From: Ricordea florida
Lineage: Eukaryota > Cnidaria > Anthozoa > Corallimorpharia > Ricordeidae
Reading direction: 5' to 3'
DNA length: 64,000 nt
NCBI GenBank assembly: GCA_949710005.1
Contig: OX453275.1
Coordinates: forward strand, 21,826,691-21,890,690
Both the position numbers and the translations under genes were made by a program. The notes under the pieces are model-generated. The model saw nothing but the letters and a program-made list of their open reading frames with translations, had not been told where the DNA came from and did no database searches. Each line of letters starts with the position of its first letter. Position 1 is the first letter of the stretch. Positions 1 to 64,000 of the stretch are shown here, piece after piece.

Positions 1-3000
1 GTGTCCCGCTGACCAGTGCGCGGTGCAATGCCCGCAGTTTGCATACTACGCTAACCTAAGATCCCCCTAATACAGGGAAGAACTAGGTTGTTCTATTAGC
101 TTCATCAGGGAGTCGAACCCGGCCTTACTAATACAGATAAGGTTCACACTTAACAGAACAACGCTAGCACATCGGCATCCGAATTAAAGCCAGCGGTTAG
201 CGTATGATCTGTAGTCAGCTGTTTTGTGAAATTGCTGACAATCACTCGTAGACTACATTCCAATTTAAGTTGAACGAAGTTGTCTAGTAATGCGGATAAT
301 CACAATACTGGTACTTGCCAAAACAAATGAAATACATTCGCATAGGCTTGTTGAATGCGATATTGGTATTGCTAGTTGTTCAATTTCTTCTTGAATCCCT
401 CTGTTGCTATGATCGTTGTAAGCTAACCTCCACACCTTCATACTGTTCTCTCTTCGTAGGAGGCGAATCGCTAAGCGATCAACGTTAGTGGGAAAAAATG
501 TCCTCGGGAAACCATAAGTCTACTGGATATTAAGACGTGGAGTATTTTGGTCTTGGTATCGTCAGTGTAAGACGCACTGTCTGTTCTAAAGTTTTCTAGC
601 TCAACTTAGTGTGCCATAACGCCTTTGATTTTAATGGTGTTCAAGTCTAGAGATTTGATGTCCTCTGTTGACTGTTCGACTCCGCAGTTTTGACTGAGAG
701 CAAACTGACGCAGCGCCGAGTTGGCTTAACCCACCATCTATTCCGCTTTTGATCCCTTGGGGTAGGTACATAGCAGTAACACCCAATCACAGCGTGCTTC
801 CGAGTGCATGTTTTGGTCAACCAAACCCTGCTCACGATTAGTCTAAAAGAAACAAAGTGCCAAGTATAGCGTTATTTTTGGCCATGACGCAAAAAGAACC
901 AAGCGTCTTGCCTTTCCAAGTTAGTTTGTGCAGAATTCACTTCATAATGTTGGTATTATCCTAACCAGGATCCATTAAGCTCCTGTACAAAACTAGCTTA
1001 ATAATCTAAGTTCAAGTATTTTCAGTTCTGATTCAGTACTGAGCAATTGTCAAAGCTGCGCGAGTTAGATGTTTATTAACAGAGGTGCGAACAAGAAAAA
1101 AAATCGTTCCTATTAAATAAATCAAGTTAAGCGGTTACGGTGAATATCCCAAAATGAAAGCCAATTTTGAGGAAATTTATCTCTTAAAATTACAAGATAC
1201 AAAGATTGAAAGGAAATTAATTATTTAAATTGTCCACCACAGTTCTGATTTCCAATTACGTATATCAAAGAAACACCACTTTGTTCAACTTGGACCGTAC
1301 GTGAGGAAAATTTGCCGCGAAAATGTAAATCGCCGAGCTAATTGCAACGTTATTATTCGGTCGCGTTTTTTGTATTGGATATCCTCGAGATTTTATTCAA
1401 TGTAAATGATTCAAATAGCACGCCATTTTTTTCATGGAGACGACTATGAAGACAACTCTTGATTTAAACTTTTCTATATCTTTTGAACAGAATATTAGTA
1501 ATCCCTTGTGGTTGTTGGAAAGCTTTAAAACAAAGAACGATCGAGAATTCGGAGTACAAAGAACTAGTGACAGTAGAATTGAGGGAAAAAAACCAGGGCA
1601 CGAAAGATTCGGCCGGGTTGCTAGGAAACGATAATCTCTTTATCTTTCTGAAAGAACTTTTACCTTGGATATTAAAAGCCAGTCTTATCAGTGACATTAT
1701 TTTAAGCGTTTCGTGCTGAAAGTACATGGTGCTCTGTGGCTCTCGACATCATTTGTCTTGTATTGTTAACCCTGGCTAGTGATAGCTAGTCGGCGATTGA
1801 TCTAACGCTACTTAGCAGCAAGATCATAGTCAAGAGAATCCATTGAATATAATCATGAAAAGTTGGCCTTTTGGCTGCAAAATGGAAAGAATATGATTAC
1901 CGGTACAGAAATTAACGCAGTCAGAAAACTTTAGCTATAATTTCTACTTAGGCAGTCCTGTTTACTGCACAAAAAACAACGATTTCAAACGAGGTGACAA
2001 AGTAAGTCATACAATGGTAAGAAAATAAAAGGATTGCCGTTTCAAACTCAAGCCCTTGTCAGAGCGAATGACGGCGAAGGACCAACGCTCTCGAAAACCT
2101 TCAGCCTCTGGCATCTTACAGTGGTACTATTCACCGGCTTACACAGTCGTTCTATAACCCAGGTTTTGTGCTCCAATATTCCCACCGATTCAGCACCCAT
2201 TTCTTTAGAAGCCAACACTGTAGCCCTGTTTACTGGTTCGATAATTGCATTTGTGGAAAAGTATACGAAGAGCCGAGAACCAAACTGAAGGTACAACGTC
2301 GGAACTTGCAATTGACTCCGATACTTGATTTTGCAGAATTAGGCCAAGTTTTACTTGAATGTATGTTTACATAATGTAAATTCCTTGATGCAAAATTAAA
2401 GATACGCCGAACTCAGATTTATTTCGATCGTTTGCCGAAGGTTAATGTTGAGTATGATTTTGTGTTTGACCAAATAACGCGTGCAAATTCTGATCACAGA
2501 TATCAAATCTAGAACTGAAGAAATTTGATTGTTGCATAGCATTCGAAACAAACAGCGCTGCATGAAAGTACCAACAATTCCGTCTGTTGGGCTGGAAAAG
2601 GTGTTAAAATATGAAGCACTTGTTCAACAATCCTACTCTTTTAAACTGTATCATGTTCAGATAACAAAGTCTTGCGTTCTTGCAAAGTTGAATGGGCAGA
2701 AACGTTTTTCCTACCAAATTAAAGTGTGGAATATTGCATCCGTGATCGGTAGTAAAAACGTCCCACATCTTTCGAGAGGGGAGAGGAACAGTTCACGGAG
2801 GCGGGAGAGAGGGCCAAAAATAAATGGCAAGGAGGGAGAAAGGGAACATAAAATAGGGAGACGGGAAATAGGGGAATCGAGAAACGAGAGACGACCGAAA
2901 AATAGGGACAGGGAGAAAGAAGGACTTAAAAAATAGGTAGATAAGATATTTGACTACCCGGAGACAGGGGAACCAACATGCATGACAAGAGAGGTGGGAG

Positions 3001-6000
3001 AAAGAAAGGCTAAAAAATACGTGGAAGATGTGACATTTAAAAGCCTGTTGCTCTCCTCTTTTTCGAGAAATTGACTTCTTCTTCTTTCCATTGAATGGTA
3101 GCAATGCGTAAGTTTTCCTATTCACACTGGAGTTTACCTATTCACTCGTAGATGAACGTTGATCTCATGATCAAGGCTCGGCGAACTTTTATTCTTGATT
3201 GTTTAAACTCAATCGTCGGTTTCTCGGTGGTGAGCATTTTTGGTGAGTGTTTTTTTTACCCATTTGTATTCGGGTTTATGGGAGTTACCGAGGTTCCTTC
3301 AAGATCTTTTTATTCAGTTCCTCGTGATATCACGATTAGGAATCTGCTGTGCTCAACTGAATTCTGCATTATTTATAAAGTTACCCGTGGGTGGATTTTG
3401 CATGAAATCGCTATCAGTATACCGTCTGATCACGCATTTGTTAATACTTGTGCCGTTTTCTCCACTTTCGCCGTTTGTCTCGCTGGTCTCGCCAGTACCG
3501 AAGCTATGAAGCTCTGTCCCGCTTGTGAACATGCAATTACGATTTCACGCGTATGAACATTTTTCATGTCATAGTACAAACGAGTTCGTGGTATTTTCTG
3601 CGTCGATGATTTTCCTAAATGAAGCGAAAATGTAACAATGGCTAAGAATGACAAATTGACACACTTTAGTCGAGTTTTCTCAATCCTTGCTCATAAGCGA
3701 AAGAAGCCGGGAACACTGTGTGTGCCAATGGGCTTTTCATTCTTCAATCTTTTGTTATCCGTTCTTTTATTGAATTAGGCTATATTCCTACAAGTCCACT
3801 TCCATTATCACAAAGACCTTAAAGGAATAAATTTGAACAATGCTTTCGAAAACTCGCTCAGGTCATCTTTGAGCCGGTTCTAACAATCTGACCTTAGAAT
3901 TTATTTCCCTTCATAGACTTTGAACCGAAAAAAGCCCACCGAGCAGAAAAGGATGTTTCTGCGATAGCCTTTCTCTTTACCTAGGCAACTAGGCTCCAAG
4001 CAAATGGACTTTAATTTATTCGTTTTCGATACAAAGGAACCGTATGGGTTTCCTTGTATTTCTGTGAGTTATTATCAAGCTATTGTCCCGACGGGAAACT
4101 CATTCATATTTCTTGTCTATTTTTTTGATCGGGAACGCAGTGAAAAACACCGAACTCAGAAGCCATTATTTGAATTGAATGCACGCCTGAAACGGTGCAA
4201 ACAAGTTGATTTCTTACAAGATTAAATTTAATGTTGTCGTGAATATGTGAATGTGTGATGTGAATGGGAAAATCGCTGACGAAGTTTCCCACCATGTGTC
4301 TTGAAGGGTGAAATCCTATTATTGTATCTTCCATTTTGTGATGTGAGAAATAGAATCAATACGACAACGGCGTGTTAAAAGGTTACTTAATAACAAGCCT
4401 GATTTATAGTCCGCCGAATAGATACTGTAGCTGAACTTTTATCTTTTCAGAGCAAGTATCGCTTTCAATTTAATTAGCATTCTACCCAATGGAATCCATG
4501 AAACATAATGAAAATATTGCCTTATGAGGCAGGACCACAAAAGAGACCCGTCTAAACAAAATAGCTCAATTCTGAAAAGGCACATTGTTTGAGGAAGACA
4601 TTGCATAACAAAGAAGGACGTTTTACTTGCTTTGTTCTCTGTAAGATCTCTGCGAGCTAAGACAAGTTTCGTCAAAATACGTGAGAAATAACCCTCAGAA
4701 AGTGCTAATTATATCACACTCTAGTGATCTTACATTTTCCCTTGTATTCACAAAAGTGCAAAGCAAGCCACGTAACTAAAGAAATTGCAGATCAGTTCAG
4801 AAGTTAGGAACAAATGGTTGATCTTTCATACGGTACCAAGGTGTCTGACAGGGATCTTAAAAGAGAATCTCCCCGAATTGTTCACAACATCAAAACGCCA
4901 TCGTGGAACAACCCGCGTTTGCAGATCAAAATTTTCCAAGAGCATTCCCTCGGAGTAAGAGTTTGCGGGAAACTACAGGTTGTTAGAGGATAAACTTTTT
5001 CGGCATCATATATTACTCATTTCAGATGGCAAATTTAAGGCCGGGTTGATCGTAAGTTATTTGACTAGCCATTTTTTCTGCCGGACAGTGAACCACTGAC
5101 AGCTTAGATGTTTGTTTGGCCTTTTACTTTCTAAGTTTAGTTTTTAACACCACGCAGTGTACTTAAATGTGGTCAGTAAAAATGCTATTATATTTTCACT
5201 TCATTGTTATCAAAGAAATATTTAGTTCACAGCGCGGGAGTCGAGTAAAAATTTGCCACAAATTTCTTACTTCAAGAAAAATAATGCATTCTGAATTTTC
5301 TAAGATGCATGCATTCGTGAAGGAATAACGTTGCCGCTTCTTTTATTTTAACGCCTATTTTCGCAAGGACTTAATTTGTTCACTAGGATTTTTAAGTGAA
5401 GACCTACTTGCAAAAATATTTCCGTAAGCCTAGGAGGCATACAAATGCGAAATAGTTGATAAAACAGAGAGGAATTGGATAATATATTGTAATAAAGAGT
5501 GAATTGTGCTTTCTACGTGAAGTGCCTTTATGGGAATAAATGCTCATCTGCGTCACCCGCTTATCTTCACGCTAAAAATAGTTCAATCTCATGCTCTTTT
5601 CGCTTCGATAGAAAATGGATTGACGTTTTAATGAATCATAACACCAATTGTTGTCTCTCAGCAAAATTTAGGATTGATTGTATGAAAGTGAGTTCAAGCC
5701 GATGAATAACAAATTTAAATGGCAGTTCGCTTTTGACACTCGCATAATTCCTGCTTACTTAGAATGCAGTTGCTGTGACAACTCTTTAATCTTCTTCGCA
5801 AGAATCCAGCCTCGTGTGTTGGGGATGTTGAAATATTAACTCTTCTCCTATACATTGGTAATTACTGATTTTCTGCTTCGTGCTTCACAGATCCGAATTT
5901 ATCTGACTCCACGTGCAGTTCTGACTAACTCGAAATCTGGTGAATTTACGGTGAAATTTTTCATTTACTCGTGCACTGTACAAGCTCTTTAAAATTTGAT

Positions 6001-7952
6001 TCTTTAATCTTTGAGTTTATGTTTTCAGAGGCAAAAAGGGAGAAGCACCTTTGTGGGGAATGTTAAAATCAGCTCGTACTAAACCAACATGTTCCCAATT
6101 TAAGATCGTCATCACTAAGTTTAATTCACACAGAGCAAAGTCGAAGTTAAAAACCAGAGTTTAAACTATGATTCGATAATGATCGGCCTTCAACCCAAAA
6201 GTCGAATTCATTTGCCAGAACAGTACTTCCTGCCAAATTACTTTCGACTATATTTGGCACAAAAATACGTTTAGAGCCTAAATGGTAGTATATCGATTCA
6301 AATTTTTAAAAGAATTAGCATTTTTATTTTAAAACGTATTTGTGAATAAATGGCCAACCTGTCATTTTAATGAGTTTTGTCTTTATCGTTTTACAGGAAG
6401 TTCAAATAATAGTGATGGTGGCGTTTGATCTTTATTTTCGTATTTTAACCTGCTGTAGTCAAACATAACACGCGGGTCTACGGGTACCATTAACCAATTG
6501 AGCAAAAGACAGAGAAGACGCTCAAAGGTAGACAGCAATAAAAACCAAGTGATAGAGGTCAACATTTTTCTATCATTAGCGTATGCCCCATCGAAATCCC
6601 GAAGAAAAAAAGAAAATTTGTCTTTTAAAGAAAGCCAAACCCAGCGTATTATGTTTAATCTTGATATTTTTTTCAGATCTAAATTACAATAGCTTTTATT
6701 GAAAACCGCAAAGACAGAAACCAGAATGAGAGAAATAACGCGAACAAGGAATCTATACTTTTAAATAGGTTTTGAAAAGTCGCAGCTCATTTGGCCAGAC
6801 CAATGCTTCAGGCTGCGCGAAATATTTGCACACAATCAAACCCACAGACCAACCATGCAAGCTAGAGTGTTAATTTAAATTCTTATTTGATTAGAATTGG
6901 GTACGTTCGCTTAAAGAAGACAAAAAGCTGAGATTAGTACTAGCTCACTGAGGGCGGCTTATGAAATAAACACATGCTCTGACAAAAGCCCAAACAAAGG
7001 CATTTCAATTTACTTTTACACAAACAGAAACTGTGATAGGATACATTTCTACTGTTTAAGCTATCCCTCAGTTACGGCTCGTACAGTGATGGTAAACCCA
7101 TGAAGACATATTCTTATTCAAGTTTAGTCTATTTTTTTCAATCATAACCTTGACATGGCTAAGAGCTATTGGTTTGAATGAAAGGTTCTATTTGTGTAAC
7201 TATCTGTTTGATCGCTCTTCCCTATTTGTTAAGCGACGAATTCGAAAAATATGGGGATTTAGTATAGTAAATTACGCAATTCAATGCCTAAATTAGTCGA
7301 CAGACGCTTGGTTCTATAGCTCTTCCTTTTTTTTCTTTCTCTCTTGAATAGGAGCTCGTGGTTTTCACTTTACATAGCTATACGAAGTGTTCACTCGAGG
7401 TGTTACTTAAAAAAATATAGCGACTTCAAAGCACCGATAAAAATATATCTGAATATAACTTTTCCTACCTCTTGTCTTGGCACTTTATTTTGCATAATTT
7501 CGTTACTTTTCGTCCCATCAGTTTGTACACCTCATTCGTGTTTTCGTATTTTAAAAACCTTTCTTTTTTCTTTGTACAGAGTGTATAAGTAACTCCGTAT
7601 GCTGACGCAAAAGTTGTCAGTCTTTTGCATCACAACAAGCGAAATATTGCTTGAAGTCGAAATAATTCTTAGACACGCGTAGAAACCATCGATTTGGGAA
7701 AAACAATGCCTCAAGCAACCCACTCATTGCATATGTAATGAGTGCACCTGCGATACAATTAATTTCGCGTTCATTTGCGCACCGATACTGCTTGAATAAA
7801 TAGTGATTCATATTGCATAAATAGGGTGCCACTTTTGACTCCGAGTTGAATGTATTTGGGAATCATTGTTGGTCAGAACTAGACGGTTCCCAAACATTTT
7901 TCCTTCACTGTTGACTTGTGCCCGGACTTGACACATAATTTTTTCGCGATAA
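1..7952. other. Non-coding stretch, no gene recognised
   Basis: Nearly 8 kb of AT-rich sequence with only short, composition-driven open frames and no family motifs on either strand. It ends at the FAM181-like gene, so its right end probably includes that gene's promoter and 5' UTR. I could not identify a TATA box or any specific factor sites. Short exons of a diverged gene cannot be excluded. Confidence 0.5.
2771..3065. repeat. Purine-rich low-complexity tract
   Basis: The + strand is dominated by A and G, with repeated GGGAGA, GAGAAA and AATAGGG words. An open frame of 135 codons runs through it, but its Lys/Arg/Glu-rich translation only reflects this composition. Confidence 0.6.
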
Positions 7953-8861
7953 ATGCGTGCTTTCGAAATGGCTGGAAAAGGAAAGTTCGGTGATCACCTG
8001 GTTGAATCTTTAGGCGCTGGAGATGTTCATACAGCAAGAAGGGATGAGCAAATCACGGCTGGTAGTTCTCTGCTCAACTTCATGAATTTGGCGTCCGGTA
8101 ATGTAAAGTCAGCCATGGAGAAGCCAGCCAATTTTAAACGGAACATTAACCACCGAAGGTATCTTCAGAAACAGCTGCGAAACTATGCGAAGCGAAAGAG
8201 CGAAATCTCTGGACAGAAGAAACCAAAGGACGCTCTTCGGCAAAGAACAGGAGAAAGACATGGCCTGTCACGGAACTCTCCTAGAAACGATGGAGGCTTG
8301 AAGAAATCCAGTCGAACGTCAGAAAACCTGCATTATGAGAAACCGTCACTGAGGGAAAGAAATCTGCCTGCGTCGTTTTGGCAGGAACCAATCATCCACG
8401 AAGGAACAGAGAATATTATGTATTCGTTGTACCCACCATTTAACACCAGGGAACCAGAAGATTCTTATACTCCTGTATTTGAATCTTATTTCGACTCTTG
8501 GAGCGACTGTGTAACTCGAGCAGAGGCTCACTCCGAAGAGTTGTCTCAAACAGGGTCGGTTCCCTCCGTGTCGTCCGATGAAGCCGTATGCGACGAATTC
8601 ATGACCGGTGAAGAACTTACACGGAGTATTGACATTAAAGACTTGTATGTACCAGAACTTTACATCACGGACAGGAGCGCTCTAGATCCTGTTCAAGGTG
8701 AAAGCCTTTATCTGGCGCCTATATCACCAACACAGTACATTTTATCTCCAACTTCCTGCGCTGATCAAGCGTATTTTAATTTCTCGCTCGATCACGACAC
8801 ATCGGGACTACCCCCTTTCGCGATGGCCTTCCTCAGCCCGGGATCGATAACACAGTATTAG
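7953..8861 (+). CDS. FAM181: FAM181-like protein with a TEAD-binding Omega-loop
   Basis: Intact single-exon ORF of 302 residues. Two blocks identify it. Residues 40-80 hold LNFMNLASGNVKSAMEKP followed by NINHRRYLQKQLRNYAK, which match the N-terminal helix block of vertebrate FAM181A/B (NFVNLASSDIKAALDK, then HRKYLQKQLK). Residues 132-146 read SLRERNLPASFWQEP, the FAM181 LPASFWEEP motif, and share the Leu-Pro-x-Ser-Phe-aromatic pattern of the YAP Omega-loop. FAM181A/B are reported TEAD interactors, so a nuclear role modulating Hippo/TEAD output is the natural inference. The remainder is low complexity: a basic region at 80-130, then an acidic, Ser/Tyr-rich C-terminal half without a recognised domain. 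Vertebrate members are somewhat longer from memory. The first ATG (7953) has a weaker context than the second (7968, Met6 in GAAATGGCT), which may be the real start. A poly(A) signal lies about 300 bp downstream. Confidence 0.8.
   Translation: MRAFEMAGKGKFGDHLVESLGAGDVHTARRDEQITAGSSLLNFMNLASGNVKSAMEKPANFKRNINHRRYLQKQLRNYAKRKSEISGQKKPKDALRQRTGERHGLSRNSPRNDGGLKKSSRTSENLHYEKPSLRERNLPASFWQEPIIHEGTENIMYSLYPPFNTREPEDSYTPVFESYFDSWSDCVTRAEAHSEELSQTGSVPSVSSDEAVCDEFMTGEELTRSIDIKDLYVPELYITDRSALDPVQGESLYLAPISPTQYILSPTSCADQAYFNFSLDHDTSGLPPFAMAFLSPGSITQY
8346..8390 (+). other. Omega-loop motif of the FAM181-like protein
   Basis: Codons 132-146 (SLRERNLPASFWQEP). Leu138, Pro139, Ser141, Phe142 and Trp143 occupy the positions that in YAP (LPDSFF) insert into the TEAD surface. 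Assignment is by motif comparison only. Confidence 0.75.
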
Positions 8862-9168
8862 AAATTAAAAAGACAATTTCCTCCAAAGTAAATTTTTATT
8901 GCTAATTAATATCGGAGGGAAAATTTCGTGTACAATCGTGTTTCAATCATGTATAGTGGAAGCATGTTAGTCAAAAGGATTTTGTCTCCAATATACGAAG
9001 AACACTAGCGAAGGTTTCAAGTTCAGTCTTTATCTCTGCCTCTTGATATGTTTTCCTTTTCTCTTCTCTGACTTTATTTTTATCAAATGTTCGGTAGTTG
9101 TAAACTGAAAAAAAAAAATAAAAACAACCGAACTGTGTGAATATATTACAATTCATGTTGTTGAGAGA

Positions 9169-9174
9169 AATAAA
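9169..9174 (+). promoter_or_regulatory. Poly(A) signal AATAAA for the FAM181-like gene
   Basis: Canonical AATAAA about 305 bp after the stop codon, within AGAGAAATAAAATG. Another AATAAA in an A-run near 9117 could serve instead. Confidence 0.5.
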
Positions 9175-10936
9175 ATGAATGTAAACGACAGAAAAGATGG
9201 TTTGTTTTTGGTTGCTGTTCAGTCTAACTTTGAATCAACTTTTGCCACTGCTTTATTCTTTAGCAAATCAGTTGCGGAACTTTTTATCAAGAGTTTCAGT
9301 GCCGTTCTATTCTCACCAGCCATTTCTGGCTAGGAACTTTGTCAATTCGTTACATTATATTCATTCCCGTCTGAGCGTGAAGCCAGTTTGGTTCAGCCAC
9401 TGTGTGGTCGTCGGAGCAGCGCTCCCATTAAAGTGTTTCTCTTAGGATAACTCTTTCAGAGAAATAAGAAAAGGAAGTACATCAGGGGCCCGGTAAAGTG
9501 TCTCAGACAGAAACACATTCCTAAATGAACATTGAATCTCTTATGGTCTCTAGAACGTTCACAAACGCCTCAGAAATGAGTCTTAAATACTGATGCGTCA
9601 ATGAAAGCGCTTCCTTGTGTGAGATGCCTTAAGACTCAGAGAGATTCATCAAGCTTTATTGAGAACAAAAACAATTACTTGAGGGATGGAAAATATGAAC
9701 ACCTGTAACCTTTTAGGTCCGGAAATGCTTTCAAATGGGTGCCCTTAATGCTCAAGATGGGAACCAGATGTGAAATGGTGAATTTGCACATGTTTTATAA
9801 GCATTCAAGAGCTTTTATGTCCTATTGTATCAGCGAGATATGGTGATTATACTGTTTCCGGCCACGAATGCAGCTTTTCTTGATAATAATTATGCTTTAA
9901 TCACGGAAAGACAATTCTCGTCGTTGGCGTCAAGTTTTCTTGGCCTGCGCAAATTAGAATACCGTAATTCTTCCTTTTGGTTATCGAATGAGCAACAGTG
10001 TGTAAACATCGCGATATCCTTTTCCTTTAAAAAGAAAAAAGCTAACATTTAATATGCATGGTATTTGCCATTTCTAAGCATAAATGAAACAGGGAAAATG
10101 AACATGCACGGAAACTCATAACGCTCCTGAACACGTACGGACAATTTTAACCAATTTCAGTTGCAAATCACCTTTCATTTGGTTTTCTTCCGAAGTATTT
10201 GAAATTTTCTTCAGTTATATTCAGACGTTGAGACTTTGTACTCACGTTCGATGGTCATGCAGTTTTATCGAAGTCCGAGTCTATCGTGTCAACAGTTACG
10301 GTCTAATCAGGATAGGTCATGCGCTTTAGGAAAAAAGCAATGCGAAGCGCACCAGATAAACCAACTCCACAACATAAATATCCCGAAATTAAGTATTTAC
10401 GCCGAATGACTCTCAGTGATGACTGCGAAAAAAACGCATTAAGGTCTTCATGGCGCGTAACGAGCGATAGCTTTTACTGAATTTTATACATTGATGATTT
10501 TTGCCCACAAAAAATGCGTAACTTCTGGGCCTTGGAAGATTGAAGCGTTTTGAGCGTCAGACACTGCGCATGCGCAGATTAGGTTAGAAAATTAGATCGT
10601 TTAAGTTATAATATTGCTTACATTTCGCTGCTATTAGATAGTTAGAAGATTTCTCGCAAAAATATAGTTTACTGTGAAACACGCAATGCCTGAAATAAGT
10701 TTTAACGAAAAACTAGTGTAAAATGCAACGCGAAGGAAACCGCTTGGACAGCATTATACAAAATGATAAACGAAACGTTAATAAAGAAAAACTTGCTATT
10801 GATGTTTCCTACAATTTGCTATAATCATACGCTATTTTTCGGCTTGTATCCTGTCAGAATTGTACTCCACTGCATTTACTCTGTCGCAGTCAAATAATGC
10901 TTTAGCCTGTGAAAATGCATTCGACACTCAACTGCC
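9175..10936. other. Non-coding stretch, nothing recognised
   Basis: AT-rich intergenic DNA between the FAM181-like gene and a SINE. No conserved protein motif or clear repeat structure is seen on either strand. Confidence 0.5.
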
Positions 10937-11240
10937 GACCGGTTAGCTCAGTTGGTAGAGCACCGGACTACCGTGCGGGAGGTCGCGTGTTCAAGCCCCG
11001 GCCGGACCAACACTCAGGGTCTTTAAATAAAAAAATGAGGAGAAAGTGCTGCCTTTGTAATGACATCTGCAAAGGGTTAGACTTTCTAGTCTTCTCGGAT
11101 AAGGACGATAAACCGTAGGTCCCGTCTCACAACCTCTGTTCGTGATAATTTAGTGAGACGTTAAAGAAAGAGCCCACACACACACTGATCGTAGGGAGCA
11201 GCAGACCTAGTTCCCGGTGTTTTGGTTTGGCCTTTGGGTA
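10937..11240 (+). repeat. tRNA-derived SINE, copy 1
   Basis: The tRNA-like head at 10937-11009 has A-box TAGCTCAGTTGG and B-box GTTCAAGCC, but the acceptor and T-stem halves pair poorly, so it is not a working tRNA. A conserved body follows: CACTCAGGGTCTTTAAATAA, then GTGCTGCCTTTGTAATGACA, then TCTCGGATAAGGACGATAAA. The same head and body recur at 63440-63842, which proves a dispersed family. The body resembles the conserved central domain of MetaSINE-type elements, but that name is from memory. Confidence 0.8.
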
Positions 11241-12350
11241 GGCGCTTCACATAGGGATAACGTCCTGCGCCTTTCCCCCTTGGACAGAATTGTCCAAGAA
11301 AAATAAGTATGAAAGGTAGTTCGGAATTCGAGTTTGACAACAGCTATCAAAGGAATCTTTCATTTTATCTGGGCTCTGAGTACTGACCAACGCTGTGCCT
11401 GAATGCAGTTCAGAAGGGCGATCGTCTTGTCCACGTGATCGACAATCGTTCACACGTGGGAACCCTTATGCAAATATAATCGCCGTTGTTAAAAATAGCA
11501 CAATCGGATGGGTTTTAGCTCCTGTCCTCACGTTAAATACCCTGAAACGTGCGTAAAACTGGTGTTGATTTTCAGTCAACAGCTTGTTGCCTCAGCACCC
11601 ATCTTGAATTCCTCTGAGATGTTTTGCCCAAACGAATTCTTACAAAAGAAAAAACAAGCAGAATTGTTTAAATTGCTAAGTCAATTACAGAGCCTACCAA
11701 TATTCACTTGTTCTATTAGCGATTGAAGTGTTTAGGCAAACTACTGGCCATTTATTGGTGTTAACTAAGCTCACTCACATGTTTTGTTGAATTTTATCAT
11801 TTTGATATTGTCTTTAACAATGAGCTCTTCGATCGGAGATATCACCGCTTTTTATTTTTTTGCTCAACAAGGCAAGGTTCAAGCCAAAACTGCAGTACAT
11901 GTTACGGTGATGACAAAAAATCCTATCAACTAAACTTTGGCTTTCTGTGTCATTTTTTCAAGGCATTTCGTCTTTAATCGGTTCAATTCAATTTGTATGA
12001 TCTACGTGGAATAAAGCGGTCACACTAAATAATTTCATTGAAGCCACTAATGTTGAAAGGTTTCTGTGTTTTCTCGCATATTTTAGCAGCACATTACAGT
12101 AATAATAAAGTGGCTATTAATGAGTCCCGACATCTTGCCATAGTGCGAATACTTTTCATTCACTTAATGCGCGCAGAAGCGGTGAGTGGAGAACAGAACG
12201 GAACCATTGCTTTAAGATGTCTCCTCTGTTCGCAAAATGTGCGTCTGAAACAGTAGATGAAATTCTTGTGTCTGTGGTTGATCAGCAACAAAAGAAAACG
12301 TGCTCGGTGCAGTTTTCACCGGCCATTATTTAAGAAATAGAAAACATGAA
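11241..12350. other. Non-coding stretch, nothing recognised
   Basis: No recognisable gene, inverted repeat or tandem repeat. Open frames here are short and have no family motifs. Confidence 0.5.
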
Positions 12351-12500
12351 CCGTGTTTCTATCGAGTTTAAGAAACACGAGTGGAAGTTTGGGAGAACGA
12401 GAAATGCTGTGGGAATACGAGCCGCAGGCGAGTATTTCCACATGTTTTTCGAGTTCTCCCAAACTTTCACGAGTATTTCTATAACTTGATAGAAACACGG
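12351..12500. mobile_element. Foldback MITE, 150 bp
   Basis: Imperfect palindrome. The left arm begins CCGTGTTTCTATCGAGTTTA and passes through GTTTGGGAGAACGAG. The right arm is its complement and ends CTTGATAGAAACACGG. The centre is a short CGAGCCGCAGGCGAGTA stretch. A related half-copy (GTTTCTATCGAGTTACAG) lies near 12635. No target duplication was clear. Confidence 0.75.
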
Positions 12501-13624
12501 AGAACATTTTTCCTATTTCTTTTAGAAAACACCGCGACAAAAAAAAGAAAACAACTTGTTAACTTTGATGACCAAAAATGTAAATTCTCTTTGGTCGAGT
12601 CATCATTACGTCAACAGCTCGTGCTAGTTTTGTGTTTCTATCGAGTTACAGAAACATGAATTCTAACCAATCAGCGCGCGTATTTTCTTAGGACTGCTTT
12701 CTAAAAGATCAATAGCTGACAAAGATACCTGCTATCGAACAACCGAAAATGCAAGATGTGCTGAAGGGGCTAAACGTGGTGTCTGGTGCATTTGCTATCG
12801 GAAGCAAGACACTGTAAAAGGCCGCACACGCGTTTTGGGAGCGAGACAAAGGGCTCTTTTGAAGGGTGAAGTTTGAAGTTGTATAATTGACGTCAGAACA
12901 AAGGGATGTGATAGATAGATAGATAGGTAGATAGATAACTTTAATTCAAATCATCTGGCAGCCCTCTAAGGCTGAATTGCATGAATTTACAAGTACATTT
13001 GATAAAACACTTAAAATATGAAAATGTTTAAACAATTCTAAAAATTTACAAAATTTACTTTAAGGGTTTCCTATACAAAACTTCTAACGCCTGCACATGG
13101 TACGCGAAATACTAATTACTAATTGTTTTAGTAGCGAAATACTAAGGCAAAGAAACTGCCAGTAGCCAGATTCGGATCCCTTTCCATACAAAGATCAGGT
13201 CAGAGACACACGTGTTTCTTATCTGAGGAAAGATTATCGCTTTAAGCGTAAAAAAAAATTGATGTTTTTTGCCACATTTCAGTTAACATTTTTTGTTCTC
13301 AAAGTTAGATAGCCGGCATTCAGTTAAGGGAAACGTCACCTTGGTATCAAGAAATTAGGACACACAAAATATTTTAATCCCTCTAAAAAAAAATTATCAC
13401 TGTTCTCAGTTTGATAGTGTCGAAACGTTTTGTGCGTTTTCTCTGCACCTACGCCTAGACTAACTGAAATATAACACTGCAAAATTCGTTTTCTGTATGG
13501 AAGACACTTTTATCCCTTAGCGCCAATCTTTGCTACGTTCTGGCTGCCAGAGGCGGCATGGTCTTCACGTTCAGCTCCCACCACAAAACCATGGAGTTTA
13601 CTATCTCTATTCCGTATGAGGCTA
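12501..13624. other. Non-coding stretch with a short GATA tract
   Basis: Apart from the half-MITE near 12635 and a GATA microsatellite at 12909-12937, nothing is recognised. Confidence 0.5.
12909..12937. repeat. (GATA)n microsatellite
   Basis: About seven GATA units with one GGTA interruption. Confidence 0.9.
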
Positions 13625-13920
13625 CTCTGTTAACAGTACTGCACTGTACTACATACACAGTGAGTGCAGTTCTTAATTAAACCATACAGTGCGACCATTC
13701 TTTCAGAAACTACTGGAATAAACTGCACTGTGGTACTGTTTATTTTATTACACGGTGTGGTTTTAGTTTTACACCTGTGTATCAAACCATGCACTTTCGC
13801 AGTGTGACCTTTCTTGAGAAAGCTACTGAACACTTCTGTGGTGTGGTACTATATGTGTTGTTGCCACGTGGTCCTAGCGATTTTCATATAATTCTTTGCA
13901 AAGCTACTTCATAGAACCAC
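13625..13920 (-). repeat. Diverged array of a ~110-bp repeat
   Basis: Two to three degraded units with the words CAGTACTGCACTG, AAACCATACAGTGCGACC, ATTCTTTCAGAAACTACTG and GTACTGTTTATTTTATTACA. These are the reverse complement of the array at 32000-32690 and the same orientation as the single unit near 39100-39215. It is a dispersed minisatellite-like family. Confidence 0.7.
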
Positions 13921-14820
13921 CCTGTGCGACTTTCTCGTAAGTGTGAGTTTTTTCGGCTTTGATTCGGATCTGTTATTATTTTTCCATACCTAATATTTTG
14001 AAAACAAAAAAACCTCAGCTGTAGCACAAAAGAGTGTGATTGAAATTCTGTAATGATGATTTCTGGGTGCGTTTTAGTACCTGTAATAGCGAGCGGATCA
14101 GCTGCGCCATGTTTGATTTCTTAAGAAAACACTAATAAAGAGCGGCGGGTGGTGAACTGAATGATATCTGACCATTTCTTTTAAAAAACAAACTTCAACC
14201 TGTAAAACATGTCGAGGCGGGGTGATTTACTTTAATGTGCGGGTAACTGAATATGATCAGCTGACAAGACAAAAAGAAGCACAAAGAGAATTAAGCTGCC
14301 CGCTGCGTGACAAGGGAATGAAAACTTAAATGGCTAAGCCATGTTACTCAAACAATTGACTTTTAGAGCAGTCTGATTTTTATTCTTTTCTCGACGAAAT
14401 AGTGTCTTGTGGCCATTCTTGGCATGAACAGTACTGCCAAAATGATAAATATTGCGCCCTTCTGTGTTTTACAATGAGTTTTGTGAAGTGTTTAACAATA
14501 TCTACATATACTAAGTCTTTTCTTGTAACATATATTTTTTATTATTTGTTGTATTCTGACTGCTAGCTTAATTCCGTTAATGCTTTCACATTGTTAGAAT
14601 CATCAAACTACAGTTCAACCTTGCTATCCCTTGAAGAAAACGAAAAAAGTTAGAGATAGTGGGGACTTCTATAGTAAATGACTGTAAACACTAGCAAAGG
14701 AAAAGTGGTGTTTGAGTCAGAGATAGAGACTTTTCCGACTCATGACCGCTGTGCCTTCGTGTTTTATAGTTGCCTAATTATTTCTCTCCTAGACCTTCAC
14801 ACATACCGTATGTAAAGCAC
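13921..14820. other. Non-coding stretch, nothing recognised
   Basis: AT-rich DNA with no supported gene, palindrome or tandem repeat. Confidence 0.5.
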
Positions 14821-15720
14821 TGTGGTTCTTTGTTCATCTGTTTCACTGTTATGGTCAAACCTTGAAATTATCAATGGGGTTGTACCTTTTAACCATTTCA
14901 TACTAGATTCAAACCTTGAATCGTATAATGTACAGGGACGGCGGAGCCGGGGGGGGGGGGGCTTTAGCCCCCCCCCCCCCACTTTTGAGGAGGATGACAT
15001 TTTATTTTGTTTAAGCTACAACTTTATACAAGCCTCGTCGGAACCTTTTCGCGTTTGCGTATTTTTAACATTTTCTCAGCCTGTGTTTCCTTCCCACAGA
15101 CGGGAAGCTTGTGTCCAAAAACCGCAGGTTAGCGTTGGAGACGGGAAGGCTGAGAAATAACCTCCAAAATATTGCTGTAAGCATTAAAAGTACCTTTCAT
15201 TTTACGCTTTATCCAGGCTAATTATTTCAAGAAGTATGTCGCGGAGAATGTTGTAAATACGATTTCCGAGACTCCAGATTTCAAAATTTTCTGGGGGAGG
15301 ATGCCCCCAGACCCCCCAACCAACTCGGCCCTCCGGCGCTCGTTTTCAGCCCTCCCACTTCAAAATACGCTCCGCCGTCCCTTGAGTTCTACACAGTTTA
15401 AGATCGAGTTATTTAATTTGGTTTTGTCTTAGAGTCAAACTTTGAGTCATTCAATGTGGATCTAACTTTTGACCCTTTCTCTCTTAGAGTTGAAATCAGA
15501 GTAATTCAATGTGGTTTTAACCGTTTAAATTTTACTCGCAGAATCAAACCTTGAGTTGTTCAATGCGGTTGTGTTAATGTGGCGAGGGTCCAACCTTCTT
15601 CTTCCGGCCGCATTCAAGCTTCACTTATTCAAATGTGGTTCTAACTTTTAACCTTTTCTCTCCAAGAGTTTAATCCAGAGTCATTCACAGCGCAGACATA
15701 TGTATAATAGTTTTGTACCA
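14821..15720 (+). repeat. Degenerate ~70-bp tandem array split by a MITE
   Basis: Repeated words such as AGAGTCAAACTTTGAGTCAT, TTCAATGTGGTTCTAACTTT and TTAACCTTTTCTCT recur about every 65-75 bp on both sides of the element at 14934-15382. This indicates insertion of that element into a pre-existing array. Confidence 0.65.
14934..15382. mobile_element. Non-autonomous DNA element with AGGGACGGCGGAGC ends
   Basis: The left end AGGGACGGCGGAGC is the exact complement of the right end GCTCCGCCGTCCCT. Just inside, a G-run, GCTTTAGC and a C-run form a hairpin. The interior (about 449 bp in total) has no supported ORF. I did not find a convincing target duplication, so superfamily is unknown. Confidence 0.75.
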
Positions 15721-16148
15721 CAAACTCCTTTAAGGCCATATTCTCCAAACTAACATGTATATGACAGTTACAGTTGTACTTACAAAGGAAAATTACTACT
15801 CAGATCTAGAGGTAAAAATCAGTGGTGTACTGTGTTGATGATTATGAATTTGTAAGAGAGGATGGTAACTGCAACCTGCGATTAGGTGTTCTTTTTCGGA
15901 AAACTTCTTCATGGAACGCTTCATCGTCGGTTAAGGTAGTTGTACATAAAACAGTGTTTTACACGTATCAACATGTTCATTTATTGGAGAACCTCTTACT
16001 AGCGTTCCACAAATGTGGCCTCTTGTCAGTGCATGCATGCATGCATGCATGCATACATACATACATGCTTTATTTACACACGGTAAAACCTTCAGTAAGA
16101 ATTACAATAGCTATGGTTCAATAAGAATTAGAACGTAGTTATAATGGA
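15721..16148. other. Non-coding stretch before SINE 2
   Basis: No gene is seen. It includes the GCAT/ACAT microsatellite at 16031-16068. Confidence 0.5.
16031..16068. repeat. (GCAT)n then (ACAT)n microsatellite
   Basis: Alternating GCAT units shift into ACAT units. This is simple-sequence DNA. Confidence 0.9.
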
Positions 16149-16425
16149 GGCAGCGTGGCCGAGTGGTTAGGGCGCCGGACTTGTAATCTGGTCAAGGTCC
16201 CGGGCTCGATTCCCGTCCTGACCACTACCTGGATATGTAATACGGTAATCCCGAGTTTCATATCCTTCACATCATCGGCCACGCTTGTGAAATAGCCAAC
16301 TGGTCTGCCTTCCGCTAGTTGGGATTCTTAGTAAAGAGTTTATGTTGTGTTGTGTTTAATGTAAAAAGTGACTCTGAAAAGCCCCGTGGGGACGAGCCAC
16401 TATAATATGTATGTATGTAAAAACA
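16149..16425 (+). repeat. tRNA-derived SINE of a second family
   Basis: The tRNA-like head at 16149-16224 (GTGGCCGAGTGGTTAGGGCG, anticodon-loop region CTTGTAATC, B-box GGCTCGATTCC) does not pair in the acceptor stem. The body includes GCTAGTTGGGATTCTTAGTA and the 3' part AAAAGCCCCGTGGGGACGAG, followed by an ATGT-rich tail. A short fragment of the same body lies at 50770-50803. Confidence 0.75.
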
Positions 16426-16453
16426 CTGTTTTACAAGGTTGCCGTATGAGAGC

Positions 16454-16600
16454 CTAACTCTCATTTTCATAGAATCGACTTATTTCTTTTTTAAAAGATC
16501 CAACTGATTCGATGGTGCGTAAATTGTTGGGCAAGCTGTTCCAGAGTGAGGCCGCACTGTAGCTAAAACTTTTTTTGAGATAGTTGGTATTTGGTAGAAG
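16454..16600 (-). pseudogene. LINE reverse transcriptase C-terminal fragment
   Basis: The last ~48 codons of a 148-codon frame read LPNTNYLKKSFSYSAASLWN followed by SLPNNLRTIESVGSFKKEI, the hallmark C-terminus of CR1/L2/jockey-like ORF2 proteins (S-F-x-Y-x-x-x-x-x-W-N-S-L-P). Upstream codons of the frame show no RT motifs, so only the 3' terminal piece is present, a typical 5'-truncated insertion. It sits tail to tail with the SINE at 16149-16425. Confidence 0.7.
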
Positions 16601-17737
16601 ATAATCTAACGGCTGCATTATCTTCCTAGTTTCAGATAGATAAATTGACACAGAAAAAGACGAAACAGAAAGGGCGTCTAGACAAGCTGAGAAAAATGAC
16701 GACACTTTGACCCGAAGTTTTGGTGACGTGAGTACAGAGGAAGACGTGATATAGCGGCGAGGCAAGCCTTTCTTTACTGTTAATGGGGAGTAGCAAATAG
16801 ACGCTGTTACATCAGTAAACAAGAAACAAGAAAATGTGTCTCCACAAGGTGAGAAAAAGAACCATAAATTACTTATACTAGAAAAATTGGCGCCGTGCAT
16901 ACATAACCGCAGGGCAAGCCTTCTTCGATTATTGATGGACGTTCTTCAGTAACTACACCTTGTTACATCGTTAACACCAGCTCTGTGCGCCGAGGTACAC
17001 TGTACCATGGATTTTGTGGCGTGACGTCTTTTCAGGTTTGTTTGCACTTTTTTTTGGTCCTTGCTGTGCTCTATGTCTATCAACTGTCTGAACCATTGCA
17101 TGTTTGAATAAACCGCGACTTATTCCTGTCGACGTTTCAACCCGGCTATTCGCGCCTGGTGCGTGCACCGATTTAATGTGATACGAATGAGGTGTACAAA
17201 AACAAGCGGTATTTAGTCTATAGATCCCTTCATAGTCGGTTAGAGACACGACACATCATTATAACCGAGTTGTTTGTTTCCCTTGTTTAATCTTTCTCTT
17301 CTACTACTGTGTGAAATACAGGCCTCTTTTCAACCACTGGTTCTCAAGTCTTTTGTTCACGCTACGGTGCTAAATTCAGTTCTCGCCACTCTGGCGTCGT
17401 CGAGCTATCATAAGCCCTTTTTCCTTGTATACAAATTTGCATACTTTGATAGCATATCGCTTTCCCTCATGTAGTAAACTGATGTTAAATTGACTTAAAG
17501 AATCATATCGCAAGGCATTAATCTCGCGTGATAAATTTTCGCAGGAACGTTTTTTCGCGGGACTTTACTTTCGCAATTTTTGAAAAATCAGTCCCGCGAA
17601 AAAAACGTAACAATAAGATAGTTATTTCCCCTTAAATCGCAAGTAATATATCAATATTTGACTAGTGTTTTGAGCTGATTTGAACTATCCAAAGCTGGTT
17701 TAATTAAGGTCGTTTAAAGGGAATAGTCCTACTCCAG
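16601..17737. other. Non-coding stretch, nothing recognised
   Basis: No supported gene. A ~45-bp segment near 17536-17600 is rich in TCGCGGGAC/GTCCCGCGA and partly self-complementary, a likely small palindromic repeat. Confidence 0.5.
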
Positions 17738-18097
17738 ACTTAGGCCCGGTTCAGACGCCGTACTCCAGCCGAGCCGAATCGAATTCAACGAATTAAGTTC
17801 ACGTGAAGTAAGGCGTCTGAATCAATTCGGAACGGCTGATTTAATTTGGATCGGCCCAGCAATTAATCCCACCTGGCTTAGCCGGGAAGAACGGCTGTAG
17901 ACCGGCTTTAATTCAGACGCCGTACTTCACATGAGCCGAATCAAATGCATACTACCGAAACAGGTAGACCGCGAATTGAAAGATACGCGTGACAGTTGAT
18001 TTTGGTGCTAAACGTCAACGACTTAGGTCACGTGGCTTTGTCTTTCAAACCAAAACCACGAACTCACGTGGTCACATTCCGAGGAGCGAGCCAAAGA

Positions 18098-18334
18098 ATG
18101 GCGTTCTCCGTAAACAGCAAAGGGCGAAGTTACTACCGAGGAAAATCAATCGATGAAAGTTTGAGAGGAAGTGTTATCGACTCCATTATGGCGGAAGGCG
18201 GAGATCCAGCCTCAGGGTTCTTTCCAGGAAAGTTTTCCGATGTTGGTAACCGCTTCAGAGTGTCAACTCAATTTGTTTCAAAGTTATGGCCAAATGTTTG
18301 CGCTACGGGTGACCATTTGCCTTCGAAGAATTAA
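18098..18334 (+). CDS. Small paired-like HTH protein of a transposon
   Basis: A 78-codon ORF from ATG at 18098. It contains GRSYYRGKSIDESLRGSVID, then FPGKFSDVGNRFRVSTQFVS and KLW. This spacing resembles a paired-box-type N-terminal DNA-binding subdomain: R-G-K-x-x-x-x-x-L-R, a linker, then the recognition helix V-S-x-x-x-V-S-K-x-W. Such domains occur at the N-terminus of several DNA transposases. No catalytic part is present nearby, so this is a remnant or an isolated binding module. It overlaps the opposite-strand PB1-like ORF by 4 bp at the stop codons. Homology is inferred by eye. Confidence 0.4.
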   Translation: MAFSVNSKGRSYYRGKSIDESLRGSVIDSIMAEGGDPASGFFPGKFSDVGNRFRVSTQFVSKLWPNVCATGDHLPSKN

Positions 18335-18645
18335 ATTAACTCAGGTGTTGATTTAGGTTGCCACATGATTTTTATCTTTAAACGCCGAAATGTCGTTCCT
18401 TGCACTTTGGAAGCACAACGCCAGGCATCGTGGAAGGAGTCGTTCGGGCGTATGGTTACCAACGTGTTCTCATCATCCGCGCACAGTACTCGTAGTTCCG
18501 TGTCAGGTATAAACTGTAAACTCTCAATTTTACCTCTAATTACTTGCATGAGATCTTCAAAATTCTGTATTATACTTTCGGTGAAGATGACTTCACACCT
18601 GTCGACTCCTTCTGGGATGCTATAAAAAGCTTTTAGCTGCAACAT
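18331..18645 (-). CDS. Small PB1-like protein
   Basis: A 104-codon ORF from ATG at 18645. The C-terminal half has TELRVLCADDENTLVTIRPN, then DSFHDAWRCA. This is like the acidic OPCA-type segment of PB1 domains (beta strand, D-x-D/E-x-D/E, hydrophobic strand, then helix). PB1 domains mediate heterodimer formation. It lies inside the palindromic element, convergent with the HTH ORF, so it probably belongs to a transposon. No wider function can be assigned. Confidence 0.35.
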   Translation of the reverse strand: MLQLKAFYSIPEGVDRCEVIFTESIIQNFEDLMQVIRGKIESLQFIPDTELRVLCADDENTLVTIRPNDSFHDAWRCASKVQGTTFRRLKIKIMWQPKSTPELI

Positions 18646-19224
18646 ACTTGTGACCAGAGAAGGAAGAAAAGCAAAAAGGGCAACTATTGTAGTCTGCTAC
18701 ACAGCCGTTATTAGTTTCGTCACGCAACGCTCCTCCCCACTTATCGTAGAGTTCTGGAATGTGGTCACGTGAGTTCATGTTTTTGGTTTGAAAGACAAAG
18801 CCACGTGACCTAAGTCGTTGACGTTTAGCGCCAAAATCAACTGTCACGCGTATCTTTTAATTCGCGGTCTACCTGTTTCGGTAGTAAGTTATCATAATGT
18901 ATTTTCCACTGTCTTTTTACCTGAGAGCATGCGCAGGTTATCGGAGAACGAAAAATGGCGGGTAAAACTTTCCACAGTTTCGTGCGACTCCAACTGAGTC
19001 CCAATATGAATGCATAGTTGGTAGAGGGGACTGGTTAGGAAATCCGGCAAACTTCAAAGGGATAGGTTATTGTTCGATTTTATAAAGATCACGTGATAAT
19101 GACCGTGCAATACCTAAAGTTGCGTCGCAGATCACATGAAGTTGTTGTTTCACGGAAATATCGAGGTTTTCTTTCTTTTTAAATAGTTTAAATCGTTATC
19201 AAACTAGCTGCTTGTGTAAACATA

Positions 19225-21204
19225 ATGCCAGGCGACAATTGTGCCGTAGTTGGGTGCGGATCGTGCAGGAATACTAAAGGAATCGGGATATGGAAGCTCC
19301 CTGCTCCGAGAAACGAGGAGTATAAACAGTGGCGAGAACAGTGGCTGAATGAGCTGACGAAAACACGAGAAGTGGATAAGGACTTCCAAAGATTAATCGA
19401 CAATGATAGAGTGTATACATGCGAAAAGCACTTCGGACCTGATGACATAGAAATTTGTAAGTAGTGCATGTTAAGTTGCGATCGTTGTAGACAGATGATA
19501 ATTCTGATCGTGAACTTAAGTATCTTAACATTCTTTAAGCAATGTCTGCTTTTCTTGCAGTTCATTCTGAAAAGATGACGAAGAAAAAGCCAAAGTTTGG
19601 AGCCCTCCCAACGCTTAATATGCCTAAGAAAAGCCACGATTCAAGGAAGCCTGTGCCGAGACTGCCGAGGTTCATTGTAAGAGATTATGAAGGCAACGAG
19701 TCGAACAAACGGATCTACAAGAACTTTGAGGAACTTTGTGTCAGAGTAAAATCTCTGAAAACTCTTTCCACGTGGAAATTAGAACAACTGAACGACAGAA
19801 TGCTTATTAAAAGGCTAAGGGATTCGTTTTTATTACCAGAACTCGAACTAGTAATCGACGACAGTCTTGGGTTCACTATCAAAGTGTATGGGTGCTTCTT
19901 ACCTGGAGACCACGAACTTTATTCAAACTACTTAAGGTCTGTTATGAATGTGTCCGTTTCTAACCTTGTCAAGGATATGGAGAGTTATTTTATTTGCCCT
20001 GGTGTTGATCCTTCAACTTGTCATGGTGTGATACAGCATGTCGTTCCAAAGTATGTAGATCACTTGAAGGAAGAAGAAGATTTTTTCCCAAGTAAACAGT
20101 ACTGGCGTGCTAAGGGATGTGAACTTCTGTGTGAAGGCAATAACCAGCAGTGCTTGTCTTGCTCCAAATATTCGCATGCAGTGGATAAAAGAAAAAGATC
20201 AAAGCTAAAAAAATTATCAGAGCCAGCCCACATCAACTCTCCAGTATCACAAACACCGCCTGAGCGAATTAAACTCACACTCCAAATGCAGAGATTAAAG
20301 TGTGCACAACTTGAGCAACATTTGAAAGAGATGAAAGCAGAAATAAAAAAGTCCAGCGTCGAGGTTGGCCATGATCTAAGCAAGGATCTAGTATCAATTC
20401 TGGGGAAAACCAGTGCTAAAATAACTCCATTCATGGAGTTATTTTGGCAGCAGCAGAAAAAAATGTTTTCAAGCAGTACGACTGGAGTACGATTTCATCC
20501 AATGATAAGAAGATACTGTTTGTCATTGGCAGCGAAATCTCCATCCTGCTATGAGGAATTGAGAAACAGCGGAATTCTTGTGTTACCAAGTCAGCGCACA
20601 CTGAGGGACTACAGGAACTTTATAAGGCCAAAGAGAGGTTTTCAAGAAAGTGTCCTACAAGAGCTTAAAGCAATGACAGACACGTACTTTGATGTACAGA
20701 GATACATTGTGTTGCTCTTTGATGAGATGAAAATCATGTCTAATCTTGTCTTTGACAAGTTTACTGGTGAACTTATTGGTTATGTGGACTTGGGGGATCC
20801 AAGAGTGGAAACAGATTACCCTGAACCGACCAGGCAACTTTACTGCAAATGCCAGAAGCAGAATGTTCCTGTCGCGGCAAACATATGAGGGGATGCAGAT
20901 AACAACCCATTCAGTTGTCGAAGCTACCAAGTTCCTACTTCAAGAAGGGGTGGAATATGTTTTGACAGAGAGATTTTGTCAAGATCCAATTGAAGAATAT
21001 TTTGGAAGTCAACGAAAGATCGGAAGAAGAAATGACAACCCAGATATTCGAATGTTTGGATATAATGACAACACTATTCGAATTCAACGCTCTGTTTCTT
21101 GTCAGTCTGGAAACACCAGAGGAAGGAAAGATAAGAGGAAGGCATGGGTTAATGTTAGCGATGACCCTCTACCAAAGAGAAAAAAGGAAAAAAGTGAACT
21201 TTGA
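19225..21204 (+). pseudogene. THAP-domain P-element-like transposase, internally deleted
   Basis: Exon 1 (19225-19456) encodes a THAP zinc finger with Cys6, Cys11, Cys66 and His69 and ends at a GTAAGT donor. Exon 2 starts at 19561 after TTTTCTTGCAG, giving in phase DDIEIFHSEKMTKKKPKFG. It continues through a Lys-rich linker, a coiled-coil-like segment near 20280-20360, and the start of the RNase H-like core ([20 protein letters not shown], then YVDLGDP). At about 20795-20805 the frame jumps. The next recognisable family sequence ([20 protein letters not shown], then [17 protein letters not shown] and GRRNDNP) is in another frame and about 250 codons of the usual protein are missing, including the remaining catalytic residues and the GTP-binding insertion. 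It is therefore dead as a transposase, although a truncated THAP protein (stop at 20886) could still bind transposon ends. Confidence 0.8.
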
Positions 21205-22008
21205 GAACTAAATGAAAGAATAGAGTGCAAACACTAAAAGCATAAAATCACTAAATCTAAATAGTACTAAATCAAGCAAATTCCTTTGTTTCCTATTGTT
21301 CAATTAGTACTATTTTGTACTACTTACTACTATTTCATGCTTTAAGTGTTTGCATTCTACTGAATGAGTTATTAATTTATACACTAGGTGAATTTTCAAT
21401 AGACAGTTGTAAATAATTTCATGCTTAACTGATAAATGTTTTGTTTCATAGTGATATCATCTTCACTTATACCCTTTCGAAATTAAAATCATAGATTGAC
21501 AAGGAATCTTGTAAGGACATTTGAATCTAAGGACTCAGAGATATCAAATGTTTTCCATGTCTAATGTCTTTTAATATTAAACAAGCATTTAGCTTTAATT
21601 AAAAAATGTTATTATCAAGCTTTTGGATCATAAGCTTTACATATAACTTTAAAAACAGTTTAACATTAACCTCATATGTTTTGCAGAATAATAACTTATT
21701 CAATAAGAAATATGAAGGCCATGTTCAGATACTGTAACAGCTGTGAAGTATACAAAATTACTTTCACTAGATACATGGAAAGTATTAAAAATCAAACTTC
21801 ATTTTAAATTTGGAATAGACTGTGCTTGTTAAAATATCTGAACTTGGTCTACTATATCTCGAAGGAAGGCAGTGTTATGTTGAATTACAGTCATTTGATT
21901 GGGATATAAAATGACAACCATTAATATCACCAGCCCTCAAATTATTGTTCACATATAACACTAAAAGTTGGAAATGAAGACATTTGATAATTTTAAATAA
22001 GCATTTTT
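21205..22008. other. AT-rich gap between convergent transposon genes
   Basis: About 800 bp holding the 3' UTRs of the two convergent genes. It is rich in TAAT and TTTAA words and has no coding signal. A short inverted pair of ACTAAATAGTAC-type words occurs near 21255-21340. Confidence 0.6.
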
Positions 22009-23395
22009 CTAAGGCTGTAGAATCTCAGAATCTTTGCTTGCTCGGCTTATGTGTTTCCTTAATGCCTTCTCCTTGACTAGTTTCATCTGTAACTTATACT
22101 TCTGAACAACATCTCGAGCAAATGAAAATGACCGAACTCTGATGTACAAGTCAATAATGTTTTGCAGCACATCCTTGGCCACTCTATCATCTAATTTAAG
22201 TTCTGAGTTTGCCTTAATGCATTTGAAAGCTGTTTGTACTTCACTATCCTTAGTTGATTTTGACCTAATCTCATTAATGTCAATCCCTGCTGCAGGACAG
22301 TTGGAAGTTAAAACTCTAAAGTACTTTTCAGTCCTAATAAATATTGTTTGTGCAGGTTTTGTGATTCCCCAGAGTCCTCCACGGTTGAGCAATGAAGTAA
22401 GCGTATGATTGTCTGTCATTATGTGCTCTTGCTCTTTGCCAGCAATTAGAAAAGCAACTGACTGCTGGCTGGCTGTCGATTTTGATTTGGTGTGTTTGTT
22501 ATATAATTTGTGCAGCACATATCCACCAACATACTGCAAACCTGTCATTTCTTTATCAGTTAACTTAATGTCAAAAGCCTTGACAGGAACAACAGACTTC
22601 TCTTTGCTATTCACTAGCATTATATCAGCTATTTTAGTTGAGAGCAGTGTGGCAGCATTCCTAGACAATCCAGTGAAGTACTTGGTAGAATTTAATGGCA
22701 CGGTGGAATAGAACATAGTATAGAATTTCTCCTGGTCTTTCTTTTTCATCAGCTGTTTAAAAATCTTTTGTAAGTCGGCAAATTCCATCGATTCTTCTGG
22801 CAAGTTTGTGAATTCATAAGCACTGAGCTCTTCTCTGATGTCCTTCGAGAACACCTTGTTGTTAACCAAACGGCGTTTGGCTTCCTTGACCATATTTGCA
22901 AGCATTTCGTTTGTAAATTCGCCTTCATCAGTCTCTGGATCATTATCGTTTTCCTCTTTATGCTTACAAGTAATGTGCCTTTTCAAACCACCAACACTTT
23001 TGCATTTCTTTGAACAGAATGGACAAGAGATCTCTCGGTCTTGTACCTAGTGAAGAGAAGAAAAATAGCGTCGTAGTAGCTGTTAATGCCGACTAACACC
23101 CCAAAACTAAATCATGAAGAGTTTATGGAACTTGCAAATGGCCATATTTCTACTGATATTTCGAGACAAGTGGAGCTTAGTTCAGTTCTGTTAGTCGAGT
23201 TTCCAAGTGAGGTCGATCGATCTGACCACAAACTCCTGTATCATTACTAGATCTTTAGAAATATGAGCGAATTCCTCCACTCACCTCAGTCACAGCTTCT
23301 TCAAAGTATTCATCGACATTGTCATCCCCCTCCAAAGCCTCAAGAACTGCATCCAAATCAACTCCAAAAAGAAAAAGATCGCTATCTTCGGCCAT
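22009..23395 (-). CDS. Intact second gene of the P-like transposon, C2H2-finger protein
   Basis: Two exons on the - strand. Exon 1 (23395-23285) begins MAEDSDLFLFGVDLDAVLEA, is 37 codons and ends GAG before a GTGAGT donor. Exon 2 (23046-22009) follows CTCTTCACTAG and stays in phase, giving 382 residues without interruption. The N-terminus is acidic. A C2H2 finger (Cys45, Cys48, His61, His66; CPFCSKKCKSVGGLKRHI) is followed by an acidic linker and about 300 residues with two islands: GLQYVGGYVLHKLYNKH (206-222) and LLNRGGLWGITKP (256-268). Y-V/I-A/G-G-Y-V and R-G-G-L motifs also occur in the C-terminal region of P/THAP9-type transposases. My inference is that this protein supplies that region as a separate subunit or DNA-targeting partner. 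It ends convergently with the broken transposase, and it alone remains open. Confidence 0.75.
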
Positions 23396-23946
23396 ATCGT
23401 TCTGGAATGCTACTCGATTGTTTGCACGGTCATTGTCACGTGACGGTCCGGCTCGACATCAAACTCCAAACAATAGGCCGGTCCTTTGAAGTTTGCCGGG
23501 TTTCCTAACCAAGTCCCCTCTACCAACTATGATGAATGCGACACCGTGCCGTTCACCACGATCGAGTATATTTGGTTCGAATATGAAATTTTCATATGCA
23601 ATAACGTATTACCAGGGATGGGTCGCTGATAAAAGCGCTGCGTTTTGCGAGCCACATCCAGAAGTGACAGGAAAAGACGCTACCGGAAAGCGGAGGAGAG
23701 GTGCGTATAAAGCTACACTAATAGAGGTTCTTGTTTGGTGGTTACTGCCAGACCTCTTGGCGTCCATATTTAATCAGTATTTAAACAAACATTAACCGTG
23801 TCTCAATTCTCTCATCACTGAATTCGTTTCGGCCACATTAAGTTCGTCGTCTGAATCAATTCAGCTGGAATCAATTAATCTAGGTCGGCCTAAATTTCAA
23901 TTTGATTCGGCGCGCCTGAAGTACGGCGTCTGAACTGGGCCTAAGT

Positions 23947-25780
23947 TAATAGACGAGAAATAATACCAAATCACTTTTGTGCACTTAACAACGCGTAATG
24001 GGGAGTTTAATCTGTGGAGAGCTTGCACTCGAAGTTAAAACGTTTATAAGACAAACCAACAAGCATATAATTTAGATTTTATCGCAATTTTAGTAACTTT
24101 GATCTGATAAAGTATGTTGCTTTTTTCGCTGTCAAAGAAATGTTAGTGAGGATGTTGATAAATTCTATGCCAGGTGATTCGTAATAGTGTGCGAGTTGTT
24201 GCTATAGCTGTCTATCATAAAATTCGTCTCTTTATAATTATGTTAAAGCGTTTAGTTCAAGAGTGACATAACAGAATGCTCTCAGTAACACATACACCGA
24301 ATAATATTGTGGATTACGTGAAAGCTTTGAAAGTTTTGTTACATTGGTTAGTGCACATCATAGATGTCCGTCGAATCGACGAGGACGTCAGTAACGCCGC
24401 AAGTGAGCCCGCCCAAAAGCACAAACACAAATGCGTCCACGCCATGGGCGGGAAACAGCAGATGTTGGGTCAGGCCTCCAGTTCTAGTGCACATACAGTA
24501 ATTTGAATGATACCGTATCTTGGCCGTATTTAATTCTAAATCTAAACTAGATACTGTTTTAAGAACGTTTCGTTTAAAACTTCTAAACAATTTCTTTTTG
24601 TTTTAGATTTAATTGTTATAAAGGAACTTGCCTTTTATAGCTTTTTCCTATTTGTGAGCCGGTAGAACACTTAAGGAATAACGCTATAGAAATATTTGTT
24701 ATACTAATTTCATTTATTAACATATTTTCCCTCCGGCTAGACTAGAACACTGAGCAAAAGTTGGGAGGAGACAATTAAACGGTGTTCTTTCCAGACAACA
24801 CATTGTTGATAACAAGTAATGAAAGGATTTTGAAAAAGACAAGAAAAGTGACTTAAACAATCGATCCGTTGTAAACTTTCCTCACAGAAAATAAGACCTT
24901 AAACTAGTCAAGAGTTGGTTGTTAACTAGCTCTTAGGAAACCACGCAATGGGAACATAATTGTTGAGAGTTCTTTTAAACGTTTCTTAGTGACTGAATTG
25001 TATTGTTTTTAACTGATGAAATCTATTAAATAATATTCTTAAAATCTCTCAGTTATTATAACGATGCAAAGTGACTTTGAGAGCATCGAACCATACAGCT
25101 CTAGACGAATTTGCCTTTCTATCAAACGACTGCATGTGACACTTTCTAGTCTCTTGGCAAGAAATCGAGGACAGTCAGCGGTTTGAGGCGCGGGCGTTGG
25201 CGAAGTTGTCTGGCTGAGTTGCAGGAATTTCACGATCGGCATAGATTTTCAGATATAGCGACGATATCATTTTATAGGGAGCTTAATAAACTAAGCACTG
25301 CGGATTTTCATTTTTTGTTTAAAGGTAAAGGGTGCAAATTCTTATGGAAAAGAAGATTTAAATCTGTGTGGTTTCCCATTTAATTGGGACAAGGTGGTAG
25401 ATAATATTGGTGACGGGGTACGGATTGAGTTTCGAGTTGAAGTACGATTATTCCTGTCTTGGAGCACCCGGTACCAAGAATCATACCTTGGCAAGAAACT
25501 CAATTCTCCCTCGACGCTTCTGTCCTGAGAAGTTAAGTCTATCCATACGTAAAAAGGCTTGCTGTCTGTCATGAAAATGTTTTATATATTTGTGATTAAC
25601 CAATTGTTATACATTATATTGGAAAACAAAGGAAAATGATAATTGAGAAATAATATTTAGATCAAATTTGTTGTAAATATGATAGATTTAAAAAATATGA
25701 AATATGATTCATTTACACTTTCTGTACATGTGTAGTTTAAATACACAAGTTATCATCTTTTTCATTAGTTAATATTATTG
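23947..25780. other. Non-coding stretch, nothing recognised
   Basis: AT-rich sequence right of the P-like transposon. Open frames up to about 80 codons show no known motif. Confidence 0.5.
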
Positions 25781-26676
25781 TTAATTTGGTTTGTGTCTCT
25801 TATTTCTGGGAACCTCCCCCAGCTCCTGTTCCCAACAGGCTGCGTTTTTGTTATTGTATGGTCTCTTAGATCTTTCTCTCTCCCATAGCTCCCACTGCCT
25901 TGCCTCAAGTTGCAACACATCTGAGAGAGAATTCCACTTGTTTGACTTTCGCAAAAATAGTATCCCTGGCCATGTCATTGATTTTCTTTTTCTTCTACCC
26001 CTACCCTGTAAAGAGTTTTACTGTCTTAGATTTTGCCAAGGACATTGGAATGGGATATTCCATAGCATGGATGCACAGTGTTACATTAGCCCTCTTGTAC
26101 CCAATCATTTTGTCTCTCAGGGATGTAAATACAGTTGCCCAAGCCTTTGCTTTTTCAAAATAACCACTCATTATTTTATTCTTCCGATGGTTCCTTACTA
26201 ATAAGGATAACATAAAAAGAATCAAAGTCCTCCCAATTTTTTTTTACTGAGTATTTGCAGTCTCTGGATGGATAAAACCAGGAAGCCTGCCCATTATACC
26301 CTTCAGTAATATTTTTTTTGTCAGAGCCCAGAAGACTTGTAAAGTCATTCTGCCCTGGACACTTATAATTATCATCAGCATATGTTTTGTCTCAGATGTC
26401 CAAAGAAATACCACAGGATCACATTGTTCCCTGCAGATCATTTAAGTGTTTATTTTTTTGGCTGCCCTTTCTTATTCCAGGTATCCTGTTGATCCCACTG
26501 TAAAGCCATCCCTTATTAAAGTTCAGTTAACACATCAAGTACTCTATAAAGTAATAAATGCAGATCATCTTGTATATTATTTAATGTGATGTACTTCTAT
26601 ATTGATTAATGATTGGTGTTCACAACAGTATTAGTGTTCTTTTGCATTTTTTTTTGTGCCATTACACTAATTTCCT

Positions 26677-27004
26677 TTAACCCTTTAAGCCCCGATAGTG
26701 TCTTTACAGATTTTACTCTGGCTAACGCCAGACGATTTTACTTGTCACAGGGAGACCCCTCAGGGCTTAAAGGGTTAAAAAGTATCTCCTTAACCCTTTA
26801 AGCCCCGATAGTATCTTTACAGATTTTACTCTGGCTAACGCCAGACAATTTTACTCCTCACAGGGAGACCCCTCAGGGCTTAAAGGGTTAAAAACTATCT
26901 CCTTAACCCTTTAAGCCCCGATAGTGTCTTTACAGATTTTACTCTGGCTAACGCCAGACGATTTTACTTGTCACAGGGAGACCCCTCGGGGCTTAAAGGG
27001 CTAA
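26677..27004. mobile_element. Three tandem 102-bp MITE units
   Basis: Units at 26677-26778, 26790-26891 and 26903-27004 start TTAACCCTTTAAGCCCCGAT and end CTTAAAGGG(T/C)TAA, so each is bounded by inverted repeats with TTAA at the ends. Each has a central hairpin CTGGCTAACGCCAG. The period is exactly 113 bp with an 11-bp spacer (AAAGTATCTCC in the first gap). TTAA ends suggest a piggyBac-type or Kolobok-type origin. Another end (GGGCTTAAAGGGTT) lies at about 37079. Confidence 0.85.
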
Positions 27005-27357
27005 CATTCTTTTTCATTGCCCCCTTTAGACCCATTATCAGCAACATAAATTTATAATCCCCTCCTCAAAAAAGTCTAGTTCAATTGCTTTATCATCTAC
27101 ATTGATTTGTATGTCGTGCTTCACGGTATGTATGTCAAGGAAAACATCTGCAAAACATGTCTGCAGTGTTCTGTAGTCTTCCTTGCCCTTGACAACAGTG
27201 ATGGTATGGTTCCCTTTTGCTGCCATCACCAGATGTAAGATAGCAAAACTTAACAAAATGAAGCTAGAATTCCTAGTCATTCTAGCACAATCCCAAGATA
27301 CTTTGATTCTTATAGGCTTATCATGTTCACCAGGGTGACTTGCCAAATAGTCTCCTA

Positions 27358-27379
27358 TCCTCTCTCTCTCTCTCTCTCT
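27358..27379. repeat. (CT)n microsatellite
   Basis: Ten to eleven CT units. Confidence 0.9.
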
Positions 27380-28149
27380 TTGAGGAGATCATTGAATGAC
27401 ATCTGGGCTCCCACTGACCCACCAGGAGTAGATGTCACATAGCAAATGCTATTCAATTTATCCCTCCTTTGTTTTATCAGATAAGACTTTGGCAAGCTAC
27501 CCGTGAACATGGTGAGCTCATGGTAAGAACAGTTCCCCCCACAAAACTTATCTCAGAGAAAAAAGATCTTTTCACATTATTTTTTCTTTCTCTTTTTGTG
27601 TGAGGGTTCTGAACCTGCACCTCTACAGTATGCGAGTCACCACACTCCTTACTTCAAGGCCAAATGGTTGGGCCAAACAAAATGCTATCTGGGCTCTTGA
27701 AGTAAATGTCTTAAGTGTCCTACAATTCTTTCTTACCTCGGCAATATCTTTTCCTTTGTTCTTGAGTCTTCTCAAGGTTACTGATATACTTGAGAAGATC
27801 TTTGTAAATTGACTGGAGATTTTATTTTTCTTTATCCTTTTCATTGAGGTCTTTCTTCATAAACTTTCATCAGTTCAAATTCTAAGATGTTGTACTTTAT
27901 TTGCCACTCTAGACGTTCACCTTTCATCGGCATAACTACCCTGTTTAATTCCAGTGGAGACACTGTTTGGCCTTCAGAACTGTGGAACTGTTTGGATTTG
28001 TTGTCCAAGGATTTTCTTTTCATCCCCTTTGTATTGCTCCTGCTCCTTTCAGTAGGCGGCTGTGAATTTTGAACCTTTACTGAAGGATCTCCAATTTTTC
28101 CACAGCAGTTATCTGGTATGAAGAATTTCAGAAGGTCAGTGTAGGAATC

Positions 28150-28320
28150 GGTCAGTGTAAAACACAGACTGCGGAGTGCAGACTGCAGACCAGATGTAAA
28201 ATAGAGACTGAGGGTAAAATGCAGACTGCACACTGCGGACCAGATGTAAAATACAGACTGAGGGTAAAATGCAGACTGTTCACTGCAGACCGGAGGCAAA
28301 ATACAGACTGAAGTAAAACC
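28150..28320. repeat. Tandem ~60-65 bp repeats rich in CAGACTG
   Basis: Three imperfect units containing ACAGACTGAGGGTAAAATGC and GACCAGATGTAAAATA. They split the decayed protein copy on the - strand. The sequence GAAGGGCTAACGCTCGAAAC next to the array (about 28358) looks like a further repeat boundary. Confidence 0.75.
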
Positions 28321-28690
28321 CCGCCCCGGGAGTAAAACTGGACTATCATTTAAAGAGACGAAGGGCTAACGCTCGAAACGTCAGTACTCCTCTTTTAACT
28401 TGCGGTGGTATAAATTACTTCATAAACGTGTTTGATTATCCCAATTTCTTGTGTATCATCAAAGAGAAGATACTTACAAGATTCCCTTGCCTCCTTTGCA
28501 CTCAAGCTACATCTATGAACAAAGAAAAACATCCGCGACATGCCTTTAGAGTATTCATGCAGGAACACTTCAACGGTGTTGTCACGTATAGTATGTGATT
28601 CAGCAGGGTTGTCATTTTCGTGGGTGATATATAAAATACTAGGTACCAACCTCTTTCGATAATTTTGATTAGTTTCCAGTTCATTTTCGG

Positions 28691-29043
28691 CTTGGGTGAC
28701 GCGCTGTCGCTAGTGGCCAGTTGGCGAGCTGGTCACGGTGTTCCGGTTCGAGTTTACTGAGTTCATAGTCAGCGGTAAAGCCGTCAGTCGTGAAAGCCAG
28801 GCGGTGTCGGCGGTGTGCGCACTACCATCGCGTTGAATCATGGTCGTAAACAAAAGATAATGACAGGCCTACACGGACTCCCCTTGTGAGTTGTGGTAGC
28901 CATGCATTTTAGCCTTCAGTCAAATCTTCGCTCTAACGAGTGTATCTTTAAGAGATTTGCCTCTCTTGTATGATATGATCGGAGGCTTTGTATAGATGCT
29001 TTTCAGCAACGGCTGGTTTTGTATTACAACCCAGTTTTCCATT
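28691..29043. other. Non-coding stretch, nothing recognised
   Basis: About 350 bp between the decayed protein copy and a foldback MITE. No coding or repeat signal was identified. Confidence 0.5.
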
Positions 29044-29198
29044 AAAATTTTCGGATCAATATCAGTTTCTGGGCAACTGTGCACCTACCCCTCCCCTAAT
29101 CCAACAAGTTTTAATGAGTTAAAAAGTTAGCTTTAATGTTGGTTTAGGGGAGGGGTAGGTGCACGGTTGCCCAGAAACTAATATTGATCCAAATTTTC
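29044..29198. mobile_element. Foldback MITE, 155 bp
   Basis: The left arm GGATCAATATCAGTTTCTGG then GTGCACCTACCCCTCCCC is mirrored by GGGGAGGGGTAGGTGCAC and GCCCAGAAACTAATATTGATCC. The loop is about 30 bp. No ORF. Confidence 0.85.
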
Positions 29199-29972
29199 TT
29201 TAGGCCACGCACTCCTGGGTGATGTGTCGTGACAAATGGCAAAACTCTCGTTTGAGTCTTTTTTTCTTTGTTGGAGAGCCAACCTTCTGTCTGCGTGATG
29301 CACCTATCAATGTTAAGCCGGCGGGGGGGGAGGGGGGGTTGGAGTCAGGGCATGGGGTGGGGATTTGACATTTTTGAAAAATTTGCCGTCAAATTCCCTG
29401 TCCACGGGCAAATCATTCCAGTCAAATGCAACCAAATTTCCCCACCCCTGGCTGCACATTGCTGTCAAATATTCCAAGGCTGGCAAAGAAAGATTCAAAT
29501 ATTCCCTCCCCCGGGAGAACAAGGTCTCAAAAACTCTCTTAAATGATCACTTGTCAAATAGGATCATGTGCACCCATGACACCTATGGGCGACTGTGAAA
29601 ACTGTGTAGTGTAAAAACTGTCTTCAAAGCAATTTATTTTGCTCACCGAAAAAATCACCAGAAATCGTTAGATCTTAGAATACCGCCGTTTGAGGAGGAA
29701 TACTTCGACGAATATATGAACCGACATACCACTAATACATCACTGGCAGACGACCGACATGCTACCGACAGCTGACCGTAAGGTAGCGATCGACACTTTT
29801 ATCGTTGAAGATGACTGAAGTTTGGTTAACTAAACAAATATTTCGATAAACGTACTTTCCGTTATCAGAGACCTTTACTCAGCCTTTGCTACTCAGGACT
29901 GGATGTTCCTGATAAATGCGAAACTGACTTTGATTTTCCATATTTTTTTCTACATGAAGTGCCTATTGACTA

Positions 29973-30003
<31 letters not shown>

Positions 30004-31243
30004 TGGAGGTCATGGCATACGGACCTCGCTCCGCTCGGTCCGAGCATCATGAACGAGAAATAAATATTTTGCCGTCCAGGCCGATAATAATAAGCATTTT
30101 ATTCTAAATAGGAAGTGATAGCTTGGCGCGCGCGAGAAAAATCACCAAAAAACGGATCCAACAATAAAAACTTCAGTCCCTTTATTTTTTCGAATCAGAC
30201 CAAGAATTCCGCAGTTCATCGAAAAACGTGACCTATTTTCTCATTTCTGTTCAGTGTTGTGTTTCTTGTTTCGCAACAAAGCCGAACAAGTGCACCAGAG
30301 CCGGACAGTTTTTCCGCACCGGCTCACGTCAACCCGTCAGGCCCCTACACACGTCAGCTTTTACTACAGTTTTCTATGGGATTGCGCGAGCGGGCCCGGA
30401 CGGGTCATATGAAAACAGCAATTACTGAAAGATAGTAAAGAGAACATTACGTGGAACGGTTTCTTCGTTTGCTTTTCGTTTCTCTAGCACAGATTGTTAT
30501 AAACCTTAACTGGAAGAAATATGCCATCATCGCAGTCATGTACCCAGCTTAAGTAGTTGCGAAGATAAGGCTTGAAGAAATTCAGGCTTGAACGGGAATC
30601 GAAGCCATGACTTTGCTATATCGGTGGAATGCTGTAACCAACTGAGGTAACAAGCCAACTGCGAGCTAGCCATTTTGTGAGTCCAATGATGATGCAGGAC
30701 CTTGCTTAGCCAATCAGGAATCGTCCAAGAACATACGTCATTTTTGATCAGTCCCACACATTTACTTTAAGAAAGGAACTTTATTCAGTGTTTTCAAAGA
30801 TTAAAACTTAAAACTTTTGAGCGTGTTGAAAAACGCGTCTATAAGGGTAGCGAAAGCGTCACGATACCTATTTTGATATCATGTCTAAAAAAAACATTTT
30901 TTTTTTATTGAAGACCCTGAGATGTTAACCAGTGCATTCCCAAGGTCCAAATAGAAATTCTCTTTACTGAGCACCAAACACTTCCACATATGTTAATTTG
31001 TGGAACTCCGTGTTAGGTCATGTCAATATCGTTGGGGTTGCCTAACACGTATCATCAAATTGACATTTATTTAAAAAAAATGGACTAAGACATTGCAGAG
31101 ACAAGAGAAAATAAGATCATTTTGTCTTCGTAGAGAAAAGTCGCCTGTTGATTCAAGCACGAGTTACAGTGTTTCATTATAGACAGAACATCGCTAAGGG
31201 AGGTTAAAATACGAAGCGCGTTTGCCACCGACTGGTTAGGAGG
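29199..31243. other. Non-coding stretch, 3' flank of the Ras-like gene
   Basis: Contains G-rich runs at 29322-29338 and the palindrome at 29976-30088. A TTTATT at about 30780, read as AATAAA on the - strand, may be the poly(A) signal of the Ras-like gene. No gene is recognised. Confidence 0.5.
29976..30088. mobile_element. Small palindromic repeat
   Basis: Left GGGCCGGACGGGAAAATATT and right AAATATTTTGCCGTCCAGGCC are near complements. The centre CGGACCTCGCTCCGCTCGGT is itself partly palindromic. Confidence 0.65.
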
Positions 31244-31337
31244 CAACCTCGTTCCCAGGGCTTTTCCCTAGAAAGAAAAATGGCGTTTTCCCGTCCGCCA
31301 TTTTTCTTTCTAAGAAAAAGCCCTGGGAACGAGGTTG
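31244..31337. mobile_element. Foldback MITE with 42-bp arms
   Basis: CAACCTCGTTCCCAGGGCTT at 31244 pairs with AGCCCTGGGAACGAGGTTG ending at 31337. The inner arms are GAAAGAAAAATGGCG and CGCCATTTTTCTTTC around a 10-bp loop. It lies just past the stop codon of the Ras-like gene, in its 3' UTR or immediate flank. Confidence 0.85.
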
Positions 31338-31350
31338 GTTAGGAGGAATC

Positions 31351-34300
31351 TCACCAAGTTGTTAAACTTCCCCTCCTGTGATTAAAAAGCTGACGCACTG
31401 TGCTCAGAAACCCGTTTGCGACCGATGACGCTTGAGTCCTCTGTCGTGATTTTTTAGTAAACCGTAGCTGGAAAATCATGTTTAAGAACACAACTTGAAC
31501 GTTCCTGTTTGTAAGGGCCGAAGTCTCGTAATATGCGCATCCAAATTCCGAAGCAGTCTCCCGGGCTTCGTCTTTTCCGACGCTTCGCCCTCGTCGCAAG
31601 TCTCGTTTATTTCCGACCAATAAAATAGGCACCTGTTGATCACCGTCTGTTTTCCGAACCTCTTTGATGAGTTTAACCATTTGTCTAGCCACTTCAAAGC
31701 TGTAGTGATCGTTTATTGAGTAGACTACTACGAACCCCTCTCCATTTTTAAAATACGAAGCTTCGGCCTGTAAAAGCAATACAACAAACATTTGATCTAC
31801 AGAAAAAACCTTAAAAACTCGTTATTCATTTTCTAGAACTCACTTCTAACTGATTATGTATATAGCCTTAATTTTTTCTTTTTTTGTATAGTTAATTTTA
31901 GCTTTGCTCGGCGTAATGGGCAACCTTTCCTAGGAATAGATCTAGAGGTTTCTGAGAATAAAAGAAATAGGACCACACTACAGAAGCGTTCAGGGGCCTT
32001 TTAAGTAATGTTCACACCGCATGGTTTTATTCTCAGAAGAAAATGTTTAAACCACACTGTATAGTAAAACAAACAGTACAGTACTGTGCAGTAGTTTTAC
32101 AAAGAATGGTCACACTGCATGATTTGAGTCATTAAAGTTAGAATCATACTGTATAATGAAACAAACAGTGCCACAGTACAGTACTGTTCAGTAGCTTTTC
32201 AAAGAATCGTCACACTGCATGGTTTGATTCTCAGATGAAAAAGTTAGAACTACACTGTATAGTAAACCAAACACACAGGACAAATACACAGGATAGTACT
32301 GTTTAGTAGCTTTCAAAATAATTGTCACAGTGCATGGATTGATGTAAAAGTTAGAGCCACGCTGTGTCATTAGTGAAACAAACAGGAACAGAGTACAGTA
32401 CTGTTCAACAGCTTTCCAAAGAATGGCAAAAATGCACAGTTTGTTCCACAGATTAAAATTAGAACCACACTGTATGGTCACGCTCATTGCATGGTTTGAT
32501 TCACGGATAATATAAGTTAAATCTATCTTAATATAGTGAAAACGAAGTACCGCATACATTAATGTTCAGTATTTCTCTAAAGAATGTGGTTACAAGGCGT
32601 GGTTTGACCCACAAATAAAAAAGATAAGAACCACACTGTATAGTAAAACAAACAGTACTACAGTACAGTACTGTTCAGTAGCGTATTTTCAGGCTTTTTT
32701 CAGTTTCCAGTTTTGTTAAGCCTCGAAAGATTGCTCATTGGTAAACTAAACAAAGTAGATTTATTATCAGCCGTCTTCCAATTAAGTGTTGTCGGTTTCG
32801 TTTAGATCTGTGACATACGTCGCATTTGACATGCACTTTTACTAAAAGTTAGGTTCGTGTGCATGTGAAATGTAGCCTGCAGAACAGGCGTGATTTTTTT
32901 TGCGTATTTCAGGCGAACAGCGCCTCCCCGCGCGAGACTCGCCGGCCATCACGCGCGACTCGTTTTCGCCTCCGTTCACCTGAAATACGCAAAAAAATCA
33001 CGCCTGTTCTGCAGGCTATGTGAAATGCGACGTTTATCAAAGGCCTTACAATTGCAAAGTTCTACTATCTCAATGCAAACAAATTATGAAAAACATCAGT
33101 AAAACAGGCAAGCGAAGCTAACACAAAACGCAGAGAGGAGGGGGCTGCATGCCTAGACGTGAACTGTGCCCCACCTACAAGGTCGAAGTGAAAAATTGAG
33201 GCACTCTCCATTTACGAAATTTTCCGATAGGACTTTTCGTTTGGAAAATTTTGCTCTATCAGGAGGTTTTCCGGAAAATCCCTGAGGCGTGGAATTATCG
33301 TGGCTGTGAAAGTTAAAGAGCTTGGAACTGGTGCAAAATCATGACGGAAAACCATAAATTAGAACATTTCCCGACAGGAAAACAGGATTAACCACCCAGG
33401 GCTTTCCAATTACACGGGAAAACCGGTCAGTGTACGGCCTCGGCAAATGGTTAACAAAGTTGGGAAATTCTGTTAGGGATCAGTGTCGTTTATCATAAGC
33501 AAAACCAACTCCTGTTTGTGCGGAGAATCTAGAACAGACATCGAAAGGTATTTTAGCGGACTTTTAAGTAAATGGAACACAAAATTCCGTTTGGAACATT
33601 CCGATCGGAAAAACAGGACTAAATTTTCTATACTTTCGTTGCTTCCGGAAAATTATCACCGGAACTTTCAGGAAACTTGTGTTCTGTTTACTTTCCATAC
33701 GGAATTTCCGGAATTTTTTTTTTGTAAATTGTAAATCAAACAGGAGTTGTTTACCATTTACATGGGAAAACTGGTCTGTGTACGGTTTTGGCAAATGGTG
33801 AACAAAATTCAGAATTGGGAAATTCTGTTTGGGATGGTCGCATACCATTTGCTAAAACCACTTCTGTTTGCACAAAGAATCTAGAACTGACTGACATCAA
33901 CAGGTTTCATACATGAATGAAGAGAAATGGAATACGAAATTCCGTTTGGGACATTCCGATTGGGAAAACAGGACTACCTTTTCAGACGTTCCGTTGCTCC
34001 CGGAAAACTTCCATCAGAACTTCCAGGAAAATTATGTTCCATTTACTTTCTAACCGGAATTTCCGAGAACTTTTCAGTAAATGGTAAACCACCAGGTTTC
34101 CCAATTATTCCTGAAAATTTCCTTTGGAAGGAACCAAAAGGTTGTACCCATTTACATCTCAACCGGAATTCTCGCGAATTTCTAGTAAATCAGAAAAGCG
34201 ACCAGGTTTCAGTACCTTTTCGATACATTTTGACCCGAATGGCCCTTATTTCACCAGTTGAGGGCGATGGGAACAGAAACGCTGTTGCTTCGATCCTGGC

Positions 34301-36774
34301 CAACCGAAATCTTTTGTTATCGTAGACTGAAATCAGATCTGAAAGTAGCTACGTAAATTGACTCCCTGATTGGCAAATCCATTGTTTGTTTTTCATGTTT
34401 CTACCACATGAGGTAAATGTATTTGAAATTCATTATTTGTAAAGGGATAAATTGTACAAGAAGGGAGTGGATACTTACGTTTCCGGCCGTGTCTAGAATT
34501 TCCAGTGATACTAAGTTGTCTCCAATGGTTACCGTTTTCTCGTAGATCATTTCTGAGAAAAAAAAAATGATGAATCAGAGATTTGAACTACCAAAGTCGA
34601 GACATTGCTTTATGTCCCGCTACTGGGATAAATTCAAAAGGCTAAATAGGTTAAGCCGATGGATGGTCGTATAATCTCCCGACCAATATCAACTTTACTT
34701 CAAACTAAAACGGTAGAGCTGTAAATTAAATGCTTCGGAACCATTTTTGTGGACTAATAAACACGAGCGGAAATGACCTTCAAATGTACGGAAAGACAGG
34801 AAAGACTGTTTATACGGTGACGTAAACACAGCGAGTTAGTGGATTCTTTGTAATGTGAACATCCATAGTCGGTAGGCAAAAGGTTATTTGTGCATCCAAA
34901 AACAGAGAATTAGGACCTGTTCACTTGGAGGTGGGGGACCCCAGGTAGGTGAGGTACCTCACCTCGGTGAGGTTACCAAACTTTTCATACAATCTCTCTT
35001 TTTTTCTTGATTGTGTTCACATGCGAGGTGGGGTACCCCGGGTAGGCGGGTTACCCGGCTAGCCAGGCCGGGTAACCCGCCTAGCTGGGGTGAGTTTTCT
35101 CCATGTGAAAGCTCGAGAGTGGGGTAACCCGCCTAGCCGGAGTAATAAAATCCAAATTGCGCAAAGCCCGCCAAAAAAAATATGGCTGCCAACCACTACC
35201 AGCGTGGCGAGTTCTTTCGACGACATAAACTCAAACAACTCGAAACCCCTGAACTTGACAGTGCCCGCGACAATTTGGAAACCGATTGCGGAAAATTGCG
35301 TTTCCCACCACTTAGGCGTCTTTAGTCCCCATCTTTGTTTATGTGCGTACTTTGTCACTGCGCGATAGCATTTTAAACCTCACCCCACCTCGCCGGATTG
35401 CATGTGAAGACAAGTTTTCTTCACCACGGGTACGTGGGTACCTCACCTACCCGGGGTCCCCCACCTCCATGTGAACAGGCCCTTAGTCCATGCATCAAAC
35501 GAATTATGATAAAACGATTAAAATTCTTTCGATAATCTTTATCAACGCATTAATCGCTTTTTAATGGAGTTTTTCAGCGAGGAATGTTTTTCGCTGGGCT
35601 CATATTTCAGCAAGTAAACCTGTAAATTAGCTGTTGAAAAATATGTACGATCATTTAAACCTATTTGTGCGTTTGAGTACTACTAAAGGAAGGCAACATC
35701 CTCACAACAAAGACCAACAAAGCAAAGCTTCGTCGTTCGTGTCTCTAGACAGCATCAAACCATAAAAGGCCTATTCAAATTTGACTTACCGAGTGTAGGA
35801 TCGTATTCATTGAGAAATCGCCCAGTCACAAATCTCACGACCAGGGCTGCAAAGTAAAGGGGCAAGAAATCTGTCAATCACGGTAATCGCTCATTAAACA
35901 GTACGGCATATGGAAGCTAAATAGCTAGTTTCTAACCGACAACTGCGGCTTTAAATCACAAATCAGGAGCGACAAATGCTAAGATGAAAGGAACCCACAG
36001 GAAATGCATCAACTCAACTGCTGTTATGCAATGAAATGGTATTCGTCAAAATGTTTATGGTATACTAACGAGTAAAATAAAATCGGCAGAAATGAAACCA
36101 TACGTAATACATTCAAAACTTTGGCGATCAAGCAAAGCAAGTGGTTCATGTTGTTTGAGTCAATATAAAAGTCTTAATGGTGAACTTTCAAGGGGTATTT
36201 TGGGTTAAGTTTTGTCCAGCCCCACACATCTCAATGATTGCTTGATCCTATAGTATCAGCGAATCCAATCTAGCCGATCCCTACCCCTCTCATATTCATT
36301 GACTGGTGTGACGCACTGTGAGTGCTCACTTGATACTCAAGTCGTACCAAAAAAAAAAAAAACAGGTGATTCAAGTTCAAAGACTTTACCTGTTTTGCCG
36401 ACACCTCCTGCTCCGAGCAACACAACAGAATGTTTTTCGCTGGCGGTTGGTATGGTTTCCTTGCTTGAGGAGGACTTGAGCTTGCCACCTAACAAACTCG
36501 GTCTTTTCCTCGAAGTCGACGTGAAGTCCAATTTAGCCGGGCTATTTTCAAGTCTGGCGCAAGCGATGCTGTTGCTCCGACTCATGGCGGGCTTCTTCTC
36601 AGCAGAGTAGGGCAGACTTAAACTTCCTCTTCTGGGAAAACGACAGCTTCCTCCAGCGCGCTGCTGCGGTGGCGTTGAACGGCTTAGGGGCTCACACATT
36701 TGTATCGGCATTAATGAAGAGCCGTGACTGAAGTTTGAGGTTCTCGCGTATTCTAGATCTTGCTTCAGAGCCAT
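31351..36774 (-). CDS. Ras-like small GTPase (RERG/RASL12-type)
   Basis: Four exons: 36774-36390, 35846-35790, 34552-34479 and 31767-31351. All introns are GT-AG and all phases match, giving 310 residues. Residues 1-112 form a Ser/Arg/Pro-rich extension without a domain. The GTPase fold starts at 116: P-loop GAGGVGKT (121-128), ALVVRFVTGRFLNEYDPTLE with switch I Thr146, DTAGN (168-172), NKRD (225-228) and ETSA (253-256). ALVVRF-x-T-x-RF-x-x-EYDPTLE and EILDTAG are typical of RERG/RASL12. The catalytic Gln after DTAG is Asn here, so intrinsic GTP hydrolysis is probably altered. The tail (RRGSLTTW) has no CAAX cysteine, so prenyl anchoring is not expected, as in RERG. It probably acts as a cytosolic signalling switch. 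RERG versus RASL12 orthology is unresolved. Confidence 0.85.
32000..32690 (+). repeat. Tandem array of a ~110-120 bp repeat in intron 3 of the Ras-like gene
   Basis: Five to six imperfect units with CACACTGCATGGTTTGATTC, AGAACCACACTGTATAGTAA, AACAAACAGTAC and the palindromic core ACAGTACAGTACTGT, then TTCAGTAGC. The same unit occurs inverted at 13625-13920 and at about 39100-39215. Confidence 0.85.
32873..33018. mobile_element. Foldback MITE, 146 bp
   Basis: TAGCCTGCAGAACAGGCGTG at 32873 pairs with CACGCCTGTTCTGCAGGCTA ending at 33018. The arms continue through GCGTATTTCAGG/CCTGAAATACGC. The GC-rich centre contains CGCGCGAGACTCG. It lies in intron 3 of the Ras-like gene. Confidence 0.85.
33210..34200. 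repeat. ~348-bp direct duplication rich in GGAAA/TTTCC words
   Basis: The segment starting GGGAAAACCGGTCAGTGTAC at 33416 recurs as GGGAAAACTGGTCTGTGTAC at 33764. The shared order is AAATGG(T)..., GGGAAATTCTGTT, GAATCTAGAAC, AAATTCCGTTTGG, ACATTCCGAT, then CCGGAATTTCCG. Flanks carry more degraded copies of GGAAAACAGGA. It is intronic and non-coding. Confidence 0.75.
34913..35482. mobile_element. 570-bp Harbinger-like MITE with TTA duplication
   Basis: The left end GGACCTGTTCAC then GGAGGTGGGGGACCCC matches the complement of the right end GGGGTCCCCCACCTCC then GTGAACAGGCCC. TTA flanks both sides (34910-34912 and 35483-35485), as in PIF/Harbinger elements. Internal GGGTAACCCGCCTAGC words repeat. 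No ORF. It lies in intron 2 of the Ras-like gene. Confidence 0.85.
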
Positions 36775-38145
36775 CTACATCTGTCACCTACTCGGCCTTC
36801 TCCATGTCTGTCTGTATATGTGAAAAACGGGAACGCAGTCTTCTATTAGTATGAGTGTCACGTGTTACTGGTCCTGTTCACCCTCGCCTTTTGCTACCTT
36901 CGTAACAATATAAAGGTTTTTTTTAGGGCAATGTCAACTAATATTTGGTGCATATTGTTTTATTTAACAGACATTGTATTGTGATGCTTTTCTTAACACA
37001 ACAAAGGACATTTTTAACGCATTCCATTTCAAGACACAAAGCACAAAATGCTAATGCCAAACCAGCAATATCCTTTGCAGGGCTTAAAGGGTTGACCTGT
37101 CAATCCGTCAAATAATGGACTCGATTTTAGAAGAGACAATGACGTCAATGCATTTTCTTTCAAGAGAAATTGCAGTCCTCAGTGCCTTCCCGGCTACTTA
37201 AACTAAGCTCTTTCGGTCCAACAATATGGCGGTTTCCTCGAGCATTTAAATCACTTTGTTGTTTTTTCTCAGACAATAAACGAACAGATGTTTAGCTACC
37301 GCAACACTTTTAGACCTCTTTACAATACAAGAACATCACAAACGTAACACTATTTAAATCGTTTTTTCTACAGGTTAATTAGGTCCCACCTTGCATAATA
37401 GCTGGGTATGCCTTGAAAGACCAAAACGTTTTGCAGAGCACGCTTACGACACGAAAACGTCCTAAGAGGAAAGACGTATCATTTTCGTTGTCAGCGCATT
37501 GTTTAGCTTTGCTGTTGTACTCTGGTGATAAAATTAATTTGCAAAAGGTGTTTTCGGCAACGTCTGTGTACTTTTTACCGCGCTCGATTCATTAAAACGG
37601 TTGTGTAACTTCCGGTAAGTTAATTGGTACTAGCAGTCTAAATGATAACATCATTAACCGATTGTGGTTCCATTCTCACCCATTTGTCACCTACTTTCGT
37701 GTTTTCTTTGTCTTCGGTGTTTTTTGCAGTAGTAGGTATACGACTGTTTTATTTTTCTTTTGGCATTTATTTTCACAAAATGTAGCGGGGAAAATTTTCT
37801 GTTAAACTTTTTCGCGGGGAAAAATGAATTCCAAAAATAACTATTTGCTACTGTGCTTGGGATGGTACATACGAACGCTCCTGGTAATGGATTGGTCTCC
37901 TGACCTCTTACATTTTCTGTCTGGTCTATTGACAGCTAGATATGTTAACAACCTAAGACAAAGCGAATGGCCGAGAAAATTGTTTGTTTTGGAGCCAATC
38001 TTTTCTATATTCCGACATTGTATCAGTAATTTGCACAATGAAACGTGCTCAGAAATATTTGAAAAAGCAATTTGGGTCACCGTGCAAATTTAATTTGTGC
38101 AACTTTTAAACTGTTTAGAAAAAAGCAATTTAAGCGTCTTTTTAA
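36775..38145. other. 5' flank of the Ras-like gene, nothing else recognised
   Basis: The promoter of the Ras-like gene probably lies just right of 36774, but no core element can be named. A half-end of the TTAA-type MITE (GGGCTTAAAGGGTT) lies at about 37079. No other gene is seen. Confidence 0.5.
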
Positions 38146-38441
38146 GGGACGGACCAATAGAAAAGCGGATGGGAGGGGGGGGGGGGATGGGGAAAAAAAC
38201 AAAAAAAATTTATGCAAGGGAAAATGCCAAGAAAAAAAATTCATGCAAAGACGAAGGTAAAAAAAAAATTCGTGCAGAAGGAAGGTCCAATTGTGACTTT
38301 TTCACACGTAGTAAAAAAAATTGGTGCAGAGGGGTTCACCTGAAAAAACATTCCTGCACAAGCAGTGAGCGAAAAAAAAAATTCGCGCAAGCTGAAAATT
38401 CCCCACCCCCCCCCCCAATCACTTTTCTAATGGTCCGTTCC
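38146..38441. mobile_element. 296-bp MITE with TAA duplication and internal tandem motif
   Basis: The left end GGGACGGACCAATAGAAAAG and the right end CTTTTCTAATGGTCCGTTCC are near complements, flanked by TAA (38143-38145 and 38442-38444), Harbinger-like. Poly-G and poly-C lie just inside the ends. The interior repeats AAAAAAATT(C/T)(A/G)TGCA about six times, roughly every 30 bp. Confidence 0.85.
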
Positions 38442-38677
38442 TAATGAAATATTACGGTAGCAAAGCAGGTCAACACTTAAAATGCTGTCCATTAGCTGAT
38501 GTTGATACAGGACCCGGCAGAAGGCTATAGCCTCCTTCGCGGCCGTTTGTACGAACCGAGCCTAAAAACGACTGCGAAGGGGGCTGGGCAGAACTGAGCC
38601 CATTCGCTCGTGTTCTGGGTTTTCTCAAGATACATGCTTGACTTTGTCTTATAGCTACGGGGTTAATGTATTATGAT
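38442..38677. other. Spacer between two MITEs
   Basis: About 235 bp with no recognised feature. Confidence 0.5.
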
Positions 38678-38934
38678 GAGGGTCTCCCGGGGGGGGGGGG
38701 TCCTTGTTCCCTTGTTCCCTTCCAAAATTGCCCTATGTTCCCATGTTCCCACACATTTTCGTAAATTGTTCCCCTTTTATCAAATCCGCTTACCAGCTAC
38801 TCCCCCCCTCAATTTTCTCCCAAAAAAATGAAAAAAATTTGTTCCCCTGTTCCCCAAAATTGGCTAATGTTCCCTTGTTCCCTTCGATATTTTGCCAATG
38901 TTCCCTTGTTCCCCAAAACCCCTGGGAGACCCTC
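38678..38934. mobile_element. 257-bp MITE with TATGAT duplication
   Basis: The ends GAGGGTCTCCCGGGG and CCCCTGGGAGACCCTC are complementary, flanked by TATGAT (38672-38677 and 38935-38940). The interior is a degenerate array of TTGTTCCC and ATGTTCCC units. Confidence 0.85.
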
Positions 38935-39600
38935 TATGATGCCGTAGGGCATTACACATGTATGTGGACGAATAGTTTTGGGGATACTTAGCACTTTTCT
39001 AGATATTTCGAAAATTGTAAAATATCATTGAGATAATATTTTTCTTTGCTTGCTATTTTTTCAAAGGTAAGCAGTAACCTTGTTAACTTATGTTACCATA
39101 TACATAGTGTGACCATTCTTTAAAAAGCTACTGAACAGTACTGTACTGTGGTACTGTTTGTTTTACTAGACAGTGTGGTTCGAAATTTTTCATCTGTGGA
39201 TCAAACTATGCAGGTTAGGAATTAACGTATTATCTCGTTTTTGTATACTGGCAAGTGTAACGTCGGAGATCTGACTTGCACAATGCAAAACCTTCCTACT
39301 TATCCATGTATACAAATTCCTCTCTTCACGAATACATACCGCATGCCTATAATTTACACTTTTTGATATATCTTGCTCAACCATGTCAACATACAGCTAA
39401 TACAATAGCCAACAGAAATCTATTCTCTTCTAATACTACGCAACCAGAGAGAATTTTCAATAACCCAGGATATCTCGCAGCTTTGTTCTTTCAATTTCTC
39501 GATGTCACGAGTGAGATAAAGGAAAGGAGGTCTTCTCTTTGTCTTCTCTTTTATCCACAATATAGAAAGTAAGTATGATCTTCACTGGAAATGGGTAACC
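38935..39600. other. Non-coding stretch with one 110-bp repeat unit
   Basis: Contains a single unit of the dispersed ~110-bp family at about 39097-39215, in the orientation of 13625-13920 (GTGACCATTCTTTAAAAAGC then AACAGTACTGTACTGTGG). Nothing else is recognised. Confidence 0.6.
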
Positions 39601-39734
39601 CACCTTACGTGCTAGCTGTCATGGCGGACGGACTTGTGTTTTGAGCTCTCTACAAGTTTAATTTTAGAAGACTCTTCTTCTCTTCACGTTAGCACTTTAC
39701 ATTTGTATACTGCATAACAAGTATAATATTCATT

Positions 39735-40538
39735 ATGACTAAGCCAAAAGGGAAAAACACAGCTTCTAGAGGCTCTGGAGAAACAGAGAAAGTGAATAAT
39801 CCATCAAGCTTGCAGGAAGCCGAAGGTGACGAAGAGTACGTGTCCTTGACTTTGCTTAAACAGATGCTCTCTGTCCAGGAATCGATGCTCAAGGCACTCT
39901 TCCATTCAGTGATTTCTTCCGTGACGACTCGTGTTGACGATCTATTGAAGACGGTAACTGAATTAAAAAAAAGTCTCGAGTTTACTCAGAAGAATGTCGA
40001 AGAGCTCGATACAATGGCGACCAAAGTCGAAGACGCTGAAGGTGAAATTGGCTCCCTTCAAAAGACTCTTGATGAACATAGTTCTAAGATGGAATATCTT
40101 GAAAACCAAAGCAGGAGAAACAACATTAGAGTTTCAGGAATACCGGAATCGGCTGATGAAACGTGGGAGATTGCTGAAGAGAAAGTCAAGAAAGCAATCA
40201 GGGACTCGGAGAAGCTTGATATGGAAATCGCTATTGAGCGAGCACATAGAGTGGAAAGGAAGAAGAAACCAGAGGGAGCTAAAAAATCAGGACAGCCGAG
40301 GACCATTGTATGTCGCCTGAAGAATTGGAAACAGAAGGAAGCGGTGGTTAGAAAGGCCAGGAAGGAGAAACCTGAGGGCTTATTCATTTGTGAAGATCTA
40401 GCTGTCGCCACTTTGGAGAAACGAGCCAGTCAAGTCGAAAAGCTAAAAGCAGCCAAGAAGGCAGGGAAAACTGCATACTTTATTCTAGATCGCTTAATAA
40501 TTCGCGACAAGCGTCAGGTATCTCATGATGAGGGATAA
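39735..40538 (+). CDS. LINE ORF1 protein, coiled-coil plus RRM-like
   Basis: 267 residues, open from ATG to stop. Residues 40-125 have heptad-like Leu/Ile/Val spacing (LLKQMLSVQESMLKALFHSV, then LEFTQKNVEELDTM and IGSLQKTLDE), consistent with a trimeric coiled coil. Then YLENQSRRNNIRVSGIPE starts the L1 ORF1-type (Transposase_22) RNA-binding domain, followed by IERAHRVERKKKPEG and a basic C-terminus. ORF1 proteins package LINE RNA and act as nucleic-acid chaperones in the cytoplasm and nucleus. It is intact, although the partner ORF2 is broken, so it could still be expressed. Confidence 0.8.
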   Translation: MTKPKGKNTASRGSGETEKVNNPSSLQEAEGDEEYVSLTLLKQMLSVQESMLKALFHSVISSVTTRVDDLLKTVTELKKSLEFTQKNVEELDTMATKVEDAEGEIGSLQKTLDEHSSKMEYLENQSRRNNIRVSGIPESADETWEIAEEKVKKAIRDSEKLDMEIAIERAHRVERKKKPEGAKKSGQPRTIVCRLKNWKQKEAVVRKARKEKPEGLFICEDLAVATLEKRASQVEKLKAAKKAGKTAYFILDRLIIRDKRQVSHDEG

Positions 40539-40626
40539 GATAAGTAAACCCAATTTTCTTTCGAGTCATATTTACGTGAATTGCCGTTTTTCCATTTAGA
40601 TGATGAAAATTTTACATTAGCTGTGT

Positions 40627-41958
40627 TTGAACAACTTAATGGGCGGGTTAACTATGATGTGGATAGATTTGCCGGCTTTTTCTAAGATTCTAGAAAGGAT
40701 TGTTTATAATCGTTTGATAAATTTCTTGAATAAATTTATCATCCTTTCTAATAATCAATATGGTTTTAGGAAAAATCACTCTACTGCCTATGCGTTAATT
40801 CAATTATATGATAAACTTTCAGATGCGATTGATCAAGGAAAGGTTATCTTGGGACTATTTATTGACCTATCCAAGGCCTTCGACACTGTGAACCATGATA
40901 TCCTCCTTGCCAAACTAGAGTTTTATGGGGTTCGTGGTTGTGCATTACAGTGGTTCAAAAGTTATCTTTCTTGTAGAACTCAATTTGTACAGTACAATGG
41001 CTATAATTCTTCCTCTAAACACATCAAATGTGGAGTGCCTCAAGGATCGATTTTAGGACCATTATTGTTTTTGTTATACATTAATGACTTGTGTAATGTG
41101 TCAGAGGCCTTGGATTTCATACTTTTTGCCGATGATACCAACATTTTTTTTTCTCATAACGACTCAAATCAAATGATGGAAATTGTGAATAATGAATTGA
41201 AGAAACTATCAAGCTGGTTTCAGGCTAATAAGCTTTCTATCAACATAAAAAAGTCAAATTTTATTCTATTTAAAACAAAGCAAAACAAGCAAAAACTTGA
41301 CTTACATTTTTCAATTAATGATATTGAAATTGGTCGTGTAAATGAAGTTCTGTTTTTGGGAGTTATACTTGATGAACACTTATCTTGGAAATCTCAAATA
41401 CAAAACATAGCAAGAAAAGTCTCAAAATCAGTGGGCATTATTTACAAATCAAGTTTTTGCCTTAATAAGATCTCGTTATGTACTCTCTATTATAGTTTAG
41501 TTTATCCTTATTTACATTACTGTGCGATTGTGTGGGGCTCAACTTATCAGTCAAATTTAAAGCGTCTGATTAATCTTCAGAAACGGGTTATTAGAATAGT
41601 TTCAAGGAGTTCTTTTGATGCGCATGCCAATTCTATCTTTATAAGCTTAAGAATTCTAAAATTTGAAGATATTATCAAACTCCAAATAGGTAAAGTTATG
41701 TACCTTTATAAAAACGGCCTCCTTCCTGATAGTTTTTATGACATGTTTTTGCTTAACTGTGACATACATTCATATAATACTAGAAGTAAGAATTCCTTCC
41801 GTTTGCCCTACTGTAGGACAAATGTAAGGAAATTTTCACTTCGTTTTCAAGGGCCCAAAATATTTAATTCCCTTAGCTCTGAAATTCAGAATGCCTCTAG
41901 TACTGCTTTGTTCAATTCTAAACTTAAGTCATTTTTTCTTGGTATAAGCACAATTTAG
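40627..41958 (+). pseudogene. LINE ORF2 remnant, reverse transcriptase lacking endonuclease
   Basis: 443 open codons, with the recognisable protein starting PAFSKILERIVYNRLINFLN at about 40672. RT motifs in order: NQYGFRKNHST, FIDLSKAFDTVNHDILL (first catalytic Asp), GVPQGSILGPLLFLLYINDL, FADDTNIFF (catalytic Asp pair) and LFLGVILDEHLSW. The thumb and C-terminal HNYNTR-like segment (SYNTRSKNSF) and GPKIFNSL follow. The APE-type endonuclease and the N-terminal RT fingers are absent, and no start codon belongs to this frame. Clade is CR1/L2/jockey-like by motif style, not resolved further. Confidence 0.85.
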
Positions 41959-42061
41959 TTCTCCTAATGCTTGTGTGTAGTTTTTCTCCTCTTCGATTTT
42001 TTTTTCTCGTTTATTCTTGCATTTTTTTTTTCACCTTTTCTTTCTCGCCCTTTTTTTTTAT

Positions 42062-42087
42062 TTCATTATTATTATTATTATTATTAT
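42062..42087. repeat. (ATT)n tract in the LINE 3' region
   Basis: Eight to nine ATT units between T-rich runs, before the terminal A-rich tail. Confidence 0.85.
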
Positions 42088-42424
42088 TTTTTTTTACACT
42101 TACACGTTCAGCCTTTTCTATTTTTATCCTATTTTAATGATCATTTTCTATGTTCAAAACAAATATGCGTACTTAGAGTTAAATTGCCGATGTCAGCATT
42201 GTAATTATTAATTAAATAACATAATCTTAAAAGGTGGCTCTATTCATAAGCCTTATTGGCTTTCTTGGGCTTCCTTGCCTCGTCATTTTTTTTAAATTTT
42301 ACATGTATATTTTGTGTATATGGCAAAATAATAATAAATAAAAAAAAAAAAAAAATAAAAATGTTCTCATAACCCTAACTGCCTTTCAGTGCTACTGCCG
42401 GGCAATGAATATGTTGTAGTTCAA

Positions 42425-42516
42425 TTTTTTCCTTGGTTCAAATTTTATTTTCCTTTGTTTTCTGGTAATAATGAGTTTGAAACAAAGGAAAATAAAATTT
42501 GAACCAAGAAAAAAAA
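42425..42516. mobile_element. Palindromic MITE, 92 bp
   Basis: TTCCTTGGTTCAAATTTTAT then TTTCCTTTGTTT mirrors AAACAAAGGAAAATAAAATT then TGAACCAAG, with a ~19-bp loop. Confidence 0.8.
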
Positions 42517-43397
42517 TAAAACTGCAACAAATACATGGGTTCGTTGGGGGTGCTCCTTGAACCGTGGGCCCGGTAAAGGCGGTTTGACAATTGTAAACGA
42601 GTGAAAACCCCGGAAATGTGACTTCCTGGACTTTCGAAACCACTTCCATATTGAACCTGTTCCCAGAAGACCCTGGGGACTGTGACCTGGGGCAAGATTC
42701 TTTGAGCCTCTGACAGAAAATCAGGATTGATTAAGATACAAAAAGCTATTTATCCGTTCCGCGGACGGGGTAAATGGCTTTTTTACGATAGCAGGTGGTT
42801 TATTCACGGACATAAGAGGCGAATTCACATTTCAAAAAACAAAAAAAAAAACACTTCAATCACGCGTCGCATTAACAGTTAATGAAATCACGATTCACGA
42901 TATAAGGAAATAGATGTTAAGGTTTCACGAGAAAATAAAAGGGCGCGATCACGGCTCACTAAAATATCATGTTTCCCCCACCCCCCTCCCCCCCACTATA
43001 CCACCCTCATTAGAAATAATACTTCTCTGCTAAATCTACAGGACAGCGTTTTTAAGTATACAAATCCAAAATACTGTTTCCAGTCGTGTAACTCTCTTAT
43101 TGAGCAAGCTTACTCAAAACAGTACTTGGAGAATGTCGGCGACTCTTGGTCCTTAATTTTGAACAGACCTCCGTCGCTGCGCGTGCGTATTGTCAAGACC
43201 AGGCCTGAGGTGCGTCTCAATTATTTGATCTCGTGTAGAAAAAAAAAACTAAATGGTCACCATTCGTTCATACCAAACAGTCCTTTGATGTGGTGCTGTT
43301 TGATTTGTTAAAAAAGTAATTTTGCACTAATTTCCCTTAAACATTTTTTGCTTTCCTTATAAAAATCTACCGACACGAGCTCCTACTTCTCGAAGTG
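42517..43397. other. Non-coding stretch, nothing recognised
   Basis: No gene. Contains a C-rich run at 42974-42995. Confidence 0.5.
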
Positions 43398-44415
43398 TTA
43401 AGAGGCTGTCCGCGTAAGAACGGAGAAGGCAATTTTCGGACCTTTTCCGATTTGGCTGATTTTTTCAGTGAAAGTCAGCCATTATGTCCCATGTACAAAT
43501 ATCACATTTGTTTGGATCAATTCGATTTATTTCATTTTTTGCGAGGCGGTTTCTGAGACAACGTCAGTGTTGCCAGATTTGCCTTCCAACACTCTCAGAT
43601 TTAGCCCTCATGAGGAACAAACAGACATCGGGTTTTCAGTCAATTTGCATATTTGTGACGCGGATCGGATATCAATCCTTGGTTTCATAGCACTGTTACG
43701 GACATTTGCATCTGTTGTAAACAACGGCAAAAACAACCAAAAATGTTTATTTGCAACTAATGAGGCAGACTGTTGATGTTAACTTAAGGTCCAAAGCGTT
43801 TTTAGTTAGACAATTAGTCTATCGGTTGTACCGCCGAAATGTAAGCGTACAGCAAAATGGCGCAGATTTGGGAATTTAGCGCAATTTGCTACAACGCAGG
43901 GCGTAGAGTGCCCACAGATTTTATTCTGTAAATCACTAGTCTGGCCCTAGTACTTTCGTGTCATGATTCAGTTTACCTTAATTTTGGTGCCACATTCGAG
44001 AAAATACTACTCAACTAAAGGTATGTCATGTTTCGCTTATTTTGTATTGTGTCAGAGGTTATTTTCAAAGCCTTTTTGTTCGGTCAAACTTGTTCCAAGT
44101 TTTTCTGTATTACATGTCAAGTATTAAGGAGAGATTAAACTTGAATATGTGAAAAATTCAGCTTGTTTCGTAAAAAAGTTCTAGTTTGGCAACTCCCTAA
44201 GTATAGGGCTAAATCTGAGAGTGTCGGAAGGCAAATCTGGCAACACTGACGTTGTCTCAGAAACCGCCTCGCAAAAAATGAAATAAATCGAATTGATCCA
44301 AACAAATGTGATATTTGTACATGGGACATAATGGCTGACTTTCACTGAAAAAATCAGCCAAATCGGAAAAGGTCCGAAAATTGCCTTCTCCGTTCTTACG
44401 CGGACAGCCTCTTAA
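43398..44415. mobile_element. 1.0-kb element with 211-bp near-identical inverted repeats and TTAA ends
   Basis: Left arm 43398-43608 and right arm 44205-44415 are reverse complements, and I count one mismatch (CCAACACTC against CCGACACTC). Ends are TTAAGAGGCTGTCCGCGTAA and its complement, with TTAA at both outer edges (piggyBac-like or Kolobok-like target). The ~600-bp interior has no convincing ORF, so the element is non-autonomous. Arm identity implies a young insertion or recent gene conversion. Confidence 0.9.
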
Positions 44416-44798
44416 ACAGCGTTTGGAAAGAAGAGGTAAAAATGGCAGTTTTCTGACTACAAATGACCTGTAGACCAAAACACTGTTTCCTATAACTTAC
44501 TATTCAAACAGCCGCAAAGCAATGCCTCTTTTGGAGTGGGTTTCTTTACTTTAACGAAACGTTTTTTCAGTGACCATTACTTTGCATGGAATTGTATTTT
44601 GTAAGAGTTGTATTGGACAGGTAGGGACTACGATCTCTTGGAGAGAACATATGGCAGATCGTTTCTTATCAAATTAGAAATATTTTGCCCCTGTTCGTCG
44701 TGACAAGAGGAAATCTTTGGTTACGTTTGTCACAGGCCTTGGGGCACCCACAGCCGGAATGTTTTCGGACGGATATGGAAGCACCAAGACAATTCTAA

Positions 44799-45203
44799 CA
44801 GGGGCACCCAACGAGAATATAGTTCAAAACCACTTAAACATAGCATTATTAAAGTGTTTTAGTATTTAAAAGGTAGACATAAGCATATTTTTATCCCCTA
44901 AAATTTTTTAATCTGTTCGGATTTCCTAGCTGAAAGTTTTGTGATCCGAAAATTATAGCGATCAAAACTTACCTTTTCGTAAATGTCAGCCAGAAAAAAA
45001 GGCTCCCGAAAACTCTAGGTGACCTTTTTACGTTAAAAATCCGTTAAAAATGGGCAATTATAATACCATTTTTTAGGTGTTCGAAAATCCTAGGAGAGGC
45101 AAACAAGCAAGAAATTTTTTTTAATTACAAATGTTCCGAAAATTCTAGATCTCAATCGTCGTCCGAACAGATATTTTCCGAAAATTGACTTTGGGTGCCC
45201 CTG
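44799..45203. mobile_element. 405-bp MITE with CAGGGGCACCCA ends
   Basis: The left end CAGGGGCACCCA and the right end TGGGTGCCCCTG are perfect complements, flanked by TTCTAA (44793-44798 and 45204-45209). The interior contains repeated TTTTCCGAAAAT/GTTCCGAAAATTCTAG words. CAGGG ends recall hAT elements, but the 6-bp duplication does not fit the usual 8. Confidence 0.85.
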
Positions 45204-47266
45204 TTCTAAGATTTTCGGAGCTAATTTCGCTGGAAATTTTGCCTAGTGTCAAAAAATTGGAATCTATCCCGACGAGGTTTAAGAAATGCAATACACCTCT
45301 TTTAACATCAGATAAAAATCTCGAGTTCATTTTGCAAAAATTCACTATTATCTAAAAGAGGAAAGCTGTAATTTCCTAAGAGATTCGTCATTGTCCTTTA
45401 CTCAGCTAACACTGTTATTTGAAGTTTCGTATTCTCATTATTACATGGAATCTAGAGCAATCAAACTGTTCCACAAAATTTATGACAGTTGAGACAAGTC
45501 AGTTTGACAACGAATCTTGGAAAGTTTTGGTTTCGTAATAAAGGTGCTTGTTCCTGATTAGGGCTCTGGGCAGTTGTTTTAAAATAGCCAAGGTTTTGCT
45601 GGGATTCAAATAACAACCCCAAAATGCTGTCGACTGTCAAATATTCATTCAGTAACCAAAACTATATGAAACGCTTGAAGCCATGGAGAGTTGAGCGATC
45701 AATTGGTCTGATCTCCTATTATTAGCAATTTCAACACAAAGGTCAAGAGATATTTCAACATAATTAAACAAAGTAGAAACTTTCCCACAAGAAACAAAAT
45801 TACACTGACAGAGAAAGAGCACTGTTAATTCGCCGTTTAACTTTTCTTACCTGTTTTTCACGTTTACTTTTTCAGCCCTTTCAATGATGAAAAATGTCAC
45901 TCAAGGAATGTCGTTGCGTGTCCGCTTGCTGAGCCGGGAGTAAGGCCTTGATGACTTCGATAACACTGACTGACGATACACAGCACCGTGTACGTGTTGG
46001 CTTGCCTACTATTGTTTAAATAAAGCTCCTAATTTCAATCATTCAGCTTTGCAAATTGTCAGCGCTATTGGCAGTTTATCTGGAGGCGCCAAGAAGACTG
46101 AAGACAGGACGTTTGGAAGGTTTTTGTGTACATGCCGTAGTTAAGCAGTGTTAAACCTTCGCTTGACGTACCTAGTAGACAAGCTTGCAGTATTAAACAG
46201 AAAACGTCAAGAAAATCTCATATTTGGAAATTAAACCCATTTTGCATTACGCAGAGTACAATCTCCCTGGAACGGTTTTGCTTTCTACTTAATGAGATAC
46301 ATTAGCAAACTTCCCAAAAGGGGTCTCTTTTCAGAGCGCGTTTCTTTAGTATGATTCGGGTTAATTTTGGATTTGTGGTCCGAGATCATTTATATCAAAG
46401 GAAGCGATGAATCCGGCTTGCCCAGATTGGATTAATCGGTTCCTCTGATGCTTTATGATCCGTATGATCACGGATCACAAATCCGTTGAATCCGGATCAT
46501 TCCAAAGGAGCGCTCCCTCACACAGTTATTCCATTCAATTGCAAGTCTTCAAATGATAAACACGTTGGTTTTTTTTTTCTCATGCCCAGAAAATCTTTTT
46601 CTTTTTCTCGTGAAAAGTAATCAGTGTGTAGAGACTTTCTCACGATTGTTCTTCGTGTCACGGTTCAAATGTTTTGTTTTTGCATATTTATTACAGCTGT
46701 AACCCCTCACAATGAAAGTCTAGTAGATCATGAAGGGCAAACATGTATCAACCCTAATTAAGCCCTGGAGTCAAGGTACAAATTATCCTTGGCGTTCCAC
46801 ATACATTTAATACAGCATTCACCAGGCGAGAAAAGGAAGGAATGTTCTCCTTCCTTTTTCCGCCCCAGCCTCTCCGCGTTTTCCCTCTCGCTCGCCCTTA
46901 CTAGCCATACTGGCCCGCTGTACTAACCGAAAGCTTGTAACAGGCTAGCACCAGCAAGGAGAATAGGAATACAAGCCCAGTTTTATCATAGAAGGACACA
47001 CCTTAAGAGAGAGTGTCAGCCGTTTATAAGTCTGAAGGACCTATGGATCAAAACATTAACTCACAGACTTTTTTAACCCAAAGTTTGAAAACGTGCAAAG
47101 CAATTAATTGCTTTAAATAGTATTTTTTTATAGTTTATAGTAGAAAATATGTTTTTTGTTGTTGTTGTTGTTGTTGTTGTTTTTTATTACTTCGCGAATA
47201 TAGTCTAATTTTACTTGTGGCTTTTTCATTTTAGATGCGATTTTATTAATCCGCTAATCTAGATAT
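45204..47266. other. Non-coding stretch, nothing recognised
   Basis: No supported gene. Contains a diffuse palindromic stretch with ATCCGGATCAT and GATCCGTATGATCACGGATC words at about 46400-46500 and a (TTG)n tract near 47156-47180. Confidence 0.5.
47156..47180. repeat. (TTG)n microsatellite
   Basis: Eight to nine TTG units between T-runs. Confidence 0.9.
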
Positions 47267-47536
47267 CCAGACATAACTAATCGATGACATCAATGAAATC
47301 AATGAGTAATCAATAGGTAATCGATAGGTAATCAGTTGATTAGTCATCGATTATTGCCTATGATCAAGGAGTAATCGATGAGTAATCGATAGGCCACAAA
47401 ATGTTTGGGCTTCGATTACTCATCGATGACTCATTGATCATCGCCAACTTGAATCATTGACTAATCAACTGAGTTACTCATTGATTACTCACTGATTACC
47501 AACTGATATAATTGATCATCGATTAGTTTTGTCTGG
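47267..47536. mobile_element. ATCGAT-rich foldback element, copy 1
   Basis: A 270-bp self-complementary unit from CCAGACATAACTAATCGATG to CATCGATTAGTTTTGTCTGG. The interior is a chain of GAGTAATCGAT/ATCGATTACTC words with AGGCCACAAAATGTTTGG at the centre. AGATAT flanks both sides (47261-47266, 47537-47542), a likely 6-bp target duplication. Related copies lie at 48389-48655 and 56115-56361. Confidence 0.85.
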
Positions 47537-47603
47537 AGATATTTATTTTTAAGATTTTTGCAGTATAATCCCTTGAGAGCTCGCACCTGTACGTCGCCCA
47601 GCA

Positions 47604-47906
47604 GGTCGCCCCAAGCTGCGATACAAGGATGTCTGCAAGTCGACCATGAAAGACCACGCAATTGACCCGGCCTCATAGGAAACCCCATCAGACCGAAGCG
47701 CGTGGAAATCGGCCATCCACAAAGGCGCTGCCAAGCAAGAACACGACTTGGTATCAGGCTGGGAAGAGAGACGCCGACGCCGGCATGACCCTGTCCCTGC
47801 TACAGCCGACAGCTACCCGTGCCTCTACTGTGCCCGACCGTCCAAGGCCAACATTGGTCGCGCGAGCCATGAGTGGAGGCGTAGCGCAAGATCCGCTCAC
47901 AACTGA
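47604..47906 (+). pseudogene. LINE ORF2 C-terminal fragment
   Basis: Translated in one frame it reads GRPKLRYKDVCKSTMKDHAI, then DPAS, an in-frame TAG (47676-47678), ETPSDRSAWKSAIHKGAAKQ, EERRRRRHD and a CLYCARPSKANIGRASHE finger-like end before TGA at 47904. G-R-P-K-x-R-Y-K-D-V-C-K and the following W-x-x-x-x-x-D-R-x-x-W segment are typical of the C-terminus of endonuclease/RT retrotransposons. The TAG falls where Trp is usual. GC content is clearly higher than the flanks. A GA microsatellite at its 3' end may be its degenerated tail. Confidence 0.75.
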
Positions 47907-47914
47907 CGCAAAAG

Positions 47915-47918
<4 letters not shown>

Positions 47919-47991
<73 letters not shown>
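47919..47991. repeat. (GA)n microsatellite
   Basis: About 36 uninterrupted GA dinucleotides directly after the LINE fragment. Confidence 0.95.
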
Positions 47992-47993
<2 letters not shown>

Positions 47994-48388
47994 CCCTTGA
48001 AGGGATCAGTTGAGGGTTTTAATATGTTTTTCTACTACAATACTAACTTTTGGATTTATATGCGGTGTTTATCAAGAGCCTATTACAAGGAGCGTTCCTT
48101 TCCTTGTCACGCTTTTGCCCCAAATAGAGTGACAGATGATGCTCTTTTAGGGACCTGTTACGTCGCAATGATAACGGGATCCATCCTTGTAACAACCGAC
48201 TTATCACACTGTGACACAGATAACTTTCCGATTCAGAGGAATGCTCACATTTTTAGGTCGTTCTTGGGAGGATTTGCCTGAGTGTTGAGAGAAGAATGAG
48301 TTTCCAAAATTGCGACACCATACGATAAGTAAGAACTTCTGCCCCTACGGTAATGGGTTAGCTTCGGGTAATGGGCTCCTGTATATAT
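47992..48388. other. Non-coding stretch between repeats
   Basis: About 400 bp with no recognised gene or repeat. An open frame here has no family motif. Confidence 0.5.
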
Positions 48389-48655
48389 CCAGACGTAAAA
48401 AATCGCTGACATCAATGAAATTAATTCAGTAAACAATAGGTAATCGATGGTTAATCAAATGATTAGTCTTTGATCATATTCGATAATCAATGAGTAATCG
48501 ATCAATAATTGATAGCCTTCAAAATTTTGGGTTATCTATTAGTCATCGACTAACCACTAATTATCGCTAACAATCATCAACTAATCAGTTGATTACTCAG
48601 TGATTACCCATTGGTTGCTCATTGATATCATTAATAATTGATTAATTGCGTCAGG
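48389..48655. mobile_element. ATCGAT-rich foldback element, copy 2
   Basis: Starts CCAGACGTAAAAAATCGCTG and ends ATTGATTAATTGCGTCAGG. It has the same layout as copy 1 but is more diverged. No clear flanking duplication. Confidence 0.75.
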
Positions 48656-48961
48656 ATTTTAACTATTTACTCAGGGGAGCCGGCTTGATTACACACTAAT
48701 TCTTTCCATTAAGAAAACCGCGAAAGTGCTTTTTTAGATACTGTTTGTTTCTTAAGAAAATGGCTGGTATCATACCTGCCACGGATAGTCATTCAAAGCC
48801 TAACAGATGGCATGGAATCCGTTTTCAGTGTTTCTGTAGTCCACGTCCCGCTGTACTTAAACCATTCCTGTATCCACGATGTTTGATGCACATGATACTA
48901 TGAAAGGCGAATCCAGGTATCAACATTGGTTGAGGGGGCCCAATAAGAGAGAAAAAAAAGT
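48656..48961. other. Non-coding stretch, nothing recognised
   Basis: About 300 bp without a supported feature. Confidence 0.5.
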
Positions 48962-49695
48962 AAAAGGAGAAGTAGGGTCGAAAATGGCACATTGTTTTCC
49001 TTTAGCCAACAGAAAGTTTACACATAGATAGATCAATGTGCGAAATCTCAGCCTTCAAAGTGCTTCCAAACCGTGTGAAATTCCTGTCCACACTCGCACT
49101 AAAATCGACACAGAACGCCGCCATCTTGAAGTAAATTAGCAGCCTAGCGATGTATGCGTGACGTCAAAGAGCTCTTACCCCGATTGCTGATAGAAATGGC
49201 GGCTGTGGAGTGTTACTATTGCTTTGAGCCAGAACGTGCTCTAGATGAGAACCGCGTCTGATCACGACAACGATGAGTCTGAAAGACTCAGTAAATCCAA
49301 CTGGTGTACTTACGGATGTTATGATTTAAAGAGAGACTGCAAGAGAGTGTATCTGCTGTCTCGAAGAGCAGGAATCGGAAAACAAGTTTACGGACGGTAT
49401 TCCCTTTAATGAGCTTTAAATTCTTTGCTCTTCCAGTAGGTGCAATCCAGCATGGAACAAGGCATGAGCTTTCGACTTTTTGAAATTTAAGCTAAGCCGA
49501 AAAGTCCTGTAAAGAATCAAGCCTTTCGTATCGGATTAAGGTAATAAACTTACTATGTATTACTTTACTTGTCATATTTATTCTTCTAGTGTTATTGTAT
49601 TTGCTACGCTCGGCCTTCGGCCTCGCTTCGCGAGGAATTACCTTTCCGTTGGCTAAAAGAAAACAATGTGCCATTTTCGACCCTACTTCTCCTTT
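48962..49695. mobile_element. Candidate element with ~54-bp inverted repeats
   Basis: AAAGGAGAAGTAGGGTCGAA through ATTGTTTTCCTTTAGCCAAC (48962-49016) is mirrored by GTTGGCTAAAAGAAAACAAT through TTCGACCCTACTTCTCCTTT (49642-49695). The 625-bp interior has no clear ORF, though NWCTYGCYDLKRDC can be read near 49300. No target duplication was found. Confidence 0.65.
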
Positions 49696-50135
49696 AAGCT
49701 GTTGTTTGGTCGAAAACAACTTATTTCATGAAGTGGGCCGCGGACATTCGGCTATTTGGGCAGGATTGTACTTATATTCAACCAACAACACTCTTCCACT
49801 TTCTTTATTTTTCGTTATTTTTGACCCTAGCCGACCAATCTAGTGGGAACAGAGCTGCCGTAGATGGACGAGTTCGATGAAACTACGCATGAACGAGAAT
49901 ATTATTTTAATCACAGTTGTATCATAATGCGCATGAGCAGAACGTCAGATTAACACATTTATTTTGCAGGCTACCAGTGGGATTGCCTCCAGTTACTGAG
50001 TCTGTATCAGAGGCCCGTTAGTCGAACTTAACGGGCCCGAAGCTCCATTTTTAAGTCGATATTGATCGATTGTTTGTGTAGTTCTTAACTGACAAACCAA
50101 CCCAACGTAACTTAAAATGAACAAATTTGTAATTC
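49696..50135. other. Non-coding stretch, nothing recognised
   Basis: No gene. A small GTTCGACTAACGGGC-type palindrome (GCCCGTTAGTCGAACTTAAC then GGGC) lies near 50012-50037. Confidence 0.5.
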
Positions 50136-50240
50136 GGGTAGTGAATCATGTAAGCCTTTACAAAATATCCCGAGATCTTCTGATTACCCCCTCGAGGAGG
50201 TCTCGGGATATTTTGTAAAGGTTTACATGATTCACTACCC
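50136..50240. mobile_element. Foldback MITE, 105 bp
   Basis: GGGTAGTGAATCATGTAAGC at 50136 pairs with GTTTACATGATTCACTACCC ending at 50240. Arms continue through CTTTACAAAATATCCCGAGA. Confidence 0.9.
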
Positions 50241-50902
50241 TAAATACAAAATAGCTTTCCAGGCCCCTACACGTACAGGGCCTTTCGAGAAAAGAGCCCC
50301 TCTCCCTCATATGGTTTGGGGAACACGTAATGCAGCCTATGGTATCGCTTTAATAATTTTCTTCCTCCAAGGAAGGAAAAAAAAGGATCTCAAGCACAAG
50401 GAACAATGTTTTTGTTATAATTAACATTTCACGAGTAACAGTTTCTACAAAGAAAGAGAGGGCTCGGTTTTCTCATCAAGGAAGAAAAATTCTCGCAAAT
50501 ATGCCAACGTGATTTCGATTTCTCTATGCGATCAGTTTTAATTCTATATTACTCGCAATGTTAATCCACGGTTATGAATCTCAGTCGCATGGAAACGTAT
50601 TTCGCTATGATAAGCACCGCGTGAGTCTGAATGCTGGTTTGAAAAAAATTAATTTCTACGCAAATTAGGTTTTCAGCGATATTTACGAATATGCAAAATT
50701 TGTCACTGAAGACAGCTTGCGACATTTCCATCCTCGATCGCGCTTCAAGGTAAATAGCCATCTGATCCGGCTTCCTCCAGTTGGGATTCTTAGCAAAGGT
50801 TTAGAATGCACGGCCCCCATAAACGATTTCTAGCTTTAGTCACCATTAATTCTTTACTTTTTACTTGATCACGTGTTAACTGAACTATGCCGAGATTAAT
50901 TA
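50241..50902. other. Non-coding stretch with small repeat fragments
   Basis: A fragment of the second SINE family (CCAGTTGGGATTCTTAGCAA) lies at 50770-50803. Sequence around 50560-50620 (ATGAATCTCAGTCGCATGGA) is a diverged relative of 51470-51540 and 54475-54545. Confidence 0.55.
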
Positions 50903-51051
50903 GCAATTAATGAATGAGGCTGAGTAGGATATGAAGAATTAAGCGGATCGAGGAAGGTGTTATCCACAGAGGCCGTAGGCCGAGGTGGATAACACCCTTC
51001 CGAGATCCGCTTAATTCTTAATATCCTACGAAAGCCGAATTCATTAATTGC
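50903..51051. mobile_element. Foldback MITE, 149 bp
   Basis: GCAATTAATGAATGAGGCTG at 50903 pairs with GAAAGCCGAATTCATTAATT then GC ending at 51051. Inner arms are AAGAATTAAGCGGATC and GATCCGCTTAATTCTTAA, with GGTGTTATCCAC/GTGGATAACACC at the centre. Confidence 0.9.
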
Positions 51052-51439
51052 TTTATTATTTATCAAAATATTTTCAAACACTTAAAGGAGAAAATGAGCT
51101 TCATTTTCACAAATTTCACACCCACCAGCAATATAACAAAACAACAAAATAACACAAGCTCGTCCCCAGGTCTTCTCGGTTAACGGTGCATTAACCTGCG
51201 AAAACGCTGCATTTTTGACGTCATTTCCTTGTTTAAGTCAAAATTCTTCCAGATTTGGTCATCAGCAACTGGTTATGGTGAATTAAACGTGTTCTTTTAG
51301 CCAATCAGAATCGGGGAAATATTTTAAATGAATAATAAAAGCGGTTTGTTGAGGGCTTCGTGTCGGGTCAAGTATCCCTAGTAAACTCAATATCCTCGAT
51401 ATCGATAGGTCAGTTATATCAGGAATAACTTCTAAAACT

Positions 51440-52381
51440 TCAGAGCAACGCTTTTTAACGTAGTAGAATCTATGAATTTATTCCGACTGTTTCTGTGGAT
51501 CTCGAGCGCATGGAAAAATATTTCGACATGATTACCATCTTGCGAGTGAAACCGATTTAAAAATTGCATAGAGGAAACGAAATCACTTTTGCTTATTTGC
51601 GAGAACTATTTTCACTGAGAAATCCTTGCCCTCTATAGCTCTGCAGAAACTGTCGTTTTATTGTTGTGTAGAAATTGTTCCGTGACTTAAGATGTTTGTG
51701 ATCTGACATGTTTGTATGATGGTACCGTTGCCATTATCACCAATTGATCCTCACACACAGAGAAGTATAAATATTCAGCAGCGTTTTTCTGTAGGGTTCA
51801 CCTTGGTGTAAAAACCTGTAAAGTTTTTCTTTTTTTTTTTACTATTATTTTCTTAGTCTCTATTGTTTTGTCTCCTTTGTTTTACGTTACTCGTGAACGT
51901 AACAGGTTTTTACACCGAGGATTGGCCCTTCTGTGTTGATTTTGTCTGATAGTATAGATTTAAATGGTGGGGATTAGTGGAGGGTAGATTGAAAAAAAAT
52001 AATCTGCATCACGGTCGTAAACAGAGGAAATCAAAATACCGGGCAGCAAGATCTTGAAGTTTCCAAAGCTATTCGGATTGAAGATAGCTTAATAACGAAA
52101 AAGCATAGCTTATATTATAGTTATTTATACGATTACGATTACGATTGGAACAGTTTGGAAAAGAGTACCGCCTCGCATTTGGACCATTAATGAATGTTCA
52201 TAAACTAATACTGTTGTGTACTGAGATTTTAGACTACGCAGTGAATGAAGGGCTTGGGAGAGGCTTATTACAGAGTTTCAGGTATACCACACGGGTTTAG
52301 TTCTTGTATTAATTCTCCTGAGAAGTGAACAAATTATTTCGTACGCGGTCTACCAGCCAGTTACTAATAATTAGTTGTTAC
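51440..52381 (+). repeat. Left copy of a LINE-associated repeat plus small inverted repeat
   Basis: TTTAACGTAGTAGAATCTAT to TACCATCTTGCGAG (51453-51545) matches 54462-54545, and GATAGTATAGATTTAAATGG (about 51948) matches GATAGTAAAGATTTAAATG at about 55934. The two copies thus bracket the LTR-element fragment, and this copy is about 1 kb shorter between the anchors. CCTTGGTGTAAAAACCTGT at about 51802 is the complement of ACAGGTTTTTACACCGAGG ending about 51923. No ORF survives. Confidence 0.55.
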
Positions 52382-52520
52382 TGTAACACTCCAAAAATGA
52401 TAGACTCAAGCTCGATGTACACTCAAAAGCACATGGTTTAATTCTCACACATACTTCATGCAAGTCACACTAAATATATCATCTAACAACTAATTTGTGT
52501 AAGTCGCATAGGATATAACA
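52382..52520 (-). repeat. Short 3' LTR of a Ty3/gypsy-like element
   Basis: On the - strand it begins TGTTATATCC and ends GAGTGTTACA, about 139 bp, with TG..CA ends. It is preceded by the polypurine tract AGTAAAAAGGGGGAGA. The opposite LTR is missing because the element is truncated. It may supply a poly(A) site. Confidence 0.75.
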
Positions 52521-52790
52521 TCTCCCCCTTTTTACTGTTGTCTACAAAGTCCACATACAATAAAAGAAGAACACAGGATGGCAAAATCCAATTCAATGCT
52601 CTGGAGTCTTTAAATCAATCAGAACCAAAGCCTTTGAGACCTAATGTGATTAATTAATGTTTAAAACTAGTAGGTCAGTAGGTTAGTATGCTCATAACAA
52701 AAATCAAAGTTTATCTAATTAATACTGCAGTTCAACTCAATTGCATATTCTTAATGCTTCTAGTGTCTGATCAAAATTAATGAAAACATG

Positions 52791-54462
52791 TCATGTGACG
52801 TAATCAGTCAAATAAGCAGGTCGACGTCGCTCTCGTCTAGGCCTAGATGACTGTACTCTGGGAGTAGGAGAGCTGGAAGTAGAACCTTCTGTCTGAACTG
52901 TAGGAAGCTCTTCCAACTGTTGGTTGGTATGCCCTGATGATCCGTTTGCAACAGTCTCTTCAGAAGAATCACTTTGTTCAGGGATGGCTTGGACTGGACT
53001 GCTGGACTGGACTGGACTGGCAGCATTCATAAGTAGTGTTTCTCTCCAATCCTCACTATCTCCTCTTTTGGCACCTTCCTCAAACATGATAGCATTAGCC
53101 AATTTAAACTGGCTTGAATCTCGGTTTATCTCACGACCATCTGTAACTCGCCTTGCTGTGATTGTAGAACCACTAATTCTGATAACCGTGTAGAAAATAG
53201 GCTCATAGGCGGTCGACCATTTATTCACTTTCTTTTGTCTAAGTAGGACATAGTCTCCCACACAGAAGTTGTGTTCTTTGATATTCACGCCATCGCGTCT
53301 CATCTTCTCCTTATATACTTGGTCTTTCTCATCAATCAGCTCATCCTGCTGACTTCTTTCTCTTGGTACTGTGTGATCAAGTTTCGTCCTAATAGGCCTA
53401 TTCGACATAGCTTGGTATGGAGTAACCCCAGTGGCAGGGTGAGGTGTGTCCCTATATGCCATCAGCATGTCACTGACAGCCATATTCCGGTCAAGTCCAG
53501 TTTTTCCCTGGAGATGGGCGATTTGTTCCGTCTTGTTTAACAGTTGCATGAACCGTTCCACCTGGCCGTTGGCTCGGGGGTGTTCTGGTGTTACACGATG
53601 ATGGTTGAAACCCTCTTCTTTTGCAAAGGTTTCAAACTCTTTCGAATTAAATGGCGGTCCATTGTCAGACTGCACTCGTTTGGGTACACCGTGATAAGCA
53701 AACATTTTCTTCAACTTCTCTTTAGTTGGCTTCACTGCTGTTGAAGACACCACCTTTACTTCCGGGTATCGGGTTCTTTGATCTATTGCTACCAAGTTGT
53801 AGTGACCGTCTGGGTAAGGTCCTCCGAAATCGATTGAAATCTCTTCCCAAGGTTCCTTCGGGATCACCGATGGTTTGATAGGTTCTTGTCTGCGATTTTT
53901 GGTAGTAACTTGACAGTCAAAACAATGGCCTATCATTTGGTCAATCATCGCATTCATGCCAGGGAACCAATACTTAGCCCTAAGCATCTGTTTCGTCTTG
54001 GTTGTTCCCAGGTGTCCCAGCTTGTGGGCTGATTTGATGACTTTCTGCTGTAACTCCATTGGTAAAACAATTCTTTCCATTCTGAATATCAGACCTTGTG
54101 CTTCGTAAATTTCGTCCTTAATCGGGTAGAATGGTGCCAGGTCAGCATCCTTCTTGCTGGTCTCCCAATTACCTTTCCTGATAGTTTGGCTCAGTTTCTG
54201 CAAAGCTCTATCCCGATGTGTTTCCTCTCTAATTCTGTCCAGCACCACTGCATGCTCCGTTTCAATACTTGCCTTCAAAATCTTCTCAGTGTCATTGTTT
54301 CCAACAACTGGTAATGGGTGCCTTGACAAAAAATCTAGAGGGTCAGCCTCATCTTTACCAGGCTCATATTTCATTTCGAAATCCACATCCTGCATGTCCA
54401 TCACCCATTTCTCGATTCGAGGAGGAAGCTTTGCCGTTGGCTTATTAAACAATGGTTTTTTT
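52791..54462 (-). pseudogene. Ty3/gypsy pol 3' half with intact integrase
   Basis: The recognisable protein starts in the last part of RNase H (PLFNKPTAKLPPRIEKWVMD, then EPGKDEADPLDFLSRHPLP). It runs through the integrase HHCC finger (HKLGHLG ... HCFDCQ) and DDE core: SIDFGGP (Asp), VQSDNGPPF (Asp) and HPRANGQVERF (Glu). A GDYVLLRQKKVNKWSTAYEP chromatin/target-binding-like module and a Ser/Pro-rich tail ending RRPAYLTDYVT follow. Protease, RT and most of RNase H are gone. The frame stays open another 64 codons to 54653, but those residues derive from the neighbouring repeat. The integrase is uninterrupted, yet with no 5' LTR the element cannot move on its own. Confidence 0.85.
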
Positions 54463-54477
54463 AACGTCGTATAATCT

Positions 54478-56070
54478 ATGAATTTATTCACTGTTTCTAT
54501 GGATCTCGAGCGCATGGAAAAATATTTCGCTCTAATTACCATCTTGCAAGTAAAGCCAAACAATAACGATATTCGACGTAAAATGGTAGATGGACAAGAG
54601 ATAAAATTATGGCTTTTTGCTGAGAATTTGACAGGTTTTGTGAAGAATGACAAATCTTTTAAAAAATTGTCTCTCTCTTTAGGAAATGCTCTGGTCTCAC
54701 CGACTATTAACTATGATACTGATTGAAGTCGGAAACATTGTTGCTGGGATATTCTTCCTTTAATCCCCCCAACCTCAGTAAACCAGACTCTCTTTTAAGG
54801 ACATAAATCAGGGGCGCATCTAGGAGGGGGGGGATTAGGTGGCTAGCCCCCCCCCCCCCATTACAACATCCCAGAAAAAATAAATAAAATTGAATAAATA
54901 AAACAAAACAATAAGATAATTATAAGAAAAAAAAAATAAAAATAATAATACAAACTAGAAGTACGTCCGAAATACGTCCGGTGCCATTTGTACCTGGGTA
55001 TTCTTTTTTAAATTGACTACCTTGGAAATTTATTAATTTTAAACTATGCAAATCTGTAATTTCAAGAGGCTTGGTAGTCAAATTTGTTCGTCTGACGTAA
55101 ACATGCATAATAAGGACTATTGCAACGTTTTGGGAGTAGCCGTTGTAAAAATTTAAACCTAACATTTCCTTTGGTGGCCGATTGATATCAGCCACCCCCC
55201 TTCAAAAAAAATCCTGGATCCGCCCCTGTAAAGATAAAAGAATCTGTAAGATTTCTGGGATGTACTTCACGCTCGATCGTCATCTCATTCGCAAACGTAA
55301 TTTCGACGAACATACCAAATCCATTAAGAAGAAGTTGAAAATTTGGAAATCGGGAGGGATCTAACTATATTATTGGTAAAATTGAAATTATTAAAACCTT
55401 CACTATCCCTATTTTCTTATATCGTTCTAGTTTGATTTGTATAGACAAGGAATTTTTTAAGGAAATTAACAAAATAATATTTAATTTTATTTGGAGAGGC
55501 ATAGACAAAGTGAAACGTCGTGTACTCACTACTGAGCGATATTGAAGACGGTGGTTTGAAAGCTCCACACTTGGATTCTATTATTAAAACTCAAAGAATA
55601 CTTTGTTGTAAAGAGCTTGCGAGTGACGATCTTATTAGTTAAAAAGCTATTCTTCTTCACTACCTAAAACCGGTTGGTCGCAAATTTATTCTCAGTTTGC
55701 AACCTTGATGTAAAAATGCTGCCCATCAAGCTTCCGTCCTTCCACAAGGAATATTTCCAAGAGATCTCAAAATGTTCTGCAGCAAATAAAGCTCATCCTA
55801 GCCTTGTCCATGGTTCGGATATCTCAGGGATAGTCTTATGGAACAATAGATGTATCTCAATTGGAGGCAAAACTGTTTGCATCAAAGAAAAGGTAGAGAA
55901 AAGAATTATGAGAATACATGACTATCTTGGCTGATAGTAAAGATTTAAATGAATGGGGAGGGGTGCAGTGTAGATCAAAGATAAGCACTTTGTTCACTTT
56001 GCAACATCTGAAGAAATCATCTGCATCATGGTTTTAAACAGCGGAAATTAAAAAGGAATAAAATAAAAAG
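54478..56070 (+). pseudogene. Tx1/L1-like LINE ORF2 remnant
   Basis: Several frames preserve ORF2 pieces in order. Near 54590 is MVDGQEIKLWLFAENLTGFV, where the RT catalytic F/Y-A-D-D has become FAEN. Near 55230 is VKIKESVRFLGMYFT, and then KSIKKKLKIWKSGGI. Near 55660 are KPVGRKFI and VKMLPIKLPSFHKEYFQE. Near 55830 is VLWNNRCISIGGKTV, then RIHDYLG. This order matches Tx1-type coral LINEs from memory. Frameshifts, the motif loss and a MITE insertion at 54809 make it defunct. Confidence 0.7.
54809..55228. mobile_element. 420-bp MITE inserted in the Tx1-like LINE
   Basis: The left end CAGGGGCGCATCTAGGAGGG and the right end TCCTGGATCCGCCCCTG are near complements, with G-run and C-run just inside. 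It interrupts the LINE coding sequence between the mutated RT motif and VKIKESVRFLG, so it is younger than the LINE. Its interior is AT-rich. Confidence 0.75.
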
Positions 56071-56114
56071 CAAAAATTGCTGGGAAATTGTATAGAATAT
56101 GCTGTATTATAATA

Positions 56115-56361
56115 CCTGTGTAATCAATAACCAATCGATGGATAATCAATAGATAATCGAGGAATCGATCGCTTCATTAATTTTACCGGTCGATGTAATC
56201 GACAGGTGCATCGGTGAGTAATCGATAGGCCACAAAATGTTTGGTCATCGCTTAGTCATTGATTTCCAATTAATTATCGCAAATAATCAATGACTAATTA
56301 CTCAATGATTACCCATCGATTACTCATTGATGTCATTTCTCATCGAATTGTTTACGACTGG
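56115..56361. mobile_element. ATCGAT-rich foldback element, copy 3
   Basis: From CCTGTGTAATCAATAACCAA to TTGTTTACGACTGG. It shares the centre AGGCCACAAAATGTTTGG and the orientation of copy 1. It ends 150 bp upstream of the first iRhom start codon, so it lies in the likely promoter region. Confidence 0.8.
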
Positions 56362-56510
56362 ATTCAATCTTTCTCTTGGTATAGCCGCGCCCTTTCTGGG
56401 CAGGGAAGCGAACATAACAGCAAACATTGACCAGGCGTAAGTTACCAGACCTCCTCAAGAAAACGCTACCCTTGTGTAGTAGTTGTAGCATTTTCTCTGG
56501 TGGAACAGCT

Positions 56511-59500
56511 ATGGCAAGCGCATATCAGCCAACGACAGTTCGGAACGAAGAGAGAGATAGTAGAGAAAACGTTTCTTCTTGTAATCCGTTCCATGGTCGT
56601 AGACAACAACAGCACGATATAACCACAGTCCAAGGCCACTTAAAGGATGAGACCAAACATGACGATGCGGATGCGAGAAACGAAAGAGTAAATCAGTGGT
56701 GAGTTGTTGTGGTTTTTCACTCTCTTTAGGCACGATATAGTAAACAATTTGTCATGTCCATTTATGCTTTATCTTGTTTAAAACTTGCTATCCTTAATGT
56801 GATCCCTTGATTGTCAAATGTTGTCGATGAAACGGCCATCGTACATGCATCATTCCTAATGTAACCTTGGCAATTTTCTTTCTCGTGAACTCTACATTTT
56901 CCACTATTAAAGACCTTGTTTTCCTAAAATTACCGACTGTTTGTTTCTTATTATTTTCAGGCTGTTTTCGCGATGTATCTCCAAACAAGATGGGCACGTT
57001 GATGACAGTAGCGCTGTCCCAACACCCACTGGCTCCGAACAACACTTACCAAGACAAACTACAATTACAATGGTTCCCAGCAAACTAAACCGAGCGCAAA
57101 CCCTCAAAAAGTATGTAAACTTCCATTCTGTATTTTATTTTCTATTCTTAACAGTAATCTTGTTTTCTTTCTTGTATTGTTGCTGTGTTACACCGAATGA
57201 TTACTTGACGCTTATAAACTGTTTTGGAATCCAACATGTATTTCCTACTTCCGGTGAACGTTGTTAAACAAAGGAAGGTCTTCCCAGAGGAAGCAATGAC
57301 AAGATTTCTGTCGTCCTTTTTCTTAGTAATGTCACTGTTAAATCGATATTGCGTGCTTAAGCAGAGACCCAAGTTTTCCTAAATATTGTACACTGTCGGC
57401 ACAGACCTTCAGGATAGCCCATATCTCCTACCTGATTAGCATTAATACAAATACACCAGTACCGCGATTCTTCTTTTGGGCAGTTTATTGTATTCAGTTG
57501 TTTTCTTGTCGTGAAAATGGCTTCATCGGCTCGTGGGTCAATCGCCTCTGTGGCGTCCAGCGTGTTTTATTCTCAGCAAAACATGAGCTTTGATGATTTG
57601 AAAGTTCAAGAGTTCTACCCCGAGCCTCGCGATTTTCGAGCATTCGATTCTCCAAGACCCAGCTTGGGCAGTATATCAAGAATATTCTCCTCAAGACCCA
57701 GCATAGCGAGCATTTCAAGCTCTGTTAGTCGTAGAAAGAGGTAGGATTTTTTTCCAAGAAGACTTTTGTTAATCTCATTGAACCATGTCATGACTTGAAT
57801 GTATGTAATCTGATAAAATCTTTCTTGGTTTCCTGATAGACTTTATGATATCCCCAGTGGTTTATTCTTCTACCCCTTTTCGCTGAGGCAAGATTCCTTT
57901 CGGCCATTTAGATTTTGATTGTACCTTGAACTATTTTACTTTTCAGTACCACACAAATGAACAAAGCAATTTGATTAAAAAGAAAGTTAAAATGTCTCTA
58001 CATTTAACTGAATTATGCATTCACGTATCGATCAATATCTCCTTGTTCCACGGTAAACGTTTTACCCCCTACATTGATTTAAAAGCACAAAAATTGCAAA
58101 GAAAAAAGGCTGTTGTTGAAGAAAGGTCTCAAAAAACAGAAGTACAACTTTGAACCAGCATAACACAAGAAAAATTAATATACCTGAAAATTCTCTTTTT
58201 GAAAAAAAAAATGTGTTAAGTCCTTAACAACAATGGCTAAAGTGAATATTTAAGGATCTGGTCCTTAAGTTGTGTACAAGAAAGAATTAATAGTCTTCAG
58301 AGAGTTCATACTTTATTGGGAGAAATTGGATTTATAGTTTGTGCCATGCTCAAAATAATATCTTTGCCAAAAAAAAATTCATAAAAGCACCTTATGATTT
58401 CTTCTTGTTTTATTTTAATACTCAAGGGAGTTTAGAAAGGACTTAATGCAAAATTGCTTACAATATGTGGATAAAGGCATGACAGACCATGTCAGCAAAT
58501 AACACTTTGCCATCATCTCAGTTCAAAATTCAGACTGGCTTTTGTAGCACAACAGGCCTGGTCAGTTCTCTACTGTGACATCATTTGTTCTTTAACAATT
58601 AAGGCTTTGGTTTAATCGAAGCTTTTGGCACAACTAATTGCCAGCAATTGTGTTATTAGCCGTAAATTAAAAATGCTATCAAATGGTAACCCCTTTTTAA
58701 CATGTCAAGTTAGAGAAATGATATGCATGGGACAATATCAGTTTAGAGTTAAGTAAACAAAGTTTTGAAGTTAATGGCCAAGGAAAGATGTTTATAGATG
58801 CATTTTAAGCCAAATATTTATCTTCATATGCATTGCCTGTCATTCATTACCACATATGACTGATGTACTATGAGTCGAAATGTGACCTTTGATTTGCTCT
58901 TTTGTGGTCAAAGGGTTTTCGGGTATTGACCATTACTAAGGTAAAAAATGGTCTGCTTGAGATAATTTTGTTTTCCTCTCATAAAAGATACATAAAGGTT
59001 GAAATGAAACAAAATGGGATGTCTTGAAAATCTTTACTACTGAATCATAGAGGAAGACATTGATTCTGAAAAAGAGACAAACTTTATGATGTGACCTGGA
59101 AGCGTGTTTCTTTTTTTATAAGAAATGCCATATTAAAATGCACTTATTTGATAGTAACCTCACTTAATTGGGACTCAATATAAAGAAGAATATTTGCCCG
59201 TATTGAAGTAATTATAATTATAAAGTGCTACATTTCTACCATTATGACTTCTGGCCAATATTCTTCAGTATTGCCCTCTTTGTCAATTAATTATAAGGGC
59301 ACTATCCCAAAGAAAGAGGGTAGTTGTAAATAATTAACTTCAGGGATCTGTTCTTGTAGAAAATTCACACTTCTGAGTCAAGTTACAGCGTACAAAAAAT
59401 GCGGCATTTCATTCATTTAGTCAATAAAGTTTACGGAATAAATTTCAGCTTTCTTTGTCTTCTTCCATGCTTTCAGTTGTAAATTGAAAAGGTTTTCAAG

Positions 59501-62500
59501 AAAGCCAATTGATTTTTATTTCATTCCTTTAGCACACTCTGTTTGAAATTTATGGGATGAAATGAACCAATCAGAATGAGAGCCATCAGTTATCAGCAAC
59601 TGGCACTAGCCATACAATAAAAGGTACATTTCTCTGCCAGGAGGTATCATATTTTTTGGATAATGTTGATAGGGGGTCATAGATTATACAGAAAAGGTAC
59701 ATGTAGCACCATGCCATTAATCTGAACTTTTTTCATTTTGTATTGAAAGTCCACTTTTTTGACATTATAACAGGAAAATTATTAAGAGTACAGAGGACTT
59801 TTTTGGCCTTGGGGATTGCGATGAACAACATGAAAACCTACAAAGGAAATGGACACAGAGGAGGAAACGGCATTACAGTAAGCGTTATGGTGCCTTGGTT
59901 GAGACTGCAGAGGATGTGGTTGATGCTGCTACGCAAGCTGGAAGGCCTTCTGGTGCTGCCAGTAGTGTCAGCAGCTACCAGAGTTCTCATTTAGCTGATC
60001 CAGCTCTTGTGCGCACAATGAGTAGGCGTCAGTCTGTAGCGAACATGGCCTGGAAGAAAATGAAAAAGATGAGAGATGAACGAGCGGTACGTAGTTGATT
60101 TTGATCTTTGCCTACAAAAATGCAATAACTGGTACAGTCTCTGTTCTCATTCTCCACATTCTTGTGGTTTCAATTTCAAGGTCTTTGTAATTTGAAAGCT
60201 TTTTAATGACTTTCGTTGAGGTGTTTCGGTCAGATGTCACTGATACATTTATAAGCTAAGTTTGCAACATTGGTTGGCATAGCCCTTGATCACTACATCA
60301 GGCCTTTTTCTGACAGTTTTCAGTCCCTATGTATCTGCATATCCCAGAGAATTGTGACTTCTTTGTTTTCCGTAACCCTCTTGGACTTGTGTTCATACCA
60401 CCTTTCTGGGGCTTCAATACTGTAATGCTGGCATGCCTTCCAATGGATAATATATGCAGATGTCTTATTGTGTCTCTCTAGATAGTCAGTTTTTGCAAGT
60501 TCAGGACAGCTAGATATGATGTGAGCTACTGTTTCTTGGAGGCACAGTAGTGTAGTGGTTAGCCTGTCGGACTTCCGAGCAGGAGGTTTGGAGTTCGAGC
60601 CCTGGTGCTGGCACTGTGTTGTTTCCTTAGACAAGAAACTTTACTCCACACTGTCTCTCTCCACCTAGCTGTCTAAGTGGGTACGGGTGATACAATGCTG
60701 ATGGTGACCCTGCGATGGACTAGCACCCCATCCAGGGGGGAGTAATAATACTCCCAGGTGCTTCATGCTAGTGAAACCGGGGTAGGCTCCAGCCGCGTGG
60801 GCCTTTGGCTTGTCTCCCTGTCTGGTGTGCCTTTTTACTGTTTTTTTTGGTGCTTGTGGCATTCCCTGCACAATGGACCTATGCTGTCCTGCACAATCCT
60901 TGCAAAATAAGCCTTTGTAGGGAGGCTACAGTTTTGGGCTGCAATTATCAGTCCGTCTGTCTCAGCTTTCAGTCCCGTACTTCTGAGCCTCTGGTTGGTT
61001 TTATAATCATCAACATCTGCTTCCCTTATTCTTATGGGGTATCTTCTGTGTAGTTGTTTTTCTTCCCACTGCTTCACTTCTATATCTTGCACCTGTTGCT
61101 TTACCTTCTGTTTTACTCTCCTAGCAAACTTGTTCATTTGCTGCCTATTGAGGTTTGCTACCTCAAATTCTCTTCTGATTATTATTATTACTATTATTGT
61201 TCTTATATTATAATATTATTGCAATAACTTGGGAAAAGGTATTGTACCAGTTTATTATTGTATGCAATACAGTTTTTTTCCTGAATAAGGTTTGTTTCGG
61301 ATGTGGTATTACCACCATTTCTTCTTTGAGGCTTGGTATCAACTGCAGTTATTATTCCATTCAGTCGGCGTAGGAAATCATGTTTGAATGCAATTTGGGT
61401 ATTTGAAAGTTTTGTGATTGCATTCAGCACACTCTCAAGTGTGTGTTTTTTTAACCTTGTTTGATATGGGCGATGTTCTAAGGTGTACACAGAAAAACTG
61501 TCCCCTTCCCAAAACAGACATGCCACATCAACATAAGTATCAGAAAGAAAGTTAGTTGTGTGTTTGATTTCTGTTTCCCTTCTCCTGGCACTATTTTCAC
61601 AAGGAACTATTAATCTGTTCTGTTGTTCTTTTTCTGGTTCTGTCTGTATGCTGTTGGCACAATTTTCCTGAACGATGCTCAATCTGTTTCGTTGTTTGTC
61701 TTCTGATTATGTCTGACACTGTATTCTGTTGGTACTGTTATCCTGAAAAATGCTCAATCTGTTTTTTTGCTCGACTTCCGATTTTGTCAGTAGTCTGTTT
61801 GAGCTACATGTATTTACCTCTCCAGTCGTTGAAGTCGTTCACACTCAGTTTCCTTTCTCAGTCATTATGCTAAAATTTTGATTGTCAGTTTTGTAATGTA
61901 AGCATTGGGTCACATCTTGTCTAGCTAAAGCAAGTCTTTGCTTCTGTTGCTCACATTTTTATTCAATTTCAAACATAACTTGGTTGTATTCACTTTTTTC
62001 CTCTGCTGTTTCCTTAACCTTCTTTGGGCAAGCAGCTATTGTTGTTGCTACAATGTCTGTTATCATCATTTCTCTGTCTCTACTTTGAGTCACGATTGCT
62101 GTATACTGATTTTTCTGGCATTCAAACTTGCGCGGTAACAATCTTGTTGTTGTATAACTTGGTGTCAATCTTTTTATTCTGTGAGGTAATTTCAGGACAA
62201 GTGAAATCGGTTTCCACAAAATTTACATTATTTTCAAAAGAGGATAAGTGTGAGGTAACCAGGCTGAAGGAAATCATGAAACACATGACTGTGAACAAAC
62301 ACCTTGAAAATATAAAGCAAAATGTAGTAAGGGTATGTTAGAGCCACACATATGCGCACTGAGGCGACAATGGTAGAAGGGATAAAACCCTATTGCTACC
62401 CAAAATATATGAAAAATTGAGCTCAAAAGCCAGCTCAATTTTTCATATATATATTTTTTTGTGAGGACGTAATGGGCTCCTGTAAATATCACCAGGAGGT

Positions 62501-64000
62501 AATAGGCTCCTGATATTTAACAATTGCTCTCACAAGTCAAGGTGAGTAGTGGCAGAATATGTACCAAGCTATGAAGCAGCGAGGTTAATATTCTTCCACT
62601 ATCCACAGAGATTGAGGAGAAGAATTGTTTTAGTATATACCAACGATGCAACCTCAGTAGAGAGCTACATAAAGCAAATGCGACAGCGACACTGAGGACA
62701 ACACAACACAACCGGTGAAAAAATTTGGTTTCAATGATGATTTTGTTAAATATCAGATTTCTTCTCAAAATGCTGTGGTTGCCAATGCCAAGTTGCAACC
62801 AAGTTGCAATGCCACTTGCAACCTCAGTAGAGAGCTACATAAAGCAAATGCGACAGCGACACTGAGGACAACACAACACAACCGGTGAAAAAATTTGGTT
62901 TCAATGATGATTTTGTTAAATATCAGATTTCTTCTCAAAATGCTGTGGTTGCCAATGCCAAGTTGGTATGTACTGAAGATGTATGAAAACTCTTGGTTCG
63001 ATTTACTCGGTTTTGCGAGCCAGATTCTCTGACTGGAAGTGACATGATTAGTAACCTCGTTATGTTCAGCCTTTGGCCTCGATTCATGAGCAAAAATTTC
63101 CATTTGATATACAACATGTTAATTTTATCTCATATTGTAACTTGGAGTTTTGACAGTGGGTTTTATATTTGCATTGGTCCTGTGTGATAAATGCTCATTT
63201 TTGGACAAAAAAAAAATCAATCAATTAATATGATGAACAGTGTGATTTCCCCACTGCCTGTGCTTGCTTCAGGCTTTGTGAACAGGGCTGTGATATCAGC
63301 TACTCCTAACGTGAAATGGTGCTTTGTGTTGACATGAATGGATTCAAACACTTGAGAGAGCTGAGAGAATTTGAGAGAACTCCAATGTTCTCTGTAAAGC
63401 CTTACCACAGGATGGCTTGACATGAAGTCCCTTTTGACCGCCAACCAGTTAGCTCATTTGGTAGAGCACTGTCCAGACTACCGTGCGGGGGGTTGCAGGT
63501 TCAAATCCCAGCCGGACCAACACTCAGGGTCTTTAAATATAATTGAGGTGAAAGTGCTGCCTTTGTGATGACATTCACAAACAGTTAGACTTTCTAATCT
63601 TCTCGGATAAGGACGGTAAAATGTAGGTCCCATCACACCATACTTGTTCCTTGAAATCTGTGGGACGTTACAGAACCCACACACTGTTCGAAAAGACTAG
63701 GGGACGTAGTTCCTGGTGTGGTGGTCTATCTCTACCTCTGGTTTCATATGTCGTGCACTTGTACACATTTTAACGAGCACTTAGGAGCTCCTTGGTATTA
63801 TGTGTGTAAATAAAGTGTTGTATTGTAAAGCATTGTATTGTAGTGTCTGCAACAGCTTTGTAAACATTCAAATTGAGATCTAACTCTTTTAAATTATGCT
63901 TTGTGCAGGTTTTTAAATCTCCTAGTAAATCACAACCAATTAGCACATTGCTAGAGGCAGGGCGGAGCTTTTCACCTGCAGTGATGTCGCAAGGAGTGGA
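56511..64000 (+). CDS. RHBDF: iRhom (inactive rhomboid) 5' exons, partial gene
   Basis: Exon A1 56511-56698 starts MASAYQPTTVRNEERDSREN, 62 codons plus 2 nt. Exon A2 56961-57110 includes LPRQTTITMVPSKLNRAQTL, like the LQRQTSITQ block of human RHBDF1. Exon C 59774-60086 holds STEDFFGLGDCDEQHENLQ, RKWTQRRKRHYSKRYGAL and MSRRQSVANMAWKKMKK, matching the iRhom segments TADWFGV, QKWQRKSIRHCSQRYGKL and SVAKMSFRAA. Exon D starts at 63909 after TGTGCAG and reads VFKSPSKSQPISTLLEAGRS, then FSPAV, like RRSFTPASF. All junctions are GT-AG and in phase. iRhoms are catalytically dead ER/Golgi membrane proteins whose cytosolic N-terminus guides ADAM17 trafficking. Only that N-terminal cytosolic region is here; the transmembrane part lies beyond 64000. 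The 3.8-kb last intron is full of retroelements. Confidence 0.7.
57517..57740 (+). CDS. RHBDF: Alternative first exon of the iRhom gene
   Basis: ATG at 57517 (GAAAATGG context) opens 74 codons plus 2 nt. The protein is Ser-rich: MASSARGSIASVASSVFYSQ, then FDDLKVQEFYPEPRDF, then repeated SRPSIASISSSVSRRK. It ends at AG before GTAGGA. Those 2 nt join the first G of the exon at 59774 to make Arg, giving SRRKR then KIIKSTEDFF. Exon A2 also ends with 2 spare nt and joins the same exon, so A1/A2 and this exon are interchangeable 5' ends, implying two promoters and two N-termini. The Ser/Arg repeats look like phosphorylation or 14-3-3-type sites, as in iRhom N-termini, which is an inference. It has no acceptor-linked upstream frame, fitting a first exon. 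Confidence 0.65.
57741..59773. other. iRhom intron after the alternative first exon
   Basis: About 2 kb of AT-rich intron. No repeat family or second gene is recognised. Confidence 0.6.
60320..61137 (-). pseudogene. LINE C-terminal fragment of the restriction-like endonuclease type, split by a SINE
   Basis: From 61137: MNKFARRVKQKVKQQVQDIE, STGLKAETDGLIIAAQNCSL, then PLCRECH. After the SINE (60541-60840) the same protein resumes at about 60540: QETVAHIISSCPELAKTDYL, ERHNKTSAYIIHWKACQHY, RWYEHKSKRVTENKEVTILW and DMQIH. The split C-x2-C ... H ... C finger followed by W-Y-x-H and W-D-M-x-I is the C-terminal part of R2/R4/NeSL-like LINEs. It lies antisense within the large iRhom intron. The fragment ends at about 60320 and lacks the rest of the endonuclease. 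Confidence 0.65.
60541..60840 (+). repeat. tRNA-derived SINE of a third family
   Basis: The tRNA-like head at 60541-60611 has A-box TAGTGTAGTGGTTAGCC and B-box GAGTTCGAGCCC. The body contains CCTTAGACAAGAAACTTTAC, CGATGGACTAGCACCCCATC then CAGGGGGGAG, and AAACCGGGGTAGGCTCCAGC. Flanks TACTGTTTCTTGG and TACTGTTTTTTTTGG look like an imperfect target duplication. It is inserted into the LINE finger region. Confidence 0.8.
61138..62195 (-). other. Retroelement-like open fragments of unknown family
   Basis: Minus-strand frames at 61682-61203 (DVACLFWEGDSFSVYTLEHR, TLESVLNAITKLSNTQIAFK) and 62219-61959 (EMMITDIVATTIAACPKKVK) look like pieces of one protein upstream of the LINE fragment, with stops between. 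A peptide of about 23 residues appears twice: NRLSIVQENCANSIQTE and NRLSIFQDNSTNRIQ. I do not recognise a family. It may be the N-terminal part of the same LINE or a separate repeat. Confidence 0.35.
62196..62332 (+). other. Possible exon in the iRhom intron
   Basis: AGGTAATTTCAG precedes 62196 and AGG then GTATGT follows 62332. The open frame reads KSVSTKFTLFSKEDKCEVTR, then LKEIMKHMTVNKHLENIKQN. Its codon pattern looks protein-like, but no family is recognised. Phase to neighbouring iRhom exons is not established. Confidence 0.25.
62405..62450. repeat. Perfect hairpin of 19-bp arms
   Basis: ATATATGAAAAATTGAGCT and AGCTCAATTTTTCATATAT flank an 8-bp loop. It has no T-tract context of a terminator and is intronic. 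Confidence 0.85.
62648..62965 (+). repeat. Perfect 148-bp tandem duplication
   Basis: Copies at 62648-62795 and 62818-62965, period 170, look identical. Each starts GCAACCTCAGTAGAGAGCTA and ends GTTGCCAATGCCAAGTTG. Each carries an open stretch KKFGFNDDFVKYQISSQNAV, then VANAKL, and in copy 2 this is followed directly by GTATGT, a possible splice donor. Recent duplication, or an assembly artefact. Confidence 0.9.
62966..63439. other. Intronic sequence before SINE copy 2
   Basis: About 470 bp of iRhom intron, AT-rich, with no recognised feature. Confidence 0.5.
63440..63842 (+). repeat. tRNA-derived SINE, copy 2 of the first family
   Basis: The head CCAACCAGTTAGCTCATTTG has B-box GGTTCAAATCCC. 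The body CACTCAGGGTCTTTAAATAT, GTGCTGCCTTTGTGATGACA and TCTCGGATAAGGACGGTAAA is shared with 10937-11240. The 3' end has a TTGTATTGTA-type tandem tail, so this is the fuller copy (~400 bp). It lies about 70 bp before the last visible iRhom exon. Confidence 0.85.

Follow-up and report, generated by a model that had tools for sequence, protein, structure and literature searches.

We identified, within the window (the whole 64,000-nucleotide stretch of Ricordea florida DNA analyzed here), a gene that is, with a probability of about 0.8, a cnidarian member of the FAM181 family, encoding a protein, probably disordered and probably nuclear, whose Omega-loop would occupy interface 3 of TEAD alone and compete there with YAP. 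The open reading frame (ORF; P0001, 7953-8861 on the plus strand) comprises 302 codons plus a TAG stop, is uninterrupted, in agreement with the intact single-exon-type frame claimed in the preliminary description, and gave a self match on contig C4 of the assembly (G000). Its first ATG lies immediately 3' of an in-frame TAA, and codon 6 (Met6, 7968-7970, plus strand, context CGAAATGGC) is a second in-frame ATG with a better start context (GAAATGG) than the first and, judging from that context, the likelier start codon. The longest ATG-to-stop ORF in the shuffled window reached at most 220 aa, with 0 of 200 dinucleotide shuffles attaining 302, and shuffling the ORF alone left the frame open in 0 of 2000 trials; the length and openness of the frame exceed chance. 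Candidate polyadenylation signals (AATAAA at 9117 and 9169; 9117-9174, plus strand) and tentative TATA-like elements (ATAAATA at 7796 and 7817; 7796-7823, plus strand) flank the ORF as consensus matches.

The assembly comprises 537,793,885 bases in 48 contigs, with C1 to C16 measuring 24.7 to 48.6 Mb and the other 7 of the 23 contigs examined being 86 kb or shorter. The window (G000:C4:21826691-21890690) lies inside a 36.6-Mb contig, and a stray contaminating contig is therefore an unlikely source of the gene. The cnidarian origin proposed for the gene finds support in the assembly's mitochondrial contig, which we take to be that of a hexacoral. Under the coelenterate code, this contig, C48 (21,378 bases), is read here as a mitochondrial genome, its genes being named from a reading of the translations, and its cox1 is interrupted by an ORF; introns in cox1 are characteristic of Hexacorallia. 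The tRNAs recovered on C48 (ARAGORN, bacterial code, three pieces) were Met (cat) and a tca tRNA labelled SeC, which we read as mitochondrial Trp, and a black coral mitochondrial genome is described with two tRNAs, trnM and trnW (PMC10836483). As expected for an animal gene, searches for relatives gave 22 pattern matches and 0 relatives in the prokaryote contig collection and 0 pattern matches in the viral contig collection.

The two motifs earlier quoted for the protein, LLNFMNLAS...HRRYLQKQL (8070-8183) and NLPASFWQEP (within 8346-8390), were found where they had been placed, and the numbering given for Leu138, Phe142, and Trp143 is correct. The former defines an N-terminal conserved block at aa 40-77 (LLNF...HRRYLQKQLRN; 8070-8183, plus strand), and the latter belongs to the TEAD Omega-loop (interface 3) at aa 132-146 (SLRERNLPASFWQEP; 8346-8390, plus strand), identified by Pfam, by a PDB chain, and in the genome search. 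Up to the loop end, the protein has a net charge of +15, and the C-terminal half (8391-8858, plus strand) is acidic (net charge -21) and aromatic. AlphaFold2 modeling of the protein alone gave a mean pLDDT of 38 and was of use only for a low-confidence N-terminal helix, predicted at aa 30-86 with ten-residue mean pLDDT of 44-71 and containing the N-terminal block. In the Pfam scan of the window protein, PF15238 was the sole family, with no match to WW or TONDU (PF07545) and no model above its cut-off for the N-terminal block. A TPD line for that block (E = 0.061; 13.6 bits, the cut-off being 27) was taken as chance, and its single PDB line, an engrailed construct (E = 0.66), was at chance level.

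The loop had been described as a YAP-like TEAD-binding element, and matches to a Pfam profile and to a solved chain support its identity as an Omega-loop. The Pfam model of the Omega-loop, TEADIR3 (PF15238), matched aa 133-146 of the window protein with E = 1.4e-5 and 25.6 bits, 0.4 bits below the curated cut-off of 26 for the full protein, and rose above it with a 20-aa loop piece (31.2 bits) and at this locus in the genome-wide search (29 bits). The best solved chain for the full protein was the FAM181A peptide of 6l9f (E = 0.33); with a 29-aa query, 15 residues aligned to the same peptide at E = 0.0039, and an unrelated hydrolase also matched at E = 0.35. When the 6l9f FAM181A 15-mer was compared with all six frames of the window, the loop site ranked top with a score of 62 versus 28 for the runner-up, and the loop of the paralogue described below placed the same site top with 57 versus 30. 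By these sequence comparisons, the loop match exceeds chance.

The whole-assembly search with the window protein (E up to 0.001) returned two matches, the gene itself and C7:32745525-32745686 (E = 2.1e-7, aa 28-81, 44%), the latter falling within an uninterrupted 331-aa ORF (L002:676-1671, minus strand). This paralogue holds both blocks in the same order as the window protein, LLNFVSS...KRKVNHRKYLQRQ and then PLRKRKLPESFWNEP, aligned with it by BLASTP at E = 7e-15, and matched PF15238 with 28.8 bits, above the cut-off of 26. Region by region, the N-terminal parts of the two proteins scored 128 and the loops 64, values reached by 0 of 2000 shuffles in each case, with the linkers diverged to chance level (858 of 2000 shuffles). 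The C-terminal halves are weakly alike (score 48, equalled or exceeded in 20 of 2000 shuffles), sharing a weak patch WSD...TGS...SS at aa 183-208 (8499-8576, plus strand), and the charge up to and after the loop is +15 and -21 in the window protein and +13 and -14 in the C7 protein. Co-conservation of both blocks at two loci on different contigs is, at the level of sequence, the strongest evidence that both matter, and it is independent of the provisional human sequences used below. It also marks out the N-terminal block as a second functional part of the protein. A search with the C7 paralogue surfaced a single additional place, on C12 (L008; G000:C12:5635200-5635475, 90.6% identical to the C7 gene over 278 bases), which we considered as a third FAM181 gene and rejected, since it represents a fragment, a truncated C7 copy surrounded by stops; no Omega-loop was found in the 3.3-kb C12 locus.

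Two regions are described as conserved in the FAM181 family, one of them N-terminal (aa 59-106 of human FAM181B), the other being the TEAD region (PMC9710580). The combination of an N-terminal block followed by a TEAD loop within one protein is present in the window protein and in the C7 paralogue. Against provisional sequences of human FAM181A and FAM181B, the N-terminal part of the window protein scored 131 and 135, with shuffle maxima (n = 1000) of 55 and 57, respectively, and the C-terminal parts showed no likeness. In these provisional sequences, the N-terminal block is identical to that of the window protein at 21 of 38 positions in FAM181A and 20 of 38 in FAM181B, and the C-terminal half of the window protein has no detectable similarity to FAM181A. 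The provisional FAM181B block (65-103) falls within the 59-106 region of PMC9710580. As it depends on provisional sequences, the correspondence between the N-terminal block and human FAM181 counts as a strong lead, short of a test. The FAM181-like assignment of the preliminary description finds support in the loop (Pfam, PDB) and in a same-genome paralogue with both blocks.

The loop of FAM181A in 6l9f (PMRKRQLPASFWEEP) is identical to the window loop at 10 of 15 positions, with its Met replaced by Leu133, and the provisional FAM181B loop is also identical at 10 of 15. An exact LxxLF motif (the interface 2 helix) was absent from the window protein and the C7 paralogue in a motif search. In the provisional human sequences, FAM181A lacks LxxLF, like the window protein, whereas FAM181B has it, as LAALF, together with an SFF loop, neither of which occurs in the window gene. 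Unlike FAM181A, the window gene has a second copy elsewhere in the same genome. FAM181A and FAM181B are both assigned interfaces 2 and 3 in PMC9710580; contrarily, a review (PMC10146773) presents both as devoid of the interface 2 helix and gives 6SEN as the FAM181A-TEAD complex. The label "YAP-style" given to the window loop holds for interface 3 only, the LxxLF motif of interface 2 being absent.

Placement of the window gene in the PERCC1/C19orf85 branch, FAM181 relatives sharing the N-terminal helix, rather than in FAM181 proper, is improbable. The N-terminal regions of PERCC1 and C19orf85 are homologous to that of FAM181 and a PERCC1 loop is reported (PMC9710580), so that by description, the only basis of comparison here, PERCC1 has the same architecture of N-terminal helix and TEAD loop as the window protein. 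However, PERCC1 is described with interface 2, and PERCC1, FAM181B, and YAP/TAZ are all assigned LxxLF together with PxxxRxLPxSFFxxP (PMC9710580), whereas the window protein lacks LxxLF, has Ser at the first Pro of the PERCC1 pattern, and carries SFWQEP, close to the SFWEEP of FAM181A. C19orf85, for its part, is described as being without recognizable TEAD motifs (PMC9710580).

The Omega-loop is common to the window protein, YAP/Yorkie, and Vestigial, and the gene could in principle be a divergent paralogue of either that has lost its other domains, a reading to which we give very little weight. The genome-wide PF15238 search (E up to 10) gave 10 matches, 4 of them above the cut-off, on C7, C4, C3, and C14, and the last two show that YAP and a Vg_Tdu gene exist as separate loci. 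The C3 locus (L034) is YAP, with LKALF, PMRLRKLPPSFFKQPP, HSRAHSSPASL, and WW matches; its Omega-loop is identical to the window loop at 7 of 15 positions, and the window protein has neither LxxLF nor WW. The C14 Omega-loop (L043; PMSERNLPPSFWDPA) scored 27.3 bits in the genome search and 25.5 bits, just below the cut-off, in another scan, and an ORF about 2.7 kb upstream of it on the same strand matched Vg_Tdu (PF07545, E = 7e-8). A regular-expression search had missed the TONDU motif at this locus, giving one unrelated match; the motif was then spotted in the ORF list and confirmed by Pfam. We infer that these two minus-strand ORFs (G000:C14, L043:5979-6557, with Vg_Tdu, and L043:2812-3324, downstream, with the loop) form one Vestigial-like gene. 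Its loop is identical to that of the window protein at 8 of 15 positions, with Trp at the last aromatic position in both, but this Vestigial/VGLL2-type locus has TONDU in the neighboring ORF and Ser at the position equivalent to YAP Arg87, where the window protein has Arg134. Loss of the loop in VGLL1/3 has been proposed (PMC7566471), and a cnidarian Vestigial-like loop would fit an ancestral state. The window protein shows no WW, TONDU, or LxxLF and hence lacks the parts that define YAP and Vestigial, and its N-terminal block was re-found only in the C7 paralogue and the truncated C12 copy.

It is extremely unlikely that the loop is a short motif which an unrelated protein shares by chance or convergence. 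The loop spans just 15 residues, and at E up to 10, sub-threshold PF15238 matches occurred in 7 of 14 control genomes, with 6 of the 10 matches in the present genome also below the cut-off. Against this, 0 of the 14 control genomes had a match above the cut-off, and the second locus on C7 retains both blocks in the same order.

Returning to the FAM181 assignment, we compared the loop with contacts described for YAP, in which Met86, Leu91, and Phe95 occupy the pocket, Phe96 stacks on Arg87, Arg89 pairs with Asp272 of TEAD4, and Ser94 lies at Glu263 and a tyrosine, with Vg having Trp at the position of YAP Phe96 (PMC7566471). By our own alignment, the counterparts in the window protein are Leu133, Leu138, and Phe142 for the pocket, Trp143 and Arg134 for the stacking pair, Arg136, and Ser141. 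The TEAD partner-binding domain (PF17725, E up to 0.001) was identified only on C9, in four exons, and the joined exon translations matched TEF-1 (TEAD1) chains at about E = 3e-84. The translation covers the aspartate of IYDKF and the tyrosine of HHIYRL, and a reading frame upstream at the same locus has ADPHLE where, by our own placement, the contacting glutamate is predicted. The tyrosine is numbered Tyr409 in PMC7566471; the fitting one is Tyr429 by count, with the chain end taken as 434. The contact residues present in the window protein and, to the extent covered here, in the TEAD of this genome thus appear compatible with the TEAD interface proposed in the preliminary description. A second TEA-domain ORF of 286 aa was observed on contig C15 (L049:1486-2346, plus strand; TEA 91.5 bits); as the partner-binding domain matched only C9, the C15 protein may be unable to bind YAP or FAM181.

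In the mechanism that we propose, the Omega-loop (aa 132-146) would dock on TEAD interface 3, with Leu133, Leu138, and Phe142 filling the TEAD pocket, Trp143 stacking over Arg134, Arg136 forming a pair with the aspartate equivalent to TEAD4 Asp272, and Ser141 binding the TEAD glutamate and tyrosine. Recognizable interface 1 and 2 elements are absent, and binding would be by the loop alone, excluding YAP and the Vestigial-like loop from the interface 3 site. Effector function would fall to the N-terminal block together with the acidic and aromatic C-terminal half, either in cofactor recruitment or in a competitor role. Expression of the gene, and the TEAD binding, nuclear location, competition, and output of its protein, are what we infer from these features. 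In vertebrates, FAM181A is reviewed as binding through interface 3 only, with an unclear function (PMC10146773), and FAM181A/B co-precipitate with TEAD4, although a review states that any influence on TEAD transcription could not be established in HEK293FT cells (PMC12672301). TEAD forms the DNA-binding output of the Hippo pathway of growth control, and a cnidarian with two FAM181-type genes would offer a simple animal for testing FAM181 function. Because this genome holds two FAM181-type genes, YAP, a Vg-like loop gene, and apparently one partner-binding TEAD, our results suggest that several Omega-loop cofactors used one TEAD surface before Bilateria.

The preliminary description had also presented FAM181 as mostly a vertebrate matter, and here the cnidarian gene stands while non-vertebrate occurrence as such is not new, FAM181 in the annelid Capitella being already published (PMC9710580) and FAM181B being named in another annelid, Urechis (PMC10380512). 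The species list in the Figure 1 legend of PMC9710580 has, as that legend reads, no cnidarian, and our literature search for FAM181 in cnidarians found none, though public protein databases may well list predicted ones; in a Hydra paper (PMC8526868), "FAM181" denotes the N-terminal domain of YAP. The new elements are the presence of a FAM181-type gene in a cnidarian and its occurrence there in two copies. The sequences suggest that the FAM181 family predates the cnidarian-bilaterian split.

A further reading, that the split into A-like and B-like FAM181 genes itself predates this divergence, with the window gene A-like and the C7 gene B-like, we regard as doubtful; if true, vertebrate FAM181A/B would not be a vertebrate duplication. 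In a quartet combining the two cnidarian genes with the provisional human A and B sequences, C4 grouped with A and C7 with B at 97% bootstrap on 53 columns, of which 1 is strictly informative, and the alternative groupings stand (p-AU 0.088 each, p-KH 0.156).

Other features were annotated in the window. Two transposon-type ORFs were identified, one with a TNP-like RNase H (19539-20885, plus strand, 449 aa) and one with an integrase (52794-54710, minus strand, 639 aa), along with a tandem repeat at 26677-27004 (113-bp unit, 2.9 copies, 94% matches). A PB1-like ORF (18334-18696, minus strand) matched PF00564 with E = 2.1e-4 and 21.6 bits, below the cut-off of 23.6. A Ras-family GTPase ORF (31354-31821, minus strand) matched PF00071 with E = 3.6e-23, and an upstream ORF (36340-36774, minus strand) had no Pfam match and contains a P-loop-like LLGAGGVGKTG; the two possibly form one gene, presumably of the RGK type.
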